Virus record (IMG/VR): IMGVR_UViG_3300044613_003770
Location: 21,304 to 85,303 of that record
Reading direction: 5' to 3' (one strand)
DNA from: a virus
Length of the DNA: 64,000 nucleotides
This document shows positions 1-64,000 of the stretch, piece after piece. The notes beneath the pieces were generated by a model. It was not told where the DNA came from. It did no database searches and worked only from the letters and a program-made list of their open reading frames with translations. The stretch's first letter is position 1, and each line of letters opens with the position of its first letter. A program made the position numbers and the translations under genes.

Positions 1-1
1 G

Positions 2-112
2 CTTTGCGATCTAACAATTAAAGGGAACAACTCTATGTATATGGCAACAGCCGCCCAACGCGCTGAAGCATTTCTAAAAACAATTAAGAAATGGAACTCT
101 AATAAAATATGA
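2..112 (+). CDS. C-terminal end of an unidentified protein (cut by window edge)
   Basis: The frame is open from the left edge and ends at TGA 110-112. The visible tail contains an amphipathic stretch, AEAFLKTIKKW. An internal ATG at position 35 would give only 25 residues, so I read this as the end of a gene that starts outside the window. The stop overlaps the ATG of the next gene in the ATGA arrangement used throughout this cluster. The family is not recognisable from so short a piece. Confidence 0.5.
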   Translation, partial: LCDLTIKGNNSMYMATAAQRAEAFLKTIKKWNSNKI

Positions 113-303
113 TTATGACAACTGTACCCGATAAAAAAGATTTAAAAAGAATCGACAAATATGATTCTTTGACTCAACTTATGATTCTCAAAGATATTTG
201 TAATCGCATGTATATTGCACGAAACATTACAATGTCACAAGATTCTATAGTTGACAATTTAGAAAAACTTGATAGACTGTTCAGAGATGAAAATTACAAT
301 TGA
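109..303 (+). CDS. Small hypothetical phage protein (64 aa)
   Basis: A charged, probably helical protein with no signal peptide or membrane segment. The ATG overlaps the stop of the upstream gene (ATGA), which implies coupled translation in the 0-2.5 kb operon. The end overlaps the next gene by 17 bp. The family is not recognised and no motif was seen. Confidence 0.6.
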   Translation: MIMTTVPDKKDLKRIDKYDSLTQLMILKDICNRMYIARNITMSQDSIVDNLEKLDRLFRDENYN

Positions 304-592
304 ATTTGTGTCTGATCTTTCTGAAGCAGAAGTGCGTCAACTACTGTTTGATATCTATGAGCGAGTGCCAATCGCTGGTGAAGATCTTTCTTATTCAGCA
401 TTGCCAGATAAAATTACTCGCTATGTTAATGAAGCGCATCGTCTCTTTAAACTAGAAGAAGCGGTAACAGCATATATTGTTAACGAATGTAATAATGGAG
501 ACATTGGTGTTCAAGACCCGATTAACTTTTTGCTTGCATCTCATCGTATGCTGAGATATAATCTACACGATACTTGGAAAGAAGAATACTAA
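287..592 (+). CDS. Small hypothetical phage protein (101 aa)
   Basis: I place the start at ATG 287 (MKITIEFV...). The frame extends further upstream, but that would increase the overlap with the preceding gene. The protein is acidic and mostly helical in appearance, with alternating Leu/Glu segments and no membrane segment or metal-binding motif. It sits in a co-directional cluster of small genes. Its function is unknown. Confidence 0.6.
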   Translation: MKITIEFVSDLSEAEVRQLLFDIYERVPIAGEDLSYSALPDKITRYVNEAHRLFKLEEAVTAYIVNECNNGDIGVQDPINFLLASHRMLRYNLHDTWKEEY

Positions 593-593
593 T

Positions 594-1184
594 ATGATAA
601 TAGATACATATACAACTAATGTTTGGAGAGTCTTCAAACACCCGTCATTGCTGTTTAACAGCTTTTTTTGGTGGGATGTGAGATATAGAATATCTGCATT
701 TTTTAATCCACGTCAAAAGTGGTTGACAAAAACTATTCCAAATACATGGTGTGATAAGGTGTCACTCATTCCTCATTTGCTTTTTACGTGCCTCATTCAT
801 TATGTAGAAAAAGAAGAAGGGCTTAGTGATAATTATGATTATGCTGAAGATCTTGAAAAAGGATATATCTCGCAAGAGTATGTTGATAGTGTTAAAAACA
901 CTGATAATGAACTTCGTGAAGTTTATAATTATATTAAAACTGAACGTCCCGAACTTGAAAAACAACATGAGAATTCTTATCCAACACCAAGTTCAAAAGC
1001 AATCAATGATCTTTTCATTAAAGAGGAAGATGGCAATTGTACAATGAGAAGCTGTGAAGAGCTTTACGGTATGTCATATAAAGAAGCGTATGCTGAAACT
1101 CATCGTCTTGAAGCGCTAATTGAAGAAAAAGATATGTGGGCTATGAACACTATCGTCAAACACTATCAAAAAATGTGGACATGA
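594..1184 (+). CDS. Conserved-looking phage protein of unknown function (196 aa)
   Basis: The N-terminal half is rich in aromatics and Cys/Trp (FFWWDVRYRISAFF, then WCDKVSLIPHLLF). The C-terminal half is charged and helical and ends in KHYQKMWT. The aromatic segment looks more like a buried globular core than a true transmembrane helix. Its stop overlaps the next start (ATGA at 1181-1184). It looks like phage proteins of unknown role; I cannot assign a function. Confidence 0.6.
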   Translation: MIIDTYTTNVWRVFKHPSLLFNSFFWWDVRYRISAFFNPRQKWLTKTIPNTWCDKVSLIPHLLFTCLIHYVEKEEGLSDNYDYAEDLEKGYISQEYVDSVKNTDNELREVYNYIKTERPELEKQHENSYPTPSSKAINDLFIKEEDGNCTMRSCEELYGMSYKEAYAETHRLEALIEEKDMWAMNTIVKHYQKMWT

Positions 1185-1789
1185 AAAACTACTTTGCAGA
1201 CAACAACTATGGCATTCGTTTTAAATCCAAAACAGAAGCGATTGAACAACTATGCTTAAAGGTTTTTGGAGCGACTCCTGTTTATGAATCGTCTCTTGAA
1301 GAATTAAAAACAGAAGAAATTGAACAGTTGTGTTTGAAAGTTTTTGAAGAAACTGTGTATGGATCATCTCTTGAAAACTTAAATAGAGAAACAGTGGAAA
1401 GCATGTATGCAAATGTAGTTTCTATAGCTTTAGAATGTGATCCAATTCCAGCAAAAGATCGTGCGGATGGTAAAATAGAACCACCGTGGGAAGTTTTTGC
1501 GCGAGTTAAACGTGAACGCGACATTTGGATAGCTGAAGCTGAACGCTGGAGAAAAAACACTGATCTTTATCACACTGTTTTAGGGCAACGCGACAGGCTG
1601 GCGGAGGCAATACGAAAACACAGAGATGAGCTTGAACTGACTTCTGGTGATTCTGTTGACAGGATTTTATGGAACGCCCTCACCGCTGTAAAAGAAAACC
1701 AAAAGACAGACAGTCAAAGTTGTCCAGAGTGTGATGTTTTGGCAAGTCATGGAGCTAATGATGGACCATGTGAAACACATAAGTTATGA
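1181..1789 (+). CDS. Hypothetical protein with internal repeat and a shared C-terminal module (202 aa)
   Basis: Start chosen at ATG 1181, in ATGA overlap with the previous stop; a longer in-frame start at 1136 would overlap by 49 bp. The N-terminus holds two copies of an EQLCLKVF unit about 28 residues apart. The middle is a coiled-coil-like RVKRERDIWIAEAERW stretch. The segment from QRDRLAEAIRKHRDE to about ILWNAL is nearly identical in protein and DNA to the end of the gene at 6974-7537. A short tail with CPEC and a later Cys follows. The role is unknown; the shared module suggests a common partner or recent gene conversion. Confidence 0.65.
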   Translation: MKNYFADNNYGIRFKSKTEAIEQLCLKVFGATPVYESSLEELKTEEIEQLCLKVFEETVYGSSLENLNRETVESMYANVVSIALECDPIPAKDRADGKIEPPWEVFARVKRERDIWIAEAERWRKNTDLYHTVLGQRDRLAEAIRKHRDELELTSGDSVDRILWNALTAVKENQKTDSQSCPECDVLASHGANDGPCETHKL

Positions 1790-2514
1790 AATATAAATCA
1801 GTAGAAGAACTAAAAGAACATATTCTAAGTGAAATAGAGGATGGTGATATATTTGAAGAGTATCTCTTTAAAAAATATCCTCGTTTGTTTCCAACTAATG
1901 AGAATGGGGAGTTATTGCCACAAAGTCAACGTTGTTGGAATGATTGTCCAATTGGATGGATGAGCATTATCGATTCATTGTTTGGGTGTATTGATGACTA
2001 TGTGTCTAATCATAAGCATACTGAAATTAATCCTAAGCAAAGACTTCGTCTAAAGTTTCGTCAACTATTTTGGAAGTATGTGAGAGATCCAATTTATAGA
2101 AAGTTCAATCCATATAGAGATTTTGAAAAGCGACTGCCCAAAGGCGCAAAGTTTGCTTCTCCAAGCAATGAAGAGAGAGAGAAAATTAACAAAACTTTTG
2201 CTGCATGTATTCGTAATATTGTAAGTACGATTGATAAAATTCTTTTTAATCGTCTAGATCTTTATATTGGAGTCTCTCCACCTGCTGTAACGATAGCTCA
2301 ATATAAAGAAAAGTTTGGCACTCTACGTGTCTATTATGATGGTGGCAATGATGTTGTAAAAGGTATGGTTCGTTATGCCGAACATCTTTCTTCACTTACT
2401 TGTCAAGATACAGGAAAGCGTGGACAACTATGCAAGCGTGGATCGTGGTATGCTACATTGTGTGATCAAGAAGCACAGAAAGAAGGTTATAAGCCTGTTG
2501 ATGAGGAACTTTAA
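1786..2514 (+). CDS. Conserved phage protein with KEKFGTLRVYY signature (242 aa)
   Basis: The C-terminal third carries a signature seen in many phage proteins of unknown function: QYKEKFGTLRVYYDGG, a segment with AEHLSSLTC, then a Cys-poor version of the terminal zinc-ribbon-like tail (TC...LC...LC). The N-terminal part is basic with a WNDCPIGWMSIIDSLF segment typical of the same family. The start overlaps the previous stop by four bases. The function is not known; the tail pattern suggests metal binding, with the first CxxC degenerate (TCQDTG). Confidence 0.6.
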   Translation: MKYKSVEELKEHILSEIEDGDIFEEYLFKKYPRLFPTNENGELLPQSQRCWNDCPIGWMSIIDSLFGCIDDYVSNHKHTEINPKQRLRLKFRQLFWKYVRDPIYRKFNPYRDFEKRLPKGAKFASPSNEEREKINKTFAACIRNIVSTIDKILFNRLDLYIGVSPPAVTIAQYKEKFGTLRVYYDGGNDVVKGMVRYAEHLSSLTCQDTGKRGQLCKRGSWYATLCDQEAQKEGYKPVDEEL

Positions 2515-2526
2515 TATAATCATAGT

Positions 2527-2586
2527 ATGAACACTACTAAGATCGATATCGCAAAACTATCAAATGACACCAATAGTAACAATTAG
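2527..2586 (+). CDS. Possible 19-aa leader ORF
   Basis: A perfect TATAAT (2515-2520) lies six bases before this ATG, the leaderless geometry seen elsewhere, although no good -35 is visible. The peptide MNTTKIDIAKLSNDTNSNN overlaps the start of the next gene in another frame. It could be a leader peptide, or the TATAAT may simply serve the gene at 2564. Confidence 0.3.
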   Translation: MNTTKIDIAKLSNDTNSNN

Positions 2587-2785
2587 AACTAATCTCGATA
2601 GTTGTTGCTATGAGATGATCTTAGACACATCGAACCCAACAACGCAGATTGGTGATGGGCAACGATTCACGCAACGCACTCACTTTACAACGTTCGATGG
2701 CAATCAGAAGAAGCAATTAGTTTTTTTGTTTAGAGAAATGGCTAATTTGATCGAAAAAGAATGGGAAGAAAGAACTTTAATATAA
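2564..2785 (+). CDS. Small hypothetical protein (73 aa)
   Basis: The sequence suggests an N-terminal beta region followed by a helical, acidic C-terminus (LFREMANLIEKEWEE). This resembles small phage proteins with no assigned role. There is no Shine-Dalgarno sequence. A TATAAT box lies 44 bp upstream, and a 19-codon ORF overlaps the start. Function unknown. Confidence 0.5.
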   Translation: MTPIVTIRTNLDSCCYEMILDTSNPTTQIGDGQRFTQRTHFTTFDGNQKKQLVFLFREMANLIEKEWEERTLI

Positions 2786-2791
2786 TAAAGT

Positions 2792-3463
2792 ATGAGCAAA
2801 CCAATTTACATAGTAGGAGATATCCATGGTAAATGGGATCAATTATTTTTGAAAATAAAAGCATCAGAGATTCGTAACTTCACACTGATTGGTGTGGGCG
2901 ATTTGGGTATTGGATTTAAACTTGACAAACAACAATCTCGTCAGTTTGACTATATCAATAGTTTTTTTGGTGGCAAGGGCATTGACTTTATTGGCATTCG
3001 TGGCAATCATGATGATCCATCTTATTTTGATGGAAGAGTAAGCATGAGTAATTTTAAACTATTGCCCGATTATACTTATCTAACGCTAAACGACAAAAAG
3101 TTTGGTTTTGTTGGTGGTGCAGTTAGCATTGATCGTCGTATGCGAACACAAGGTATCTCATACTGGAAAGATGAAAAGTTTGTTTTAGATCATTCAAAAA
3201 TTGAGCGTTGTGATGTACTTATCACCCATAGCGCCCCATCGTGGAATGGTCCGTGTGATAAATCGGGTATTGGTTCTTGGTGTGATCGTGATGCTACTCT
3301 TTGGGATGAGTGTGTACAAGAACGCAAAGAACATGATATACTTTTAAAACTATGCGGGGCGAGCCGCCACTTCGCAGGGCATTTTCATTGTTGTTTTTCA
3401 GTTGACTTTGATGGATGTGCGAGTACAATATTAGACGAACTAGAAATCAAAGAAATAAGATGA
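2792..3463 (+). CDS. Calcineurin-like metallophosphoesterase
   Basis: All core motifs of the metallophosphoesterase superfamily are present in order: GDIHG (residues 9-13), GDLG (36-39), GNHDD (71-75), THSAP (145-149) and GHFH (196-199). These residues bind two divalent metals and hydrolyse phosphoester bonds. The natural substrate (nucleic acid, nucleotide or phosphoprotein) cannot be read from sequence. Length (223 aa) is typical of small phage phosphoesterases. TATAAT ends five bases before the ATG, so transcription may start at or next to the start codon. The stop overlaps the following ATG. Confidence 0.9.
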   Translation: MSKPIYIVGDIHGKWDQLFLKIKASEIRNFTLIGVGDLGIGFKLDKQQSRQFDYINSFFGGKGIDFIGIRGNHDDPSYFDGRVSMSNFKLLPDYTYLTLNDKKFGFVGGAVSIDRRMRTQGISYWKDEKFVLDHSKIERCDVLITHSAPSWNGPCDKSGIGSWCDRDATLWDECVQERKEHDILLKLCGASRHFAGHFHCCFSVDFDGCASTILDELEIKEIR

Positions 3464-3762
3464 ACAAACAACTTACTATTGAAGAACTAAACAAAATTTT
3501 AGATTCATATATTGCTTTGAAAAAAGTAATGGACAAAGCGCATGATGCGGGGTTTATGGATATTAATAGTTCATTTTACAATACTGTTTGGAAAGCATTT
3601 GAAGATACAGTAGATATTATTGATCCAGAAAGTTGGATTATGTGGTATATCTATGACAATGATATGGGAGAAAGAGGTATGCAGGTAAAAATTGCCGATA
3701 AAGAATTTTCTGTTAAAAACAGAAGAGATTTGCTGGAAGTTATGAACTCTTATTATGATTAA
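3460..3762 (+). CDS. Small hypothetical protein (100 aa)
   Basis: Start set at ATG 3460, which overlaps the phosphoesterase stop (ATGA); the frame is open further upstream. The protein is helical, acidic and tryptophan-containing (ESWIMWYIYDNDMGE) with no recognised motif. It overlaps the next, membrane-protein gene by 8 bp, so the genes are probably translated in series. Confidence 0.6.
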   Translation: MNKQLTIEELNKILDSYIALKKVMDKAHDAGFMDINSSFYNTVWKAFEDTVDIIDPESWIMWYIYDNDMGERGMQVKIADKEFSVKNRRDLLEVMNSYYD

Positions 3763-3952
3763 AAATACTATTATTATTATTCTATTGATTATTCATACTT
3801 TCTTATGTATGATGGCAGGTTTTTATGCTGGCGTTGATAATACAGAAAGAAAAGCGTATGAAAATGGTCATATGACTATTGAAAGAGTAGGTGATAAAAG
3901 AAATTACCGTTGGATAGAAACTCATAAATTAGGATACGATTATGATGAGTGA
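3755..3952 (+). CDS. Small membrane protein (65 aa)
   Basis: Residues about 5-25 form one hydrophobic segment (IIIILLIIHTFLCMMAGFYAG) after a short basic N-terminus, that is, a signal anchor. A soluble charged tail of about 40 residues follows. It overlaps both neighbours. Together with the next gene it forms a pair of tiny membrane proteins. It could act at the host envelope or in superinfection control, but nothing in the sequence shows which. Confidence 0.55.
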   Translation: MIKNTIIIILLIIHTFLCMMAGFYAGVDNTERKAYENGHMTIERVGDKRNYRWIETHKLGYDYDE

Positions 3953-4037
3953 AATAAATATTATTTTATACACTGCTTCAATGGTAATTTTTGGAATTGT
4001 TGCACTTATTCTTTTTGATAAATATGATGATGAATAA
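3942..4037 (+). CDS. Membrane micropeptide (31 aa)
   Basis: A single transmembrane helix fills the peptide (about residues 6-25, IILYTASMVIFGIVALILF), with a DKYDDE tail. The ATG at 3942 (or 3945) overlaps the end of the previous gene. The compact ATG-overlap context supports real translation. Function unknown. Confidence 0.5.
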   Translation: MMSEINIILYTASMVIFGIVALILFDKYDDE

Positions 4038-4057
4038 AAATTAAATTATAAAAATAT

Positions 4058-4312
4058 ATGAATGGTAAATTTTTTAAATGTGACTGCGGACATGGTGGAC
4101 TTTATGTAAGTCATGATCCAGATTTTGGAACTGAATTCGCTCATTTTCAGTATGATATTTCCATTGGTTTTATCTTTAGAATTAAACAAGCGTGGTTGAC
4201 TCTGCGGGGCAAACCTTATACTGATATGACCATTCTCAGCGATCAAGAACTGGCAAATCTCGTTGATCACTTGGCAGAAATTCAAAACCTTAAATATAAA
4301 AAAGATTATTAA
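4058..4312 (+). CDS. Conserved small phage protein with CDCGHGG motif (84 aa)
   Basis: The N-terminus FFKCDCGHGGLYVSHDPD resembles a group of phage proteins that begin with a Cys/His cluster followed by a beta-rich core. The Cys-x-Cys-x-His could bind metal, but no second pair of ligands is visible. An AT-rich TATAAA lies just upstream. Function not established. Confidence 0.6.
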   Translation: MNGKFFKCDCGHGGLYVSHDPDFGTEFAHFQYDISIGFIFRIKQAWLTLRGKPYTDMTILSDQELANLVDHLAEIQNLKYKKDY

Positions 4313-4313
4313 T

Positions 4314-4523
4314 ATGATATACTCCCAAAAAGAACCAATTAAAATAACAATTGAAGGTGGTTTTCGTCCAGATAAAACTATTCAGTTGACACTTTGTCCA
4401 GATGCTGATATAAATGATTGGATTGAAACATTTAAAACAATTTTAATTCACCAATCTTTCAGCGAAACAACTATCAAGGAGCTTTTTGAAGAACCAGATT
4501 ACAATGAATCATATGAGCTTTAA
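4314..4523 (+). CDS. Small hypothetical protein (69 aa)
   Basis: Start placed at ATG 4314 directly after the previous stop, because the upstream in-frame start would overlap that gene. The protein is beta then helical (IQLTLCPDADINDWIETFKTIL) with an acidic C-terminus and no recognised family. It overlaps the next gene by 20 bp. Confidence 0.5.
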   Translation: MIYSQKEPIKITIEGGFRPDKTIQLTLCPDADINDWIETFKTILIHQSFSETTIKELFEEPDYNESYEL

Positions 4524-4683
4524 GAATAAAAAAGAAGCAATTACTTTTCTTGAATCATTTGAGGTTTTTGTTTCAGATGAAAACGACATTCTCCTGCCGA
4601 AGAAAAAACTTTTTGATGATGAGGTGCATAATGCAATTGATTATTTGATTGATGAGTGTGATTTTGGAATTAAATATATATGA
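4504..4683 (+). CDS. Small acidic hypothetical protein (59 aa)
   Basis: Starts at ATG 4504 or 4513 and ends in TGA overlapping the next ATG. Strongly acidic with two helices. It contains nothing that identifies a function. Its place inside the packed operon and its end-to-start coupling are the main support. Confidence 0.5.
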   Translation: MNHMSFKNKKEAITFLESFEVFVSDENDILLPKKKLFDDEVHNAIDYLIDECDFGIKYI

Positions 4684-4889
4684 AAGTAAAAGAGTTAATC
4701 GAAAAACTTCAGAGATATGACTCTGAACAAATGGTTGTTATTCGTGGATATGAGGGAGGAGTAGATGCGTGTTCTTGTTGTAAGGAAGAGCATATAAAGT
4801 TAGGCGTAAATAGCGAATGGTACTATGGTAATCATGAAATTGCCAATGATGGAGAAGATTTTGATTGCAAAGCGGTTTTGATTGGATAG
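4680..4889 (+). CDS. Small phage protein of the KVKELIEKLQ...GYEGG type (69 aa)
   Basis: The pattern MKVKELIEKLQ, a VVIRGYEGGVD segment, then a CSCC cluster and a short beta tail matches a common group of small phage and prophage proteins of unknown function. Length is typical. It overlaps the previous gene by four bases. The promoter of the following gene lies inside its 3' end. Confidence 0.6.
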   Translation: MKVKELIEKLQRYDSEQMVVIRGYEGGVDACSCCKEEHIKLGVNSEWYYGNHEIANDGEDFDCKAVLIG

Positions 4890-4892
4890 AAT
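4865..4892 (+). promoter_or_regulatory. Leaderless-type sigma70 promoter
   Basis: TTGCAA (4865-4870), 16 bp, TAGAAT (4887-4892), then six bases to ATG 4899. The expected start falls on the A of ATG. It lies within the 3' end of the preceding gene. Confidence 0.55.
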
Positions 4893-4898
4893 TTTGCC

Positions 4899-5438
4899 AT
4901 GAACATATTCTGCGTAGACAAAAGTCCTGTAATCGCTGCACAACAAATGTGCGATAAACATATTGTCAAGATGATCTTGGAATCATCTCAGATGTTGGCT
5001 AACTGTTTTAGTTTGTCTCGTCTTGCTCAATCAGATTGTCCTCGTACTGCCAAGGGTACACCTCGTCTTCATGCTTACTCCAAGCATCCTTGCACACTAT
5101 GGGCAATGAAAACATCAGAGAATATGCAATGGCTCATTGATCATGCTCTTGCGATGCTAGAAGAAAAAATTTATCGTTACGGTTCTGGACATTTCTGCAA
5201 AGATTTTTTGGAGTGGTGTGACGCTCACATGGCAGAATCAAATGTTTCTTCTGGTTCTCTTACGGAATTTGCTATTGCAATCTCACCAGAACAAAAATGC
5301 CGCAAACATCCAAACTTTGATTCTCTTTCTCCAGTAGAAAAATATCGTTTATATTATATCTACGATAAGGCAGATTTCTGCACATGGAAAAAAAGATCTG
5401 CACCAGAATGGTTTCGCCTTGACTTGATTCAGAATTAG
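4899..5438 (+). CDS. Conserved phage protein, MNIFCVDKSP...CDKHIVKM family (179 aa)
   Basis: The N-terminus pairs an aspartate-bearing MNIF(C)VD start with CDKHIVKMILESSQML, and a short-helix/aromatic region (KYRLYYIYDK) with KRSAPEWF follows near the end. This arrangement is familiar from proteins of T4-like and cyanophage genomes, but their activity is not settled. The conserved Asp, Lys and His residues suggest an enzyme acting on nucleic acid or nucleotides. It has its own promoter and is followed closely by a DNA glycosylase gene, which hints at DNA repair. Confidence 0.55.
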   Translation: MNIFCVDKSPVIAAQQMCDKHIVKMILESSQMLANCFSLSRLAQSDCPRTAKGTPRLHAYSKHPCTLWAMKTSENMQWLIDHALAMLEEKIYRYGSGHFCKDFLEWCDAHMAESNVSSGSLTEFAIAISPEQKCRKHPNFDSLSPVEKYRLYYIYDKADFCTWKKRSAPEWFRLDLIQN

Positions 5439-5447
5439 TGACATGCT
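5419..5447 (+). promoter_or_regulatory. Leaderless-type sigma70 promoter
   Basis: TTGACT (5419-5424), 17 bp, CATGCT (5442-5447), six bases, ATG 5454. It overlaps the end of the upstream gene. Confidence 0.5.
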
Positions 5448-5453
5448 TTGATC

Positions 5454-6032
5454 ATGACAACGCTAATTGACCCCAAAAACATCACCAACTTCAATCGCAG
5501 TGACGCAGAACTCCAAGCATTTTGGCTTTTCGGAATGTTTGTTGCAGGAAAGAATAGTGATCATGCCAGCAAGTGCCTTGCTCGTCTATTAAATAAAGAT
5601 GTCCTTCCATTTGAATACCTACAAAACCTTGGTGAAATCGGCATTCATAATGCTCTCGTTGCTTCTCGCATTGGTCAGTATAACAGACTCTCCAAAGCTA
5701 TTTTGGATTCTCTCAATCTTGATTTGCGTAATTGCTCTTTGGAAGATCTTTTGCAAGTTCGTGGTGTTGGACCGAAAACTGCTCGTTTCTTTTTGTTGCA
5801 TACTAGACAGGATTGTGAGTGTGCCGTACTTGATACTCATATTCTTGCTTGGATGCGTGATAACGGTGTCGAAGACGCTCCAGAAAGCACACCTCAAAAT
5901 CAAAAAGTTTATCAACAACTAGAAAAACAATTTTTGTTTTTGGCTAAACATAATTTCCCACAAATGAGCGTGGCACAAATTGATCTTATGATTTGGATGA
6001 AGCAAAGTGGTAGACTCCAAGACGAAATTTAA
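5454..6032 (+). CDS. HhH-GPD DNA glycosylase (endonuclease III-like)
   Basis: A helix-hairpin-helix LLQVRGVGPKTARFFL (residues 99-114) is followed by VLDTHI with Asp127. Lys108 aligns with the catalytic Lys of endonuclease III, and Asp127 with the GPD aspartate, so a bifunctional glycosylase/AP lyase on damaged bases is expected. The Cys tail that binds the 4Fe-4S cluster in endonuclease III is missing. Length (192 aa) is close to the family core. Start chosen at ATG 5454 because its promoter has the usual six-base gap; an in-frame TTG lies six bases earlier. The exact lesion recognised is unknown. Confidence 0.8.
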   Translation: MTTLIDPKNITNFNRSDAELQAFWLFGMFVAGKNSDHASKCLARLLNKDVLPFEYLQNLGEIGIHNALVASRIGQYNRLSKAILDSLNLDLRNCSLEDLLQVRGVGPKTARFFLLHTRQDCECAVLDTHILAWMRDNGVEDAPESTPQNQKVYQQLEKQFLFLAKHNFPQMSVAQIDLMIWMKQSGRLQDEI

Positions 6033-6042
6033 TTCATAAAAA

Positions 6043-6429
6043 ATGAAAATCAGAATTGACAACATTGGCGCACAACCTCCGACTTATATTGGTAAGTCTC
6101 CAGAAGATGTAGACAAAAGAGTTGTTATTGTTAAGTTCTTCCCTAATCCTAAATATGGTAAATTGCAGGAATATATTGATGATGGTTGGAATGATATTGG
6201 AGATCGCATCATAAAAGATATGTGTAGCATTCACAAGAACTGCTTTGAAGGCAAAGAGAATAATATAGTGATTGCTGATCTTACCTATAGCACTAAAGAG
6301 GAAGACACATTCTTAGAGACTGTAGGTGAGCGAGTGCTACAGCTATCACTAGAAGATCGTGAAACTTTCTTTGAGGTCTATGCTCTTGCGGCAAAGAAAC
6401 TAGCTAAACAACATAAAACAGATGAGTAA
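6043..6429 (+). CDS. Hypothetical protein (128 aa)
   Basis: A mixed alpha/beta protein: a basic N-terminal beta region (KRVVIVKFFPNPKYGK), then acidic helices (LETVGERVLQLSLEDRETFFEVYALAAKKLAKQ). No membrane segment or known motif was seen. It follows the glycosylase gene after 10 bp and overlaps the next by 8 bp, so it is probably co-transcribed. Confidence 0.55.
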   Translation: MKIRIDNIGAQPPTYIGKSPEDVDKRVVIVKFFPNPKYGKLQEYIDDGWNDIGDRIIKDMCSIHKNCFEGKENNIVIADLTYSTKEEDTFLETVGERVLQLSLEDRETFFEVYALAAKKLAKQHKTDE

Positions 6430-6622
6430 ACAATATAGAATTGTAGAACGCATAGCTATTCCAACTGCTAGAATATACTATGCAATTCAAGTAAAGTTTC
6501 TTTGGTTTTGGGTCACAGAGTATCATTATGGAATTTGGGCGACAGCGGAAGCCGCAGAAGATATGGTTATGAAACTGATGAAAAATCCAAACAGAGTAGT
6601 AAAAACATTTTCTTATGAGTGA
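6422..6622 (+). CDS. Small phage protein, YRIVE...YYAIQVK type (66 aa)
   Basis: A beta-rich opening (YRIVERIAIPTARIYYAIQVKFLWFWVTEY) is followed by a helix. The pattern resembles the protein at 7749-8009 (FRIVKEYR...YKFYIQKKWLFGW), so the two may be distant paralogues of a common small phage family. No function is known. It overlaps both neighbours by eight bases. Confidence 0.5.
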   Translation: MSKQYRIVERIAIPTARIYYAIQVKFLWFWVTEYHYGIWATAEAAEDMVMKLMKNPNRVVKTFSYE

Positions 6623-6716
6623 TATGTGGATAGCAATAATAGTTTTAGCATCTCTGGCAACATTTGCAGTATGTTATATTATTTATAAAGCTAGTGATGA
6701 AGATTTTTGGTATTAA
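6615..6716 (+). CDS. Membrane micropeptide (33 aa)
   Basis: MSDMWIAIIVLASLATFAVCYIIY is a single transmembrane helix and is followed by an acidic tail, KASDEDFWY. The ATG lies in the last codons of the upstream gene. It resembles the 31-residue peptide at 3942-4037 in size and design (helix, then acidic tail), although the sequences are not clearly homologous. Confidence 0.5.
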   Translation: MSDMWIAIIVLASLATFAVCYIIYKASDEDFWY

Positions 6717-6738
6717 CGAACACCAATATAATAAGAGT

Positions 6739-6945
6739 ATGAAACAAGACAAAGTTACCAAATTTACTGTCACTTGGAAATCTCCTATGCAAAGTGAACG
6801 AAAGACAGTTATGTTCCGCAAGCAGAGTGATGCAGAAGAGTTCTACAAAGAGAAGCACTACGAAAACAAATCACCTGCTTTGTACATCACAGAGTTAATA
6901 ACCAGTACTCGATTGCTGAAACTCAATACAACTGTTCAATCCTAA
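6739..6945 (+). CDS. Small basic hypothetical protein (68 aa)
   Basis: TATAAT (6727-6732) followed by exactly six bases decides the start at ATG 6739; in-frame ATGs at 6664 and 6697 lie within the upstream gene or before the promoter. The protein is basic (KFTVTWKSPMQSERKTVMFRK) with beta hairpin character followed by an acidic helix. No family assigned. Confidence 0.5.
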   Translation: MKQDKVTKFTVTWKSPMQSERKTVMFRKQSDAEEFYKEKHYENKSPALYITELITSTRLLKLNTTVQS

Positions 6946-6973
6946 TATAAAAAAACTAAAATAGAATAAAATT

Positions 6974-7537
6974 ATGAGTGAAACACCAGAAACAGATGCA
7001 GCTCAAATCTTTTTAGGGTTTAACCCCGATGAAGGTGACTATTTTGTGCCAGCAGAAATTGCTAGTGAGTTAGAACGCCAGCGCAACGAGACAAGTCACA
7101 ATCTCGCTTCAATTGTCGCCGCAATTCTCAAGCGGGATGGTCGAGACGTTTTCGACATGTCGGCAACCGACCGCCTTGCAGAGCTTCATGCCGCAGAGCG
7201 TCAGCGCAACGAAGCAGTTGACAACTATGAAACTGCCGTGCTACGTGAACATCGTATGCAGGAGCAACGCGATGAAGCATTAAGCGATTTGAAAATTACT
7301 CAAGAAGCATGGATACAAGCCAAGGTAGAAAGAGTAGAAGCATTACGTGAACGCGATGAAGCAAGAGAGACTGCTGAAAGGTATCGTTTAGAGGCGAATG
7401 CTATGATGATGCAACGCGACAGGCTGGCTGAGGCAATACGAAAACACAGAGATGAGCTTGAACTAACGTCTGGTGATTCTGTTGACAGGATTTTATGGAA
7501 CGCACTCGCTGCCGTGAAAGGAGAAAAAAATGAGTGA
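6974..7537 (+). CDS. Coiled-coil phage protein beginning ETPETDA (187 aa)
   Basis: SETPETDAA and VPAEIASELERQRNE are characteristic of a frequent group of phage coiled-coil proteins. Most of the length is heptad-like (ERQRNEAVDNYE, EQRDEALSDLK, ERDEARETAERY). The C-terminal 36 residues are the same module as in the protein at 1181-1789. TAGAAT (6962-6967) stands six bases before the ATG. Function unknown; the coiled coil suggests a scaffold or interaction role. Confidence 0.65.
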   Translation: MSETPETDAAQIFLGFNPDEGDYFVPAEIASELERQRNETSHNLASIVAAILKRDGRDVFDMSATDRLAELHAAERQRNEAVDNYETAVLREHRMQEQRDEALSDLKITQEAWIQAKVERVEALRERDEARETAERYRLEANAMMMQRDRLAEAIRKHRDELELTSGDSVDRILWNALAAVKGEKNE

Positions 7538-7727
7538 TACTAAAAAAACTGAAAAGAGAATCAAATACCTCGAAAAGAAACTTGCTTCATATAAAGAACT
7601 CTTTGAAGAAAGTAAAGTAATAATTAATAAACAAAGAATGGATGTTATTCGTGAACGAGCTTGGCGAATAAGTTTTCGGAAACTGATGCAGGAGGCAGTT
7701 GAAGATGATGATTTTCAACATCTTTAA
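7530..7727 (+). CDS. Small coiled-coil protein (65 aa)
   Basis: The protein is nearly all helix (KKTEKRIKYLEKKLASYKEL) with heptad spacing, then an Arg-rich part (IRERAWRISFRK) and an acidic end. The start has AGGAG eight bases upstream, one of the few clear Shine-Dalgarno sequences here, and overlaps the previous coiled-coil gene by eight bases. The two may form one complex. Confidence 0.55.
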   Translation: MSDTKKTEKRIKYLEKKLASYKELFEESKVIINKQRMDVIRERAWRISFRKLMQEAVEDDDFQHL

Positions 7728-7748
7728 AAATATTAATATAACAAAATT

Positions 7749-8009
7749 ATGCCAAACTTTAGAATTGTAAAAGAATATCGCAATAGAAACTCTAAATTAA
7801 GTAAATATAAATTTTACATTCAAAAAAAATGGCTTTTTGGGTGGAATGATGTTGTTCCTTATGATATTGATTCTGAGTTTTATGGCAGGGGATTGAGTTG
7901 GGATACTTTTGAAGAGGCACTTGAAATTTATCGTGAAATTGAAGAAGTTCTCAAAATCCAAAGAAAAAAAACAGAAGTTGTTTGGCCTTCACCTCGCCGC
8001 GAATTTTAA
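7749..8009 (+). CDS. Small basic phage protein, YYIQ-type (86 aa)
   Basis: FRIVKEYRNRN...KFYIQKKWLFGWNDV then a helix (TFEEALEIYREIEEVLKIQRKK). The arrangement matches small phage proteins of unknown role and is like the protein at 6422-6622. TATAAC (7737-7742) stands six bases before ATG. Confidence 0.55.
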   Translation: MPNFRIVKEYRNRNSKLSKYKFYIQKKWLFGWNDVVPYDIDSEFYGRGLSWDTFEEALEIYREIEEVLKIQRKKTEVVWPSPRREF

Positions 8010-8026
8010 ATTAATTTAATACTAGA

Positions 8027-8203
8027 ATGACTAAAGAAGAATTCCTTTTTCAGCTTTATGAAATTGCCGATTATCCAGAAAATTGGCTTGACAAACCCAA
8101 TGTTGTATTCAATAATCAGTACCCGCGAGACATGATGGAAACACCAGATGGTCTTGCTAAACTTAAAGAAATGATTGAATTCCTAAAAAAAGAAACATTT
8201 TAA
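8027..8203 (+). CDS. Small hypothetical protein (58 aa)
   Basis: An open frame with a normal amino-acid composition: a helical N-terminus (TKEEFLFQLYEIADYPENW), a loop, then a terminal helix (LAKLKEMIEFLKKE). TTTAAT lies six bases before the ATG. No family recognised. It ends the first cluster of small genes. Confidence 0.5.
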   Translation: MTKEEFLFQLYEIADYPENWLDKPNVVFNNQYPRDMMETPDGLAKLKEMIEFLKKETF

Positions 8204-8243
8204 TTATAAATAGACAAATTTTATTCTTGGGGTAAAGATAATG

Positions 8244-8251
8244 TGTAAATA
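8244..8251 (+). promoter_or_regulatory. Late promoter element TGTAAATA
   Basis: TGTAAATA stands six bases before ATG 8258 in the 54-bp gap before the big glycosyltransferase gene. It has the same form as the elements before phoH, terminase-region and tail genes. Confidence 0.5.
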
Positions 8252-8257
8252 TTTTTG

Positions 8258-11200
8258 ATGGAATATAAGATACAAACCTTTATTTTTAATGAAAAAAATC
8301 AAACAGAAAAAACTTTAAAACTTGAAAAACAAATCAATGAAATTTTTCTTGTTTCTAATGAAGAACAAAAATTATTAAAACAGTTTGATTCTTTCAAAGA
8401 TAATATAAAAAAATATGAATTATTCGTAATTAATAGTGATTCAGAAAATAGATTTGATCATTGGATCAATATTGGCGAAGATACGCATTTTAATGACCGC
8501 TTTTTTAAAGCGGTTGATTTGTTTGATGGGGATGTGTTTTTTTATATTGATTGTGATTCAATTTGTAATGATTGGACAAATTTAATAAAAAATTTAGAAA
8601 AATTTCATAAACAAAATAATTGTGGTATCTATTCTCCGAATATAATACCAACACAATATCATTCTTCAAAAAATGATATAAAAGAATTTTTAATAAATTC
8701 AAATACTCAAATCGTATCAACAATAGATAAAAATTGTTGGTCTGCGGATAAAACAATAATAGATGAATTCGACAAATATTGCAGACCCTTTTTAAGGGAA
8801 AACAAACATGGAATATGTATAAATTTACTATTGTCATCAATATCTCATTTTAAAAATAAACCAGTTATAAGAGATTATAATTTTACAGTAAATTCTAATG
8901 TTGATTTAAATTCTAACACATCTATTTTGGGTACTCTTTATATTAATGAGTTAGATACAAGAATACAAAATATATTTTTAGCAACAACTAAAATAAAGGA
9001 AGTGTCATTTGATTTTAAACAAAATTTTCTAGATGAAATAGGTATGTATCAGTTTGATAAAACTCAAATAAATACACCAGTTTATTGCATTAATCTTAAA
9101 AGGGCAAAAGAACGTAAAAAATATATTACCGAAGAATGGATTATTAAAAGAAATGTTCCAGTGACTTTTTTTGAAGGCATAGATTGTGAAGATATTGATG
9201 AATCAAACTATGATCAAATACCAGAACCTTTTAGACAGAATTTAATTAATGCTAATGCAAATAAATATCAACGTTCAAATTTAGGTTTTGACCACGATGA
9301 ATTAAAAATGGGTGAAATTTGTTGTTCGATATCTCACTGTTTGCTTCTAAAAGAATTAATAAATCTTGGTGTTGATGAAGCAATAATAATAGAAGATGAT
9401 GCAGAACCTTTATTCGAAAATATAACTGATTTATATAGAAGAATAAATAAATTCAAAATCGATATGAATGGTATTAATGTAATGCTGCTTCATGAACCAA
9501 GAAAATCTGATTTTTCAATAAATGAAGATAGACAAGATTTCTGTATTCCAAATGATCTTATATATTGTACACAATGCATTTATTACACAAGACAGGGTAT
9601 GATAGATTGCTATGAACACGCATCTAAATTAATTTTACCAATGGATTGGACTTGGGTTTTTGGATTTATTGAAAACAAACAGATAGGTTTAATAAAAAAT
9701 CCAATCACTGAACACAACATAATGACAACATATGTTAATTCAGATAATCAGTATAGATTATATATTCATAAAAATAAATGTATAATAGATGAAAGATTTA
9801 AAAAATTTAGAAAAAAGTATGATAAAAAAAAGCATCCTTTTTATAATGAAGGATTATTTTTAGAAGAATATTTCTATAATTTCTATCAAAAAAATAAAAA
9901 TAAATTTGACGAGATTGGCTATACTTATTTACCTATTTTTTGGACTGACACTTATTTATTAAATTCAGATAACAATCAAAAGATATATAAATTAGATGAA
10001 TCTTTAAGAAATTTTAGAAAAATAAATCCATCAGAGAAATATTTTGTTGTTTGTCAACACGATGATGCCCCAAGAGAATCATTACCAAGTAATACTGTTT
10101 TATTTTGTGCAGGAGGTAATATAAAAAATTCGATACCAATACCATTAATATCTGAAGCAAAAATAGAAAATGAAATCACATATGAAAAAGACATTTTTTG
10201 TAGTTTTGTTGGGTCGATTACACACCCATGTAGAGATAAAATATATGAAATATTTTCAGAAAGAGGTGATTATAGAATAATTACTAAAAAATGGTCCAAA
10301 GAAATAAGCGATAAAGAAAAAAATTTATTTATAAATATTACTAAAAGAAGTAAATATACATTATGTCCACGTGGTTATGGACCTACTAGTTGGAGATTGT
10401 ATGAAGCAATGCAGCTTGGATCAGTTCCTGTATACATATACGATGAACCGCATTTACCTTATAAAGATCAAATAGATTGGGAAAAGATATGCGTTATGAT
10501 TCACATAAATGATATACAAAATATAGATAAAATTTTAAAATCTATACCAGATCATGTATATAATGAAATGATAACAAATATACAAAAGATATATCCACTC
10601 TATTTTAATTTAGAATACATGTGTCAGTATATTTTAAATAATTTAACATCAAACAATACCTTAAACAACATTCAGATTAATGATTTTATAGATCCTCAAA
10701 CAGATCCTCAAATAGATGCTTTTATTTTTAATTGGAAAGGTCAATTACAAAAAACATTAAAAACAGAATCAGAACTATGTAAGATATTTGATAAAGTTAC
10801 TGTAATAAATAGTGATGATGGTAATAAATTTGATCATTGGATCAATATTGGTGAGGATGCATATTTCAGTGCGCAATTTTTAAAAGCATTAGAATTATTC
10901 GATGGAGATATACTTTTTCATGTACAAGGGGATGTTACATATGATAACTGGTCGTCAATCATAGAAGATGCTAAATTATATTATAAAAAATATAAATATG
11001 GTATTTATTCGCCCAATGTTGATTACACTCATTGGGATTCTACAAGAGTTGATATTGATTCATTTGGAGAAATGGATAATGAAAAATTGAAATTAGTTTC
11101 AATGACAGATTGTAGTTGTTGGTTTATTAATAAAGAAATCATAAATGAATACAAAATAAAATATTCGGATAGTTTCAAAAAAAATAAATATGGTTTTGGA

Positions 11201-12334
11201 GCTGATTTAATTAATTGTGCAATTTCTTTTAAAAAGAATATGCCAGTTCTTAGAGATTATAAATATACAGTAGATCATCCAGAATCAACCAATTATTCTT
11301 CTAAAGATGCAAGAATAATGCTAGAAGAATACATCGAAACTATTAAAGATGAAGAATTAAAATTTTTAATTAAAAAAATTAGAAATTGTGAAATTTATGA
11401 ACTCAAGGGTTATTTAAATTCGAATATAAAGTATAGTGAAATCATTAATAGCCATGTCGGAGATCATTACAATGGGTGGGCCTATATTATTAATAAATTA
11501 AAATCTAACATAAATCTAGACGACGATGGAATAATTTTAGATGGATTTGCCGACAATTGTTTATGGGAAAAAGAAAAAAAAACAATACAAAAACCTTGGA
11601 TCGGAATAGTCCACGCTTGCGAAATAAGTCCCACTGATAAAAATCAAACATGCATAGATGCATTTATTAATAATAATTGGTTCATACAAAGCTCACCATT
11701 TTGTATCGCTTTGATTACATTATCGAGTCATCACGCAAAAATTTTACAAAAAAAAGTAAATGTGCCAGTATTTAATACTACTCATCCAAAAGAAACTAGT
11801 CAAACATTTGATATTGATTCATATTTTGAAAACCCATCGATAATGCATAGTGGATTTTTTAATAGAAATTATTCAAATCTTGCTAGATTTAAAACATCGA
11901 TTCAAAAAAATATAAATATTAATAAAATTTGGTATATTGAATCAATGAATGATTGTTTTAAATTAAATGATGTTGATGGTAATGATATAAATTCATTATG
12001 TATTAATAATGTTTTTTTAAATGATGAAGATTATATTAAAAATTTATGTAAAAACATTGGATTTTGTTATTTTTATGATGCTGCAGCAAATAATTCAGTT
12101 TTAGAGCACATCATGAGTAATACTCCAATTATTGCTAATAAAATACCTTCTACAATAGAATATCTTGGCGAAGAGTATCCTATGTTTTATGAAAATATAA
12201 AAGATAATCCAGATAAATATTTACTTGATAGAAAATATATTCAAAAAGTATCTGATTATTTAAAAAATAGGTCAAATAATGATATATTTAAAATAAATCA
12301 TTTTATAAATTTCATGAGAACATTAAAAATTTAA
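8258..12334 (+). CDS. Multi-domain glycosyltransferase (1358 aa)
   Basis: At least five modules in one chain. (1) Residues ~1-265: a nucleotide-sugar transferase-like fold with a FDHWINIGED motif, then LFDGDVFFYIDCDS. (2) ~272-470: a family-25-like domain, INLKRAKERK followed by EAIIIEDDAEPL. (3) ~555-795: an exostosin/GT47-like domain ending in TLCPRGYGPTSWRLYEAMQ. (4) ~818-1010: a second copy of module 1, again with FDHWINIGED and LFDGD. (5) ~1055-1358: a GT4-like domain with HACEISPTDKN and a C-terminal Rossmann half. It probably builds a glycan on host surface or virion components. Start is ATG 8258; an in-frame TTG precedes it. Module boundaries are estimates, and acceptor and donor sugars are unknown. 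Confidence 0.75.
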   Translation: MEYKIQTFIFNEKNQTEKTLKLEKQINEIFLVSNEEQKLLKQFDSFKDNIKKYELFVINSDSENRFDHWINIGEDTHFNDRFFKAVDLFDGDVFFYIDCDSICNDWTNLIKNLEKFHKQNNCGIYSPNIIPTQYHSSKNDIKEFLINSNTQIVSTIDKNCWSADKTIIDEFDKYCRPFLRENKHGICINLLLSSISHFKNKPVIRDYNFTVNSNVDLNSNTSILGTLYINELDTRIQNIFLATTKIKEVSFDFKQNFLDEIGMYQFDKTQINTPVYCINLKRAKERKKYITEEWIIKRNVPVTFFEGIDCEDIDESNYDQIPEPFRQNLINANANKYQRSNLGFDHDELKMGEICCSISHCLLLKELINLGVDEAIIIEDDAEPLFENITDLYRRINKFKIDMNGINVMLLHEPRKSDFSINEDRQDFCIPNDLIYCTQCIYYTRQGMIDCYEHASKLILPMDWTWVFGFIENKQIGLIKNPITEHNIMTTYVNSDNQYRLYIHKNKCIIDERFKKFRKKYDKKKHPFYNEGLFLEEYFYNFYQKNKNKFDEIGYTYLPIFWTDTYLLNSDNNQKIYKLDESLRNFRKINPSEKYFVVCQHDDAPRESLPSNTVLFCAGGNIKNSIPIPLISEAKIENEITYEKDIFCSFVGSITHPCRDKIYEIFSERGDYRIITKKWSKEISDKEKNLFINITKRSKYTLCPRGYGPTSWRLYEAMQLGSVPVYIYDEPHLPYKDQIDWEKICVMIHINDIQNIDKILKSIPDHVYNEMITNIQKIYPLYFNLEYMCQYILNNLTSNNTLNNIQINDFIDPQTDPQIDAFIFNWKGQLQKTLKTESELCKIFDKVTVINSDDGNKFDHWINIGEDAYFSAQFLKALELFDGDILFHVQGDVTYDNWSSIIEDAKLYYKKYKYGIYSPNVDYTHWDSTRVDIDSFGEMDNEKLKLVSMTDCSCWFINKEIINEYKIKYSDSFKKNKYGFGADLINCAISFKKNMPVLRDYKYTVDHPESTNYSSKDARIMLEEYIETIKDEELKFLIKKIRNCEIYELKGYLNSNIKYSEIINSHVGDHYNGWAYIINKLKSNINLDDDGIILDGFADNCLWEKEKKTIQKPWIGIVHACEISPTDKNQTCIDAFINNNWFIQSSPFCIALITLSSHHAKILQKKVNVPVFNTTHPKETSQTFDIDSYFENPSIMHSGFFNRNYSNLARFKTSIQKNININKIWYIESMNDCFKLNDVDGNDINSLCINNVFLNDEDYIKNLCKNIGFCYFYDAAANNSVLEHIMSNTPIIANKIPSTIEYLGEEYPMFYENIKDNPDKYLLDRKYIQKVSDYLKNRSNNDIFKINHFINFMRTLKI

Positions 12335-12339
12335 TAATT

Positions 12340-13005
12340 ATGACTATTTATGTTGCTTATTCAAAATCGCATGAAGTATTTAAACCATGGTTTGAATCAA
12401 TATATAAAATTTATCCAGAGATAAATATCAAATATTTTATTTTAGATCAAAAATGTCAAACTGGTGAATTTAGAGAGCGAGGATGGGGCGAAGCGACTCG
12501 CCAAAAATTAAAAAAAATGTTAGAAGCATTTAATGACCCACTGAATAAAGATGAATATTTTATATTTAGTGATATAGATATACAATTTTTTAATAAATTC
12601 GATGAAATAATTGAAAATTTATTGCAGGATAATGATTTTTTATTTCAAAACGATCATGCTGCAGGTTTATGCACAGGATTTTTTGTGGCTAAAAAAAATA
12701 GAAAAGTAAAAAAAATCCTTAAAAATGCGATTAAATATTTTGAATTAGGAGATCAACCTTCAATACAAGAAGCTTTGCGTAGAAATCCAAAAGTTAAATA
12801 TAAATTATTACCAGATGAATTTTTTACTATAGGGTTATATTGCGGGAAAACACCTTGGAAATCAGAACAAGAAAGAAAAATTTTTAATTTTAAAATACCA
12901 GATAACATTATCATGCATCATGCAAATTGGACTAATGGAATTAAAAATAAATTAAGATTATTAAGTTTAATTAAATATTCATACGAAAAAATAAATCATG
13001 AATAA
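12340..13005 (+). CDS. DxD nucleotide-sugar transferase (221 aa)
   Basis: The chain contains FSDIDIQFF with the metal-binding DxD at residues 78-80, a DHAAGLCTGFFVAKK acceptor-loop-like segment, and HHANWTNGIKNK near the C-terminus. This is the layout of the nucleotide-diphospho-sugar transferase family (PF03407-like). It starts 6 bp after the large glycosyltransferase, so the two are co-transcribed and likely work on one glycan. Donor and acceptor are unknown. Confidence 0.75.
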   Translation: MTIYVAYSKSHEVFKPWFESIYKIYPEINIKYFILDQKCQTGEFRERGWGEATRQKLKKMLEAFNDPLNKDEYFIFSDIDIQFFNKFDEIIENLLQDNDFLFQNDHAAGLCTGFFVAKKNRKVKKILKNAIKYFELGDQPSIQEALRRNPKVKYKLLPDEFFTIGLYCGKTPWKSEQERKIFNFKIPDNIIMHHANWTNGIKNKLRLLSLIKYSYEKINHE

Positions 13006-13007
13006 AT

Positions 13008-13049
13008 ATGAAAATTTTATTTATGGTTTATAATGAAAAAATATCTTGA
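13008..13049 (+). pseudogene. 13-codon remnant of a third glycosyltransferase-like start
   Basis: MKILFMVYNEKIS is the kind of N-terminal strand seen in GT4 glycosyltransferases, but it stops after 13 codons. The TGA (13047-13049) lies inside the TTGACA of the next promoter. It could equally be a chance ORF after the transferase operon. Confidence 0.25.
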
Positions 13050-13073
13050 CATTGGGTAAATTTATGGTAATTT
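13046..13073 (+). promoter_or_regulatory. Leaderless-type sigma70 promoter
   Basis: TTGACA (13046-13051), 16 bp, TAATTT (13068-13073), six bases, ATG 13080. Confidence 0.65.
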
Positions 13074-13079
13074 CGTCTC

Positions 13080-13247
13080 ATGAAAGAGAAAGACGAACTT
13101 TTAAAACTTATACAAATTTGGACTGGTCGAGAAGAAGCTTCGGCAAAAGTTTTTCTTGGATTTATTAGTTTTATTTGTGTTTTATTGGTTGTTTCTGGTT
13201 TTTTTATAATTTGCGAGGTTGCTGAATTTATTTTTAATCTTTTTTAA
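13080..13247 (+). CDS. Small single-pass membrane protein (55 aa)
   Basis: A charged N-terminal 22 residues (MKEKDELLKLIQIWTGREEASAK) is followed by one long hydrophobic helix (VFLGFISFICVLLVVSGFFIIC) and a short tail. The promoter fixes this ATG as start. Function unknown. A holin-like or envelope role is possible, but nothing specific supports one. Confidence 0.6.
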   Translation: MKEKDELLKLIQIWTGREEASAKVFLGFISFICVLLVVSGFFIICEVAEFIFNLF

Positions 13248-13248
13248 T

Positions 13249-13515
13249 ATGAAAGAGTTCCCCAATGGATTTGCTTCGTGGCAAGAGACTCATTATGAAG
13301 TCGTTGCCGCTATTACTAACGAAATTGCTGACGATCTTAATAGCGAATTTCGTGAAGATTTAGTTCATAAAACCTTGAGAGAGAATGGCCATGGTGGTCT
13401 TTACGAACTTGCTGAAGAACTCACCGATGAATTTGAATTACTCAATAAAGATCGTGAGTGGGATGGTGAATTTTTTGACGAGATAGAAAGATTTTTGGAT
13501 GAAAAGTTCAAATGA
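13249..13515 (+). CDS. Small acidic hypothetical protein (88 aa)
   Basis: Begins one base after the membrane-protein stop (ATG 13249; a longer in-frame start lies inside that gene). Acidic helices with an ASWQETHYEVVAAITNEIADDL opening. No motif identified. It overlaps the next gene by 17 bp. Confidence 0.55.
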   Translation: MKEFPNGFASWQETHYEVVAAITNEIADDLNSEFREDLVHKTLRENGHGGLYELAEELTDEFELLNKDREWDGEFFDEIERFLDEKFK

Positions 13516-13648
13516 AGATTTAATTAATGCTTTAAAAGAAGCTGCAGATAGAATTAAAGAACTTGAAAAAGAAAAACAAGAACTATACTGCAAGGTTCGT
13601 GAGCTTGAAATGTCTTTAGATGATTTAAGAGCGGCAATTATTAGATGA
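13499..13648 (+). CDS. Small coiled-coil protein (49 aa)
   Basis: A continuous heptad pattern (LKEAADRIKELEKEKQELYCKVRELEMSLDDL) is expected to form a parallel coiled coil. Located between two small hypothetical genes on the same strand, overlapping the first. Function unknown. Confidence 0.5.
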   Translation: MKSSNEDLINALKEAADRIKELEKEKQELYCKVRELEMSLDDLRAAIIR

Positions 13649-13649
13649 T

Positions 13650-13859
13650 ATGAAAATGAAACCTAATAAATTTGTTTGTATTATTAGTTCACCATTTGAA
13701 CATACTATAAAGACCGCTGATAGTTTTGCAAGTTTTCCTAAATGGGTCAAAGACTACATTAAAAAACAACATAATAAAGGAGAATGGATTCTATTTAAGG
13801 CGGGTGATGATGGTAAAATTCATCGTTGCTATTCAAATGGAAGAAAAATATTGACTTAG
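13650..13859 (+). CDS. Small basic hypothetical protein (69 aa)
   Basis: Basic alpha/beta protein (KPNKFVCIISSPFEH, then WVKDYIKKQHNKGEWILFKAG). It begins one base after the previous stop. Its 3' end contains the -35 hexamer of the following gene. No family assigned. Confidence 0.5.
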   Translation: MKMKPNKFVCIISSPFEHTIKTADSFASFPKWVKDYIKKQHNKGEWILFKAGDDGKIHRCYSNGRKILT

Positions 13860-13878
13860 AACCTAATATAGCTAAGAT
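13851..13878 (+). promoter_or_regulatory. Leaderless-type sigma70 promoter
   Basis: TTGACT (13851-13856), 16 bp, TAAGAT (13873-13878), six bases, ATG 13885. Confidence 0.6.
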
Positions 13879-13884
13879 TAACTC

Positions 13885-14163
13885 ATGAAGTTGCTCACCG
13901 AATATAGTAAACACAAATATGACTTCACAATCAAACACAGAGAAGGAGACATTGCAATCGCATATGGAAAACATCGAATCCATGAGCATGACAATTGGGA
14001 AGTTATCCGCATCCGCAGTCACAATGGACTCCAGATGGGAGACAACTTCGTTCCTCCCGCCGAATTTGGACCTTCAGATCGGGAATGGGGTGTGCATGGA
14101 TTCACAGCACTAAATGAAGCACACGCTTTCGACATTTTTAATAAATTAAAATCCAACCAATAA
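13885..14163 (+). CDS. Conserved small phage protein (92 aa)
   Basis: A beta-rich protein with a NWEVIRIRSHNG strand pair, then PPAEFGPSDREWGVHGFTALNEA and a final helix. This end signature (PPxEfxPSxxeWGxxGfT) recurs in phage proteins of unknown function. It is followed after 4 bp by another widely conserved phage gene of unknown role. Confidence 0.6.
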   Translation: MKLLTEYSKHKYDFTIKHREGDIAIAYGKHRIHEHDNWEVIRIRSHNGLQMGDNFVPPAEFGPSDREWGVHGFTALNEAHAFDIFNKLKSNQ

Positions 14164-14167
14164 TATT

Positions 14168-14644
14168 ATGGGCCTCGACATGTACTTGTTCAAAACAAAG
14201 AAAACTAATCATTCGGTTAAAGAGTTGAATGCTCTTGATAGATATGACCTCAGTCCAGATGACGAGGATATTAAAGAGTTTTTGCCGCTTTATGAGTCTA
14301 AATATGAGGATGGTCGTTATTCTATTTTTAAAGAAATCTCATATTGGCGCAAATTTAATGCTCTTCATAGTTGGTTTGTGACTAATGTTCAAATCGGGGT
14401 AGATGATTGTGGCTCATATGAAGTGTCGCAAGATCATATTGATGATTTACTTTTAACCCTTGAAAATACTTTGGCGTATAGAGACCCAACTGATATGATG
14501 CCTGTTAGCGGATTCTTTTTTGGTAGTACAATAGTTGATGAGTATTATTGGCAAAATATGGAAGATACCTACGATAAGATTTATAATATCTCAACAACCT
14601 TTGATTGGGAGAAAGAGAGATTGTTTTATATGTCTAGTTGGTAG
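14168..14644 (+). CDS. Conserved phage protein beginning MGLDMYL (158 aa)
   Basis: MGLDMYLFKTKK at the start, EISYWRKFNALHSWFV in the middle and a GVDDCGSYEVS segment are the hallmarks of a very common phage/prophage protein group. No activity is known for it. Complete length. The 75 bp after it hold the late promoter of the sulfotransferase gene. Confidence 0.7.
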   Translation: MGLDMYLFKTKKTNHSVKELNALDRYDLSPDDEDIKEFLPLYESKYEDGRYSIFKEISYWRKFNALHSWFVTNVQIGVDDCGSYEVSQDHIDDLLLTLENTLAYRDPTDMMPVSGFFFGSTIVDEYYWQNMEDTYDKIYNISTTFDWEKERLFYMSSW

Positions 14645-14708
14645 TTTTTATAAAAAATACATACTTATTTAATATAATATTGTAAGCTTTTGGGTCATCA
14701 ATTAGCTA

Positions 14709-14716
14709 TGTAAATA
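14709..14716 (+). promoter_or_regulatory. Late promoter element TGTAAATA
   Basis: TGTAAATA, three bases (AAA) before ATG 14720; identical in core to the element before the large glycosyltransferase gene. Confidence 0.5.
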
Positions 14717-14719
14717 AAA

Positions 14720-15379
14720 ATGGAACAGTTTTTACCATATTTGTTGGGTGGTGGGGGATGGGTAAATCATTTAATTTTTTATCGTATACCTAAAAATGCA
14801 AGCACTTCAATTTTTAATCATTTAGAGGCTTGGAATTTGCTTAAAAAATATGAAAAACTATTTCAACAGAATGCTGATAAAAGATTATATAGAAATTGGT
14901 TTGATGCCACACATGCTAAACCAGACGAGGCTTATAGAGTATTTAAAAGAGATTTAGAAAACTATTTTTCTTTCTGCGTAGTAAGGAATCCTTGGGATAG
15001 AGCAGTTTCTATATACCATTTTGCCGAAAAAGAAAAACTATATAAACTATATGGATTTAGTAAGGGTATTGAATTCACGGAATACTGCAAAATACTCCTA
15101 GAATACAAGGATGATCCATATTTTATAGCCACAAATAAACAGGTGGACTGGTTAAAAGGGTATTGCCCCCCAAAAGAAATACTCAGATTCGAAAATTTGA
15201 ATGAAGATTTCTCAAATATGCTCAAAAACTACAATATTACCCACATTAGCGACAAATTACCTCACCTCAATAGTACAAAGCATTCAAATTATAGGGATTA
15301 TTATGACTCAGAAACTAAAAAGATAATTGCTAATGTTTTTGAGGAGGATATAGATACATTAAAATATACTTTTGATTAA
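14720..15379 (+). CDS. Sulfotransferase
   Basis: Both PAPS-binding signatures of carbohydrate/aryl sulfotransferases are present: the 5'-phosphosulfate loop YRIPKNASTSI (residues 21-31) and the 3'-phosphate segment VVRNPWDRAVS (87-97). The end (HLNSTKHSNYRDYYDSE..., then FEEDIDTLKYTFD) resembles the Sulfotransfer_2 family. It should move sulfate from PAPS to a sugar or other hydroxyl. Glycosyltransferases 2-6 kb upstream share its late promoter type, so sulfation of the same glycan is a reasonable inference. It converges with the next gene and their stops overlap. Length 219 aa is short but complete. Confidence 0.85.
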   Translation: MEQFLPYLLGGGGWVNHLIFYRIPKNASTSIFNHLEAWNLLKKYEKLFQQNADKRLYRNWFDATHAKPDEAYRVFKRDLENYFSFCVVRNPWDRAVSIYHFAEKEKLYKLYGFSKGIEFTEYCKILLEYKDDPYFIATNKQVDWLKGYCPPKEILRFENLNEDFSNMLKNYNITHISDKLPHLNSTKHSNYRDYYDSETKKIIANVFEEDIDTLKYTFD

Positions 15380-15681
15380 GATTTTGGAGCAAGTAGATGT
15401 TTATTCTGCAACACCCAAGGGATTACTAAACTTTCCACACATCTAACATAAGCTTCTTCATCATTGTTTTCCATATAAGCAATACCAGTTAATCTGAATA
15501 TCATATGGGTGATCTCATGAACTAATGTTTGAAAAAAGAATTCGGGGCTTTTAGTCGTTGCTTCTGTTCTAATTTTAATGGTTAAAAAATCAGAATCGCA
15601 TTCTCCCCACGCTTCAAGATCATCCTCATAAATTATTTGTACTTTTCTTCCAATAATATCTAAGGATTTTGGTAGGTTCAT
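15376..15681 (-). CDS. HExxH metallopeptidase-like protein (101 aa)
   Basis: FFQTLVHEITHMIFRLTG places a zinc-binding HExxH at residues 55-59, and downstream acidic residues (NNDEEAYVRCVESLV, ~72-86) could supply the third ligand. Small phage proteins with this layout are common. Whether they cleave proteins is not shown. The stop overlaps that of the convergent sulfotransferase gene. Late element TGTAATAT lies five bases before the ATG. Confidence 0.65.
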   Translation of the reverse strand: MNLPKSLDIIGRKVQIIYEDDLEAWGECDSDFLTIKIRTEATTKSPEFFFQTLVHEITHMIFRLTGIAYMENNDEEAYVRCVESLVIPWVLQNKHLLAPKS

Positions 15682-15686
15682 ACAAT

Positions 15687-15694
15687 ATATTACA
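15687..15694 (-). promoter_or_regulatory. Late promoter element TGTAATAT
   Basis: Read on the - strand, GGGTGTAATAT then five bases to ATG 15681. Matches the element before the portal gene. Confidence 0.45.
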
Positions 15695-16123
15695 CCCTAA
15701 AATATAATTACAAATGGATTTAAGGAAAAATAATTTGTTTTGATATATAAATTGTCAATTAGGATATATAAAATAAGGAGAATGCCATGCCAATACAATA
15801 ATATTGTAAACTATAATTAAAATGGTAGAAAAACACCCCAAAATACACCCAAATACATTGGTTTTTTAGTGGATATTTTTACCCATTTTACTGATGGTTT
15901 CAACGCCCCTCCGAGACCAACCAAAATACCCTACAACCTAGATAAACACTAGGAAAATAGACCAACACATACCACCCACATATATAAGATAATACATAGA
16001 GTATAATAAGAGAAATAACAGAAACAAAACAATAGAAAAAACAAAATGATAAATAATGGGATGTGGATTCCCGTATTTAAAAATCTTTTTAATTCAAAAA
16101 TGTCAAATTTTTCAAAAAAACCC
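15695..16123 (+). other. Non-coding, strand-asymmetric region with one SD-preceded micro-ORF
   Basis: No gene of ordinary size. The + strand is A/C-rich with long G-poor stretches from about 15840 to 16040. A micro-ORF of 12 codons starts at ATG 15782, preceded by AAGGAG. A second of 15 codons starts at ATG 15822, behind TGTAAACT. The decamer GATATATAAA recurs nearby. It may encode a small RNA or be an origin-type or divergent control region. Confidence 0.3.
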
Positions 16124-16151
16124 TTGTTTTATAGAGTATTTCTGTTATAGT
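16124..16151 (+). promoter_or_regulatory. Leaderless-type sigma70 promoter
   Basis: TTGTTT (16124-16129), 16 bp, TATAGT (16146-16151), six bases, ATG 16158. It decides the start of the downstream gene against longer in-frame options. Confidence 0.6.
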
Positions 16152-16157
16152 ACTATC

Positions 16158-16394
16158 ATGAAGTTTGCGTTATTTAGCTTGTCTGTGTGGGTATTTGCGC
16201 TGATCGCATCCCCAATCGTTGCCCTGTTCATGGCTTTAGTTACATTTTTTTCTTCTTTTTTTGGGTTCTTTAGGGGCATATCTGTAGGTCTAGATAGAAT
16301 AAAATCAAAAGAAACTGAGCCAAATAAAGCAGATGTAGTTGACATATGGGATAAGCATATCAATAGAATGAAAAACAAACAAAATAACAACTAA
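16158..16394 (+). CDS. Small membrane protein (78 aa)
   Basis: Two hydrophobic segments (FALFSLSVWVFALIASPIVA and LVTFFSSFFGFFRGI) are followed by a charged C-terminal tail rich in Lys/Asn. This gives two likely transmembrane helices with a cytoplasmic tail. It stands alone with its own promoter in a gene-poor stretch. Function unknown. Confidence 0.55.
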   Translation: MKFALFSLSVWVFALIASPIVALFMALVTFFSSFFGFFRGISVGLDRIKSKETEPNKADVVDIWDKHINRMKNKQNNN

Positions 16395-16758
16395 TTTAAA
16401 AACGAAAAATAGCCCAATATAAAAGAGGGCTTGCGAAATAATGCTTTTTATTATGTCTTGCTTTTAGTTTAGTTTTTAGTTTGGTGCTCTTAGCGCGATC
16501 TCTATGATCCGTTTACTCAGGGTTTCCACCTGTTCTTTGAGCCTAACTGTGAACTGCTAATTGCTTAATAACAAATAAACATTAGTATGTAGTTTGGTTT
16601 TTATTATTCTGAAAACCTAATCAGTAACAATATATATTACACAAACTGCGAACGATTTTCCACTAAATAAATAAAAAAAATATGTAGCCAAACGGCAACA
16701 ATTATTAATTGTGGTCGAACTGCGACATTTTTAACTGCAAATAAATAAATCCTAAATA
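16395..16758 (+). other. AT-rich intergenic region
   Basis: No convincing gene. AGCCC...GGGCT near 16410-16430 may be a weak terminator after the membrane-protein gene. On the - strand, 16476-16552 encodes a start-less 26-codon frame (LKEQVETLSKRIIEIALRAPN) that looks like a gene fragment. AAATAAATAAA runs occur several times. Confidence 0.3.
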
Positions 16759-16944
16759 ATGAAAGATCTTTATTCAAATAAACAACGTATGATTTTGGTG
16801 CTTTTATATCTAGTATCATTCTTTTTATTCTGCGTTTCCGTGGATTGCATATCAGCACCAGAGGACATTCCACTGTCCCAAAAACTTATTTGTTTTTATT
16901 CGGTATGGTTGATTGGGCGTTTGAGTAATTTTAAATTATTTTAA
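16759..16944 (+). CDS. Possible small membrane protein (61 aa)
   Basis: A basic N-terminus (KDLYSNKQR) precedes a strongly hydrophobic helix (MILVLLYLVSFFLFCVSVDCI). A second weak hydrophobic segment follows. No promoter of the standard geometry is visible, so support rests on composition and on the otherwise empty location. Confidence 0.4.
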   Translation: MKDLYSNKQRMILVLLYLVSFFLFCVSVDCISAPEDIPLSQKLICFYSVWLIGRLSNFKLF

Positions 16945-17021
16945 ATACTTTTCGGATACTCTCATTTAATCTCACGGTTTTATTTGTTTTTTCAGCACCG
17001 ATTTTTTTTGATAAAAAAGTG

Positions 17022-17049
17022 TTGACTCGTGTTCTGATTGTTGTATACT
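17022..17049 (+). promoter_or_regulatory. Leaderless-type sigma70 promoter
   Basis: TTGACT (17022-17027), 16 bp, TATACT (17044-17049), six bases, ATG 17056. Confidence 0.65.
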
Positions 17050-17055
17050 ACCCCC

Positions 17056-17298
17056 ATGCAAACGCAAACAAAACAAAGAGGTCGTCCCAAAGGTAGCAAC
17101 TCATTCGTTAAGCTGAAGCTTAGTGATTTGATTTCTATCGTTGGGGCCGATGGTGTCGTGCCTGTATCTAAAGTATTCTTGCGCGAAAAAAATATTGACA
17201 TCGTGGAGAATGTCTCTAAAATCAGACTCGCCGCCGCAGAAGAACCTGTAGCACCAGAAGAGAAGATTGAATTCGCAATCACCTCGTTTGAAGACTAA
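17056..17298 (+). CDS. AT-hook-like DNA-binding protein (80 aa)
   Basis: RGRPKGSNSF (residues 8-17) is a classic AT-hook core, which inserts into the minor groove of AT-rich DNA. KLKLSDLISIVG and VVPVSKVFLREKNI follow. This N-terminal GRPKGS plus a small alpha/beta body is known from phage proteins thought to bind DNA. The tail is acidic. The promoter fixes the start. It precedes the RuvB-like gene by 20 bp, so both are probably expressed together. Confidence 0.65.
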   Translation: MQTQTKQRGRPKGSNSFVKLKLSDLISIVGADGVVPVSKVFLREKNIDIVENVSKIRLAAAEEPVAPEEKIEFAITSFED

Positions 17299-17318
17299 CC
17301 CCAACTAAACTAAACAAA

Positions 17319-18218
17319 ATGTTTGACTCCCTCATTGGTCAAGACCACATTAAAAAACAACTTCAGTTCTATGCCGAGTCCCACAAGGCAACTGGAGTCA
17401 GTCCATTCCTTATGTTCAATGGAGCAAAGGGTTTGGGTAAGACAGAATTCGCAAAGCAGTATGCCAAGCAACTGAAGAAACCATTGCTTGAGATTAACTG
17501 CTCTACGATTAAGAACAATGCCCAATTCTTTGAGCAGATCTTCATGCCTGTTATCATGGATAACGAATTGACGATTTTGTTTGATGAGGCTCACGCATTG
17601 CCCAAGGATCTTGTTATGGCATTCCTTACGGTATTCAATGTGGAGAGCGCAAAATCCAAACGCTTTGAATGGCGCGAGAATACATTTGAATTCAACTTCG
17701 AAAAGCAAACTTATATCTTTGCGACTACTGAGTTGGACAAACTATTCCCTCCGTTTAAGGATCGCCTTACTATCATTGACTTCAAACCATATGAAGCAAA
17801 TGAGTTGGGTAGTATCCTCAAGGGTCGTTTGGATTGGGTGAACTTCCAAGACAACATCGTAGATGACATTTCCAGGACTCTTCGTGGCAATGCTCGTAGT
17901 GCAGTTAAACGCGCAAAAGAAATTGAGATGTACTGCGAGAGCAGGAACACCAAGAACTTCGGCACAAAACAGTGGAAAGAATTGTGCGATCTAGTTGGTA
18001 TCAAGGCTTATGGTCTTACCAATACCGAGATTGAGATTCTTCATACTCTCAAGAGTCGCGGCGACTGCACATTGGGAATGTTGAGTGCGGCAACTGGTTT
18101 GTCAAGGACTGCTATTCAACGAGACGCAGAAACTTATTTGCTTCGTAAAGCCTTGATCAAAATCGAGGGTACAAGAAAGATCACGCCAGAGGGGACAAAA
18201 ATACTGGCGAGTGTATGA
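17319..18218 (+). CDS. RuvB-like AAA+ ATPase (299 aa)
   Basis: Domain order matches RuvB: IGQDHIKKQL, Walker A GAKGLGKT (35-42), Walker B LFDEAH (87-92), sensor 1 ATTE (135-138), an arginine finger in FKDRL (R149), and a C-terminal winged helix (~230-299) with GLTNTEIEIL and RKITPEGTKIL. RuvB drives branch migration of Holliday junctions together with RuvA. No RuvA or RuvC is in the window, so the phage protein may recruit host RuvA or act alone in replication or recombination. Length is a little shorter than bacterial RuvB. An 11-bp perfect hairpin follows the gene. Confidence 0.85.
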   Translation: MFDSLIGQDHIKKQLQFYAESHKATGVSPFLMFNGAKGLGKTEFAKQYAKQLKKPLLEINCSTIKNNAQFFEQIFMPVIMDNELTILFDEAHALPKDLVMAFLTVFNVESAKSKRFEWRENTFEFNFEKQTYIFATTELDKLFPPFKDRLTIIDFKPYEANELGSILKGRLDWVNFQDNIVDDISRTLRGNARSAVKRAKEIEMYCESRNTKNFGTKQWKELCDLVGIKAYGLTNTEIEILHTLKSRGDCTLGMLSAATGLSRTAIQRDAETYLLRKALIKIEGTRKITPEGTKILASV

Positions 18219-18225
18219 GGGGGAA

Positions 18226-18251
18226 GGGGAGGGGAATTTTTTCCCCTCCCC
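18226..18251 (+). terminator. Perfect 11-bp hairpin after the RuvB-like gene
   Basis: GGGGAGGGGAA, loop TTTT, TTCCCCTCCCC, starting eight bases after the stop. The T-rich tail is short, so termination strength is uncertain. Confidence 0.6.
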
Positions 18252-18262
18252 AACTTTTCCTG

Positions 18263-18290
18263 TTGACAATCTCCACAAAACTGCTAACTT
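18263..18290 (+). promoter_or_regulatory. Sigma70-type promoter
   Basis: TTGACA (18263-18268), 16 bp, TAACTT (18285-18290), eight bases to ATG 18299. Confidence 0.6.
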
Positions 18291-18298
18291 TCTCGCAC

Positions 18299-18709
18299 AT
18301 GAATCCCCTACAATACATCGTATCAACCAACGGTCTTGGCATCGCAATCGGCATCTGCGGCGACAAGCAACTCGCACTTCAAGATGCCACACTCGCTGAA
18401 AATATCTATGGATCAAATCATAATGACTCTTTGTTTAACCATTTGCTTTACATGCCTAGCCTTGAGGCATTCAAGAAGTTTCTAATCGTTAAAGAATATT
18501 TCTGTGTTTGGGATGAACACTTTTCCCGAAACAAGGGTACAGGTACTCGCACCAAGGGTAATGTAATGCAATTCACCCGCCGCGCAATCAAACGCGCAAG
18601 ACTTATTATGGATTCTCAAGTTACCTATGAGAACTTCATGCAAAAAATCAGTAACCGCAACCAAGAGTACATGCTTGGCGCACATCAAGATGAACAAGAA
18701 GAAGAGTAA
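18299..18709 (+). CDS. Hypothetical protein (136 aa)
   Basis: Start set at ATG 18299 by the promoter; the frame opens further upstream inside the terminator. Notable segments are NPLQYIVSTNGLGIAIGICGDK at the N-terminus and a basic KGTGTRTKGNVMQFTRRAIKRAR region that could touch nucleic acid, then an acidic tail ending DEQEEE. Family not recognised. Confidence 0.6.
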   Translation: MNPLQYIVSTNGLGIAIGICGDKQLALQDATLAENIYGSNHNDSLFNHLLYMPSLEAFKKFLIVKEYFCVWDEHFSRNKGTGTRTKGNVMQFTRRAIKRARLIMDSQVTYENFMQKISNRNQEYMLGAHQDEQEEE

Positions 18710-18722
18710 TATAAAAGAATAT

Positions 18723-18929
18723 ATGAAAATACTTGCACCAAACTTTGAAGACATGGAATCTGTTCTTGATTCCTGTGGTCATGAACTAATTAATGAAGTT
18801 AATATTGCTTATGAAAAACTTGGCAAAGATAATCTTTGGGAGTTGACAGATAAGTTCCTAGAGTTTCAACGTCTCCTTCGTCAACAAATTAAAGAGCTTC
18901 ACCCAGACCACAACTTTCAAAACTTCTAA
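18723..18929 (+). CDS. Small helical hypothetical protein (68 aa)
   Basis: A TAATATAA-containing stretch lies before ATG 18723. A longer start (18690) would overlap the upstream gene. The protein looks wholly helical (LTDKFLEFQRLLRQQIKELHPDH). It is directly followed by the tRNA gene, so tRNA and mRNA may share a transcript. Confidence 0.5.
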   Translation: MKILAPNFEDMESVLDSCGHELINEVNIAYEKLGKDNLWELTDKFLEFQRLLRQQIKELHPDHNFQNF

Positions 18930-18936
18930 TAATTTT

Positions 18937-19011
18937 GGGCTGTTAGTTAAGTGGATATAACAAGAAACTTCTAATTTTTAGTCGATGGTTCGATTCCATC
19001 ACGGCCTACCA
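18937..19011 (+). tRNA. tRNA-Arg (anticodon UCU)
   Basis: A full cloverleaf can be drawn. The acceptor GGGCTGT pairs with ACGGCCT (two G-U). The D arm is GTTA/TAAC. The anticodon arm AGAAA/TTTTT has loop CTTCTAA (anticodon TCT), and the T arm GATGG-TTCGATT-CCATC follows. The discriminator is A and CCA is encoded (19009-19011). It reads AGA/AGG, the arginine codons heavily used in the AT-rich late genes. The A/U-only and G-U pairs of the anticodon stem are weak but all form. Confidence 0.85.
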
Positions 19012-19032
19012 ATCTAATAATAAATAAATAAT

Positions 19033-19284
19033 ATGTTTACATTCCTTCAACCAAAAAGACAAGTAGTCATTGAGCATAATATCACCTCAAATATTGATGG
19101 CGAGAGATTCGCGCCAGTAGTTATTGATGGAAGTTATTGGGGCGCAGATTTTGACACCTTCAATGGCGACACTCTTATCCATGATGATGGTGAGTACGGC
19201 AAGATCCCTGTCACTTTCCACCAGACATTCTTAACTACCCGCATGACAGACGAACAACTTCTCCGTAAATACAGAAACATATGA
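19033..19284 (+). CDS. Hypothetical protein (83 aa)
   Basis: A beta-rich protein (KRQVVIEHNITSNIDGERFAPVVIDGSYWG) with a short terminal helix (TDEQLLRKYRNI). It begins 21 bp after the tRNA and its stop overlaps the next ATG. No recognised family. Confidence 0.55.
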   Translation: MFTFLQPKRQVVIEHNITSNIDGERFAPVVIDGSYWGADFDTFNGDTLIHDDGEYGKIPVTFHQTFLTTRMTDEQLLRKYRNI

Positions 19285-19508
19285 AACTAATCGTAACAGA
19301 AGAAGATCTCATCCTTGATACCGAACAAGGAACTTACACAATAAAACGCGCCCATGAAGAAGATGAGTGGCATTCAATTACTGAATTTGTTGATTTAAAT
19401 TTTTTCTACGATTCATATGATGATAAATACCATGCCGCAATCTATCTTGTTTTAGAAGGACAAACCCAAACAGATACAGGGTGTGAGATCGAAGTAGAAT
19501 TCACATAA
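19281..19508 (+). CDS. Hypothetical acidic protein (75 aa)
   Basis: Acidic beta-rich sequence (LIVTEEDLILDTEQGTYTIKR..., ending GCEIEVEFT). Coupled to the upstream gene by an ATGA overlap. It is the last + strand gene before the - strand island. No family assigned. Confidence 0.55.
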   Translation: MKLIVTEEDLILDTEQGTYTIKRAHEEDEWHSITEFVDLNFFYDSYDDKYHAAIYLVLEGQTQTDTGCEIEVEFT

Positions 19509-19548
19509 TGTGAAATAATAAACTGCCAAATAATAAAAGGCTAAATAA

Positions 19549-19613
19549 CAAAATAGCAAATAATAAAATAGCAAATAATAAAACGCTTAATAAACCCGTG
19601 GAATTCGACGGGT
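19549..19613. repeat. AAATAGCAAAT-type tandem repeats and a hairpin at the strand switch
   Basis: Two near-identical units containing AAATAGCAAATAAT lie at about 19549-19583, preceded by degenerate copies from 19512. A hairpin AACCCGT...ACGGGTT follows at 19592-19613. This is the junction between converging + and - genes, so the hairpin could terminate both. The same A/T repeat unit recurs near 25430 and 28460. Confidence 0.5.
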
Positions 19614-19626
19614 TAAAGGGGGTCGG

Positions 19627-19673
19627 AACTTACGTTGCGGCGACCCCTACGGGGTCCAATCGCTGTAAGTTTT
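19627..19673 (-). repeat. Palindromic operon-end element, copy A
   Basis: Arms AACTTACG / TGTAAGTTT enclose a GACCCC-TAC-GGGGTC hairpin. Orientation is opposite to copies B-G on the + strand. It lies just beyond the last gene of the 20407-19699 operon. Confidence 0.75.
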
Positions 19674-19679
19674 GGATTC

Positions 19680-19700
19680 AAGGTCGCAATTTGCGACCTT
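19680..19700 (-). terminator. 9-bp hairpin at operon end
   Basis: AAGGTCGCA-ATT-TGCGACCTT overlaps the stop codon of the last gene of this operon, immediately before element copy A. A TCGCA/TGCGA core also occurs in the hairpin at 22800. Confidence 0.5.
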
Positions 19701-19893
19701 ATTTGATTTCGTAGCGATCAACAATCTCAAGCGTTTCCGTATCAAGATGGACAACAAAACCCTCTCTCCCTTTTTCAAGTGCGCGTTCTTCCGTCTCCCT
19801 GTCAAGATTTGTTTCTTTCCAGCTTGGAGGCAAACCCTTTGAGTGGACAATGATGCGGGATTGATTAAGGAAGTCTAGTTGGTATGCTCTCAT
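19699..19893 (-). CDS. Small hypothetical protein (64 aa)
   Basis: MRAYQLDFLNQSRIIVHSK then a charged middle and VVHLDTETLEIVDRYEIK at the end: a small alpha/beta protein without a known motif. Its start overlaps the stop of the preceding gene. Last gene of a three-gene operon closed by a hairpin and repeat copy A. Confidence 0.55.
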   Translation of the reverse strand: MRAYQLDFLNQSRIIVHSKGLPPSWKETNLDRETEERALEKGREGFVVHLDTETLEIVDRYEIK

Positions 19894-20036
19894 ATTTCTT
19901 TTTTTATTTCTTTTTTTATTTCTTTTTTACCATCGCTGCGCACTCGTTTATTCTGAACGCGCTTCCAGTATTTGCGTAAGTGCTTCCACCATTGAACGGT
20001 TGGAACACTTCCTTTGCTTTTTGCTGAACTACTCAT
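19890..20036 (-). CDS. Small highly basic protein (48 aa)
   Basis: The protein is dominated by Lys/Arg and Trp (VQWWKHLRKYWKRVQNKRVRSDGKK) and ends in three KKEI units in a row. These are encoded by a 12-bp tandem repeat. The net charge suggests nucleic-acid binding. It starts in TAATG overlap with the upstream stop and ends in ATGA overlap with the next start. Confidence 0.5.
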   Translation of the reverse strand: MSSSAKSKGSVPTVQWWKHLRKYWKRVQNKRVRSDGKKEIKKEIKKEI

Positions 20037-20407
20037 TATTTTTGTGCGAGGATTTGTCTGCCTACGATGACAGCATATTTTGCTTTGTCAATGCTTTTGT
20101 TTGAAACGACTTCGTAGAACTTCCCGATGTCTCGATACGGGTTGTAAGAAACCCACATCCTTGGTTGCAGCTTTGTGCTTTCACCAAGTAAGACAAGATC
20201 ACCCTCAACAAACGCATGGACATTTTTCTTTCTTTCGCGCAGGACTCTTTGACGACCTGCTTCTGATACTTTAAAGGTGACATTCTCAAGAGTGACTTTG
20301 CTGGCGTGAAGCCAAACACGCCAGCCCTTTGGAGTTTTTTCTTGGACGGAGAGTTGTTTTCTGTGGAGGTTAAAGTAAAGCCTAACTTTTTTGTTGGTAG
20401 TTTTCAT
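20036..20407 (-). CDS. Conserved phage protein (123 aa), GRQRVLRERKKNVHAFV family
   Basis: RLYFNLHRKQLSVQEKTPKGW, VTLENVTFKVSEAGRQRVLRERKKNVHAFVEGD and a beta tail. This pattern is recurrent among small phage and plasmid proteins whose role is unknown. Complete by length. First gene of a three-gene - strand operon. The upstream leader of about 75 bp is G/C-rich and can fold. Confidence 0.65.
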   Translation of the reverse strand: MKTTNKKVRLYFNLHRKQLSVQEKTPKGWRVWLHASKVTLENVTFKVSEAGRQRVLRERKKNVHAFVEGDLVLLGESTKLQPRMWVSYNPYRDIGKFYEVVSNKSIDKAKYAVIVGRQILAQK

Positions 20408-20482
20408 GGGGATGGAGTTGCCGCTCTTATCGGGCGAGCGGCGAGCCGTCTGTCGATATTCTTTGTACTTTTACTTGAGAGA

Positions 20483-20510
20483 AGTCTAGCAGGGAGAGTA
20501 GATATGTCAA
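20483..20510 (-). promoter_or_regulatory. Sigma70-type promoter with a leader
   Basis: On the - strand: TTGACA, 16 bp, TAGACT. The ATG (20407) is about 75 bp downstream, so unlike its neighbours this mRNA would have a 5' leader, containing GCTCGCC-rich inverted repeats. Confidence 0.55.
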
Positions 20511-20537
20511 CTATTTTTTATTCTTTTTTTTGAATTA

Positions 20538-20585
20538 AAAACTTACACTCATCGGACCCCGTAGGGGTCGCCGCGATGTAAGTTT
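20538..20585 (+). repeat. Palindromic operon-end element, copy B
   Basis: AAACTTACA / TGTAAGTTT arms, core GGACCCC-GTA-GGGGTC. It lies 22 bp past the stop of the 21567-20607 operon. Confidence 0.8.
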
Positions 20586-20606
20586 CCTCACATGCGGCAA
20601 CCTATG

Positions 20607-20810
20607 TCACCAGAGATCGTGTTCGTCAATTAGCTGTTCCGTTCTGTCTACAAACTCTTGAATCAAACCCATAGGAATTTCAAACTTGGTAAGGACATAA
20701 CCATCAAAAACAAGATGCAATGCCACATCGACAATTTTCTTTTCTTCGATTGTTGCATGGACTAGGTAAAGCCCGTATTCAGTTTCGAGAGTAGTTCGAA
20801 AAATTTTCAT
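20607..20810 (-). CDS. Small hypothetical protein (67 aa)
   Basis: I place the start at ATG 20810, which overlaps the TGA of the 21-codon gene before it. The frame is open further upstream but that part lies under two other genes. Mixed alpha/beta, acidic end (IQEFVDRTEQLIDEHDLW). Last gene before repeat copy B. Confidence 0.5.
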   Translation of the reverse strand: MKIFRTTLETEYGLYLVHATIEEKKIVDVALHLVFDGYVLTKFEIPMGLIQEFVDRTEQLIDEHDLW

Positions 20811-20872
20811 CGCTTGCGACAAGCTATCACAAAGAAGACGGCTGTCAAGATTAAAAGAAGTTCGATGTTCAT
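20807..20872 (-). CDS. Membrane micropeptide (21 aa)
   Basis: MNIELLLILTAVFFVIACRKR: one transmembrane helix with a basic C-terminal cap. It is linked to both neighbours by ATGA overlaps (start on the upstream stop, stop on the downstream start). This double coupling is the main evidence that it is translated. Function unknown. Confidence 0.5.
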   Translation of the reverse strand: MNIELLLILTAVFFVIACRKR

Positions 20873-21567
20873 GCTGGCTCCAAAACAAAACCCGTTTCAT
20901 CTTTTTTGGCAAGACCTTTTTCTTTAAGCCCGACGATTTTTCCCTTGCCATCGAGAAAGCGGAGATCGGTATCGTCTCCGTCTACCACATCAAAGCCCTT
21001 GAAACTTTGCGGCAAAGACTTGCGGAAAACCATTGCGACATTGCCACCGCTTGCAAGAAAAGCCTCGGCAATGTTTCCATTCGATTCAGAGCGAGAAAAG
21101 GTCAGGTGATAGTTTTTCGGCATCTCACCAGCGAGAAAAGCAGTCATGCGGTCGGGACTTTTCGTGTAGTCGTAAAACTGCACACTTGGGAAAGTAGCGA
21201 AAACATTTAGGCCGTTGCGTTTGATTTTCTCCCATGGCAAGTCACTTGTGAGGTTTAAGCGGAAGCAAGGTGTCATGCCTTTTTTTTCGGCAGACTTCAT
21301 TGACTTTGCAATTTCTTTCCAAAGGTTGGCGAGGAAAGACTGCTTGTCGGTAAAAAACAAACGAGTCTTTGCGATTCGTGCGCGTTGGACGGAAGACATT
21401 GCCCCACGCCCTGCGGTGTTGAGACAAGCGGCGGCGCAACCTTTGCTTGCGTCTTTGCATACATTAAACCCCGAAAGGTTAGCGGGTGCAAGGTGCAAAC
21501 CGTAGGTGATAAAACCCTTCTTCTCTCCCTTGCGCGTCTTGGCGTTTCCTGTGTTGAGTAGTGACAT
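20869..21567 (-). CDS. Conserved phage protein with a Cys cluster (232 aa)
   Basis: Opens with MSLLNTGNAKTRKGEKKG and LHLAPANLSGFNVCKDASKGCAAACLNTAGRG, then SVQRARIAKTRLFF. The C-x6-C-x3-C group followed by CLNTAGRG is conserved in phage proteins of this type. It may hold an Fe-S cluster or zinc, but no activity is established to my knowledge. ATG 21567 is preferred over a longer frame because a standard promoter stands six bases before it, inside that extension. First gene of a three-gene coupled operon. Confidence 0.65.
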   Translation of the reverse strand: MSLLNTGNAKTRKGEKKGFITYGLHLAPANLSGFNVCKDASKGCAAACLNTAGRGAMSSVQRARIAKTRLFFTDKQSFLANLWKEIAKSMKSAEKKGMTPCFRLNLTSDLPWEKIKRNGLNVFATFPSVQFYDYTKSPDRMTAFLAGEMPKNYHLTFSRSESNGNIAEAFLASGGNVAMVFRKSLPQSFKGFDVVDGDDTDLRFLDGKGKIVGLKEKGLAKKDETGFVLEPA

Positions 21568-21573
21568 GGCCAA

Positions 21574-21601
21574 AGCATAGCATTTGAGGCGAGCATGGCA
21601 A
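21574..21601 (-). promoter_or_regulatory. Leaderless-type sigma70 promoter
   Basis: - strand: TTGCCA, 16 bp, TATGCT, six bases, ATG 21567. Confidence 0.6.
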
Positions 21602-21674
21602 GAGATTTTCTTACAATTTTTTTTCCGATAAATAGTGTTTTTTTCTTGACAAGCCATAAGCCATTCATGCTTAG

Positions 21675-21723
21675 AAACTTACGCCAATCGGACCCCTTCG
21701 GGGTCGCCGCGATGTAAGTTTTT
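21675..21723 (+). repeat. Palindromic operon-end element, copy C
   Basis: AAACTTACG / TGTAAGTTTTT arms, core GGACCCC-TTC-GGGGTC. The loop differs from copies B, E, F and H while the stem is unchanged. Follows the DUF932 gene and its terminator. Confidence 0.8.
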
Positions 21724-21732
21724 CCTGTAGAC

Positions 21733-21761
21733 AAAAAAACCCCCGCCCTTTCGGGCGAGGG
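21733..21761 (-). terminator. Rho-independent terminator of the DUF932 gene
   Basis: - strand: CCCTCGCCCG-AAA-GGGCGGGGG followed by seven T. It sits 17 bp after the stop. Confidence 0.75.
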
Positions 21762-21777
21762 TTCGTTTGCTTTACGC

Positions 21778-22572
21778 TTACGCTCCAACGACGACGAGCG
21801 TTTCCATTTCCTCCCCCGCATCAGCGGGATCGATTTCGGCCTCGATGGTCGGGCGATGCCCAGCGATGCGGTCAAAGACCGATTGAGCAGTCATCGTGCG
21901 AAACGGCAACTTGGACAGATCACCGCCCTTGAGGTTTTCGGTGATGGAGTTGTAAAGCGTCCAGAGTGTGCCACCCTTGAACTCGTCATGGCGAGGGTTG
22001 CGAAACTCTTGCACGGCGGCGTAAATGTCACGGGCGGGAAACGCTTTGACATCCACAAGGTCGATCAGCAAGTCAGCGGCACGATCACGGGAAATTTCGG
22101 TTTCCTTGTAAAGCTCGATGCGCTTGCCCATGTCGGCCCAATGCGAGACAACGCGAGCGACTGCATCGGAGAGAACGCGAGGAAGGTCAGCGATGATGTT
22201 CGTGGTGTGGCGGCGAGCCAACTTGATGTCGGAAGAGAAGCAAAGATTCTCGCAAACCATCATGCGATTCCCCACGCAAATGCTTGCGGCAAAGGACTTG
22301 TCGTGTGCGTTGCGTAGACCAAGCACGATTTGACGATCAGAACCAGTGATGTCCGCGCCCTTGAGAGCAAACCCGCCAAAGTAGCGTTGACCGCCACGGG
22401 CGAGCGAATGTTCTTCCAGCGACACTTCAAGCCCTGCGCGTCCGATTGCCTCACGAGTCATTTCGACAAGCGAGAAATGCGGGATGGGTTGGAAGCGGTC
22501 AGCGGCTTCGGGAGTCTCAACGCCCATGAGTTGCTCGGCGTTCACTTTGTTTTTTGCGATGATCAGTGACAT
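21778..22572 (-). CDS. DUF932-family protein (264 aa)
   Basis: Matches the DUF932 phage/plasmid family: an N-terminal FSLVEMTREAIGRAG region, GGQRYFGGFAL, then the core GLRNAHDKSFAASICVGNRMMVCENLCFS with its characteristic RN-H-D and VCEN residues. A long helical C-terminal part with WTLYNSITE follows. The family is widespread on mobile elements and its function is unknown; roles in DNA transactions have been suggested. The gene is markedly GC-richer than the structural genes. Single-gene unit with its own terminator and repeat copy C. Upstream TGGACA/TACCTT at 16 bp would leave a leader of about 50 bp. Confidence 0.8.
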   Translation of the reverse strand: MSLIIAKNKVNAEQLMGVETPEAADRFQPIPHFSLVEMTREAIGRAGLEVSLEEHSLARGGQRYFGGFALKGADITGSDRQIVLGLRNAHDKSFAASICVGNRMMVCENLCFSSDIKLARRHTTNIIADLPRVLSDAVARVVSHWADMGKRIELYKETEISRDRAADLLIDLVDVKAFPARDIYAAVQEFRNPRHDEFKGGTLWTLYNSITENLKGGDLSKLPFRTMTAQSVFDRIAGHRPTIEAEIDPADAGEEMETLVVVGA

Positions 22573-22735
22573 ATTGTTTTTTTCTATTGGTTGGAGTTGG
22601 ATGCGCCATCAGCGGCGACAAGGACAAGGTAGCAAAACCAGCGAGTTTGTCCACACATTTTTCATTGTTTTTGTGTTTTTGTTTTTTGAGCCAGGTGTGC
22701 TTTTTTGCTTGACATGGCATAAGTGATTGAGGATC

Positions 22736-22787
22736 AAAAACTTACACCCCCAAGACCCCTTCGGGGTCCGAACCATGTAAGTTTTTT
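22736..22787 (+). repeat. Palindromic operon-end element, copy D
   Basis: AAAACTTACA / TGTAAGTTTTTT arms, core AGACCCC-TTC-GGGGTC; the most diverged inner flanks. GGCATAAGT occurs on both sides (22716-22724 and 22789-22797). Lies past the end of the 25346-22836 gene block. Confidence 0.7.
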
Positions 22788-22799
22788 AGGCATAAGTTA

Positions 22800-22828
22800 G
22801 GAAGGGATCGCACTTTGCGACCCCTTCC
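22800..22828 (-). terminator. Hairpin at operon end
   Basis: GGAAGGGaTCGCA-CTT-TGCGAcCCCTTCC: a 12-bp stem with one mismatch pair, directly after the stop at 22836 and before element D. Confidence 0.55.
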
Positions 22829-22835
22829 CGTTATG

Positions 22836-23150
22836 TCAACCCACCCTTGCGAAACTTCTGATTGGATGATCGCCAACTACCTGTGGCACAAAGTCAATCG
22901 TCGGAGAGTCACCGAATTTGTTTTTGTAAGCTCGGAGAAAGGCTGTCAAGTCGCAATCTTCTTCAAGGTAGAAGTTTGATTTGTCTTGGTAGCTGTAGTG
23001 GCTTAACTTTACGCCAAGAGCTTCGACTTCCCGCTTTGGCACTTCAAGCCATCCATGACCTGCGTCAGTATGGAGCTTGAGGATGAGTGTCTTTTGTGGT
23101 TCGCTTTCGAGGTAGCCAACGCCGCCTCCTTCAAGATGCAATGATTTCAT
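22836..23150 (-). CDS. Hypothetical protein (104 aa)
   Basis: Start at ATG 23150 (MKSLHLEGGG); the longer frame overlaps the upstream gene more. TTGACT lies about 30 bp before it. The sequence has beta segments (KTLILKLHTDAGHGWLEVPKREVEALGVKL), an acidic EEDCDLTAFLRAYKNKFG stretch, and VPQVVGDHPIRSFARVG at the end. Family unknown. Last gene of the long - strand block, followed by a hairpin and repeat copy D. Confidence 0.55.
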   Translation of the reverse strand: MKSLHLEGGGVGYLESEPQKTLILKLHTDAGHGWLEVPKREVEALGVKLSHYSYQDKSNFYLEEDCDLTAFLRAYKNKFGDSPTIDFVPQVVGDHPIRSFARVG

Positions 23151-23289
23151 GTGTGTTAGGTTGAATGAGTTTGATGAGGTAGTCAATTACTTTTTGCGGC
23201 TGCTCATTAAAAAGAGGATGAGAGCCATTCCGATTATCCATGCGATATGCAATGTGTCCATTATGAATGATAAAAACAAGATGTTTCAT
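23131..23289 (-). CDS. Hypothetical protein (52 aa), coupled to the upstream gene
   Basis: MKHLVFIIHNGHIAYRMDNRN...VIDYLIKLIQPNTHEIIAS. The ATG overlaps the stop of the preceding gene (ATGA), and the end overlaps the following gene by 20 bp. Another frame of the same DNA encodes a perfect transmembrane micropeptide, so which frame is used, or whether both are, is open. Confidence 0.4.
   Translation of the reverse strand: MKHLVFIIHNGHIAYRMDNRNGSHPLFNEQPQKVIDYLIKLIQPNTHEIIAS
23187..23261 (-). CDS. Alternative-frame membrane micropeptide (24 aa)
   Basis: MDTLHIAWIIGMALILFLMSSRKK: one hydrophobic helix with a basic end, the same design as the 21-residue peptide at 20807-20872 (ending RKR). It lies wholly inside 23131-23289 in another frame. 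Confidence 0.35.
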   Translation of the reverse strand: MDTLHIAWIIGMALILFLMSSRKK

Positions 23290-23597
23290 TGTTTGGAATG
23301 TTTGGTGTGAAAACCCACAAAGTCTTCTGCGAGGTTATTGATTAGTTCTTCTACAAAAGCAAAAGGGCTGGCATCGTCCATCGGGTTCAATTCAAACTTG
23401 GAGATTGCTTCCCAAACTTCGATTTGTTTTTGGTCTTCTTGTTGATTGTCTACGCTGTATTCATCAGCGAGCAAAGCAAGAGCGAGCCTTTCGGCACTCC
23501 AATCTTGCGGCCATTTAGAAAGGAAATGACCTGCGGCGATTAGGTATGCTTCGGCGTGAATGGGATTGTTGGTGTCTATGTGAATGTAGTCTTGCAT
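23286..23597 (-). CDS. Hypothetical protein (103 aa)
   Basis: Helical acidic protein (HAEAYLIAAGHFLSKWPQDWSAERLALALLADEY..., then FAFVEELINNLAEDFVGF). No known motif. It has its own promoter with six bases to ATG and couples to the next gene by ATGA. Confidence 0.55.
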   Translation of the reverse strand: MQDYIHIDTNNPIHAEAYLIAAGHFLSKWPQDWSAERLALALLADEYSVDNQQEDQKQIEVWEAISKFELNPMDDASPFAFVEELINNLAEDFVGFHTKHSKQ

Positions 23598-23603
23598 GGC
23601 TGT

Positions 23604-23632
23604 AGGTTAGTCGTTGGCGTGATGATTGTCAA
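23604..23632 (-). promoter_or_regulatory. Leaderless-type sigma70 promoter
   Basis: - strand: TTGACA, 17 bp, TAACCT, six bases, ATG 23597. Confidence 0.6.
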
Positions 23633-23813
23633 GAATAAGTTGAAGTTCATCGCGGAGTTCTTCCTCGACTTCACTTTCGCCGCCAGAATATGCTTCCGCA
23701 AGCTCTAATGCTTGTTGGGCAATGTCTTTGAGCTGTTCAATTGTGTTTAGTAGTTCTTCGATTGTGGTCATGTCGATATGTGGGCAACAATTGTGGTTTG
23801 GTTTGTCTGTCAT
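23607..23813 (-). CDS. Small acidic helical protein (68 aa)
   Basis: Start at ATG 23813 (MTDKPNHNCCPHID), downstream of the preceding gene's stop; the longer frame would overlap that gene. A CCPH cluster, then continuous helix with QQALELAEAY and an acidic run (SEVEEELRDELQLIL). Function unknown. Confidence 0.5.
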   Translation of the reverse strand: MTDKPNHNCCPHIDMTTIEELLNTIEQLKDIAQQALELAEAYSGGESEVEEELRDELQLILDNHHAND

Positions 23814-23826
23814 GTTGTTTTGTTGG

Positions 23827-24168
23827 TTAGTTTGTTGGGATGAATCTACGGGCGTGAATGTTAAGATTGGAACACCATTTTTTCCAGTTTTTGCCATGAA
23901 AGTCATTGCGGCCATTTTTCTTGTGTGTGCCAAAGAATTTTGTTCTTTCGGTTATGTCAAGAGCGTGTGCGAGTTCATGCAAGAAAACTTCAGAAAACAA
24001 ATGGAAGTTTTGTAGGATTTGATTTGAAAGCTCAATTCTTTTTTCCTCTATACGATAGCAACCCAATCTTCTTTTTGTGTTTGTCCAAAGGACTGGAATG
24101 TGGGTCATGTTATGCTGACGCAAGGTCAAGCGGATGTATTGTTCGGCTTCTTGGTGAGTGATTTTCAT
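23827..24168 (-). CDS. SprT-like zinc metallopeptidase (113 aa)
   Basis: EVFLHELAHALD gives the HExxH zinc site (HELAH, residues 64-68), and FHGKNWKKWC (His91) gives the third ligand in the HGxxW context of the SprT/Spartan family. The N-terminal helix and the RLGCYRIEEKRIELS strands also fit. In cells such proteases can cut DNA-bound proteins; the phage target is unknown. Basic C-terminus. Complete but short. TTGACA lies about 30 bp before the ATG, and the spacer contains a GGGGGC-GAAA-GCCCCC hairpin. Confidence 0.75.
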   Translation of the reverse strand: MKITHQEAEQYIRLTLRQHNMTHIPVLWTNTKRRLGCYRIEEKRIELSNQILQNFHLFSEVFLHELAHALDITERTKFFGTHKKNGRNDFHGKNWKKWCSNLNIHARRFIPTN

Positions 24169-24212
24169 GCGGGGAAAGTTTGGGGGCTTTCGCCCCCTAT
24201 GTCAACTATTTT

Positions 24213-24695
24213 TTAGACATCAGCAGGAATTTCTTCGTCCTCGTCGTATTCGACAAAGCTAAAGTTTTCTTTTGCAAACTCTATGACATCAGCATCATCG
24301 ACTTGGTTGTCGTCAATTTGACCTTCGGAGATGATAGCAGTCCCAGCAAACCAGCAACCGCCCTCAAAGTAGTCGAGCGTAAATTGATCGTTTGGAAACA
24401 TTTCAGACAGAGCGGCAATCGCTTGAAGTGGTGGACTCCAAGCAGTCATGAATGGAGCTTGAAAGTCGCAATCTTCAGAGATGAGTTGATCAGCAACTTC
24501 GCGTTGCTCTTGTTCACTCAAGTCCCATTTAGTTCCCCAGTTTTCAAGTCTCCAATTATACCATCCATTGCCCTCAAGCAATTCTGGTGGTGTGGGTTTG
24601 ATTTTCTCAAAAGAAAGACCATTTTCTTTTAGATAGCTTTCCAATTCTGGAGAGCAATCCATGACCGACAATTTATTTTCGTTCCAGTTAGGCAT
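24213..24695 (-). CDS. YubB/DUF1281-like ferredoxin-fold protein (160 aa)
   Basis: The start MPNWNENKLSVMD, the NWRLENWGTKWD motif and the later TAWSPPLQAIAAL are the signature of the YubB-type ferredoxin-like domain found on plasmids and phages. An acidic C-terminal tail (FSFVEYDEDEEIPADV) is added. The biochemical role is not known. Promoter with 17-bp spacer and six bases to ATG. Confidence 0.75.
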   Translation of the reverse strand: MPNWNENKLSVMDCSPELESYLKENGLSFEKIKPTPPELLEGNGWYNWRLENWGTKWDLSEQEQREVADQLISEDCDFQAPFMTAWSPPLQAIAALSEMFPNDQFTLDYFEGGCWFAGTAIISEGQIDDNQVDDADVIEFAKENFSFVEYDEDEEIPADV

Positions 24696-24701
24696 GGCGG
24701 C

Positions 24702-24730
24702 AATGTAGGTTAGTGGTTGGGGTTAGTCAA
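24702..24730 (-). promoter_or_regulatory. Leaderless-type sigma70 promoter
   Basis: - strand: TTGACT-AACCCC, -10 TACATT after a 17-bp spacer, six bases, ATG 24695. The TTGACTAACCCC block is shared with the promoters at 24903 and 25186. Confidence 0.6.
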
Positions 24731-24896
24731 GATTTTTTATTAGTGTGTGGGAGTATCTCAAGACATCTCCACAATCATCACAAGGTTCTCCGTTGTCTTG
24801 ATAAAAGTCAGGAGAGACATGGACTTCTTCATTTGTTTCATCATTGATCCAAACATGAAGAACATTTTCATCGTTTATTTTGATCCAATCAGACAT
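24723..24896 (-). CDS. Small acidic protein with CDDCG (57 aa)
   Basis: MSDWIKINDENVLHVWINDETNEEVHVSPDFY..., then CDDCGDVLRYSHT: a small beta protein with a single CxxC knuckle, possibly metal-binding as a dimer. The stop codon lies in the TTGACTAA of the next gene's promoter. Function unknown. Confidence 0.55.
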   Translation of the reverse strand: MSDWIKINDENVLHVWINDETNEEVHVSPDFYQDNGEPCDDCGDVLRYSHTLIKNLD

Positions 24897-24902
24897 GGCT
24901 TT

Positions 24903-24931
24903 AGTATGTGTTATTTTTTGGGGTTAGTCAA
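24903..24931 (-). promoter_or_regulatory. Leaderless-type sigma70 promoter
   Basis: - strand: TTGACT-AACCCC, -10 CATACT after 17 bp, six bases, ATG 24896. Confidence 0.65.
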
Positions 24932-25179
24932 TAGGTTTTTGCAAGTAAAACAAGAGGCTTCAATGTGATTGGCTTTTCAGCAACATAAAAGAAAAAACCA
25001 TATTCCAAAACCTCAATGTCGCCATCGACTTCGGCAAGTGAAACATAGTCATCGCCATGATTGTCGGCAACGAATGGGCCTTCATCATCATGCCCGATAA
25101 AGTAAAGCGTATCGTTTAGATCGACAGCATAAGCGTCACTGAGTGCTTCGTGTAGTTGTTCAAGTGTGGTTGTTTGCAT
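24928..25179 (-). CDS. Hypothetical acidic protein (83 aa)
   Basis: MQTTTLEQLHEALSDAYAVD, then acidic beta segments (DTLYFIGHDDEGPFVADNHGDDYVSLAEVDGD) and a hydrophobic end. No known family. Preceded by the shared TTGACTAACCCC...CATACT promoter. Confidence 0.55.
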   Translation of the reverse strand: MQTTTLEQLHEALSDAYAVDLNDTLYFIGHDDEGPFVADNHGDDYVSLAEVDGDIEVLEYGFFFYVAEKPITLKPLVLLAKTY

Positions 25180-25185
25180 GGCAGT

Positions 25186-25213
25186 AGTATGTGTTATTTT
25201 CGGGGTTAGTCAA
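25186..25213 (-). promoter_or_regulatory. Leaderless-type sigma70 promoter
   Basis: - strand: TTGACT-AACCCC, -10 CATACT after 16 bp, six bases, ATG 25179. Confidence 0.65.
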
Positions 25214-25346
25214 CAAGAAATCTGCGCTTCCATTGTGATTCTTGCACCTGCTTATCAAGCCAAGATTGTTGTTCAAAGATGCGCGATCCGTAAATTGATT
25301 TGCGGTCGCGTGTGAATAGTGACAGGATGTGGTTGATGATTTGCAT
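25206..25346 (-). CDS. Small basic protein (46 aa)
   Basis: MQIINHILSLFTRDRKSIYGSRIFEQQSWLDKQVQESQWKRR and FLVD at the end: a basic, probably helical peptide. The stop (TAA) is shared with the TTGACTAA -35 of the next gene, the same arrangement as its neighbour. Its promoter places +1 on the ATG. Confidence 0.5.
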   Translation of the reverse strand: MQIINHILSLFTRDRKSIYGSRIFEQQSWLDKQVQESQWKRRFLVD

Positions 25347-25352
25347 GGGGGA

Positions 25353-25380
25353 AACTTAACACAAAGACGCGAGGTGTCAA
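25353..25380 (-). promoter_or_regulatory. Leaderless-type sigma70 promoter
   Basis: - strand: TTGACA, 16 bp, TAAGTT, six bases, ATG 25346. Confidence 0.65.
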
Positions 25381-25429
25381 ATTTTATTTTCAGAATAAAC
25401 TGCAATTTTCTTCTTGACAAATCAACACT

Positions 25430-25476
25430 AGCAAATAGCAAAATAGTAAATAGCAAATCAGTTAATAGCTAATAGA
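25430..25476. repeat. AAATAGCAAA-type heptamer repeats
   Basis: Several imperfect TAGCAAA / TAGTAAA units in tandem between the 25346 promoter and element E. Same unit family as 19549 and 28460. Iteron-like, but no nearby replication gene. Confidence 0.45.
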
Positions 25477-25507
25477 CTACAGGCGCGGCTGTAAGTCATT
25501 GAGGATT

Positions 25508-25555
25508 AAAAACTTACACCAATCGGACCCCGTAGGGGTCGCCGCGATGTAAGTT
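25508..25555 (+). repeat. Palindromic operon-end element, copy E
   Basis: AAAACTTACA / TGTAAGTT arms, core GGACCCC-GTA-GGGGTC. An extra GTAAGTCATTGAGGAT precedes the left arm and forms a further GTAAGT/ACTTAC pair with it. Lies 21 bp past the stop at 25577. Confidence 0.8.
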
Positions 25556-25576
25556 CTTGGCGACCAATGGGTTATG

Positions 25577-25855
25577 TTATTCCTCGTCGCAATCCTCAAT
25601 CGTATCCGATTGCGACACTTCGGGATTGAACGGGCAAGCTTCCAAGACTCCCCAGCATTCTTTCCCTTGGAAGGTGAAGGATACACCCCACACAACCCAA
25701 TTGTATTGCAACTCATCGACAATCTCGCGAAATTGCAGATCGTCAACCTTGCTTGTTGCTATCCTTTGGGGAATGGCAGTGAGGGCGGCGGCTTCCGCGA
25801 GAGCGGCGGCGTATTCTTCGGGCGAAACTTCGGAGGCGAGGTAGGTGATGGACAT
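25577..25855 (-). CDS. Hypothetical protein with paralogous N-terminus (92 aa)
   Basis: The N-terminus (TYLASEVSPEEYAAALAEAAAL) matches that of the 45-residue protein at 27250-27387 (TYFASEISIEERDAVLAEAAEL). The rest (WVVWGVSFTFQGKECWGVLEACPFNPE) is unique, with two Cys and an acidic end (EDCDEE). Single-gene unit with leaderless promoter and repeat copy E. Function unknown. Confidence 0.6.
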   Translation of the reverse strand: MSITYLASEVSPEEYAAALAEAAALTAIPQRIATSKVDDLQFREIVDELQYNWVVWGVSFTFQGKECWGVLEACPFNPEVSQSDTIEDCDEE

Positions 25856-25861
25856 GGGAAT

Positions 25862-25889
25862 AAGTTAATCGATTTTAAGAGAAACGCAA
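25862..25889 (-). promoter_or_regulatory. Leaderless promoter, TTGCGT/TAACTT class
   Basis: - strand: TTGCGT, 16 bp, TAACTT, six bases, ATG 25855. The same hexamers recur at 26962 and 27394. Confidence 0.7.
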
Positions 25890-25950
25890 CAAAAAAGTCA
25901 TTTTTTATTTTTTTTATTTTTACTTGACAAATTGTAACTTATTCATTTTC

Positions 25951-25998
25951 AAAAACTTACACCTATCGGACCCCGTAGGGGTCGCGGCGGTGTAAGTT
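25951..25998 (+). repeat. Palindromic operon-end element, copy F, flanked by 14-bp direct repeats
   Basis: AAAAACTTACACC / GGTGTAAGTT arms, core GGACCCC-GTA-GGGGTC. TTATTCATTTTCAA occurs at 25939-25952 and again at 25997-26010, bracketing the element like a target duplication. Confidence 0.8.
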
Positions 25999-26018
25999 AT
26001 TCATTTTCAAGCGGTTAT

Positions 26019-26051
26019 GATCGCGCCCCCACCACAGAGGCGCGATCTTTT
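26019..26051 (+). terminator. Hairpin with T tail, + orientation
   Basis: GATCGCGCC...GGCGCGATC (9-bp perfect stem, 11-nt loop) followed by TTTT on the + strand. No + strand gene precedes it. It would end a transcript entering from the left through element F, or act as a hairpin on the - strand mRNA. Confidence 0.45.
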
Positions 26052-26065
26052 ATCCACCCACAAAA

Positions 26066-26230
26066 TTATTCTTGCAATGCGTTTTTGAAGCACCCTGCCC
26101 AAGTCAACGCGAGGCAAAGCCAAAAAACAATAAAGTTTAGATCGTGTGGCACAATGTCATACACTCTCACAATCGAAAAAATTGCAATGTGTAAAGAAGA
26201 AAAGAAAAGACAAAGAGCGGCAGATTTCAT
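26066..26230 (-). CDS. Small membrane protein (54 aa)
   Basis: Two hydrophobic helices (ALCLFFSSLHIAIFSIVRVY and FIVFWLCLALTWAGC) with a short polar link. No promoter of the standard type in front; a T-rich tract precedes. It precedes the hairpin and repeat copy F. Function unknown. Confidence 0.5.
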   Translation of the reverse strand: MKSAALCLFFSSLHIAIFSIVRVYDIVPHDLNFIVFWLCLALTWAGCFKNALQE

Positions 26231-26291
26231 TTTTTTTTATTTTTAAGGTTGAAAGGTTGGGCCTTTTAGTGTGATGCCCAGCACCGATTTT

Positions 26292-26573
26292 TTATTGAGC
26301 GGCAAAGGTCTTTTCGATTTTCCCGCATTTGAAATGGCGGACGGCTTCGGGTTTGAAGCTGAACCAGCCTTGATTGTTTCGATTGATTGCAGAGAAGTAT
26401 CCAGCCGCCTTCAATCCATCAGTTCCAGCAGAGCCAGTTCCTTTGATCAAACCAATGTATTTGTCCTTGGCGTTGATTTGACGAATCGTGCCATCCTTCT
26501 TTTCAAAGGTGATCGAAAAGAATTTTCCTTTCGTGGCGGCGATCAGTTGTGCGATTTCGTTTTGTGTGGTCAT
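26292..26573 (-). CDS. Hypothetical protein (93 aa)
   Basis: MTTQNEIAQLIAATKGKFFSITFEKKDGTIRQINAKDKY, then a Gly-rich loop (IKGTGSAGTDGLKAAGYF) and GWFSFKPEAVRHFKCGK. The FFSITFEKKDGTIRQINA segment resembles small phage proteins of unknown function. Located 11 bp after the gene 26585-26719, so co-transcribed with it. Confidence 0.6.
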   Translation of the reverse strand: MTTQNEIAQLIAATKGKFFSITFEKKDGTIRQINAKDKYIGLIKGTGSAGTDGLKAAGYFSAINRNNQGWFSFKPEAVRHFKCGKIEKTFAAQ

Positions 26574-26584
26574 GTTTTTGTTGG

Positions 26585-26719
26585 TTATTGTTTTGAGATC
26601 ATTTCCCGTTCCATCTCGTCGATTTCTTCGGGGGTCATGGTATCCTCGATTTCATGCGCGGCATGGAACATGGCGAGCAATTCAAGGGAATCAGCGTGGG
26701 CGAGTTGGTCAATGGACAT
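26585..26719 (-). CDS. Small acidic helical protein (44 aa)
   Basis: MSIDQLAHADSLELLAMFHAAHEIEDTMTPEEIDEMEREM: Met/Glu-rich helix pair. Own leaderless promoter. Function unknown. Confidence 0.5.
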   Translation of the reverse strand: MSIDQLAHADSLELLAMFHAAHEIEDTMTPEEIDEMEREMISKQ

Positions 26720-26725
26720 GAGAGA

Positions 26726-26753
26726 AAGTTAGTTGATTTTGAAAGAATAGCAA
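26726..26753 (-). promoter_or_regulatory. Leaderless promoter, TTGnnn/TAACTT class
   Basis: - strand: TTGCTA, 16 bp, TAACTT, six bases, ATG 26719. Confidence 0.6.
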
Positions 26754-26760
26754 GAAAAAA

Positions 26761-26955
26761 TTAACCGATTTTCAAATTTTCAACTCGGCTAGATGCAACG
26801 GTATTGACATCGCCGCAGTATGGGTCGCGGTAAATGATGATGAACGCGCCGTCGAGAGTGTCGCGGTCGGTGACGCTTCCCGTCAAATTCATTCCGCAGT
26901 AGGTGAATTCAACAAGGGTATTTAAGCGGGGGCGGGTGGTGGTCGTGTTGGACAT
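26761..26955 (-). CDS. Poly-Thr-start small protein, paralogue 1 (64 aa)
   Basis: MSNTTTTRPRLNTLVEF, GSVTDRDTLDGAFIIIYRD and a VENLKIG end align without gaps of note to the protein at 28152-28346. The core is a small beta protein with a conserved TDRxTLDGxFxIIYRD segment. The promoter and upstream ~110 bp are also duplicated. Function unknown. Confidence 0.65.
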   Translation of the reverse strand: MSNTTTTRPRLNTLVEFTYCGMNLTGSVTDRDTLDGAFIIIYRDPYCGDVNTVASSRVENLKIG

Positions 26956-26961
26956 GTAAGA

Positions 26962-26989
26962 AAGTTATCACAACTAACTCGAAACGCAA
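26962..26989 (-). promoter_or_regulatory. Leaderless promoter, TTGCGT/TAACTT class
   Basis: - strand: TTGCGT, 16 bp, TAACTT, six bases, ATG 26955. Confidence 0.7.
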
Positions 26990-27097
26990 CAAAAAAAACA
27001 AAAATCTTTTTCGCCCAGTTGCAATTTTTTTCTTGACAAATAGAATGGGGGGGCTATTGGGGGGGCTGAAGGGAAGATTCATAACTCATTGAAAATC

Positions 27098-27146
27098 AAA
27101 AACTTACACCCATCGGACCCCTTCGGGGTCGCCGCGATGTAAGTTT
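27098..27146 (+). repeat. Palindromic operon-end element, copy G
   Basis: AAAACTTACA / TGTAAGTTT arms, core GGACCCC-TTC-GGGGTC; preceded by CTCATTGAAAATC, the same outer extension as in E and H. Lies 19 bp past the stop at 27165. Confidence 0.8.
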
Positions 27147-27164
27147 CACGGCAACCCCTCACCA

Positions 27165-27245
27165 CTACATTTGCGCCGATATTATGGCAACCACAAGCCA
27201 AATCGCGGCATTTATTCCAATCAAAATTCCAAGTATTTCTTTCAT
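27165..27245 (-). CDS. Membrane micropeptide (26 aa)
   Basis: MKEILGILIGINAAIWLVVAIISAQM: the whole peptide is one hydrophobic helix. It starts four bases after the stop of the 45-residue gene and ends before repeat copy G. Function unknown. Confidence 0.5.
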   Translation of the reverse strand: MKEILGILIGINAAIWLVVAIISAQM

Positions 27246-27249
27246 GTTT

Positions 27250-27387
27250 TTATCCTTCCTTTTCGATGTGTTCAAGATACTCCGCGAACGCGAGTTCGGC
27301 GGCTTCCGCGAGGACGGCATCACGCTCCTCGATGGAAATTTCACTGGCAAAGTAGGTGGCGGCGGCGGTAGTGAGGTCGTTGGACAT
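27250..27387 (-). CDS. Small protein paralogous to the N-terminus of 25577-25855 (45 aa)
   Basis: MSNDLTTAAATYFASEISIEERDAVLAEAAELAFAEYLEHIEKEG: an Ala/Glu-rich helix matching the first half of the 92-residue protein at 25577-25855. The leaderless TTGCGT/TAACTT promoter is the same too. Possibly a cut-down copy that keeps only the helical interaction part. Confidence 0.55.
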   Translation of the reverse strand: MSNDLTTAAATYFASEISIEERDAVLAEAAELAFAEYLEHIEKEG

Positions 27388-27393
27388 GCAAGA

Positions 27394-27421
27394 AAGTTAG
27401 CATGGGATTCAGATAACGCAA
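27394..27421 (-). promoter_or_regulatory. Leaderless promoter, TTGCGT/TAACTT class
   Basis: - strand: TTGCGT, 16 bp, TAACTT, six bases, ATG 27387. Confidence 0.7.
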
Positions 27422-27492
27422 CAAAAAAGTGTTTTTTATTTATTTTTTTTTGTGTGTTTTTTCTTTACTTTTTGCAATTCGTTGAGCGTAAG

Positions 27493-27559
27493 AAACTTAC
27501 AGCTATCGGACCCCGTAGGGGTCGCGGCGGTGTAAGTTTTTGATTTCCAATGACTTACA
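27493..27559 (-). repeat. Palindromic operon-end element, copy H
   Basis: AAACTTACA / TGTAAGTTTTT arms, core GGACCCC-GTA-GGGGTC. The GTAAGTCATTGG extension is on the opposite side compared with E and G, so the extended unit is inverted. The last gene's stop codon lies inside this extension. Confidence 0.75.
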
Positions 27560-27665
27560 ACGGCAGCGGCAATGTAGTTATGCTATGCACTATGTGCCAT
27601 ACTACTACAAGCGTAGTAGTAAAGCACACAGCGTTTGCAATGATGTCTTGTAGTTCTTCACTCAT
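27555..27665 (-). CDS. Membrane micropeptide (36 aa)
   Basis: MSEELQDIIANAVCFTTTLVVVWHIVHSITTLPLPL: a short polar start, then one hydrophobic helix. ATG overlaps the stop of the preceding gene, and its TAA is formed by the outer arm of repeat copy H. Confidence 0.45.
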   Translation of the reverse strand: MSEELQDIIANAVCFTTTLVVVWHIVHSITTLPLPL

Positions 27666-27889
27666 ACAGACAAGTCGCAGTCTTCTTCTAGAAATTCCAT
27701 TGCGGCTTCTTGTGCGTAGTCAAGTAGCTCACTCATGGGAGTCATGCTGTCTGCTTCTTCTATCATCTCTTCCAATGTGTCCACGTGATCACATAGAAGA
27801 GCGGTATCAGGTAGATCATCGAGTGACAAGCCTGTGATGGCGTAGACTTGTGCGTTGATCATCTTTCGTGCTTTGTTTCGTGCGCTCAT
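27662..27889 (-). CDS. Small acidic helical protein (75 aa)
   Basis: A basic start (MSARNKARKMINAQVYAI) is followed by acidic helices (LEEMIEEADSMTP, LLDYAQEAAMEFLEEDCDLSV). The EEDCDL tail recurs in 22836-23150. No known family. Codon choice is GC-rich like the rest of the island. Confidence 0.55.
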   Translation of the reverse strand: MSARNKARKMINAQVYAITGLSLDDLPDTALLCDHVDTLEEMIEEADSMTPMSELLDYAQEAAMEFLEEDCDLSV

Positions 27890-27951
27890 GGTGTGTGTGT
27901 TGTTATTGGTTGATTGGTGTAGTGTCTTTCATATTATTATGCTTGTGTGTG

Positions 27952-28131
27952 TTAGTTATGCTTAACATAGGATTGAAGATGTGCAAGCGCATACATAGTC
28001 GCGCCAAAGGTTAAAAAACATATAGCGTCGAACACTTCGCTTCGTCCTCCGTAGATACAGAAGGCGCAAAGGCTAAAGACAGGCGACATGGTGATGATGG
28101 CAGAGCCAAGGATTGTGATGATGTGTTTCAT
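27952..28131 (-). CDS. Small membrane protein (59 aa)
   Basis: Two hydrophobic helices (HIITILGSAIITMSPVFSLCAFCIY and FDAICFLTFGATMYALAHL) joined by GGRSEV. Placed between small soluble genes in the island. A T-rich stretch precedes the start. Function unknown. Confidence 0.5.
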   Translation of the reverse strand: MKHIITILGSAIITMSPVFSLCAFCIYGGRSEVFDAICFLTFGATMYALAHLQSYVKHN

Positions 28132-28151
28132 TTTTTTTCTATGTGTTATGT

Positions 28152-28346
28152 TTACCAGACTTTGATGATTTCAATTTGATTCGAACCGATAAAAGCGATG
28201 TCGTTGCAAAGATCGCGATAGATGATGACAAAGCCGCCGTCGAGCGTGTTCCTATCGGTGACGCTACCGCAGAAGCGACGACCTTCATAGCGAAAGTCTA
28301 CAGTAGAGTTAATGCGTGGGCGGGTGGTGGTAGTTGTGTTGGACAT
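28152..28346 (-). CDS. Poly-Thr-start small protein, paralogue 2 (64 aa)
   Basis: MSNTTTTTRPRINSTVDF, GSVTDRNTLDGGFVIIYRD, ending IEIIKVW. The same length and layout as 26761-26955. The duplicated block also includes the promoter, a T-rich tract, a TTGACAAATAG box and two runs of seven G. Confidence 0.65.
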   Translation of the reverse strand: MSNTTTTTRPRINSTVDFRYEGRRFCGSVTDRNTLDGGFVIIYRDLCNDIAFIGSNQIEIIKVW

Positions 28347-28352
28347 GGGAGA

Positions 28353-28380
28353 AAGTTAGCAGATGAGAGAGGGAACACAA
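28353..28380 (-). promoter_or_regulatory. Leaderless promoter, TTGnGT/TAACTT class
   Basis: - strand: TTGTGT, 16 bp, TAACTT, six bases, ATG 28346. Confidence 0.65.
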
Positions 28381-28459
28381 GAAAAAAATCATTTATTTTT
28401 TTTTACGAAACTGCAATTTTTTTCTTGACAAATAGATATGCGGGGGGGTTTGGGGGGGC

Positions 28460-28530
28460 GCAAATAGCAAATGAATAAATAGCAAATTATCAAATAGCAA
28501 ATAGCAAATGAATAAATAGTAAATAGATTA
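28460..28530. repeat. AAATAGCAAAT-type heptamer repeat array
   Basis: At least six imperfect TAGCAAA/TAGTAAA units interspersed with GAATAAA, beginning right after paired G7 runs. Largest of the three arrays of this unit in the window. Confidence 0.55.
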
Positions 28531-28540
28531 GCGATTGGGT

Positions 28541-28645
28541 AATGATTAGCGTGGCGGTAATCATTAGCGTGGCAGTCATGTATTCGCGTGGAATCCTTAG
28601 TGTGGAGGTAATCATTAGCGTGGAACAAATCATTAGCGTGGAACA
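28541..28645. repeat. 18-bp tandem repeat array
   Basis: Six units of AATCATTAGCGTGGnnnn type: five of 18 bp, one of 15 bp, the two last identical. The period is a multiple of three, so the - strand reads a repeated HAND peptide. No start or gene context supports translation. Confidence 0.65.
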
Positions 28646-28701
28646 TAGGTTTCGGGGGTGGCGGTCGCGTAAGTTTTCGGGGTGGGTCTGGGCATAAGTT
28701 G

Positions 28702-28725
28702 GGCGGGGTGGTTTCCCACCCCGCC
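28702..28725 (-). terminator. 10-bp perfect hairpin
   Basis: GGCGGGGTGG-TTTC-CCACCCCGCC, 10 bp past the stop at 28736 on the - strand. No T run, so either a Rho-type end or an mRNA-stabilising hairpin. Confidence 0.5.
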
Positions 28726-28735
28726 TTGCCTTGGG

Positions 28736-28933
28736 TCATGCCTTGCGCCACGAGCGCAAGACTTGCGCCGCATAGTCGCGGGGGACATTAAAACTCTTCC
28801 CGTCTTTGTAAATGCCCGCGCCATTGGGAGTCATGACATAGTTTCGGATCGTGAAGAGGTGGAAATTTCCACAAGGGGAAAAATGGGAGTTCGTGCGAAA
28901 ATTGCCTTTTCTGAGATAGCTTTTGATTTTCAT
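28736..28933 (-). CDS. Small basic protein (65 aa)
   Basis: Basic throughout (MKIKSYLRKGNFRTNSHF, ending VPRDYAAQVLRSWRKA). The last third (MTPNGAGIYKDGKSFNVPRDYAAQVL) could be a separate shorter protein starting at ATG 28834. It is followed by a hairpin and a degenerate GTAAGTT copy. Function unknown. Confidence 0.5.
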   Translation of the reverse strand: MKIKSYLRKGNFRTNSHFSPCGNFHLFTIRNYVMTPNGAGIYKDGKSFNVPRDYAAQVLRSWRKA

Positions 28934-28954
28934 GAGTCTGATTTTTTAAGGTTG

Positions 28955-28978
28955 GCAGGGCCGCCCTTGCGGCCCTGC
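28955..28978 (-). terminator. 9-bp perfect hairpin
   Basis: GCAGGGCCG-CCCTTG-CGGCCCTGC, 10 bp past the stop at 28989 on the - strand; T-poor tail. Confidence 0.5.
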
Positions 28979-28988
28979 TTGTCGTGGT

Positions 28989-29333
28989 TTAGCCCTTGGC
29001 GATACCTTGCCAAGTGGCGCGGGTTGCGGTTTGTCCTTCAACCCTCCCAAGAGCGGCGGCCTTGCAAAGGGTCTGGAATTTTTCGACCGCTTTTTTTTCA
29101 GCGGCGGACATAAAGGAAAGGGCGGATTCCTTGTCAGCATTGGAAACACTCGCGCTTGCCTTCGTGGTGATTTCCTCGCCGACGATTTCCAGCGCAAGCG
29201 TGAAGCTGTAGGCGTGACCATCGGGACTTGCTCCCATAGCGAGAGCGATTTCGCCAATGGTGGATGTTCCTTTGATGGGAAGCGCGATCTTGCTCGCGCT
29301 GGGCTTCGTGGTGGTGGTGGTGGTGGTGGTCAT
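28989..29333 (-). CDS. Poly-Thr-start hypothetical protein (114 aa)
   Basis: Start at ATG 29333: M followed by eight Thr (a run of ACC/ACA codons), then KPSASKIALPIKGTSTIGEIALAMG. A longer frame upstream is very basic and unlike a real protein. The body is Ala-rich and helical (SAAEKKAVEKFQTLCKAAAL). The Thr run links it to the two MSNTTTT proteins, though the rest is unrelated. First gene of the - strand island. Confidence 0.6.
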   Translation of the reverse strand: MTTTTTTTTKPSASKIALPIKGTSTIGEIALAMGASPDGHAYSFTLALEIVGEEITTKASASVSNADKESALSFMSAAEKKAVEKFQTLCKAAALGRVEGQTATRATWQGIAKG

Positions 29334-29606
29334 GTGATGGAGTCGCTCGCGGCGACAAAGGAAAGATGCCACAAGCGGGAAAAATTGAAAGATTTTTCTT
29401 CGATTTTCTGAAAAAAGTTTTTTCAACGAAATGCGAAATTTTCTTGACAGCCTCCCCCCATTTCTCGGAAAAATTGCAAACGAACATCGCAGCCATCGGG
29501 GGGGGGACACTTTTTTCAATCTCCCCTAAAAATTACAATATTAGTATTTTCGTTGGCCTCAAAAAAAATCCGCCACTTAATTTCAAAAAACCTAATAAAA
29601 TATTTA
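29334..29606 (+). other. Intergenic strand-switch region
   Basis: Separates the - strand island from the + strand structural module. It contains a T-rich tract with TTGACA (29444-29449) like those before the other island operons, a C7 run followed at ~29500 by a G8 run, and a change from mixed to strongly AT-rich DNA at ~29520. Confidence 0.4.
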
Positions 29607-29607
29607 G

Positions 29608-29615
29608 TGTAATCA
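29608..29615 (+). promoter_or_regulatory. Late promoter element TGTAATCA
   Basis: AGTGTAATCA with six bases to ATG 29622, at the head of the structural module. Confidence 0.45.
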
Positions 29616-29621
29616 TTAAGT

Positions 29622-30485
29622 ATGATATATAGAGATTTACCTATTTTTGTTGGCACAGCAAATCAAAATCCAAATACAATAAATAATAACTATTATTTGA
29701 TGGCATCTCAGGTATCTATAGATATGTCCGCTGGCGGTCAAGCCAAAAGAAAAATAAATCAATCAATAAATCAATCCGACCAATTTACTCATCCAAACCC
29801 TTTAGTTTGCAGAGTTAGCTTTCAATCTTATATACCAGGAAGTGATATAGAAGGATTTGTAATACCAGATTTATCATGGGCCGCGAAAATAATATTCACT
29901 CAGGCTACTGGAGATAATTATCATGCAATAAAAATTGGAGAAAGTATTTTTGATAAATGCTACTTAAGTAATTATACAGTAAGCATAGATCCTTTTAGAC
30001 CTGTCCAGCTTACAGCTGAGTTTATATGTAATGATCCACCGACTGGGTATGGCATATCAGAAAAAATCAATGGTGTAGATTCTTTCGTCGGTTCTATAAG
30101 TTTTGCTGATAATATTATTCATGGTCATACATGCAATGTAATTGGGGCTAATAATATAGTTAGTGAAATTCAATCCTCAATCAAATATCAAGTAACATGC
30201 AATAGAACGCCAGTATATGGCATTGGTTCAATTATGCCATCATCAATGATTTTAGATGAAATAGAAAGACAAATGGATATAAGTTCTACTGATATATCAT
30301 CAATAATTAATCAAGAAGGCGCGAAATTAACTTCTCCAGTTACTGTGGCGTTAAAACATAGCAACAGTTCAATTACTGCTTATTTAAATATGAATGCAGG
30401 ATCAAAAATATTGTCCCAAAAAATACAAATGCAAGAAGGAGATTCTTTGATGACTGAAGTATCAATTAAAGAGTTTTTAGTGTAA
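29622..30485 (+). CDS. Tail-tube-like structural protein, paralogue 1 (287 aa)
   Basis: A beta-rich protein. KCYLSNYTVSIDPFRPVQLTAEFIC is the counterpart of YLSDYTLDLAVGSLPTVSVTMEG in the protein at 42966-44081. Related segments occur at 57997 and 59789. The later part (SSIKYQVTCNRTPVYGIGSIMPSSMILDEIERQMD) matches FDYSIKCNRKSFFTIGSELPKQVIL in the protein at 57997. Likely a tail component, possibly a minor tube or tip protein. It is placed apart from the other tail genes, next to phoH. Confidence 0.55.
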   Translation: MIYRDLPIFVGTANQNPNTINNNYYLMASQVSIDMSAGGQAKRKINQSINQSDQFTHPNPLVCRVSFQSYIPGSDIEGFVIPDLSWAAKIIFTQATGDNYHAIKIGESIFDKCYLSNYTVSIDPFRPVQLTAEFICNDPPTGYGISEKINGVDSFVGSISFADNIIHGHTCNVIGANNIVSEIQSSIKYQVTCNRTPVYGIGSIMPSSMILDEIERQMDISSTDISSIINQEGAKLTSPVTVALKHSNSSITAYLNMNAGSKILSQKIQMQEGDSLMTEVSIKEFLV

Positions 30486-30488
30486 ATA
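30481..30488 (+). promoter_or_regulatory. Late promoter element TGTAAATA
   Basis: GTGTAAATA, eight bases before ATG 30497; the TAA is also the stop of the upstream gene. Confidence 0.45.
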
Positions 30489-30496
30489 AATACAAC

Positions 30497-31213
30497 ATGG
30501 CTCGCAAGAAAAATGAGAGGGAGACGGGTTCATTGGAGATTCAACCAGCCTTTGAACGAACAATAAAATTCAAATCAAGAAAATTCAAATTCACACCAAA
30601 ACAAAAAATCTTTTTAGATATTTTACTTGATGAAGAAACAAAAATAATATTTTGCTCTGGGCCAGCAGGTTCTAGTAAAACTTATATGTCGCTTTATGGG
30701 TGTTTGCAGTTAATGCAAGCAGACCCCGAAAAAGATTTATTATATATCAGAAGTATTGCTGAAAGTGCAGATAAAGGATTAGGAGCGCTTCCTGGCGATA
30801 TAGCTGAAAAATTTGATCCATTTTTAATGCCCTTATATGATAAACTTGAAGAAATTATACATGAGGGTGATGCGGCGTTTTTAAAAGCAAATGGAAGAAT
30901 TGGCGCGGCTCCAATTAATTTTTTAAGAGGTGCAAGTTGGCAAAATAAATTGATTGTTGCTGATGAAGCTCAAAACTTCACTTTAAAAGAATTAACCACA
31001 TTGATTACTAGAATTGGAGAAAATACAAAAATAATTATCTGCGGCGACTTCATGCAAAGCGATATTATAAAAAGCGGCTTCGGCCATATGTTTAATTTAT
31101 TTGATGACGACGAATCATCAAGTAATGGTATACGTTCATTTAAATTTAATGAATCAGATATCGTAAGAAGTGAAATTTTAAAATTTATTATCGCCCGACT
31201 TAGTAAACAATAA
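30497..31213 (+). CDS. phoH: PhoH-like ATPase (238 aa)
   Basis: Walker A GPAGSSKT (55-62), the RSIAESADKGLGALPGDI segment, NFLRGASW (141-148), Walker B LIVADEAQNFT with DEAQ 156-159, and GDFMQSD (183-189) are all as in the PhoH/PhoL family. PhoH proteins are common in phages. They bind ATP and RNA, but their role in infection is unclear. The N-terminal ~35 residues are basic. It lies at the head of the structural module behind a TGTAAATA element. The length matches phage PhoH. Confidence 0.85.
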   Translation: MARKKNERETGSLEIQPAFERTIKFKSRKFKFTPKQKIFLDILLDEETKIIFCSGPAGSSKTYMSLYGCLQLMQADPEKDLLYIRSIAESADKGLGALPGDIAEKFDPFLMPLYDKLEEIIHEGDAAFLKANGRIGAAPINFLRGASWQNKLIVADEAQNFTLKELTTLITRIGENTKIIICGDFMQSDIIKSGFGHMFNLFDDDESSSNGIRSFKFNESDIVRSEILKFIIARLSKQ

Positions 31214-31325
31214 AAGTGTAATTATATAAAACAGATAATCTTACGCTCAACTGCGAAAAGTTAATAAAAAATCAACAAGATGCACTGTTTTTGTCTTTAA
31301 AATTAGAAAAAAATAAAAAAATACT

Positions 31326-31333
31326 TATAAATA
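31326..31333 (+). promoter_or_regulatory. Late promoter element TATAAATA
   Basis: Exactly the T4 late-promoter octamer, six bases before ATG 31340. A start-less frame fills 31214-31339; GTGTAATTA at 31216 is a second candidate element. Confidence 0.55.
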
Positions 31334-31339
31334 ATAAGT

Positions 31340-31675
31340 ATGAATCACATATTTTGCTCTAACTGCGGGAACAAGATACAATATAATTTAGCAAAACCAA
31401 ACTTTTGTACAAAGTGTGGTAATTCACTATCGTCTCTAACCGCTTCGAGCCAAGTGGTTGAAAAAAAAGTTGTGCCAAAATTGGATATTGATCTTGAAGA
31501 AGATGAAACCGATATCGATGATATACCGAACTTAAGAAAAATCGCAGTTGAAATTGAAAATTTTTCTGAAAATTCATCGTTCACATTAGGAAATTTATTT
31601 GGCACTCCAACCCAAGCATTCAAAGGGCGTAAAAACCGTTCTGTAGATGAATTTATTGATGAAAAGAAAGCCTAA
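31340..31675 (+). CDS. Zinc-ribbon protein (111 aa)
   Basis: CSNCGNKIQYNLAKPNFCTKCG (residues 6-27) forms a two-knuckle zinc ribbon. A long acidic, probably disordered middle (LDIDLEEDETDIDDIP) and a GRKNRSVDEFIDEKKA tail follow. The combination with the sigma-like gene that overlaps its 3' end is reminiscent of a late-transcription co-factor, but this is inference only. Confidence 0.6.
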   Translation: MNHIFCSNCGNKIQYNLAKPNFCTKCGNSLSSLTASSQVVEKKVVPKLDIDLEEDETDIDDIPNLRKIAVEIENFSENSSFTLGNLFGTPTQAFKGRKNRSVDEFIDEKKA

Positions 31676-32360
31676 ATATAAATTTGAGGATTTTTCTGAA
31701 ATCATAGATTCTTCAATCAAAAGACAAAGAGCAAAATGGCAGTTAAATGCCATTAACTGGTTTGATTTTGATGATGTAGAACAGATAATTAAGGTCCATA
31801 TTCATAAAAAATGGCATATGTGGGATCAAGAACGCCCATTAGAGCCATGGATAGGTAGGATCATCTCTAATCAGATTAGAAATTTAATTAGAAATCATTA
31901 TGGTAATTATATAAAGCCATGTAATGGTTGTCAATTTAGTCTTGATGATGATAAATGCTCCATAACTGCAAGTAATTTGCAAGACTCACAATGCAAATTA
32001 TACGAAAAATGGGAAAGTCAAAAAAAAGCTGGATTAGAGCTTAAAACTACACTTTCTATAGAAAATCATATGAGCGAAGTTTGTTCTAAGCCAGATGATG
32101 ATTTTTGTTATGAATCTTCTGTAGAGAAATTAAATCAATATATGAAAAAAGAGCTAAATCCAATTCATTATAAAGCTTATAAGATGTTATTTTTCGAAGA
32201 TTGCAATGAAGAAGATGTGGCAAAATTTATGGGATACAAAACTAATGAAAAAAAACGAAAAGCTGGTTATCGCCAAGTCAAAAATCTTAAAAAAACATTT
32301 CAAGCCAAGGCCGAGGAAATAATTAAAAAATTTGATATCATTATTCATGAACCTAACTAA
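31659..32360 (+). CDS. Late sigma factor (T4 gp55-like) (233 aa)
   Basis: Region 2-like sequence: FDFDDVEQIIKVHIHKKWHMW then RPLEPWIGRIISNQIRNLIRNHYG (residues ~35-83), the core-binding and -10 recognition part typical of phage late sigma factors. A Cys-rich insertion follows (Cys88, 91, 100, 112), probably zinc-binding. The C-terminal part (~160-200, LNPIHYKAYKMLFFEDCNEEDVAKFMGY) looks like a region 4 remnant. It would direct host RNA polymerase to late promoters; TGTAAnTA/TATAAATA elements occur before late genes here. Start at ATG 31659 preferred (in-frame ATG at 31647 overlaps more). Confidence 0.75.
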   Translation: MKRKPKYKFEDFSEIIDSSIKRQRAKWQLNAINWFDFDDVEQIIKVHIHKKWHMWDQERPLEPWIGRIISNQIRNLIRNHYGNYIKPCNGCQFSLDDDKCSITASNLQDSQCKLYEKWESQKKAGLELKTTLSIENHMSEVCSKPDDDFCYESSVEKLNQYMKKELNPIHYKAYKMLFFEDCNEEDVAKFMGYKTNEKKRKAGYRQVKNLKKTFQAKAEEIIKKFDIIIHEPN

Positions 32361-33396
32361 AGAACAACAAGAATTTATCGCAAAAGAAGCAAAGAATAAT
32401 ACAAATTTAAATGAATTAACTCAAAAATGCTTTAATAACGATGATTTAGATGGTCGCTCCAAAGAAGGGCGGTTAGTTCGTCAATTTTTAATTGAAAATG
32501 AAATTAAATTTATTACAAGTCGTCGTCCAAAAAAAGATGAAATTAATTTTTCACAACAACAAAAAGATTTTATTATACAACAAGCGGAAGCTGGCTTATC
32601 TTCTTTAAAAATAGCTGAAATAATTTTTCCAGATAGAGATGTAAAGCCTTTAAGCAACGAACAAAGGAGTGTTTTAGAAGCAATTAAAGAAATAAATCCT
32701 GATTTTCTACCATCACAAGATTCTGGGGCATTAAATGATTATATAGCCCCAAAATCACCCCCAAGGATAGTTAAAAAGATTAATGATGCTACTGGGATGA
32801 ATTTAGATGAAGCAAAATTAAATAGACCAATGAAAATTTGTGTCGAAAGATTGGGTATTAATTTAAATAATTCTAGATTCGTTAAAATCGTCAATAACTA
32901 TCTATCAAAAAGCGATCGGGAGTTATTTGAACAAGAATTTATTCGTTTAACATGGGATAAGCCAGATTTAACTGCAGATGAAATTAATTTATATTTAAAT
33001 GTCTGCAAGGAAATCATTAATTTGGAAGTAATTAGCTGTCATTTGAATAAATTAAATGAAATGTTTGATATAGCTGATGATCAAAACGAAATGAGCGTTC
33101 GTTTATCAGAGATAATTAAAGCAAAAAGCAGCGAATACCATCAATGCGAAAATCGCATAGAAAATTTAACAAAAAAACTTCAAGGTGATAGAGCTGAAAG
33201 AATGAAAAGCAGACAAAAAGAAAATGCTTCGATTTTATCAATAGTTCAATTATTTCAAGAACAAGATGAAAGACAAAACATGGTTCGTATAGCAGAAATG
33301 CAAAAAGAATTAGTCAAAGAAGAGGCTAATCGTTTAGAAGGAATGTCTGAATGGAAAGCCAGGGTCTTAGGAATATATCAAGATGATGTCATTTAA
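32347..33396 (+). CDS. Putative DNA-binding protein, terminase small-subunit candidate (349 aa)
   Basis: Two helix-turn-helix-like repeats at the N-terminus (EQQEFIAKEAKNNTNLNELTQ..., and QQKDFIIQQAEAGLSSLKIAEIIF with GRSKEGRLVRQFL / LSNEQRSVLEAI after each). A central helical region follows, and a long coiled coil near the C-terminus. HTH plus coiled coil, just upstream of the nuclease and TerL genes, is what a small terminase would look like. No diagnostic motif proves it. Start at ATG 32347. Confidence 0.5.
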   Translation: MNLTKEQQEFIAKEAKNNTNLNELTQKCFNNDDLDGRSKEGRLVRQFLIENEIKFITSRRPKKDEINFSQQQKDFIIQQAEAGLSSLKIAEIIFPDRDVKPLSNEQRSVLEAIKEINPDFLPSQDSGALNDYIAPKSPPRIVKKINDATGMNLDEAKLNRPMKICVERLGINLNNSRFVKIVNNYLSKSDRELFEQEFIRLTWDKPDLTADEINLYLNVCKEIINLEVISCHLNKLNEMFDIADDQNEMSVRLSEIIKAKSSEYHQCENRIENLTKKLQGDRAERMKSRQKENASILSIVQLFQEQDERQNMVRIAEMQKELVKEEANRLEGMSEWKARVLGIYQDDVI

Positions 33397-34348
33397 ATGC
33401 AAAGAGTGTAATCAGGAATTTCCTGGTTTAAAAAACCTCCATACGCATATCAAAAAACATGATATGTTTCTTGGGGACTATTATGTAAAACATTTTCAAA
33501 GAAAAAATAAATTAACGGGCGAATTATTACCATTTAAAAATTATGATGATTATTTTGAAAAAGATTTCTCTCAACCAAAACAACTTCAAGAATGGTGTGA
33601 AAAAGCATCTTTTATGGATGTTAAAGAATATATTATCGAATTAATGGATAGGAGAATCAAGGCAAAGAATCTTAATTCAGGTTTAAGTTCTCTTGAGCTT
33701 TGGACTGCTGGTTTGCCTGATATTGACATGTATAAAAAATACTTTGGGAGTTATACTGATGCATGTAAAAAATGTTTAATCGAACCAATGTTTAATGGAA
33801 AATTACCCAAAGAGTTTTGGAATGATTATTCAAACATAAAAATTCTAATTGATACTAGAGAACAAAAACCATTATGGTTTAATAAATCAGAGATTTTAAA
33901 ATTAGATATAGGAGATTATGCTGTTTCTGGAGATAAATATGATTATACTTATGTAGACCGCAAATCTTTCAATGACTTCTGTGGTACAGTTACATCATCT
34001 TACAATAGATTTGTTAAAGAGTTGGAGAGGTGCAGGAGTTTAGGCTGTTATTTATTTATTGTTATAGAAGCACCCCTTCATAAGATGGATGAATACAACA
34101 AAAATAGTTATAAAAAATTCAACCTTAATTATGTTTTTCATAACATGAGGCAGCTACAAAGAGATTACAGCAATTGTTGTCAATTTGTCTTTAGTGGCTC
34201 TAGAGGTTTGAGTGCAGAATTAATACCAAAATTATTGATACTCGGAAAATCCTTATGGAAGACTGATATGCAGTATTTTTGGTCAAAAAGAATAGAAAAA
34301 TATGGCTTGGATAACAGGAGTACAAAAGAGGAGAAAAAGATTTCCTAA
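33386..34348 (+). CDS. C2H2 zinc-finger ERCC4-type nuclease (320 aa)
   Basis: The N-terminus MSFKCKECNQEF...LHTHIKKH is a C2H2 finger (Cys5, Cys8, His21, His25). From ~residue 152 an ERCC4/XPF-like nuclease core appears: ILIDTREQKPLWF, LDIGDYAV and YVDRKSFNDFCG, with a helix containing FVKELERCRSLGC and FIVIEAP. These Asp/Arg/Asp/Lys residues are the metal-dependent active site of the XPF/Mus81 family. Located between the HTH gene and TerL and overlapping TerL by 47 bp, so it may act on packaging intermediates or branched DNA. The finger and nuclease in one chain are notable. Confidence 0.75.
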   Translation: MSFKCKECNQEFPGLKNLHTHIKKHDMFLGDYYVKHFQRKNKLTGELLPFKNYDDYFEKDFSQPKQLQEWCEKASFMDVKEYIIELMDRRIKAKNLNSGLSSLELWTAGLPDIDMYKKYFGSYTDACKKCLIEPMFNGKLPKEFWNDYSNIKILIDTREQKPLWFNKSEILKLDIGDYAVSGDKYDYTYVDRKSFNDFCGTVTSSYNRFVKELERCRSLGCYLFIVIEAPLHKMDEYNKNSYKKFNLNYVFHNMRQLQRDYSNCCQFVFSGSRGLSAELIPKLLILGKSLWKTDMQYFWSKRIEKYGLDNRSTKEEKKIS

Positions 34349-36164
34349 AATTAATGAAGAATTGATGAATAAAGAAGGCTTCTTGGAAGATACAGAAGCT
34401 AAAATATTATTTTATAAATTTTTAAGAGAAAACCCATCATTTGCTTCAGAATTAATTACTGGAGTTAAATTATTTCCATTCCAACATATGTCAATTAAAG
34501 CTATGATGGAAACTGATTACTTTTTAGGCATATGGAGTCGTGGTATGAGTAAATCTTTCTCAACTGCAATTTTTGCAGTATTAGATGCCATTTTACACCA
34601 AGGCATTCATATAGGTATCATTAGTAAATCTTTTAGACAAGCTAAAATGATTTTTAGAAAAATAGAAGAAATTTCTCGCAGCCCAAAAGCTGTATTTCTA
34701 TCCCAAGCAATCACGAGGGTTTCCAAAAATAATGATGAATGGGTTATGGAAATTGGTCAAAGCAGAATAACGGCGCTGCCTTTGGGTGATGGCGAAAAAC
34801 TGCGCGGCTTCCGTTTCCAAAGAATGATTATTGATGAGCTTTTATTAATGCCAGAAAAAGTATTAAATGAGGTTATTATGCCGTTCTTGTCTGTTGTTGA
34901 GAATCCAACCGAAAGACAAGAAATACATGATCTTGAAACAAAAATGATTGCTCAAGGCAAAATGACAGAAGAAGATAGAAAACAATGGCCAAACAATAAA
35001 ATAATTGGATTATCTTCCGCATCTTATAAATTCGAATATTTATACAAGCTATATTCTCAATACGAATCATTGATTCTTAATCCTAACGATCAAGATGGCG
35101 CTCATAGAGTTATAATGCATTTTAGTTATGATTGCGCTCCAGAGCAATTATATGATCAAAATTTAATTAATCAATCTAAAGCTACAATGAGTCAATCTCA
35201 ATTTGATAGAGAATTTGGAGCTATGTTTACTGATGATAGTTCTGGTTACTTTAAAGTAAGCAAAATGGCGGCTTGTACTATAGCTGATGGAGAAGGTCAG
35301 TGCGTTGAGGTTATAGGCGATTCTAAGTCAGAATATATACTCGCAATAGACCCGTCTTGGTCTGAAAGTGAAAGCTCTGATGATTTTGCTATGATTTTAA
35401 TTAAATTAGATAAAGATAAACCCAAAGGTACTGTAGTTCATAGTTATGCAATGTCTGGAACAAATTTAAAAAGTCATATTATTTATTTACATTATTTATT
35501 AACTTATTTTAATATTGTGAGTATAGTTGCCGACTATAATGGCGGTGTTCAATTTATTAATTCATGCAATGAAAGCGATATATTTAAACAATATAATTTA
35601 AAGTTAGATGCTTTTGATGCAGATTTTGATAATATTCAAGAATACGATAAAAATCTTAGAGATGCAAGAAATCAATACAATTTGCAAAGCAAAAAAATAG
35701 TTTATTTAAGAAAACCAAGTTCTCAGTGGATTAGATACGCAAATGAATCTCTACAATCAGCATTCGATCATAAACGAATTTTATTTGCTGGAGCTGCTAT
35801 GGATGACAATTATAATATACAGCGCAAATCAAACATACCAATTAAAGAATTAAAATTTTTAAGAAACAATGAAGAAGAACAAGGTGTTTCAGCAAAAATG
35901 ATTGATTTTGTTGAACATCAAAAAGATATGATGGATCTTATTAAAGTTGAATGTGCTTTAATTCAAGTAACAACTACGGCGCAAGGTACACAAAGTTTTG
36001 ATCTGCCTCATAATTTAAAAAAACAAAGAGGAGCCGATAAAGCTAGAAAAGACTCTTATTCTGCTTTAGTATTAGGAAATTGGATGATACCAATTCATTT
36101 CGACATGATGAATCAGAAAGCTGAAAATATACAAACCACATTTACTCCAATGTTTATAAATTAA
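34302..36164 (+). CDS. terL: Terminase large subunit (620 aa)
   Basis: ATPase half: a Walker A-like WSRGMSKS (78-85) and Walker B MIIDEL (175-180). Nuclease half: YILAIDPSWSESESSDDFAM (~345-365) and VADYNGGVQF (~408), RNase H-like Asp residues that cut concatemers. It packages DNA into proheads with the portal. Length is normal for large tailed phages. The chosen ATG overlaps the nuclease gene by 47 bp; ATG 34365 is an alternative. Followed by an AAAGTTAA/TTAACTTT inverted repeat before the portal gene. Confidence 0.9.
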   Translation: MAWITGVQKRRKRFPKINEELMNKEGFLEDTEAKILFYKFLRENPSFASELITGVKLFPFQHMSIKAMMETDYFLGIWSRGMSKSFSTAIFAVLDAILHQGIHIGIISKSFRQAKMIFRKIEEISRSPKAVFLSQAITRVSKNNDEWVMEIGQSRITALPLGDGEKLRGFRFQRMIIDELLLMPEKVLNEVIMPFLSVVENPTERQEIHDLETKMIAQGKMTEEDRKQWPNNKIIGLSSASYKFEYLYKLYSQYESLILNPNDQDGAHRVIMHFSYDCAPEQLYDQNLINQSKATMSQSQFDREFGAMFTDDSSGYFKVSKMAACTIADGEGQCVEVIGDSKSEYILAIDPSWSESESSDDFAMILIKLDKDKPKGTVVHSYAMSGTNLKSHIIYLHYLLTYFNIVSIVADYNGGVQFINSCNESDIFKQYNLKLDAFDADFDNIQEYDKNLRDARNQYNLQSKKIVYLRKPSSQWIRYANESLQSAFDHKRILFAGAAMDDNYNIQRKSNIPIKELKFLRNNEEEQGVSAKMIDFVEHQKDMMDLIKVECALIQVTTTAQGTQSFDLPHNLKKQRGADKARKDSYSALVLGNWMIPIHFDMMNQKAENIQTTFTPMFIN

Positions 36165-36201
36165 CTTTTTTAAAGTTAAAGTTAACTTTTTAACTTTATT
36201 G

Positions 36202-36209
36202 TGTAATAT
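36202..36209 (+). promoter_or_regulatory. Late promoter element TGTAATAT
   Basis: GTGTAATAT, eight bases before portal ATG 36218, directly after an AAAGTTAA/TTAACTTT inverted repeat (about 36170-36197) that may terminate terL transcription. Confidence 0.5.
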
Positions 36210-36217
36210 ATATAGTT

Positions 36218-38179
36218 ATGTCTAAAAGGTCTTATAACAAGAAATCTCAATATTGGGAAAAGTTTAATAAAATTAATAATACATTTATACAAGAATCTCA
36301 GGCAAGTTTTAATCCAAGTTTATCGGGAGATCCTTTTTATGTATCAGATGCTTCTTATTCTCGCGTTTCAAATACAAGCAACACAAATACTTCAAGAATT
36401 AATAGGTCAGCAGTATCTCCAACTATAGACAGGTACAGCAGCATAAGAGGAGGTCTTTTGCCATACAACTATGCGATGGATGGAGTTAATGTTAGAGAAG
36501 CTATTGAATTATGTCAAAAAGCATATGCTAATGTGGCTATTTTTAGAAACGCAATAGATATTATGTCTGAATTCGCAAATAGCGAAATATTTTTAGAAGG
36601 TGGCAATAAAAAAAGTAGAGATTTCTTTTATGAATGGTTTAAAAAAATTAATTTATGGAATTTAAAAGATCAATATTTTAGAGAATACTATAGAAGTGGT
36701 AATATTTTTATTTATAGAATAGACGGAAGATTTCAAACAGAAGATTTTATTAAATTAATTAATTCTATATCTCCTATAAGTAGTGCAACTAATAAAATAC
36801 CATTAAGGTATATAATTTTAAATCCATTTGATATAATAGCAAAAAGAAGTTCAACATTCGCTATAGGAGCTTACGAAAAGATACTCTCTGAATACGAAAT
36901 GTCTCGTTTGCAAAATCCTTCTACAGAGGAAGATCAAGCTATTTTTGATAGTTTGCCAAAAGATGTAAAAGAAAATATCAAAAAAGGCGCTTATTATACC
37001 GATGGATTAAAAATCGAACTAGATCCAAAAAAATTAGCTTATTCTTTTTATAAAAAACAAGACTATGAACCTTTTGCAATTCCATTTGGATATCCTGTTC
37101 TTGAAGACATAAATGCAAAACTTGAACTCAAAAAAATGGATCAAGCAATTACAAGGACAGTCGAAAATGTTATACTTTTAATCACAATGGGTGCAGATCC
37201 TGATAAAGGAGGTATTAATGCACAAAATTTGAATGCAATGCAGAGTTTATTTAAAAACGAAAGCGTGGGGAGAGTTCTTGTTTCGGATTATACAACAAAA
37301 GCTGATTTTATTATACCAGATTTAAATAAGGTTTTAGGACCAGAAAAATATAAGGTATTAAATGAAGATATTAAACAAGGACTTCAAAATATAGTCATTG
37401 GTGAGGAAAAATATAGTGCGACAGAAGTCAAAGCTCAAATTTTTGTAGATAGATTAAAAGAAGCAAGACAAGCGTTTTTAAGCGATTTCTTGCAAAAAGA
37501 AATTAAAAGAATATCAAATGATTTAGGTTTTAGATCTTATCCAACTGCAGTATTTAAAGATATTGACATGAGAGATGAAACCCAATTGATGAGAGCTTCT
37601 ACGAGATTAATGGAATTAGGTATTTTAACACCACAACAAGGCATGGAAATGTTTCATAATGGTAAATTCCCTAAGCCCGAAGAAATTGCTCCAGCTCAAT
37701 CAGTATTCATCAAAGAAAGAGAAGATGGTTATTACAATCCAATTGTTGGTGGTATTCCAATGATATCACCACCAGAAAGTAATACAAAAGATAAAAATAC
37801 TACTAATAAAGTTTCTGGAAGACCAGAAGGGACAACAGGCATACCATTAGCTAAAGCTCAATTTTCAAGAAAAAACATACAAGAAATTGTTGGAGAAATA
37901 GAGTTGATTAGGAGTTTTGCAAAACAAGAAATTAAAAAAAGTCTCAATATAAAGAAATTTAACAAGGAGCAAGAAAATATTTTAGATAAGTTGTGTGAAG
38001 CTGTAATTTGCTCTACATCAATAGAAAACTGGAAAGAAGAATTATCATCATGTATAAAAAACTTTGATAAAATAGAATCATTAGGTGTAAATAGCAATAT
38101 ATTAGAAATTGCTAGTATACATCAATTAGATATATATCCAGCAGCAATTTTATTCCATAGCACTCAAAATGAAAATTAA
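36218..38179 (+). CDS. Portal protein (653 aa)
   Basis: Portal-type layout: a disordered Ser/Asn-rich start, a wing region around FREYYRSGNIFIYRIDG (~160-175), a stem with VLNEDIKQGLQNIVIGEEKYSATEVKAQIFVDRL, and LMELGILTPQQGMEMFHNGKFP (~470-490), a hallmark of phage portals. The C-terminal ~150 residues form an extra helical domain. It forms the dodecameric gate for DNA and the packaging motor's docking site. The gene order terL-portal-protease-capsid supports the call. Overlaps the next gene by 11 bp. Confidence 0.85.
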   Translation: MSKRSYNKKSQYWEKFNKINNTFIQESQASFNPSLSGDPFYVSDASYSRVSNTSNTNTSRINRSAVSPTIDRYSSIRGGLLPYNYAMDGVNVREAIELCQKAYANVAIFRNAIDIMSEFANSEIFLEGGNKKSRDFFYEWFKKINLWNLKDQYFREYYRSGNIFIYRIDGRFQTEDFIKLINSISPISSATNKIPLRYIILNPFDIIAKRSSTFAIGAYEKILSEYEMSRLQNPSTEEDQAIFDSLPKDVKENIKKGAYYTDGLKIELDPKKLAYSFYKKQDYEPFAIPFGYPVLEDINAKLELKKMDQAITRTVENVILLITMGADPDKGGINAQNLNAMQSLFKNESVGRVLVSDYTTKADFIIPDLNKVLGPEKYKVLNEDIKQGLQNIVIGEEKYSATEVKAQIFVDRLKEARQAFLSDFLQKEIKRISNDLGFRSYPTAVFKDIDMRDETQLMRASTRLMELGILTPQQGMEMFHNGKFPKPEEIAPAQSVFIKEREDGYYNPIVGGIPMISPPESNTKDKNTTNKVSGRPEGTTGIPLAKAQFSRKNIQEIVGEIELIRSFAKQEIKKSLNIKKFNKEQENILDKLCEAVICSTSIENWKEELSSCIKNFDKIESLGVNSNILEIASIHQLDIYPAAILFHSTQNEN

Positions 38180-38555
38180 TCCACAAGATATACAAGTTCC
38201 TCTTGAAAAAATAGTTAGTTATACTAATGGTCAAGTAGAAGTTTCTCTCGCAAAAATGAGTGAGGAAAAATCAGAAAAATATAAGAAATTCATGGCTACT
38301 TGCATGAGCAATGATAAATCTTATGTTGATACCGAAGGCATGGATAAAGACAACGCTCAAAAAGCGTGTGCTATGTATTGGGACAAATCAAAAGGCAAAA
38401 TTGAAATCGAGATTGAAGAAGATGAGCCTGAAGATGTGGAAGAGAAAGAAGATATGGAAGAAGGAGACGCTTCTGGCCAATCAACAAAAATGCTTTCTAA
38501 AAAAAATGCATCCAAAGAAGTTTTCGATGGTGAGACTTTAAAAATTAATAAATAA
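38169..38555 (+). CDS. Head-assembly associated acidic protein (128 aa)
   Basis: YKKFMATCMSND...DNAQKACAMYWDKSKG is a Cys-pair motif also found at the ends of phage portal, protease and scaffold-region proteins. The second half is extremely acidic (EIEIEEDEPEDVEEKEDMEEG), as in scaffolds or capsid-interior proteins. The motif's role is not known. Situated between portal and protease genes. Confidence 0.55.
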   Translation: MKINPQDIQVPLEKIVSYTNGQVEVSLAKMSEEKSEKYKKFMATCMSNDKSYVDTEGMDKDNAQKACAMYWDKSKGKIEIEIEEDEPEDVEEKEDMEEGDASGQSTKMLSKKNASKEVFDGETLKINK

Positions 38556-38563
38556 ATTTATTA

Positions 38564-40096
38564 ATGAATTATAAATATACTACAATATTTGAAGCTCCTG
38601 TTCAAGCTTGCAAAATAAGTGATAACTCATTTATCTCAAAAGCTTCTTTAGATAATCTGCATTCTTTTGTTCCCAAAGATATAGATTTTGAACAAAATAT
38701 TGATTTAATTGGTGTAGCATTTAATGCTGCAGTTGTTAATAAGTTCAATAAAAATGGCGATGGCATGGATACAGATACAGCCATAACATTTACCAAAAAC
38801 TTTTTACATAAACCGACAAACATAGAACATAATAAAGAAAAAATTGTTGGACATATAGCCAGTGCTGGATTTAGCAAATATGGATCAAGTGAAATTTTAA
38901 CCCCAGAGGAAGTAGAGGGTAAAAACGATATGTTTAACATAGCTCTTGGTGCTGTTGTTTATCGTTCTGCAAATAAAGCTTTTGCTGATCTATTAGAAAG
39001 ATCTACAGATCCTAATGATCCATATTATCAAAAAATATCGACAAGCTGGGAAGTCGGATTCACTGATTATGTTTTAGCTTTAGGAAGTTCAGATTTAAAA
39101 GATGCTGAAATCATTTCGGATGAAAAAGCAATTGATAGTTTGAAAAAACATTTAAGAATTTATGGAGGAAGCGGTAAAACAGAAGATGGTAAAAATATTT
39201 ATCGTTTAATAACTGGTAAAATTTATCCTCTAGGAATTGGTTTTACAACTAACCCAGCTGCAGATGTAAAAGGAGTATTTAAACCTCAAGAAAATCAACC
39301 ATTAATAAAAATTAATGATAAAAGAGATAAAAATACTAATAAAATTTCACAAAGTGAAAATATTAATGTAAAAAATAAAAACAAATTCATTATGGATATC
39401 GAAACAATGATCTCAGAATTAAAAGATCTTCTTATAGAGAAAAAGTTTTCTGAAGAGGCTGTCGCTTCTATGACTACTACTTTTGCTGACGCAATCAGAC
39501 AAAAGGACGAGCAATATCGTCAAGATATTGAAGCCGTTAAGTTAGAAAAAGAGACAATCGCAAAAGAACACTCTGAACTTAAAGAGTCTGTAGAAACGCT
39601 TCATAACAAACTTACAGAAGCGCAAGAAAAAATAAATTCTTTTGAAGCTACGCAAAAAGCTGAACAAGCTATTGCTAGATTTAATGAAAGAATGGATCTC
39701 ATTGATCAAGAGTACTCTCTTGAAGATGAAGATCGTGAATTTCTTGCTCAAGAGCTTAAAACTCTTGATGTAAATGAAGAAGCTTTTGCTTCTTTTAAAG
39801 AAAAACTTTCTATTCTTTGGAAGGATAAAAATAAAGAAGCTAAGGCGGCTTTTGAGGCTCAAATTCAAGCTCGTATTGATGCCGAGGTCGAAAAACGCCT
39901 TTCAAAAGTTTCAACTGCATCATTGAGTGATCCAGAAGAATCCGATAAAGAGGTATCTACAGAAGAAATTCTTGATAATGTAGAGACATCTGAAGCGGGA
40001 ATCGCTAATTCAAACGAAACAGCATCGAGAGACTCGATCTCTCTTCGTGATAAATTTGCTGCAGCTTTTAATCGTGAAAATATAACAATATCTTAA
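38564..40096 (+). CDS. Prohead protease fused to scaffold (510 aa)
   Basis: Residues ~1-240 resemble the capsid maturation proteases (S78/U35-like): IDLIGVAFNAAVVNKFNKNGDG, KPTNIEHNKEKIVGHI with a catalytic-type His, and ISTSWEVGF with Ser. Residues ~275-510 are a long acidic coiled coil typical of scaffold proteins. A protease-scaffold fusion would be made together and then self-cleaved during head maturation. A Met at FIMDIETMISEL (~275) could be an internal start for the scaffold alone. Immediately upstream of the capsid genes. Confidence 0.75.
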   Translation: MNYKYTTIFEAPVQACKISDNSFISKASLDNLHSFVPKDIDFEQNIDLIGVAFNAAVVNKFNKNGDGMDTDTAITFTKNFLHKPTNIEHNKEKIVGHIASAGFSKYGSSEILTPEEVEGKNDMFNIALGAVVYRSANKAFADLLERSTDPNDPYYQKISTSWEVGFTDYVLALGSSDLKDAEIISDEKAIDSLKKHLRIYGGSGKTEDGKNIYRLITGKIYPLGIGFTTNPAADVKGVFKPQENQPLIKINDKRDKNTNKISQSENINVKNKNKFIMDIETMISELKDLLIEKKFSEEAVASMTTTFADAIRQKDEQYRQDIEAVKLEKETIAKEHSELKESVETLHNKLTEAQEKINSFEATQKAEQAIARFNERMDLIDQEYSLEDEDREFLAQELKTLDVNEEAFASFKEKLSILWKDKNKEAKAAFEAQIQARIDAEVEKRLSKVSTASLSDPEESDKEVSTEEILDNVETSEAGIANSNETASRDSISLRDKFAAAFNRENITIS

Positions 40097-40119
40097 TAAC
40101 AACAAACTAAACTAAAATT

Positions 40120-40740
40120 ATGGCACTTCGTATTTTACCATTCAGACAATATGACGAAAATGATGTAATTAACATGTTCGCTCTTGGCGATGCATATGTT
40201 AATGAATCAACAACGGGAAGTTCATTTGGTGACGCTGGCGTTTTTGTCGCTGTTGATGCAGCAGACTTTAATGCAGATCCAGTCACCTATGGAACGGATT
40301 CTTATCTTGGCAAAACAGATTATCCATTTGTTGGAGCTAATCAATACCCAAGTGTTTCATTGAAAGTTAAGCCAGCAGTTAGCGGAACCGCTCTCCTTGG
40401 TCTTACCCTCCGTCAAACAGCTAAGTTCGACGAAAATGGAGAAAAGCTTCTCTATTATCCACAGAAGAAGGAAGAGCTTCAGTGCGTTCTTCCAGGACAA
40501 GCTGTTCCAGTTGCAACACGTGGGGTATTTACTATCACAGCAGGAGCTTACACAGGCGCTCTTACAGTTGGTGGCGGTATCAAGCTTACTACTGGTGTAG
40601 CAGCAAGTGGAAAAGTTGGCGCTTGTCCTGTAAATGATCCAGCTCGCGTTGGACTTGTTATCGGAACTGGCTCAAGATCAAGCGGAACCATTACCGATGC
40701 ACTTGCAGGAAACTATGCAGTTATCGCACTTGGCTTATAA
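40120..40740 (+). CDS. Probable capsid decoration/stabilisation protein (206 aa)
   Basis: A Gly/Ala/Val/Thr-rich beta protein (KVKPAVSGTALLGLTLRQTAKFDENGEKLLYYPQKKEELQCVLPGQAVPVATRGVF with an ITAGAYTGALTVGGGIK repeat-like section). Its position between protease and capsid genes and a GC-richer, highly-expressed-looking codon choice shared with the capsid gene suggest a decoration protein. No family is recognised with certainty. Confidence 0.6.
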   Translation: MALRILPFRQYDENDVINMFALGDAYVNESTTGSSFGDAGVFVAVDAADFNADPVTYGTDSYLGKTDYPFVGANQYPSVSLKVKPAVSGTALLGLTLRQTAKFDENGEKLLYYPQKKEELQCVLPGQAVPVATRGVFTITAGAYTGALTVGGGIKLTTGVAASGKVGACPVNDPARVGLVIGTGSRSSGTITDALAGNYAVIALGL

Positions 40741-40769
40741 TTTAAAAAAAGAAAGAAAAAATATTTAAC

Positions 40770-41891
40770 ATGAAAATTACTTTAAAAAGAACTCCAGAAC
40801 AAGTTGAGTTAATTAAGGCTATGGCTTCAAAGAACCGTTCGGTTGCTTATGAAGCTCAAGTTGCATTAGCTGAATTTATCGGTCCAGTATTGGCTGAAGT
40901 TATTAATAACGCTCCAACACTTAGCAATTTATTCACAACACTTCAATTTAATGCTGATGACAATCCAAGTATCCCACTTGATCTTTATTACGACATTACT
41001 GATGAAGATTATATCCAAGTTTATAGCCAAGCAGTTGCTGGCGGTCTCCCACAGAATCAAGTTCTCCCAACTGCTTCTGAAATGAAGATTGCTACATATA
41101 CTCTTGATTCAGCTCTTAGCTTTGATAGACGTTATGCAGCAAAAAGCCGCATGGATGTAGTTAGCAAAACATTTACTCGCATGGCTCAAGAAATTCTTCT
41201 TAAGCAAGAGAAAACATCTGCTAATCTTATTTTAACGGCCCTCGCAAACGCAACAACAAATGGCAAAGATCACATCATTAATGCAGGAACAAGCGGAAGA
41301 TTCCTTCTTAATGACCTTAATAGACTTTTTACCCTCGCTAAAAGAATTAATACTTCATTCAGCAAAGGTACTCCAGTTAGCCGCTCAAGCCGTGGTTTAA
41401 CAGATCTTATTGTATCGCCAGAAGTTGTTCAAGAGCTTCGTGCAATGGCTTACAATCCAATCAATACCAAGGGTTCACCTGCTGGTGGAACACCTACAGA
41501 TGGTATTGCTGCTCCAGAAGACATGAGAACAGCTATTTATAATAGCGCTGGTATTCCTGAGTTTTATGGTGTTTCGATCATGGAAGCTAATGAGCTTGGA
41601 GTTGGTCAGAAATTTAATACAATCTTTGGTGCTGTTGCAGGTGCAGGTTCAACGACAGCTCAAACCTTTGATGTTTCAAAAGAAATCATCATTGGTCTTG
41701 ATCGTAGCCGTGAATCTCTTGTTCGTGCAGTTGCTGTTGATTCGGATAGCGGTTCGGAGTTCTCCCTTACTGCAGACGATCAGTACAGCATCCGCCAAAA
41801 TAAGATCGGTTATTTTGGTAGCCTTGAAGAAGGGCGCATGGTTCTCGATAACCGCGCTCTTGTTGGTGTCATCGCCACTGGTCTTGCTTAA
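40770..41891 (+). CDS. Major capsid protein (373 aa)
   Basis: HK97-fold type features: an N-terminal helix (QVELIKAMASKNRSVAYEAQVALAEFIGPVLAEV), LYYDITDEDY, FDRRYAAKSRMDVV then a long helix with LLKQEKTSANLILTAL, and TDLIVSPEVVQELRAM as in P/A-domain strands. It ends with IRQNKIGYFGSLEEGRMVLDNRALVGV, a very typical capsid C-terminus. Its place after the protease-scaffold gene and the strong terminator behind it fit the most abundant virion protein. Confidence 0.85.
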   Translation: MKITLKRTPEQVELIKAMASKNRSVAYEAQVALAEFIGPVLAEVINNAPTLSNLFTTLQFNADDNPSIPLDLYYDITDEDYIQVYSQAVAGGLPQNQVLPTASEMKIATYTLDSALSFDRRYAAKSRMDVVSKTFTRMAQEILLKQEKTSANLILTALANATTNGKDHIINAGTSGRFLLNDLNRLFTLAKRINTSFSKGTPVSRSSRGLTDLIVSPEVVQELRAMAYNPINTKGSPAGGTPTDGIAAPEDMRTAIYNSAGIPEFYGVSIMEANELGVGQKFNTIFGAVAGAGSTTAQTFDVSKEIIIGLDRSRESLVRAVAVDSDSGSEFSLTADDQYSIRQNKIGYFGSLEEGRMVLDNRALVGVIATGLA

Positions 41892-41907
41892 TCAAGACAA
41901 TTAAATT

Positions 41908-41940
41908 AAGGGTCGCCCTTGAGGGGGCGACCCTTTTTTT
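41908..41940 (+). terminator. Rho-independent terminator after the capsid gene
   Basis: AAGGGTCGCCC...GGGCGACCCTT followed by T7, 17 bp after the stop. One of the clearest terminators in the window. Confidence 0.9.
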
Positions 41941-41974
41941 GTTTAATTATTGTTAATATAATATATAATATATT

Positions 41975-42412
41975 ATGAGCAAAAAAGTTGCAAAAAAAAT
42001 GAAGGTATCCTACGGCATAGATAGCAATTCAAACAATCAAGGATTACTTGCTGAATTAGATTACATGAAATCTATTGGAGCCACAAATACAAAAGAATTT
42101 AAAGAAAAAACCAAAGAATTAGAGATTTTATTAGGGGTTAATACAATTAATCCTTTTGGCACTAATGAATTAGATATTTTTGAAGACGATTTAAAATCAA
42201 TGTCACTTTCTGATATGAGGAAATTAGCAGAAAAAATTGGGATCAACTCAATGCAAGATAGACCGACATTAAAAACAATATTAATTAATGAGTTTAAAGC
42301 TTCTAATAGAAATAATCGTCGTAATATAATGCCAAATTCAATCAATAGTGTGATATTAGATCCTAAAAATCCACTTCATGCTGAAGCCCTTAAAATTTTA
42401 GGAGATATTTAA
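41975..42412 (+). CDS. Hypothetical head protein with SAP-like helix pair (145 aa)
   Basis: DDLKSMSLSDMRKLAEKIGINSMQDRPTLKTILINEF (~residues 70-106) has the length and leucine spacing of a SAP DNA-binding motif. The start is basic (SKKVAKKMK), and LDPKNPLHAEALKIL near the C-terminus is common in phage proteins. Position after the capsid gene suggests a head-completion role. The upstream run of TATAAT-like boxes may be its promoter. Confidence 0.55.
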   Translation: MSKKVAKKMKVSYGIDSNSNNQGLLAELDYMKSIGATNTKEFKEKTKELEILLGVNTINPFGTNELDIFEDDLKSMSLSDMRKLAEKIGINSMQDRPTLKTILINEFKASNRNNRRNIMPNSINSVILDPKNPLHAEALKILGDI

Positions 42413-42419
42413 TTTTAAG

Positions 42420-42427
42420 TGTAAAAT
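42420..42427 (+). promoter_or_regulatory. Late promoter element TGTAAAAT
   Basis: GTGTAAAAT five bases before ATG 42433, with AAGG between as a possible Shine-Dalgarno. Confidence 0.4.
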
Positions 42428-42432
42428 AAGGC

Positions 42433-42900
42433 ATGAACGTAATTGAAAGTTTATCATTAAGCATCTTCCAAACTGAGTTTGATGGAGATACAGGCATTAT
42501 GCCGCGCTCTTATATTTCAGGATGGCTCAGTGAAAATATAGGTTCTTTAAATACATTATTAAATACATCTTATAGTGGAATTGATTCAAATATAGATTTA
42601 GAGGCTCAAGCTATATACAAAGAATTATACTTGGCTCACTATTATAGAAAACAATCTAGAAACGCATTAAGGGGAATTATAGATAGCTCTAATGGACAGA
42701 GTGATATTTTAAGCCTTAAAGATGGAGATAGCTCTGTTACGTTTACAAATAAAAATGAAGTTGCAAAAGTTTATAAAAGTATGGCTGATGACTCACAAAA
42801 CCGCTTGAATAAACTTGTATCTCAATACAATATATATCAATCAAAACCCCTTCAAGTTGGCGGCATAGAGGGAGAAATTTTTACAGGTTTAGTCTATTAA
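42433..42900 (+). CDS. Probable head-tail connector protein (155 aa)
   Basis: An all-helical protein with an IYKELYLAHYYRKQSRNAL segment, a middle loop (IDSSNGQSDILSLKDGDSSVTF) and a long helix before a beta end. That is the general plan of connector/adaptor proteins bound under the portal. Placed after the capsid gene and before a bidirectional terminator. Assignment rests on context. Confidence 0.5.
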   Translation: MNVIESLSLSIFQTEFDGDTGIMPRSYISGWLSENIGSLNTLLNTSYSGIDSNIDLEAQAIYKELYLAHYYRKQSRNALRGIIDSSNGQSDILSLKDGDSSVTFTNKNEVAKVYKSMADDSQNRLNKLVSQYNIYQSKPLQVGGIEGEIFTGLVY

Positions 42901-42908
42901 AACTAAAT

Positions 42909-42937
42909 AAAAAACCCCGCTTTTGGCGGGGTTTTTT
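42909..42937. terminator. Bidirectional terminator between converging genes
   Basis: AAAAAACCCCGC-TTTTG-GCGGGGTTTTTT. A 12-bp stem with T runs on both strands, between the connector-like gene (+) and the tail-tube gene (-). Confidence 0.9.
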
Positions 42938-42965
42938 ATATTGTATTTATTTAAAATGTTATATA

Positions 42966-44081
42966 TTAAACAAATGGTTGTGTGGTATTAGCGCCACTTA
43001 CAAATACACCATGAAGACCATCGTTAGGTCCACCAATTTGTGTTGAGAATGTAAGATCAACTGTTTTATTTGAACCAATGCTTGAGCTAAATGATTCGCT
43101 ATCGAGTTTACAACCTCTAAGAGTATAAATCATTTTATCTGAAGAACCATCTGGTCCTTTAAGAGTTAATGTAATATCTTTCTCTGATTGATCATTAAGT
43201 ATATCAGCTAAGTTAGTAGCTGTGATTTCATTAACGATAGCATTTATTGAAAGACTTGCTGTGACTGGGAAATCAACAGCTCTTGCGTATGGGAATTTTG
43301 TTCCAAGTCTTTGTAATGCTGAACGTGAAAGAGGAAGTGACAGAGAAGCGCTTTGAATGTGGATGGCTTCAGAGCTGCTTGATAAATCAGATAAACCTGT
43401 TCCATCAAAACTAGTAATATCTACAGTAACATCTCCAGGTCTAAGAGCTGAAATATTGGATGCTCCACTATTAGCTGGTTTTAATACAACAATACCGTTT
43501 TGATATAAAACAGCACCGTTTTGAGGGTCAATAGCTGGAGATTGAATACCGCTAATAGCTCCACTTATTGTTGAGAATGTTGTGTCTGAGTTGATATTGG
43601 CCCCTTCCATTGTAACAGAAACTGTTGGGAGACTACCAACAGCTAAATCTAATGTATAATCAGAAAGATATGCATTACCAATGCCAATTACAGAATCTAC
43701 ACTAGTTACTCCAGTAGCATCGTTACCTTCTGAAACAGTAGAGATATAAAAGTTTTTTCCAGAACTTGCAGTCATATGTCCAGAAGCGAAATTTCCTTCT
43801 GATTGTAATGGGCTTGTTTTTACATAAAAACCTAAAGCTCTTTCATTGTATCCATCAGTAAGATAATAACTAAAATCTAAACTTACTGTTGGTGGTTCAA
43901 GAACTAATGAGTCAATTCTAGCTAATTGACCGTATTGATTTATATCTTGACGACTAATCGAAAAGTTATAATTAGCGCTTTGTACGCGCTCAAGTTGTGT
44001 ATGCTTTCCCGATGCAGTAGAATTTAAATTCTCGCTGACATAAAGAGCTTCCGATTGATAAATTACTCTATTTCTTGCCAT
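42966..44081 (-). CDS. Major tail-tube-like protein (371 aa)
   Basis: A beta-rich, Ser/Thr-rich protein with well-expressed codons. AYLSDYTLDLAVGSLPTVSVTMEGANI (~residues 135-160) and a conserved C-terminal layout (FPVTASLSINAIVNEITATNLADILN then DLTFSTQIGG) are shared with proteins at 59789-60991 and, more weakly, 29622 and 57997. A strongly expressed tail protein flanked by a clear terminator is most likely the tail tube. It lies in a block inverted relative to the rest of the module. TGTAAATA stands 18 bases before the ATG. Confidence 0.65.
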   Translation of the reverse strand: MARNRVIYQSEALYVSENLNSTASGKHTQLERVQSANYNFSISRQDINQYGQLARIDSLVLEPPTVSLDFSYYLTDGYNERALGFYVKTSPLQSEGNFASGHMTASSGKNFYISTVSEGNDATGVTSVDSVIGIGNAYLSDYTLDLAVGSLPTVSVTMEGANINSDTTFSTISGAISGIQSPAIDPQNGAVLYQNGIVVLKPANSGASNISALRPGDVTVDITSFDGTGLSDLSSSSEAIHIQSASLSLPLSRSALQRLGTKFPYARAVDFPVTASLSINAIVNEITATNLADILNDQSEKDITLTLKGPDGSSDKMIYTLRGCKLDSESFSSSIGSNKTVDLTFSTQIGGPNDGLHGVFVSGANTTQPFV

Positions 44082-44132
44082 AATGGTGGTTGTTTGTTTT
44101 ATTTACAGTTATTTTCGCTTTTTGTGAAAAAA

Positions 44133-44981
44133 TTATTGATGCCTATATCTATGTTGTTGTATCTCGAAATCTATAAAACCTACATATAAATCATTTGCTA
44201 ATGATTTTCTAGCTTTATCTGTTAATTTAGATGTTGAAGCGTTATTTATATAAAAATTTTGATTATCAAAGAATTGATTTTTTAATTCGTTATATGAATA
44301 AATACTATTTTTAAGATCGCCAATTTCATTAATTGGGTGAGATGACATTGGTATGGATGCAAATACTTCATTTCTTGAATCAGCGAATATAGAAAGAACT
44401 CCATCCAACTGAAAAGAGTTTTCAGCCAAAACTACAGCTTTAGCTCTAATAGTTGTTTCCTCCATTCCGCCAAAAGCAAAGCCTCTATTTTCTACACCTT
44501 CAGTAGATAAAAAAATAGCTGGAACTACTTGATCATACGGCATTATATAGCTTTGTTTAAAATTTAAATTTCTAGAATTTATTTCATATTTATTTTCAAC
44601 AATAATATCCTCCTCTGTTTCGTTTGAAAAATAAATATTAAAATCTTTAACAGAAAACGATCCAGTAACAGATGAATTTTTATTCACCCCAGAAATTAAT
44701 GCTCTTCCATTTTCAAAATCTAATGAAACTCCACTGCTTCTGCCTAAAAACGAATTATTTACATAAACTCCACTTGGGATTATCGCCCCAGTTATTGAAG
44801 AGTCATTTACCCATTGTTTATGTGAGCTTCCAAATACTTTATATCTAGAATCCAATCTATCGTCATCATAATAATAAAAAGTTCCAGTAGTATTTGTGTA
44901 TGCCTGACCTTTGGTTAATAAATAATTATCAAACCATAAAAATAAAGAATTGGTAAGTTTATGTTGGAATTGTTCAATCAT
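44133..44981 (-). CDS. Tail/neck structural protein of unknown role (282 aa)
   Basis: A beta-rich protein beginning with a helical LTNSLFLWFDNYLL and containing SGVSLDFENGRALISG and VPAIFLSTEGVENRGFAFGG. Such proteins occur beside tail-tube and tail-completion genes. The end (YVGFIDFEIQQHRYRHQ) is basic. Start codon overlaps the stop of the gene before it (44978). Probably a tail terminator or neck component; context only. Confidence 0.5.
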   Translation of the reverse strand: MIEQFQHKLTNSLFLWFDNYLLTKGQAYTNTTGTFYYYDDDRLDSRYKVFGSSHKQWVNDSSITGAIIPSGVYVNNSFLGRSSGVSLDFENGRALISGVNKNSSVTGSFSVKDFNIYFSNETEEDIIVENKYEINSRNLNFKQSYIMPYDQVVPAIFLSTEGVENRGFAFGGMEETTIRAKAVVLAENSFQLDGVLSIFADSRNEVFASIPMSSHPINEIGDLKNSIYSYNELKNQFFDNQNFYINNASTSKLTDKARKSLANDLYVGFIDFEIQQHRYRHQ

Positions 44982-45556
44982 TTTAACGACATGAATTGTG
45001 TTTTATATTTTTTAAGAATTGCTGATATATATGAAGTGTTTTTATATTTGCCAGACCTAATCTTTACACTTGATTGTAGTGCAGCGCCAGATCTACTTAA
45101 AGATGTATCATTTTTTATAAGATAGCCAAGCCCAGAAATACCTTGTTCTATTCCTTTTGCCCAGCTTCTGCCGCTCGCCCAAGGCATTGGAGTTACAGCA
45201 AAAATATCAGATGGTTCTGGGAAAGATACTGTAAATAGAGAGCCTATTTCTATATCTTTTACAAATCTTATTTCTATATTTTCTAGAATATCCAAAATAG
45301 GTCTTATTGGGTCATCGCTACTATCAAAACCTATAAATGCAAACAAATTAGATTGCCCACCCAAAGTCCCACTTATATTTGAACCGTTTGGACCAAGTTT
45401 TATTTCTTGGGTTATTAAATGATTGTTAAACTCTAATAAAAGTTGATTTTTTAAATCTTTAAATTTATTAAAGGCGATAGTCTCAAAGTCTTTTCTTAAT
45501 ACCTTGGGAGCTTGGCTATTTAATATCCTTTGAACGTCTGCAGGGAGTTTATTCAT
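44978..45556 (-). CDS. Probable neck/tail-completion protein (192 aa)
   Basis: An N-terminal helical region (LRKDFETIAFNKFKDLKNQLLLEF) is followed by SLFTVSFPEPSDIFAVTPMPWASGRSWAKGIEQGISGLGYLI and SRSGAALQSS. The PW-SGRSWxxGIE...GLGyyl segment with a final SRSG.A is recurrent among phage neck/tail-completion proteins. Overlaps both neighbours by a few bases, so the three - strand genes form one operon with the tail-tube gene. Confidence 0.6.
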   Translation of the reverse strand: MNKLPADVQRILNSQAPKVLRKDFETIAFNKFKDLKNQLLLEFNNHLITQEIKLGPNGSNISGTLGGQSNLFAFIGFDSSDDPIRPILDILENIEIRFVKDIEIGSLFTVSFPEPSDIFAVTPMPWASGRSWAKGIEQGISGLGYLIKNDTSLSRSGAALQSSVKIRSGKYKNTSYISAILKKYKTQFMSLK

Positions 45557-46016
45557 CAATTGGGGTTAAATAAAATGTATAAAATTGATTATATGTAAAG
45601 CCAGATGGATTGCCATCACTTTTTATAGCAAATCTTTTGCCGTCAAATTCTACTCTTCTGGCCTCTTTTAAAAAATCAAATCCATCGGCTGGAATTATTA
45701 TTTTTACAGATCCTTTTGGAAAAATTATTTTATTTTGGCTTCCATTATTATAAGAGCCTGCACTCTGTAGCAATTCTTCTTCAGAATTAAGATAATAGAC
45801 TCTAGCATTTATTGTTTTTGATACAAGTTCAAATTCTAGATTTGATTTTGAACCAGTATTTGTCTTATTATATATTGAATTATATTGAGGCGACGAAGCA
45901 ATTAATGTTTTTTTGTTGTTTTTATATACAGTAATTTGACGAGCAAAAGTACCATGTAATATATCAAATAAATTTGCTATATTTGTTTCTTTAGAAGAAT
46001 TTAAAAATCCTGGCAT
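45549..46016 (-). CDS. Head-tail joining region protein (155 aa)
   Basis: Start set at ATG 46016 (MPGFLNSSKETNIANLFDILHG): a TGTAAAAA element stands five bases before it. A longer in-frame ATG at 46064 would overlap the divergent gene's start. It has a helical opening, FARQITVYKNNKKTLIAS, then beta strands (GSVKIIIPADGFDFLKEARRVEFDGKRFAIKSD). The FaRxItvyk...tliaSS opening is known from small phage neck proteins. First gene of the inverted operon. Confidence 0.55.
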   Translation of the reverse strand: MPGFLNSSKETNIANLFDILHGTFARQITVYKNNKKTLIASSPQYNSIYNKTNTGSKSNLEFELVSKTINARVYYLNSEEELLQSAGSYNNGSQNKIIFPKGSVKIIIPADGFDFLKEARRVEFDGKRFAIKSDGNPSGFTYNQFYTFYLTPIDE

Positions 46017-46021
46017 ATTGA

Positions 46022-46029
46022 TTTTTACA
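46022..46029 (-). promoter_or_regulatory. Late promoter element TGTAAAAA
   Basis: - strand AGTGTAAAAA then five bases to ATG 46016; back to back with the start of the + strand gene 46063. Confidence 0.4.
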
Positions 46030-46062
46030 CTTTTATTTTTATAATAAGATAAGGGACACGGC

Positions 46063-46350
46063 ATGAATGCTAAAAAAAATTTATCAGATAGATCTAATCA
46101 TGAATTAGCGTCATTTTTTAAAATGATGTTGATGATGGTGGAAGATATGAAGAAAGATCATGATTTTCATTATCAAAAATTATATGACAATATTCCTAAA
46201 GAATATCACGCTATAATAGATACTGCAAATCATTTTACAGAAGATAAAAAACTTTGGATTAGAAAAAGAATTTTAGATTATGGCAACGAATCTATTAGAA
46301 ATTTGCAATCTGAGATAAATAATTATAGTGTTAGCTTTATATTTAAATAA
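46063..46350 (+). CDS. Small helical hypothetical protein (95 aa)
   Basis: Met/Lys/His-rich helices (HELASFFKMMLMMVEDMKKDHDFHYQKLYDNI), then an ISERKR-like basic segment (LWIRKRILDYGNESIRNLQSEI). GGGA-type Shine-Dalgarno before ATG. It diverges from the inverted operon and leads the + strand tail-chaperone genes. Function unknown. Confidence 0.5.
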   Translation: MNAKKNLSDRSNHELASFFKMMLMMVEDMKKDHDFHYQKLYDNIPKEYHAIIDTANHFTEDKKLWIRKRILDYGNESIRNLQSEINNYSVSFIFK

Positions 46351-46367
46351 TAAAAAAGGTAAAAGGT

Positions 46368-47123
46368 ATGAAATTCAAACAATTATATAAATTCACAATC
46401 GATAAAGAAGTAGAAAAAACTGTTCAGTCATCTAAAAAAGATAAAAAAACTGGAGAAGAGGTTATTACTAAGAAAAAAGTTACTGAAAAAGTTCCAGTAG
46501 AGATTAAAATTAAAAGACCCTCAAGGAGGGAGCTTGAGGAAGCTGAATTAGAATATTCAGTAGAAATGAGTAGATGCGTTAAAAGAGGTATTTTAACAAA
46601 AGCTATGTTAGCTAAAAAATATAGTGACACTGGTGGTATTTTTAGCGAAGAGGAGGCAAAAAATTATACAGTTCTTTATAAAAAACTACTAGACCTCCAG
46701 AATGAATACATCCGCTTGGACTCTGTAGATAAAAAAGATGAGAAGCAGGATATTAAATTTGAAAAAATAAAAGAAGACATAGCTGACACAAAAAGACAAA
46801 TCATTGAGATAGAATCTACATTTCAGTCGTTTTTTGATCATACGGCTGATGTAAAAGCTCAAAATAGACTTCTTTTGTGGTATGCTATTAATTTAACATA
46901 TATTCAAGATCAGGAAGAAGATGAACCATTGCCTTATTTTAATGGTGACGATTTCGAAGAAAAGTTAGAAAATTTTTATAAAAAAGAAGAATCTAATGAT
47001 GATTTTTATAGAGCTGTAGTTAAAAAAGCTTCAACAATAATCGCTTTTTGGTTCTTTAATCAAGCCTCACAACCAGAAGAGTTTGATGCGCTAATTGAAA
47101 AATTAGAAAAAGGACAGCTTTGA
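46368..47123 (+). CDS. Tail assembly chaperone 1, putative (251 aa)
   Basis: The N-terminal half is a Lys-rich strand/loop (KKTGEEVITKKKVTEKVPVEIKIKRPSRRELEEAELEYSVEMSRCVKRG) followed by helical segments with RLLLWYAINLTYIQ and an acidic end. Tape-measure chaperones are always encoded right before the tape measure gene, as here, as two overlapping ORFs. The identification is by position and size plus this conserved chaperone-like opening. Ends in TGA overlapping the TTG of the next gene. Confidence 0.6.
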   Translation: MKFKQLYKFTIDKEVEKTVQSSKKDKKTGEEVITKKKVTEKVPVEIKIKRPSRRELEEAELEYSVEMSRCVKRGILTKAMLAKKYSDTGGIFSEEEAKNYTVLYKKLLDLQNEYIRLDSVDKKDEKQDIKFEKIKEDIADTKRQIIEIESTFQSFFDHTADVKAQNRLLLWYAINLTYIQDQEEDEPLPYFNGDDFEEKLENFYKKEESNDDFYRAVVKKASTIIAFWFFNQASQPEEFDALIEKLEKGQL

Positions 47124-48097
47124 GCGAGGAATTATATATCTCTATAATAGGCGAGGTGTTTGATGGGTATACGGAATTTATTTATAATAATAAACCCGTA
47201 TACCTAAAACATTTTAATATTAGAGATCAAAGATGTATACATAAACACTATGAGAAATATAAATCTATAGCGATTTCAAAAGGTCTTGAAACAGAAGATC
47301 AATTATTAAAAAAAATTAAATCTGATGGTATATGGTCTGACGATGATGATTTAAAGATACATTCATTAGATTTAGAAATAAAAAATTTAAAACAAACTCA
47401 GTCTCAATTGTTTCTACCTTCACAAAAAGAATTAATGGGGGTTGATATTGCTAATAAAATTTCTGAACTTTTATTATTAAAAAGCAAAAAGAAGGAGATT
47501 ATTGGTAAAACGGCTGAAGATTATGCAGCAACAAGATCTAATGAAGAAATGTTGAGATATTTTCTTTTTGAGGACGAAGGATTTGAAAAAAATTTATTTA
47601 ATGAGGAAGAGTTTTCTGAAATAGAGGATTACGAATTAACTTTTTTAATTAATAAGCAAAATGAAATTGCAGAAAGATTATCAGAATTAAATTTACAAAA
47701 ATCTGTATTAAGACCGTTTTTTAGCATGTATATGTCGAGTTGTGAAAATCTTAATCATTTTTATGGCAAGCCTGTAATACAATTATCTATTTATCAATTA
47801 AAGACTGCGATATTTGCAAAAATGTTTTATAATATTTTTCAATATATCGAAGATATCCCAGATAATATTAAAGATGATCCTGAAAAACTTTTATCATATT
47901 CGGATTTGCAAAGAAATAAAGGGAAAAAGGGTCAAATGATTAAAGACGATTCCGCAGCTTCCGCTGTATTTGGAGCAACAAGCGAAGATATGAAATCAAT
48001 ATCTAAAAATACAAATACCGTATCATTGAAAGATGAGCTTGATAAAAATGGCGGCAAATTAAATATGGAACAAATGATGAAATTAGCAGGTTATTAA
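47120..48097 (+). CDS. Tail assembly chaperone 2, putative (325 aa)
   Basis: Starts at TTG 47120 (TTGAGCGAGGAA) in TTGA overlap with the previous stop, with AGGA nine bases before. No ATG exists before residue ~105. It is in the -1 frame relative to chaperone 1, the same relation as the G/GT frameshift pair of many siphophages, but I see no obvious slippery heptamer. Helical (IHKHYEKYKSIAISKGLETEDQLL..., LKTAIFAKMFYNIFQYIEDIP), with a disordered acidic end. Position immediately before the tape measure gene supports the role. Confidence 0.6.
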   Translation: MSEELYISIIGEVFDGYTEFIYNNKPVYLKHFNIRDQRCIHKHYEKYKSIAISKGLETEDQLLKKIKSDGIWSDDDDLKIHSLDLEIKNLKQTQSQLFLPSQKELMGVDIANKISELLLLKSKKKEIIGKTAEDYAATRSNEEMLRYFLFEDEGFEKNLFNEEEFSEIEDYELTFLINKQNEIAERLSELNLQKSVLRPFFSMYMSSCENLNHFYGKPVIQLSIYQLKTAIFAKMFYNIFQYIEDIPDNIKDDPEKLLSYSDLQRNKGKKGQMIKDDSAASAVFGATSEDMKSISKNTNTVSLKDELDKNGGKLNMEQMMKLAGY

Positions 48098-48109
48098 TAT
48101 AAACTTTTG

Positions 48110-48117
48110 TGTAACTA
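48110..48117 (+). promoter_or_regulatory. Late promoter element TGTAACTA
   Basis: TGTGTAACTAA, 17 bases before ATG 48135, identical to the element before the tail fibre gene; GAGG lies between. Confidence 0.5.
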
Positions 48118-48134
48118 ATACAGAGGTTTAGGGT

Positions 48135-51100
48135 ATGCCAATTCAAATTCCAGTAACACAAACAGGTCTCGAAGCAAGTATTCAAGCAGCAGCGCAAAAA
48201 GCTGGGCGTAATTTAAAAATAGACTTAGGGTCTAACGCAAGAAGTATTAATGCTTTATCTCAGCCGTTAGGGAGGATTACTGGCCAAGCAGATGAGTTCA
48301 CTAAATCAATGGAAGCTGCTAATGCTCGCGTATTAGCATTCGGAGCCTCAGTTGGCGTTCTTAATTCGGTCATACAGGGATTTAAATCTTTAGTTACTAC
48401 AACAATTGAGGTTGAAAAATCATTAGCGGATATAAATAGCGTTTTACAAGGTTCAGGCGCACAGCTAAATAAATTTAAAAAAGATATTTTTGATGTAGCA
48501 AGAGAAACTGGTAATTCTTTTAAAACTGTATCAGAAGCGGCTTTGGAATTAAGTCGCCAAGGTTTACCAGCAAATGAAGTCGTTACAAGACTTAAAGATT
48601 CAATGATATTGGCTAGACTTTCTGGTCTCGATGCAGCACAATCTGTAGAGGGATTAACGGCGGCAGTTAACTCATTTTCAAAAGAAGGCTTAACATCGTC
48701 TCAAGTTTTAAATAAAATTTCTAACGCAGCTGCTAAATACGCTGTTTCTGAAAGAGATTTGATTGAAGGTTTTAAAAGATCTGCTTCAGTTGCACAACAG
48801 GCTGGCGTAAGCATTGATGAATTAGGCGGTATTATTACTGCGGTTCAACAAAAATCAGCTCGCGGTGGAGCCGTTATTGGCAACTCGTTTAAAACCATTT
48901 TTACAAGAATACAGAGACCAGAAAGCTTAAAATTATTAGAAGAAATTGGTGTTAAGGTTTTAGATTTAAAGGGTAATGTAGTTCCAGCTACAAAACTACT
49001 TGAGGGTTTAGCTTCAAAAATTTCTGGTCTTAATGATGTTGAGGTTGCAAGTATTACTGAAAAAATTGGCGGCGGATTTCAAATCGCTCCATTACTGTCT
49101 GCGTTAGATGATTATAGTAGCAAGGCTTCAGTTGCGCGTGGAGCGACTGAAGCTTTTTTAAATGCTGGTACTGAAGCTTATCAAAGAAATGCAGCGTTGA
49201 ATCAAACAATGGCGGCTGCAATTAATGAAGCGTCAGTTAATTTAAAAGAATTTGCAAACACCTTGGGCGAAATTGGCGTGACGAAAGGTTTAAGTAATGT
49301 TTTGTCGTTTTTTAATACTTTTATTTCAGATGTTCAGGATCTTTTAGAAGGCGAGGGATTGGGTTCTAAATTCGCTAGATCAATCGTTGAGGGTATAGGA
49401 AATGTTTTATCTGGTCCTGGTTTGGCTATATTTGGTGGCATAATATTAAAACTAACGACAGATTTAGTTAAGTTCGGAACGCAAAGTTTAAAAACATTTT
49501 TTAATATCGGCAGTGCGGCAAAAGAAATAAATACATTACAAGGCTCCATAGCTAGTACTCTATTAAGAAACAAAGATATACAAGCTCAAATATTAGCTTT
49601 AGAAGGAAATAGGGCTGCGCAAGCTAGATTTTTTACTACAGCTTTAAATGAGCAGTATTCCACTATGCAGAAAATGCAAAATATTGCCGCTTCAATAGCT
49701 CCTGCAGTTTATGGAGGAACAGTTTCAAGTAAAAAAAGTAGCGGTAAAAACGCTGCGGGTGGTTATATGCCAGCCATCTCTCAGGAATCGCGTGATATTA
49801 GTCGTGGAGTTGGTGGAGCAAGAGGTGGCGATAGGCCAGTAGTAATTCCAAATTTTGCATTTGGTGGTGGCAAAAAAGGAACGATGGTCGCTCATACTGG
49901 TGAATATATTGTTCCTAATTTTGCAGGAGGTGGTTCAGCTATCTTTAATAGAGATATGGTTAGATCAATGGGTCTTCCAGCTGGTGCTAAAAAGATTGGT
50001 GCTGCTGGAGGATTTATACCAAATTTTGCTGAATGGTATAATCGTGATACTACAAAAGTAAAAACTTCAACATCAATGCCTACTACCGCTGGGGATTGGA
50101 TAAAGGTTAGATCTAGTTCTGAAAGTATTAGAAAATACTCAGAGAATGTGGATCAATATAAAGTTCGTGATACTGATTTTTATTTATTTCCAGATGGAAC
50201 AGGTTCCCGTGGAAATACTGTTAGAGATACTTTAGGGAGAAATAAATCTAGAGCTGTTGAAAAAGCAGAAGAAGAACAAGAAAAAGTTAATAAAGCTGGA
50301 TCTTTCACTTTAAACGCTGATCAATTAGGTGGTATCGGTTTAATCTCACCAAGATTTGGTAAAAGTGGTGTAGGTTCAGTTGATACAAAAATGACAGCGG
50401 GTGAAGTTGCGTTTTTTAATCAAAATGAAAAATCATTTCCAATTGATAAAAATAAATACATAAAATTATTAGGAATAAAAACAGCTAACACACCAAGTGG
50501 AAGAAGTTTCCAACAATTACAAGGGGATGTGAGTGAATTATTTGCTGGTGGAGTTGTTGATCTTGCTTATAGATTATATGGTGGGACTTTTGATCCAGCA
50601 AGTGGTGGAGAATTTACTCAAAAATTAAGAGCTTTATCTCCAGATAAAAAACAACAATTAATACCAGCCGCCGCACAAGGTGATTTATTTGAAGCTGCTG
50701 GAAAAGTGGCTTTAGGTAGTATTCAAAATTTAGAATCATTATTTAATCAATCAGACCAAAATAGACCATTTGATTTTAATAATAGAGCTGCGATGCAGAA
50801 AATGTTTGGTTTTGATGTTGGAAAAGGTGAAGCTAAAAGAGGTGGAGAAGGAGACTCTTTGGCTGCTTTTTTAGGCACAAAACAAGTTAAAGGTATTATT
50901 ACAAAAGTATTTAATGATCCAGAGTATTCTCCGAAAGCGTTAGATGCTTTAAAAGCTCAAGGAGCTTTTAGTATAGAGATGCAAAGACAGAAAAAAGAAA
51001 AAGAAATCTCTAATGCTATAAGTGGTTTCGTTCCTAACTTTGCTTCATATCCATATAAATTATCTACGCTTGCTCCAACTGAAAAAGAAGGACAAAGATC

Positions 51101-54100
51101 TTACTCAAAATGGGAAAAATGGAATCAACTTTCAGGCGAAGAAAAGAAAAACACACCATATAAAAGTAAGGTCATAAATAATCCTTATGCTATTAAGCAA
51201 TTCAATCAAGGATTACGTTTAAATCCTAATGTAGAAAAAGATGATAAAGTTGATTCACTTGGATTTAGGGTGACAAAAGTACCTATTTATGACGAAAAAT
51301 TAAAAGAAGAAATCATAAATAAAAAAAATTCTAAAGAAGCGGGTAGAAGATTTGAAAAGTTGGCGCTTGAATTTTTAAAATATAATGATGGTTCTGAATT
51401 TTTATATAACAGAGATAAAAGTTCTGTAGATGGATTTAAATTTAAGGGGAATAAAAATATAGATTTATTAGAAGTTAAAGCTGGTGAATGGAATGCTTCA
51501 GAAGTTCAAAATAAATTTGGTAGATTTGTGCCAGAGAACATCAACCTATCTGGCTCATCTTTGATAAAAGAAGAATTAAATAAACTTTTTACAGAAGGTG
51601 TTCCAAGAGAACAAGATGTAATTAAATTAAATAATACATTAGCTATTCCAGATATAGAAGGATATAGTGGGAAAATTAAAGCTGGTGGTAAAGCAGATCC
51701 AAATAAAAAACAAAAAGATTTTTATGATGCCTTTTCAGTATCTCAATTATCTCAAGCTCAAAATGCAAAACTTAAAAAGGGTTCAATGGGTTATATCCCT
51801 AATTTCGTAAACCAAAAATACGTAATGGATACTCTTGCTAGAATAAAAGCTGGCACAAGCGGCTTTTCAAAACAAGAACAAGAAACATTTTTAAATAAAT
51901 TTGGCGCAAAATCTACTGGAAGAAAAATTTCTCTTAGAGAAGTTTATGATAAATTAGACGGTGATATCGGTATCTCAGCATTGATTGATAAAGCTTATGT
52001 GGCAGCTGGACCGACAGCCTCAAATGAAGATGTTTATAGAGTATTTGAAAAACAAATTAAAGCAAATCCATATGCACTAAGAGGTCTTGTAAGCAAAAAA
52101 GGTTTTATTCCAAACTTCGCAGATCCACTTAAAGAAGCTATTGGTCGCGAAATATCCGCTGGTGTTCCAGCTTCACAAATTTATGTAGACCAAAATTCAT
52201 CATTAAAGAACTCCATGAATCCAATGGGATTAATGGTTGCTAATCGTCGTGATGAACCAGCTGGTGGTATACAAGGAATTAATCGCGCAAGAAAAGAAGG
52301 CGCTAATCCAATGTTGTATGGCGCGGCTGATGGATTTATTCCTAATTATGCTCCACAACTTGGAGAGGCAACAAGGTCTGATATGGGTAGAACCAGAATT
52401 AGTGATCAAGCAATAACTGATTTTAATAATTCCTTAAAAGGGGTTTCTGATCAACTAAGAAAAGGATCTATATCTTTTGCTGATGCTAATTTGAAAGTTG
52501 ATCAATTGGCTAAATCTACTGGATCGACACAAGCACAAGTCATGAAACTTGGAGCCGTTGGTCAGGGTTTAATTACAGCATACAACAATGAACTTCAAGC
52601 TAGAAATCAAAAAGCTAAAGAATTAAAAGAACAGAGAGCGGGTAGAAGCACAGAAACTGCAGGTTCTAAAGGATCAAGAGACATGCTTGGCACTATTTTT
52701 GCAGTACAGGCTGGATTATCATTATTAACTGGCGCGACTAATGACTCCACTAATGCTTTAGTAAGATATACCAATGTTATTTCAAATTCATTAGGAAATA
52801 TCACAACCGCTGCTTTTGCGGCAAGCGCATTTAAAGATATGGCCACAACAGGCAAGGGGCTTGTTGGGGTATTTGGAAAATTAGGAGTTGCTGGCGCAGC
52901 CGTTGGTGCTGCATTTGCATTATTTGAAGGCGGCAAACAGCTTTATTATGAATATTCAGGAGCCAATAAAAGAGCATCGGATGCCGCTAATATTTTAGCT
53001 TCATCTGCAGAAAAGGCGGCAGTTAGATTAGAAAATTTAAATCCAGAATCTAAAGAGAGTATTAATAAAACAGTTGAGGATATTATTAAAAAACTTAATA
53101 TCCAAGTGAGTGAACCAGAACTCCCAAAATTAAAAGAAGCAATAACAACTGGATTACTTGGCACTTCAAGAACTAATGTTGAAGGTATACTTAGGGAAAA
53201 TCTCACACCTAGTAAATTACAAAAAAAAGAAATAGATACTTCTGAACCATCCCTAATGGATGCATTAAGAGCTGGAGCTGCATCTTCGCCTGGTACTATG
53301 GTTCCAAATGTTAAATATAAATACACTACAGAGGAAGCATTGACTGGAGACCCATTAAAAGCAATAGCAGCTTTGGCTGAACAAGGTGTTTCTGGGCAGG
53401 GTGCAACTTTAATGGGGCCATTCTTATCTCTCGTAAAAGAAGCAAAAAATGCAGAGGAACTTTCTTCGTTTTTGGCTAATCCAAAATTAAATGAAAAAAT
53501 TAATGAAAACTTAAAAAATATAGATACAAAAAGTTTATTTGATTTGACAGATATAAATAAAACTTTTGAGCAAGTGTCAATACTTAATAACAGTAAGGAT
53601 TTTGCTAAAACATTTGAGGCTATGGAAGGTAAAACATCCCTTGTGAGTAGCTTAAAAGAACAAGAAGCATCTATTGCAATAATTTATGAGTTTGTAAAAT
53701 TAATACAAGCCGCAAGAGAAGAAACAGAAAAAAATGCTACCATAGAAACGGCAAAACAAGAACAAGCTTTATCGAGAGCATTACAAGATTCTCTTAAAAA
53801 ATCAGTCTTAGAGAGGCCAACAAAAACGATGCAACAAGCTGGTTCTCTTTTAGAGTCATCTTTAGAAATATCTAACAAACAAAAATTACTGCAAATTACT
53901 GGAGATCTGTCTATTTCTGAAGATTTAAGAAAACAAAAATTAGAAGAAGTCAATCATCAATATGAAATTTCTAAAATTGGATTACAAAACCAATTAAAAT
54001 TAATAAAACAATTAGATTCTTCTTTAGAAAAAATATCCTCTGGAGATATTTTAGGTTTTGGTTCAAACTCTGAACAAGCAGCTAAACAAGCAAAAGCTTT

Positions 54101-57100
54101 TATTGAAAAATTTACTTCAGATCCAAATAATCAAAACGCTCTTGAAGGTTTATTGGCGGGTAATAAAAATCAAAATTTTATTAATCAATTAAGATCTCAA
54201 GTCCAAACAGGAGCTAATTTATTTAATACACCAGGAAAACAAGATGAGCTTATAAGAATAATAAAAGAATATTATGAATTAACACAGGATATCACTCTTG
54301 AAGAGAAAACACAAATAAACAATAAGCAAAAACTTTTTGAAGCATCTCAAAAAGAGCTTTCTATAGAAAAACAGCGTCAAAATCTTATTGAAAAAGGTAA
54401 CTTATATATAAAAACCGCGCAGAGCAGATTAACTGGCAGAATAGAAGATATTTCAAATGAATCACAATTAAATGAAGCTAGAAAAAATCTTGAAATAAAA
54501 AGATTTGAAAAAACTGGCAAAACTGTAGATCCACGCGAAAACGAAAGAATAATTGAATCTATCAATGAAAAATATTTTAAATTACAACAAGATTTAAATG
54601 ATCAAAAGGCTGAAGCAGAAATAAAACTCGAAATAACAAGAGGTCTAAAAATAGATGACAACATAACTTCTTTAGGCGCAAACACAACAGCAATTGGAAG
54701 TGTTCAAGATGCATTGATTAATAATGTACTACCAGTATTAAATACTTTGCCAAAAAACATGGCGGAACAATTAAAGAATGCTGTGTTAGGTTTAAATAAC
54801 GGCGGTCAACCTGTTCCTCAAACAGCGCAGACAACAAGCGGAGTAAGTGGTACTATTGGAATGCCATATAGAGCAAATACAAGTAGCGGCGATGTTAAAT
54901 CTTTATTGGATTTAGTGAGTAAAGAAATTAGCTCAGATCCTAAATACCTTGCTGCTGTTTATGGAAATGTAATGAAAGAATCTGGTGGTAAACCAATCAC
55001 AGAAGCTTCTGATTATTCTAATACAGATAATAAAAGAATAAGATCAATTTTTGGTGATAGGGTTAACTGGATGACAGATGAAGACTTATCCGAGCTTAAA
55101 AAAGATCCTATGTTTTTGGGAAAAATGTATGGTCCAAAATATCAAATAGGTAAAAATCTTGGTAATAAAAGCGAGGAAGAAGGTTTTAACTATAGGGGAC
55201 GTGGATATGTTCAGATAACTGGTAGAAAGGCTTATGAAGAAGCTGGAAAGGCTATTGGTAAAGACTTACTACGTGATCCAGACTTAGCTGCACATCCAGA
55301 AATTGCAAAACAAATTGCTGTTTGGCAGTTAAGAGATAGAAAAGATCAATTTACTGGAGGCGGTTTCAATAAATTATTACTAGAAGGTGATCAATCTAAA
55401 ATTAATAAAGCTGTAACTAGTCAATTCGCTGGTCAATCAGCTAATAGAGGATACTTAGGCGATTTATTAAAAATAGTTGATAATTTTGCTGATAAATTTT
55501 TAAAAGGTTCGACTGATCTGGGAGGTTCTTTAGATAATACGAGTAAAAACTTTTTACAGGCTTCTGGTTATCTTGAAGAAACATCTTCTACAGCACAGAC
55601 GAATATTGATAATCTTAGATTAGAGTTAGCTGGTAAAGATAGAAATAAAGCGCCTAATCAAGATCTTCAAGATAAAATTAGGCGTATAGTTGCTGAAACA
55701 TATGGACCTAGTGCAATAGCTACAATTTATAGCGGCATGGGTTATACCCCAGGCGGATCAAGAAGACATGAACCCCAAGAAGGTGGAAAAGCTGCGGATA
55801 TATATGTTGAAATAGATGGAAAAAAAGTTACAGGCGAGGAATTAGCTAAACTTGGAGCAAGGTGGGTTACTGGTGGATATGGTAGTGCTGGTTATGGAAT
55901 GGACTATCAAGGCATTAAAGGTAGTGGAATTCATTTAGATACTTTTACCAAAGATCAGTTGAAATCAGGAGAGGGATTAAGCTGGGGGTATGGTGGACAA
56001 ACAGGTTCTATGTTGAAAAATCTAATAAGTAGAATGGGAGGCGAACCAGGTGTTAGCGCTTCAGCGTTAGCTAATCAAACATTATCTCAAACAAATCCAA
56101 TATATCAGGCTGGAGAAAGAATTTCGGGAATTTCAGATTCAACCGCAAGAACTGAATCCGCGCTAGAAGAGGCAAAAAAATTGGTTGATAGAACTGGGAA
56201 AAGCGACGAGGAGATAAAGAAAAAAATCAATGAAATAGCCAACCAAATTATTGCAGCTAGTGATGCTATCATATCAAAGGGTAAAACCAAAACAACGGCT
56301 GACGCATTAAATCAACTTAGTAAACAAAATACAAAGTTAGAAGCACAACCAGGTACATTTGCTAGTGGATTTACTACTGGAATGGAGAATATAAATAAAG
56401 AAATAGCAGGTTTCTCCGAACAAATAGGCGAAAAAGTGCCAGCACTATTTGCCGATAATATGGCAAAGGCAATGGAAGATGCTATATTAAATGGTGAAGA
56501 CTTAGAAACATCTTTAAGAAGTGCGGCAACAGCGTTTTTAACAGAAATAAATAGATCTAACTTTAAGAATTTAGCCAATATATTTACTAGTGGATTACAG
56601 CAAGCTGGTAGTTCAATATTTAGCTTATTTACTCAAAGAGCTTCTGGTGGACCAATTACTGGTGGTTCTGGAACAAAAGACGATGTGCCAGCATTATTAA
56701 TGGGCGGCGAGTTTGTTATGAATAAAAAATCCGTATCTAAATACGGCATGAATTTCATGAACCAGTTAAATAATGGAAATCTTCCAAAATTTGCAAAAGG
56801 TGGTTCTGTAGAAGAGATATCTGATATAAGTAAAATAGGAAAACAAACCATTTTTTCTGGTAAAGTTGGATCAGAAATTGTAGGGCAATATGATGAGGGT
56901 AAAGCGCCAAGGCAAGTTGCTACTGGTGGAGGGTTTTATTCTCCAGGTATGTATGGATCTGGGTCTATAATAGGAAAAGCGGATTTGTTAGCTTTTGCTA
57001 CGCAGTCACAAACCTCTGGAGCAAAAGATGTAATTATGAATGAAGATAAATTAGCATATGCTAGTTTAGAGCCAGAAAGCGCTAGATTGACCGTAAGCGG

Positions 57101-57995
57101 AAGAATGAATAGCCCTGAGTTTCAAGCCGTTCAGAAAGATAAAGAAGAGGCATTTAATTTGTATCTTCAACAACTAAATCAAGAACAAGCGCTCAAAGAA
57201 AAAGAAAAAGCCGAAAAAAAGGCATTCAGAAAAGCATGGCAAACAGCTTTATGGACTACCGTAGCAAGTTCCGTTATTTCAGCGATTGCTAAACCAGCTA
57301 TGGCTGGTTTTCAAGCTGGCATGGGACAAGCGGCATCACAGAATTTAACTGGCTTCCAAGCATTAGGTTCTGGATTTAAGGGGATTTGGTCTGGTGGCAA
57401 TTTTGCTGGCACACAGATTGGAGGCTTGTCGAATTTCTTTTCTGGCAATAATCAGTTAGCTAATATAGGAACAGTATCTCAACTATCATCTTTATATCAA
57501 AGTAATCCAAATTCAAATTTAGGTAAATTACTAGCTTCAAATTCTAGTAATTATATTAGTGGGATTTCAATACCAAAAGCTATTCCAGTAAATAGAGCTA
57601 CAGGAGGTTTAATACCTAATACGTCTGGTACTGATACAACTCAAGCAATGTTAAGTGGTGGAGAGTTTATTATGAATAGGGCTGCAACTCAAAATATAGG
57701 TGTTGGAGCTTTACAATCATTAAATGCTGGCGGTAGACAGAATTCTACTGAAAGCGCTGATAAAATTGTTTCTAAATTAGATGAATTAATTGCAGCTATT
57801 AAAGAAAATATGAGTGGCAATATTTCTGTAAACGTGAATTCTAATGCGGCTTCTGAAAAAGAAACGGCTGATAGTTCAAGTAGTGGTAATAATTCAGAAT
57901 CAAATAATATGTTGAAGAAAAAAATCAAAGCCGCTGTTATGGAAGTAATTCAACAAGAAAAAAGATTAGGGGGTTCGTTAAGATTTACTCAATAA
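48135..57995 (+). CDS. Tape measure protein with embedded nuclease-like and muralytic domains (3286 aa)
   Basis: Residues ~75-340 are a TP901-type tape measure core (EVEKSLADINSVL, ALELSRQGLP, GVSIDELGGIITAVQQ). (I/V)PNFA-type motifs occur at ~566, 588, 625, 962, 1218, 1321 and 1398. The segment between 962 and 1218 contains SKEAGRRFEKLALEFL then NIDLLEVKAGEW, a PD-(D/E)XK-like nuclease pattern. A hydrophobic stretch lies at ~1515-1595 and long coiled coils at ~1640-2200. A GH19-like lysozyme/chitinase domain follows (~2250-2455; GRGYVQITGRKAY), then an M15-like peptidase domain (~2500-2625; RRHEPQEGGKAADI, GIHLD). Two GGxFxM-type blocks (DDVPALLMGGEFVM ~2840, TQAMLSGGEFIM ~3160) precede the end. 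It sets tail length and crosses the envelope at DNA entry. Confidence 0.85.
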   Translation: MPIQIPVTQTGLEASIQAAAQKAGRNLKIDLGSNARSINALSQPLGRITGQADEFTKSMEAANARVLAFGASVGVLNSVIQGFKSLVTTTIEVEKSLADINSVLQGSGAQLNKFKKDIFDVARETGNSFKTVSEAALELSRQGLPANEVVTRLKDSMILARLSGLDAAQSVEGLTAAVNSFSKEGLTSSQVLNKISNAAAKYAVSERDLIEGFKRSASVAQQAGVSIDELGGIITAVQQKSARGGAVIGNSFKTIFTRIQRPESLKLLEEIGVKVLDLKGNVVPATKLLEGLASKISGLNDVEVASITEKIGGGFQIAPLLSALDDYSSKASVARGATEAFLNAGTEAYQRNAALNQTMAAAINEASVNLKEFANTLGEIGVTKGLSNVLSFFNTFISDVQDLLEGEGLGSKFARSIVEGIGNVLSGPGLAIFGGIILKLTTDLVKFGTQSLKTFFNIGSAAKEINTLQGSIASTLLRNKDIQAQILALEGNRAAQARFFTTALNEQYSTMQKMQNIAASIAPAVYGGTVSSKKSSGKNAAGGYMPAISQESRDISRGVGGARGGDRPVVIPNFAFGGGKKGTMVAHTGEYIVPNFAGGGSAIFNRDMVRSMGLPAGAKKIGAAGGFIPNFAEWYNRDTTKVKTSTSMPTTAGDWIKVRSSSESIRKYSENVDQYKVRDTDFYLFPDGTGSRGNTVRDTLGRNKSRAVEKAEEEQEKVNKAGSFTLNADQLGGIGLISPRFGKSGVGSVDTKMTAGEVAFFNQNEKSFPIDKNKYIKLLGIKTANTPSGRSFQQLQGDVSELFAGGVVDLAYRLYGGTFDPASGGEFTQKLRALSPDKKQQLIPAAAQGDLFEAAGKVALGSIQNLESLFNQSDQNRPFDFNNRAAMQKMFGFDVGKGEAKRGGEGDSLAAFLGTKQVKGIITKVFNDPEYSPKALDALKAQGAFSIEMQRQKKEKEISNAISGFVPNFASYPYKLSTLAPTEKEGQRSYSKWEKWNQLSGEEKKNTPYKSKVINNPYAIKQFNQGLRLNPNVEKDDKVDSLGFRVTKVPIYDEKLKEEIINKKNSKEAGRRFEKLALEFLKYNDGSEFLYNRDKSSVDGFKFKGNKNIDLLEVKAGEWNASEVQNKFGRFVPENINLSGSSLIKEELNKLFTEGVPREQDVIKLNNTLAIPDIEGYSGKIKAGGKADPNKKQKDFYDAFSVSQLSQAQNAKLKKGSMGYIPNFVNQKYVMDTLARIKAGTSGFSKQEQETFLNKFGAKSTGRKISLREVYDKLDGDIGISALIDKAYVAAGPTASNEDVYRVFEKQIKANPYALRGLVSKKGFIPNFADPLKEAIGREISAGVPASQIYVDQNSSLKNSMNPMGLMVANRRDEPAGGIQGINRARKEGANPMLYGAADGFIPNYAPQLGEATRSDMGRTRISDQAITDFNNSLKGVSDQLRKGSISFADANLKVDQLAKSTGSTQAQVMKLGAVGQGLITAYNNELQARNQKAKELKEQRAGRSTETAGSKGSRDMLGTIFAVQAGLSLLTGATNDSTNALVRYTNVISNSLGNITTAAFAASAFKDMATTGKGLVGVFGKLGVAGAAVGAAFALFEGGKQLYYEYSGANKRASDAANILASSAEKAAVRLENLNPESKESINKTVEDIIKKLNIQVSEPELPKLKEAITTGLLGTSRTNVEGILRENLTPSKLQKKEIDTSEPSLMDALRAGAASSPGTMVPNVKYKYTTEEALTGDPLKAIAALAEQGVSGQGATLMGPFLSLVKEAKNAEELSSFLANPKLNEKINENLKNIDTKSLFDLTDINKTFEQVSILNNSKDFAKTFEAMEGKTSLVSSLKEQEASIAIIYEFVKLIQAAREETEKNATIETAKQEQALSRALQDSLKKSVLERPTKTMQQAGSLLESSLEISNKQKLLQITGDLSISEDLRKQKLEEVNHQYEISKIGLQNQLKLIKQLDSSLEKISSGDILGFGSNSEQAAKQAKAFIEKFTSDPNNQNALEGLLAGNKNQNFINQLRSQVQTGANLFNTPGKQDELIRIIKEYYELTQDITLEEKTQINNKQKLFEASQKELSIEKQRQNLIEKGNLYIKTAQSRLTGRIEDISNESQLNEARKNLEIKRFEKTGKTVDPRENERIIESINEKYFKLQQDLNDQKAEAEIKLEITRGLKIDDNITSLGANTTAIGSVQDALINNVLPVLNTLPKNMAEQLKNAVLGLNNGGQPVPQTAQTTSGVSGTIGMPYRANTSSGDVKSLLDLVSKEISSDPKYLAAVYGNVMKESGGKPITEASDYSNTDNKRIRSIFGDRVNWMTDEDLSELKKDPMFLGKMYGPKYQIGKNLGNKSEEEGFNYRGRGYVQITGRKAYEEAGKAIGKDLLRDPDLAAHPEIAKQIAVWQLRDRKDQFTGGGFNKLLLEGDQSKINKAVTSQFAGQSANRGYLGDLLKIVDNFADKFLKGSTDLGGSLDNTSKNFLQASGYLEETSSTAQTNIDNLRLELAGKDRNKAPNQDLQDKIRRIVAETYGPSAIATIYSGMGYTPGGSRRHEPQEGGKAADIYVEIDGKKVTGEELAKLGARWVTGGYGSAGYGMDYQGIKGSGIHLDTFTKDQLKSGEGLSWGYGGQTGSMLKNLISRMGGEPGVSASALANQTLSQTNPIYQAGERISGISDSTARTESALEEAKKLVDRTGKSDEEIKKKINEIANQIIAASDAIISKGKTKTTADALNQLSKQNTKLEAQPGTFASGFTTGMENINKEIAGFSEQIGEKVPALFADNMAKAMEDAILNGEDLETSLRSAATAFLTEINRSNFKNLANIFTSGLQQAGSSIFSLFTQRASGGPITGGSGTKDDVPALLMGGEFVMNKKSVSKYGMNFMNQLNNGNLPKFAKGGSVEEISDISKIGKQTIFSGKVGSEIVGQYDEGKAPRQVATGGGFYSPGMYGSGSIIGKADLLAFATQSQTSGAKDVIMNEDKLAYASLEPESARLTVSGRMNSPEFQAVQKDKEEAFNLYLQQLNQEQALKEKEKAEKKAFRKAWQTALWTTVASSVISAIAKPAMAGFQAGMGQAASQNLTGFQALGSGFKGIWSGGNFAGTQIGGLSNFFSGNNQLANIGTVSQLSSLYQSNPNSNLGKLLASNSSNYISGISIPKAIPVNRATGGLIPNTSGTDTTQAMLSGGEFIMNRAATQNIGVGALQSLNAGGRQNSTESADKIVSKLDELIAAIKENMSGNISVNVNSNAASEKETADSSSSGNNSESNNMLKKKIKAAVMEVIQQEKRLGGSLRFTQ

Positions 57996-57996
57996 T

Positions 57997-58782
57997 ATGT
58001 TTGGTGGTAAATTAAATCATGAATCTGAATTTTATATTTCTGGACAAAAATTGTCTGGTATAGAATCTGTTGATATTTCATATTCCCAACAAAATAGTAT
58101 TATCAAACCAATAGGATATTCAAAAGGTTTGTCATTGGTTAATGGCGAGCCACAAAAAAGTTTATCATTAACTAGAAATTTGCTTTACCAAGATCCAATT
58201 TTAAATTATACAGGAGACCTGGTAATGGATGGAAGCATAAACTATGGACAGTATTGTTATGGTTTCAAAATGGGTTATTTAACCGAATATATTGTTAATT
58301 GTGCGATTGGTTCAGTTCCAAGAGTTTCGGTTAATGCTGTTATCTTGGATGAATTAACATCTAGTTCTAATTCAGCTGGACATATACAACATCCAAACAT
58401 ATATATACCAAATCAAGGTTCAATATCAATGACTTGTGATAATTCGTCAACCAATAGAGTAATTGGTTTTGATTATTCTATAAAATGTAATAGAAAATCA
58501 TTTTTTACAATAGGTTCCGAGTTACCAAAACAGGTTATATTGATGCCTCCATTAGAGTATACAGCTGCCGTTCAAATAGAAATAGATGAAGCTTTTTTGC
58601 AAGATTCTCATAATTATTTATATGATAGGGAAAATAAAATAATATCTTTTTCAATAAGAGGCAGAAATCAAGAGTTATTACAAAATTTAACCCTGCCAAA
58701 AGCTTCTTTAATATCAGAACAAATTAACGCATCATCAGATGGTTTATTGAGATTAACTTTAAATTATATTGGGCATTCATGA
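57997..58782 (+). CDS. Tail protein, tube-like paralogue 3 (261 aa)
   Basis: A beta-rich protein. FKMGYLTEYIVNCAIGSVPRVSVNAVIL corresponds to the signature segment of the tail-tube-like protein, and the second half (GFDYSIKCNRKSFFTIGSELPKQVILMPPLEYTAAVQIEID) matches the protein at 29622. Likely a distal tail ring or adaptor that continues the tube after the tape measure. It starts one base after the tape measure stop and overlaps the next gene by four bases. Confidence 0.6.
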   Translation: MFGGKLNHESEFYISGQKLSGIESVDISYSQQNSIIKPIGYSKGLSLVNGEPQKSLSLTRNLLYQDPILNYTGDLVMDGSINYGQYCYGFKMGYLTEYIVNCAIGSVPRVSVNAVILDELTSSSNSAGHIQHPNIYIPNQGSISMTCDNSSTNRVIGFDYSIKCNRKSFFTIGSELPKQVILMPPLEYTAAVQIEIDEAFLQDSHNYLYDRENKIISFSIRGRNQELLQNLTLPKASLISEQINASSDGLLRLTLNYIGHS

Positions 58783-59789
58783 GTGAAGATCTTTTTTACA
58801 ATAGGGATAGAAATATTGCTGGAGTCGTGGCTCCAACAAATTTATCTAGTTTAAATTTGACTCCAGTGTATGGATCAAAAGCTTCGTTTTCTAGTAATTT
58901 GTATACTTATGAAACTAATGACTTAGTATATAATATTATACCATTATCAATTAATAGCTTGAGAGCTTCTTTTGATATGAAATATATTGTAAATGAAACT
59001 AATGCCACTAGATTGGCTAATTTTTTCGAAAGCAAGTTGGGAAGTGTGCAATTTTCTTTCACCCCAGATAATAATAATATTTATAGACAGATTTCTGGAT
59101 TTTCAACTGAATACTCAATAAGTCATTTAAATAATAATCATTACGAGTTCAATGTAAATATAATAGCTGATCAAGCTCCTACGCTTTTAAATTGGAAGTA
59201 TATGACTTTTTTAAATTATAATTACTCCACTATAGAAAATGGTTCAATTTGGAATCAAAATTTAATACAATGGAATGCAGATATAAGAACTTGGGATTAT
59301 GGCCATTACAGTAAATACGATATAATTTACTACCCAACGAATGAAAATAAATTAAATAATTTCTATTATTGTAGCGAAGATCACGTTAGTTCTCAAGACA
59401 CGTCTCCAGCGGGGGATAATTCAAAATGGACTCAAGAGTTCTTTTTTGAGCCAGATATTGGTTTTCAAAATAATGTGACTATTAACTCAAGTAAATTAGA
59501 ATTTAAAAATTCACATCCATTAAGAATAAAAACAAAAAATAACATAACACCATTGGTGATTAATTATAAATTCAGCAATATAACAGATAAACAACTTAGA
59601 TCAATGCTTCATTTTTTAGAGAATAAGGCTGGATATAGAAGATTTAGACATCAAGTTCCTTCTGTATATAATAGACCAAAGGTATTTATATGCAGTGAAT
59701 GGTCACATACTTGGAATTACTTTAATAGTCATGATTTAGAAGTTAAATTAACGGAAGATCCATTAGGAGTCATACCAAAAAATTCATAA
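58779..59789 (+). CDS. Minor tail protein (336 aa)
   Basis: The protein has an internal duplication: TRLANFFESKLGSVQFSFTPD (~residues 80-100) and RSMLHFLENKAGYRRFRHQVPS (~275-297). Each is preceded by beta strands, and the second is followed by PKVFICSEWSHTW. The FLxxKxG...F motif is typical of phage minor tail proteins at the tail tip. WNADIRTWDYGHYSKYDIIYYPT... looks like a carbohydrate-type loop or CBM-like insertion. Coupled to both neighbours by overlaps. Confidence 0.65.
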   Translation: MSEDLFYNRDRNIAGVVAPTNLSSLNLTPVYGSKASFSSNLYTYETNDLVYNIIPLSINSLRASFDMKYIVNETNATRLANFFESKLGSVQFSFTPDNNNIYRQISGFSTEYSISHLNNNHYEFNVNIIADQAPTLLNWKYMTFLNYNYSTIENGSIWNQNLIQWNADIRTWDYGHYSKYDIIYYPTNENKLNNFYYCSEDHVSSQDTSPAGDNSKWTQEFFFEPDIGFQNNVTINSSKLEFKNSHPLRIKTKNNITPLVINYKFSNITDKQLRSMLHFLENKAGYRRFRHQVPSVYNRPKVFICSEWSHTWNYFNSHDLEVKLTEDPLGVIPKNS

Positions 59790-60991
59790 TGAAAAAGGAA
59801 ATATTAAAAAGTAATGCTGCATTTGTTGTGATTGGAGAATCTCCATCATGGAAGAGCACACCAGAAGTTGGTAGATTGTTTGCTTTGGTTCAAAATTGTG
59901 ATATAAATTTTAACGTAGAAAGACAGACTTTAAAACAATTAGGATCAAAAAAATATATAGTTAATAATATAACTAGATCACCAAATATTGATTTAAATTT
60001 AAGTTATTATTTTAGTCCATATATTAATAATGAATTATTAATGGGATTTAATGGTTATGATGAAATTGATAGACCAGCTTTTGAAAACATACATCAAAAA
60101 AATCATAATTTTTATATTGTTGTCAATAATAAAGATGGAGAAAATGCGCTAGATGAAATAAAATTAGATAACCCTCAAAATATTAACTATAACGATTTTA
60201 TTTTGTTATCTTTCGGTGATTGTTATTTAAATAGATACTCTTTAGGTTTTTCTTTGGGACAAGTACCAATTGTTTCGACATCTTTTAAGTGTTCAAATTC
60301 TCAATTTGAATCACGAGTTTCGGGCATCAGCTCTCCATCTCAACATCCATTAAAAGGTAATAGTAGTTATTTAGATATTAATGAATTATATCATCAGTTA
60401 TCATGTGGGAATATACGTGGAGATATAGAAGGAAGAAATGAGTACAACCCTCCAGTAGTTGTTCCTCACAATAGTCAATTTATTTTACAAAACCTACAAG
60501 TAGCTTCAATTCCTTTGGCTAAAGAAGATAAACCAATTCTACAAAATTTCTCAATAGATATAAATTTTGATAGGGTTGATTTATATGGATTGGGGAGTAA
60601 TCAACCTTATGATAGAAAATTGCAATACCCAATAACAGCCGAAATAAATTTATCATCCTTGGTTTCTGGATTTAATGTTGGATTTTTAAATAAAATAGAA
60701 GAAACCGAAATGGGTTATGATTTAGATTTATCTTTTTCATCAAACAATGCTAATGCTACTGGTTGGTATAAATTTAAAAATGCAAAACTAAATAATTTTA
60801 ATTACTCAATGCAAATCAACGATATCATGAAATTTAATGCATCGTTTTCTGTGGAAATAGATGATGAAAATGGTTTTTCTATTCATAGAAGAACTAGAAA
60901 GGTTACTACATTTGCTGATAAAATTTGTTTATGGAATAATACAACAATAAATTGGAACGAGCCAAATGATCCAAATCCATGTGAATGTTAA
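59789..60991 (+). CDS. Tail protein, tube-like paralogue 4 (400 aa)
   Basis: DCYLNRYSLGFSLGQVPIVSTSFKCSN (~residues 146-172) with a later ISSPSQHP aligns in layout to YLSDYTLDLAVGSLPTVSVTMEG...ISGIQSPAIDP of the tail-tube-like protein at 42966. The N-terminal VGRLFALVQNCDINFNVERQTLKQLGS also matches ERVQSANYNFSISRQDINQYGQ there. A Cys-containing end (DPNPCEC) is added. Probably a baseplate or distal tail version of the tube fold. Starts in TAATG overlap with the minor tail gene. Confidence 0.6.
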   Translation: MKKEILKSNAAFVVIGESPSWKSTPEVGRLFALVQNCDINFNVERQTLKQLGSKKYIVNNITRSPNIDLNLSYYFSPYINNELLMGFNGYDEIDRPAFENIHQKNHNFYIVVNNKDGENALDEIKLDNPQNINYNDFILLSFGDCYLNRYSLGFSLGQVPIVSTSFKCSNSQFESRVSGISSPSQHPLKGNSSYLDINELYHQLSCGNIRGDIEGRNEYNPPVVVPHNSQFILQNLQVASIPLAKEDKPILQNFSIDINFDRVDLYGLGSNQPYDRKLQYPITAEINLSSLVSGFNVGFLNKIEETEMGYDLDLSFSSNNANATGWYKFKNAKLNNFNYSMQINDIMKFNASFSVEIDDENGFSIHRRTRKVTTFADKICLWNNTTINWNEPNDPNPCEC

Positions 60992-61039
60992 TAATCTGAT
61001 CGTTTTTTCTAAATTAGCAAAAAAAAATATAAAAAAATG

Positions 61040-61047
61040 TGTAACTA
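61040..61047 (+). promoter_or_regulatory. Late promoter element TGTAACTA
   Basis: TGTGTAACTAA, eight bases before ATG 61056 with GAGG as Shine-Dalgarno; same octamer as before the tape measure gene. Confidence 0.5.
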
Positions 61048-61055
61048 AATGAGGT

Positions 61056-64000
61056 ATGAGTAATTTGGGTCCACAGCAAATAGCATCTAGTTATCAAAGA
61101 GTCTTGAATATTAGTGATAACGGAATAATCACTTTAGGTAATGACGGTTCCGTAAATTGGCAACTAAATGATATTGCAAGGCTTTCGACGGTTAACACGG
61201 CTACTGGTCAAATAAATAATAATTTAGCTACTACAGGATCTAATATTACTTTTAATTTAAATTCCACTGGTACTAATTTAGTAAATAGATTAAATAATAC
61301 TGGCACGAATTTAATGACTGTTATTAACAATAATTATGAATATTTAAATTCTAGTATTTCAACTAATTATTTTAATTCAACTCAATACGCAAATAATATT
61401 AGTGGTGTATTGAATAATAGATTACATGCCACTGGAAATAATTTAATTAATCTTGTCAATCTTGTCAACTCAGACTTAAAAGGGGATATATATTCATTAT
61501 TAGACAGCGTAAATACAACTAATACTAATTTAAGTACCACTGGCGCTACAATAATTGGTAGGTTAAATACTACAGGCGCTAATTTACAGACAAATATTAA
61601 TAATTTATCTGGAAGTCTAAACGCAACTGGTAACAGCCTTACGTCTTTAAATTCTACAACTAGTGGAGTTTTAAGCAATAGGTTGGATACCACTGGGTCG
61701 TTTTTAAGAGGTGAAGTTAATCAGTTATACACGAATCTGAATAACACAGGCGTTAATTTAACTTCTTTAAACTTGGCGACAAGCGGAGTTTTAAGCGCTA
61801 GGTTAAATGTTACTGGAAGCGTCTTACAGGGTCAATTAGATAATTTGGGTTCTACTCATGCTGGTTTTGGATTATATGGATATAATCAGGTTTTAGGAGA
61901 TGATAAACAATTAAATGTTGGTGAAGGTTATGGTATAACAGTAAGTCCAGATATAGTTTCAATTAATTTAGCACAGACCGTAGACATTAATAACCCACAA
62001 ACAATAAAATCTACAAAAACTTTTGAAAAATCTGCAAATTTTATTAGTGGGGCGTCTTTTTATGAAACTGTAACTTTTGACAAAAGACCAACTTTAAGTG
62101 GAACTGGATTTTTATTAATTGGAGAAGCTTTAGAGCATCCAGATGGAGTTTTTGTCACAGGTACTCAGACCATAGGTGGACAAAAGAATTTTACATTAAT
62201 TCCAAAAGTCAATGATGCAAATGTTGTTTTAACAACTGGTAATCAAGAAATAACTGGACTTAAAACATTTTTAACAAATCCTTATTTTAGTGGTTATAAA
62301 ATATTATCGGAATATGATAACGTTTTATATAAAACTGGGGATCATACTATTTCTGGCTACATACAATTTGATCAAAGACCAAGTGTAAATGGTACTGGCG
62401 TTTATTTGCATGGAGAAATTCCAGAACCAGCTAATACAGTATTTACAACTGGAGATCAAGTTATTAATGGTACTAAATTATTTAATCAAAATATTTTAGT
62501 CGGCATTGCTCATCCAGTTTTAGTAACTGGAGTTCAATTAATTTCTGGAGAAAAAACTTTTAAAGATAATTTAACTGCTTTAACGAGTATAACTTCTACT
62601 GGTAAAATTTTCTTTGGAACTGGTAATCAACCTAGTGGATTTTTCTCATCAATTGGTGGTGGTAGTGGTAATACAGCAAATGGTAATTATTCTTTTATTG
62701 GTGGAGGCGTAAATAATAGAGCAACTGGAGATCTTTCTTTTGTTGGCGGTGGGAGCGGCAACTACGTAGTTAATAAATATGCTTCTATTGTTGGTGGAGA
62801 AAATAATATTTCAATAGGAACTGGTGCTTTTATCGGTGTTGGTGTTAATAATATTACCTCTGGAGATAGAACATCTATATTAGGAGGGAGTGGCAATAGA
62901 GCGAATGGAGAATATTCTATAGTTGTTGGTGGATCATCTAATATTGCTAATAGTAAATATTCCATAGTTGTTGGTGGAAGCAATAATATAAATACAGGGA
63001 TACATTCCATCAATGTTGGAGGTATTAATAATTTTATAACTGGAGAATATTCAGTAATAGTCGGAGGAGCTAATAATAGAAATACTGGTGATTATAATGT
63101 TATTGTCGGCGGCGATGGTAATATTGTTACTGGTGAATATTCTACTATAGCTGGTGGTTCTTTAAATAGAGCTTCTGGTATTTCTAATTCAATAGGCGGT
63201 GGAGCTTCAAACAGAATAATGAATGTTGACGGCTCCACAATTGCTGGCGGTAGAAATAATACCATTGATCAAGATTTTGGATTTATTGGTGGTGGTGATG
63301 CAAATAGAATAGAGAATTTTTCTGATTATGCTACTGTTGGTGGTGGACAATTTAATGAAATAGATGGTACTTATAGTGCAATTTTAGGTGGATATGAAAA
63401 TCAAATCACTGGAGAATATGCCGTCATAGGAGGCGGTAATAAAAATGTTGCTGGATCAGATTATGATTTAGTAGGGGGCGGTTCAAGAAATTTTGCTACA
63501 GGTAAGTACACTTCAATAGTTGGTGGTCAAAATAATAATATAACTGGATTTTGGGGATCTATTGGAGGAGGATTTAATAATAAAATTACTGGAAATTATT
63601 CTAGTATTGATGGCGGTTCGTCAAACTTTATCACGGGCGTTGCTTCTGCAGTTGGCGGAGGATTAGACAACGAAGTCACTGGCGACTACTCAACTGTTGG
63701 CGCTGGCAGAATCAACTCTATCGTTGGCTCTAACGCAACAATTGCTGGAGGTTACTGGAATCGCGTATCTGGTGAGTCATCGGTTATCGGCGGTGGATCG
63801 CTTAACTTCTCGACAGGAATCGCAACCACAATTGCTGGCGGTACTGGCAACCAAGTGACTGGTAGCTACTCTGCTGTTGGCGGTGGTTCGTCAAACTTTA
63901 TCACGGGCGCTGCTTCTGCAGTTGGCGGAGGATTAGACAACGAAGTCACTGGCGACTACTCAACTGTTGGCGCTGGCAGAATCAACTCTATCGTTGGCTC
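61056..64000 (+). CDS. Giant tail fibre/adhesin, 5' part (>981 aa, runs off the window)
   Basis: The frame is open from ATG 61056 to the right edge. Residues ~45-265 are repeats of the LNxTGxNL type, expected to form a trimeric shaft. ~355-500 hold about five TGxQxIxGxKTF repeats. From ~525 on, dozens of units such as YSFIGGGVNNRATGDLSFVGGG appear, like the left-handed beta-roll head of YadA adhesins. The last ~390 bp are GC-richer and include a near-identical repeat (63615-63730 and 63885-64000, period 270 bp). It should bind the host surface. No intramolecular chaperone is visible, but the C-terminus is missing. Confidence 0.85.
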   Translation, partial: MSNLGPQQIASSYQRVLNISDNGIITLGNDGSVNWQLNDIARLSTVNTATGQINNNLATTGSNITFNLNSTGTNLVNRLNNTGTNLMTVINNNYEYLNSSISTNYFNSTQYANNISGVLNNRLHATGNNLINLVNLVNSDLKGDIYSLLDSVNTTNTNLSTTGATIIGRLNTTGANLQTNINNLSGSLNATGNSLTSLNSTTSGVLSNRLDTTGSFLRGEVNQLYTNLNNTGVNLTSLNLATSGVLSARLNVTGSVLQGQLDNLGSTHAGFGLYGYNQVLGDDKQLNVGEGYGITVSPDIVSINLAQTVDINNPQTIKSTKTFEKSANFISGASFYETVTFDKRPTLSGTGFLLIGEALEHPDGVFVTGTQTIGGQKNFTLIPKVNDANVVLTTGNQEITGLKTFLTNPYFSGYKILSEYDNVLYKTGDHTISGYIQFDQRPSVNGTGVYLHGEIPEPANTVFTTGDQVINGTKLFNQNILVGIAHPVLVTGVQLISGEKTFKDNLTALTSITSTGKIFFGTGNQPSGFFSSIGGGSGNTANGNYSFIGGGVNNRATGDLSFVGGGSGNYVVNKYASIVGGENNISIGTGAFIGVGVNNITSGDRTSILGGSGNRANGEYSIVVGGSSNIANSKYSIVVGGSNNINTGIHSINVGGINNFITGEYSVIVGGANNRNTGDYNVIVGGDGNIVTGEYSTIAGGSLNRASGISNSIGGGASNRIMNVDGSTIAGGRNNTIDQDFGFIGGGDANRIENFSDYATVGGGQFNEIDGTYSAILGGYENQITGEYAVIGGGNKNVAGSDYDLVGGGSRNFATGKYTSIVGGQNNNITGFWGSIGGGFNNKITGNYSSIDGGSSNFITGVASAVGGGLDNEVTGDYSTVGAGRINSIVGSNATIAGGYWNRVSGESSVIGGGSLNFSTGIATTIAGGTGNQVTGSYSAVGGGSSNFITGAASAVGGGLDNEVTGDYSTVGAGRINSIVG
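63615..64000 (+). repeat. 270-bp tandem coding repeat in the fibre gene
   Basis: 116 bp starting at 63615 recur at 63885 with one visible difference (GT/GC at 63639-63640 versus 63909-63910). The second copy is cut by the window edge, so the array may continue. Confidence 0.75.

Follow-up and report, generated by a model that had tools for sequence, protein, structure and literature searches.

The tape measure protein and its motifs

The window, which is the whole stretch of 64,000 nucleotides of viral DNA that was analysed, encodes a tape measure protein (TMP) of 3286 aa. The assignment rests on a TMP profile in the N-terminal part of a very long ORF within a tail gene block. Several PHROG tape-measure profiles match this N-terminus, and a PHROG profile search also gave a minor tail protein match downstream of the gene. 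A GH19/endolysin-like stretch falls within aa 2015–2427, where phrog_181 (endolysin) matches over aa 2015–2397 (1.4e-19). The phage is remote from isolates, with terminase identities of about 22–29% to the best records. The features of the gene are as follows.

48135..57995, + strand: TMP, 3286 aa (PhageMin_Tail, 3.5e-30; phrog_4211 'tail length tape measure protein', 8.5e-50)
48492..49073, + strand: PhageMin_Tail domain, aa 120–313, domain profile match
49821..50000, + strand: N-terminal cap, small predicted beta domain, aa 563–622, which holds motifs 1 and 2 (AlphaFold2 pLDDT about 83–94)
49845..49859, + strand: motif 1, IPNFA, aa 571–575
49911..49925, + strand: motif 2, VPNFA, aa 593–597
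50016..50030, + strand: motif 3, GF-IPNFA, aa 628–632; array entry and exchange junction with L002 and L003
50031..51029, + strand: putative cargo module 3, 333 aa, PD-(D/E)xK nuclease-like (G849, E853, D880 (FDF), E899-A-K901, K924)
51030..51044, + strand: motif 4, GF-VPNFA, aa 966–970
51045..51794, + strand: putative cargo module 4, 250 aa, PD-(D/E)xK-like (signature GRRFEKLA...SSVDGF...LLEVKAG, aa 1070–1117)
51795..51809, + strand: motif 5, GY-IPNFV, aa 1221–1225; exchange junction with L001
51810..52106, + strand: putative cargo module 5, 99 aa, predicted helical; an unrelated segment is in its place in L001
52107..52121, + strand: motif 6, GF-IPNFA, aa 1325–1329; exchange junction with L001 and L002
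52122..52337, + strand: module 6, conserved closing module, predicted helix-strand-strand-helix (RE..AG...NP.GL.V.N..DEP.G)
52338..52352, + strand: motif 7, GF-IPNYA, aa 1402–1406; array end
55173..55328, + strand: Glyco_hydro_19 domain (peptidoglycan or chitin lytic), aa 2347–2398 (6.8e-08)
56646..56804, + strand: generic TMP element, GG.....DDVPALLMGGEFVMNKK...LPKFAKGG, by inspection a likely relative of the cap and motif
57603..57677, + strand: second generic TMP element, GGLIPNTSGTDTTQAMLSGGEFIMN, likewise a likely relative by inspection

An earlier note on this DNA had claimed seven [IV]PN[FY][AV] motifs, too regular for chance and often placed after GGF or GYI. All seven are present in frame in the TMP ORF, where 0.055 PN[FY][AV] would be expected from composition and the maximum in 2000 shuffles is two. 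Five of the seven are preceded by G[FY] (GGF, SGF, MGY, KGF, DGF). A six-frame scan found the motif in no gene of the window but this one. The note had also given the segments between motifs as about 90–340 residues, which is true of three (333, 250 and 99 aa) and fails for the other three (17, 30 and 72 aa). The short segments are parts of the small N-terminal cap domain and the conserved 72-aa closing module. Approximately 1880 aa of the TMP follow the array, so that the modules are internal.

Three other ORFs of the window were recorded. An ERCC4-type nuclease with a C2H2 zinc finger at its N-terminus (33383–34348) adjoins the terminase gene. A 1359-aa ORF (8255–12334) looks glycosyltransferase-like by eye and is followed by a smaller, similar-looking ORF. 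Finally, the product of 38564–40096 weakly resembles capsid scaffold serine peptidases (match to Phage_GPO at E about 1e-3) and is possibly a fused scaffold-protease.

Exchange of segments at the motif

Close relatives of the TMP are found on three contigs and have the same motifs with different segments between them. In two relatives, whose surrounding DNA is approximately 96% identical, unrelated segments start and end at the motif. Here, L002 is 96% identical to the window up to position 50029 (at motif 3). What follows in L002 is unrelated until the match starts again at 52098, just before motif 6 (24-kb comparison). In L001, only 51807–52098 is replaced, that is, the segment between motifs 5 and 6. 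L003 also departs from the window at motif 3, and the start of its next module, KYIYDSDRI, is common to L002. Beyond the array, the TMP stretches encoded by 52784–53755 and 54830–56053 are without homology to L002, which is elsewhere 96–99% identical.

The generality of this pattern is seen when TMP genes are compared with each other by blastn and the 1004 positions at which matches of 80% identity or more start or stop are taken as breakpoints. Of the breakpoints in the array region, 86% are within 30 bp of a motif versus 16% expected for random positions, and for matches of at least 90% identity the values are 91% versus 15%. In these figures, the conserved motif itself makes each match longer, by as much as about 20 bp. 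Pairs of related genes are also not independent of one another, and when only unique breakpoint positions are counted, the fractions are 81% (at least 80% identity) and 88% (at least 90%). Homology stops just after a motif and begins just before one, and therefore the motif is a shared junction. Segments are exchanged whole, from joint to joint. The earlier claim that the motifs separate independent, cargo-like segments thus finds strong support, both in this swapping and in the enzyme signatures that many segments have.

A DNA-level recombination site, att- or integron-like, was considered as the main reading and rejected. The codons of the motif vary and its silent identity within genes is barely above what codon usage predicts (third-position identity 0.55 versus 0.50 expected), and the seven copies in the window all differ in DNA. 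As the silent sites vary, selection acts on the protein.

Distribution of the motif

A search of other tape measures had been suggested as a check. IMG/VR was searched with degenerate DNA patterns for GFIPNFA, GYIPNFA and GFVPNFA, and 1–8 copies per protein were found in at least 267 long ORFs on IMG/VR contigs, nearly all of them TMPs. TMP N-terminal homology is present in 143 of the 157 listed ORFs that have at least 450 aa before the first motif; in these 157, the first GFIPNFA is at a median of aa 630. Among the matches listed, at least two motifs occur in one ORF at 228 of 305 viral loci, and more than one motif per ORF occurs in 2 of 119 stretches from 84,980 cellular genomes. A reversed-peptide control gave 22 stretches in all of IMG/VR and never two in one ORF. 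A few proteins, L230, L258 and L288 among them, have a single match that is probably due to chance. Among the matches listed, those in cellular genomes are chance except on two metagenome-assembled (MAG) contigs, L321 and L374. These contigs, labelled Proteobacteria and Woesebacteria, respectively, have several motifs, are probably phage fragments and provide possible host leads.

Over 837 non-redundant places among the matches listed, the consensus of the joint is A/S-x-G-[FY]-[IV]-P-N-F-A, with nothing conserved after it. The F and A are 83–90% conserved and the preceding G 85%, while P and N were fixed by the search. The cap profile (aa 560–632) matches at 589 places in 246 of the 267 motif proteins listed, and module 6 is found in 178 of them. 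In 50,697 phage records, no match was found to the array, module 6, the P-loop module, the HAD module or one module of L116; an SNase-like module matches two hypothetical proteins there. PADLOC returned nothing beyond scattered weak matches.

The modules and their enzyme signatures

The two largest modules of the window TMP are nuclease-like. Module 3 contains the conserved E...D...(D/E)xK of PD-(D/E)xK enzymes, and across 29 aligned homologues a G, E, D, K and K are invariant, E853, D880 and K901 among them. The superfamily has an alpha-beta-beta-beta-alpha-beta core; the AlphaFold2 model of module 3 is confident in part (pLDDT mostly 73–93 over about aa 713–940) and has no Foldseek match. 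Module 3 has no match in Pfam, PHROGs or PDB sequences either. Module 4 has no Pfam match, and among the motif proteins listed its only full-length match is in L001. A homologue of module 5 is present in the divergent L048. In the model of modules 4–6, only module 6 (pLDDT about 87–96 over most of its length) and part of module 5 are confident, and Foldseek gave no significant match for this region. As neither module 3 nor modules 4–6 have a structure match, the enzyme identities rest mainly on sequence signatures.

Among the matches listed, 676 segments fall into 176 groups, of which 151 have a median length of at least 90 aa and 107 of these are single. The PD-(D/E)xK nuclease-like class is the commonest. 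Its three largest groups (117 segments) are related at 95–99% by profile comparison and keep E...D...xK. Other groups include a P-loop group with a Walker A motif, a HAD group with DxDxT...TxR...K...D, a HEXXH peptidase-like group and, by eye, a kinase-like group (DLHGSNY...DPG). GNAT and HATPase groups were assigned by Pfam, and SNase weakly so; for many groups the Pfam support is below curated cut-offs. Regex scans for ART and GNAT signatures performed no better than on shuffled sequence, and ART assignments, which come from a few N-terminal LYRG segments, are therefore leads only. Where polyvalent proteins (see below) combine several effector classes in one polypeptide, the window TMP has two nuclease-like signatures, and the wider range of classes, many below Pfam cut-offs, is seen across relatives only. 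Many modules have enzyme signatures and may be active enzymes.

These families bear on whether the segments have effector function at all. A plain flexible linker at recombination-tolerant positions, with segments that serve as filler or as length-adjusting tape, would suit a protein class that tolerates insertions, as TMPs do. It would also suit the nuclease-like groups, where the median dN/dS is 0.6–0.8, a rough value from divergent pairs, which could mean weak constraint and may reflect fast diversification. This reading is improbable, as the HAD and P-loop families are strongly constrained (median dN/dS 0.12 and 0.17) and keep their catalytic motifs, and a neutral linker would not hold seven residues so strictly. 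In addition, a longer array does not go with a shorter remainder of the TMP (Spearman 0.23, p = 0.18), which argues against simple length tuning.

The abundance of nuclease-like modules could also point to selfish exchange, in which these modules spread themselves in the manner of homing endonucleases, with the array as a by-product. The available text of PMC10448857 reports phage nuclease genes at exchange boundaries. Here, many modules belong to other classes (P-loop, HAD, GNAT, kinase-like), the listed loci have no second motif-bearing ORF, and the breakpoints fall at a protein motif with varying codons, all of which make this a very doubtful account.

The joint and its wider relatives

Homologues of the modules are also found in proteins gathered by way of a different joint. 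A search with IQKFAGG gave a set of long phage proteins, of which 21 have at least 400 aa; TMP N-terminal homology is detectable in only 9 of these 21. Homologues of the P-loop module are present in L452, L453 and L498 of this set, those of the HAD module in L456, L461, L465 and L492, and those of group 30, which is GNAT-like by eye only, in L452, L465 and L492. L452 and L453 have no match to [IVLM]PN[FYI][AVSGD]. Instead, QKFAGGG-type strings and a GEFV element flank their segments. As cargo in these two proteins has QKFAGGG joints, the PNFA joint is probably one lineage's form of a wider TMP element, a relation proposed by inspection. The TMP of L453, which is of the QKFAGGG type, also has a repeat of approximately 70 aa (KIRADQLRIGDVLSSGETV...), present three times in tandem at aa about 1050–1300.

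In the models of the window TMP, motif 1 is a predicted beta strand inside the cap and motif 2 is beside a strand, while motifs 3–7 are in low-confidence, linker-like stretches between better predicted units. As most copies are in such stretches, the three functions offered by the earlier note (cleavage, docking, hinge) all fit. In the first of these, the motif is a protease site, and the TMP is cut at each GFIPNFA in assembly or entry to free the modules. The placement of motifs 3–7 is consistent with cutting, the F, A and G are conserved as sharply as in a cleavage signal, and the scaffold-protease match mentioned above offers a weak candidate enzyme. Cleavage is nonetheless unlikely. The motif is in no other ORF of the window, including the head genes that this candidate would cut, no protease gene is visibly linked, and motif 1, a strand in a well-predicted domain, would be a poor site. 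Furthermore, the QKFAGGG-type joints of homologous cargo in L452 and L453 argue against one universal cleavage signal. Computational analysis gave no evidence of cutting at the motif.

Docking is a tentative but more credible role. Here, the motif would be a strand or tag that attaches to the inside of the tube, to a tail chaperone or to the cap domain, and it would set the order and spacing of the modules. The predicted strand of motif 1 in the cap fits this, as does the likeness by eye between the motif and the leading part of the generic element GG[LF]IPN...GEF[VI]MN, which this TMP has at its C-terminal end. Against it, motifs 3–7 have no confidently predicted structure, and the models, being of single chains, would not reveal docking, for which there is no known partner.

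A proposed array of exchangeable cargo

The preferred reading, which we consider somewhat probable, is that an array of exchangeable cargo forms part of the TMP in this phage and in many of its uncultivated relatives and is ejected with the DNA, the motif being an exposed joint between modules. The array is well supported, and the cargo nature of the modules is likely. In the proposed layout, the PhageMin_Tail domain would be followed by the fixed cap, usually 1–5 variable modules, often the closing module and then the coiled-coil/lytic part, with A-x-G-[FY]-[IV]-P-N-F-A as the link between successive units. The joint, as a linear motif, would ensure that modules can still be packed and ejected; a tail or chaperone partner may bind it, or it may be cut.

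The order of delivery is proposed by analogy. In phage 80alpha, each tail has three copies of the TMP, which extend from the neck (N-terminus) to the tip (C-terminus) (PMC11661146). The lambda TMP becomes labelled by a protein of the inner membrane while it is being injected (PMC13190303). By analogy with these two proteins, the TMP would leave the tail C-terminus first, so that the GH19 domain reaches the wall first, the cargo comes next, entering the host with or before the DNA, and the DNA is last. The modules, nucleases above all, would then act as early effectors in the host. No obvious immunity or self-protection gene for the modules was seen. The tube lumen is about 4 nm, and a folded module of 25–35 kDa, in three copies per tail, would be hard to fit in it, which counts against the cargo reading. 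The modules would probably be unfolded or remodelled to pass the tube, as the available text of PMC13277306 suggests for a TMP-like effector.

Relation to known systems

Multi-effector injected proteins, effector swapping and TMP-derived effectors are already known from polyvalent proteins, polymorphic toxins and Sle1, respectively. Polyvalent proteins (Iyer et al. 2017, PMC5512222) are also large, multidomain phage proteins that were inferred to be virion-borne and injected; they mix ART, GNAT, kinase, nuclease and peptidase-like effector domains and are encoded near late genes. In contrast to these, the carrier here is a TMP (the term 'tape measure' is absent from PMC5512222), the joint is repeated and the exchange is module by module between near-identical genes. 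Polymorphic toxin systems (PMC3482391) share the recombination of variable effector domains behind a conserved carrier. However, they have a single C-terminal toxin domain, whereas the array has several internal modules in series in a virion protein that continues beyond them, with no obvious immunity gene.

The Sle1/Tme effectors of contractile injection systems (CIS) combine a tape-measure-like coiled coil with diverse effector domains and are called reconfigurable in the available text of PMC13277306. Unlike the array, these belong to a bacterial nanomachine and have a C-terminal effector, and that text mentions no joint motif or multi-module array. An enzyme domain inside a TMP is known from mycobacteriophage TM4, whose TMP has peptidoglycan hydrolase motifs (PMC1796659), comparable with the GH19 domain here. 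The array differs in that it lies apart from the lytic domain, and its modules look like intracellular proteins and not like enzymes directed at the wall. A search of the literature, mostly of open-access journal papers, found none that describes PNFA joints in the TMPs of phages or arrays of exchangeable effectors in them.

Significance

In its widest form, which we regard as evenly balanced between true and false, the proposal is that many environmental phages use their TMPs as magazines, in which interchangeable early effectors are replaced one cassette at a time at a short protein motif. This would be a widespread, undescribed delivery system that changes the arsenal of the first minutes of infection without changing the tail. 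If this is right, the TMP would be a reconfigurable payload and not only a ruler, and the joint motif would be a simple string with which to find such payloads in viral metagenomes. The approximately 150 module families, most of them without a known relative, would then offer new nucleases and enzymes that modify the host. Phages that are nearly identical but differ in their modules would serve as natural experiments that link a module to host range or to host defence.
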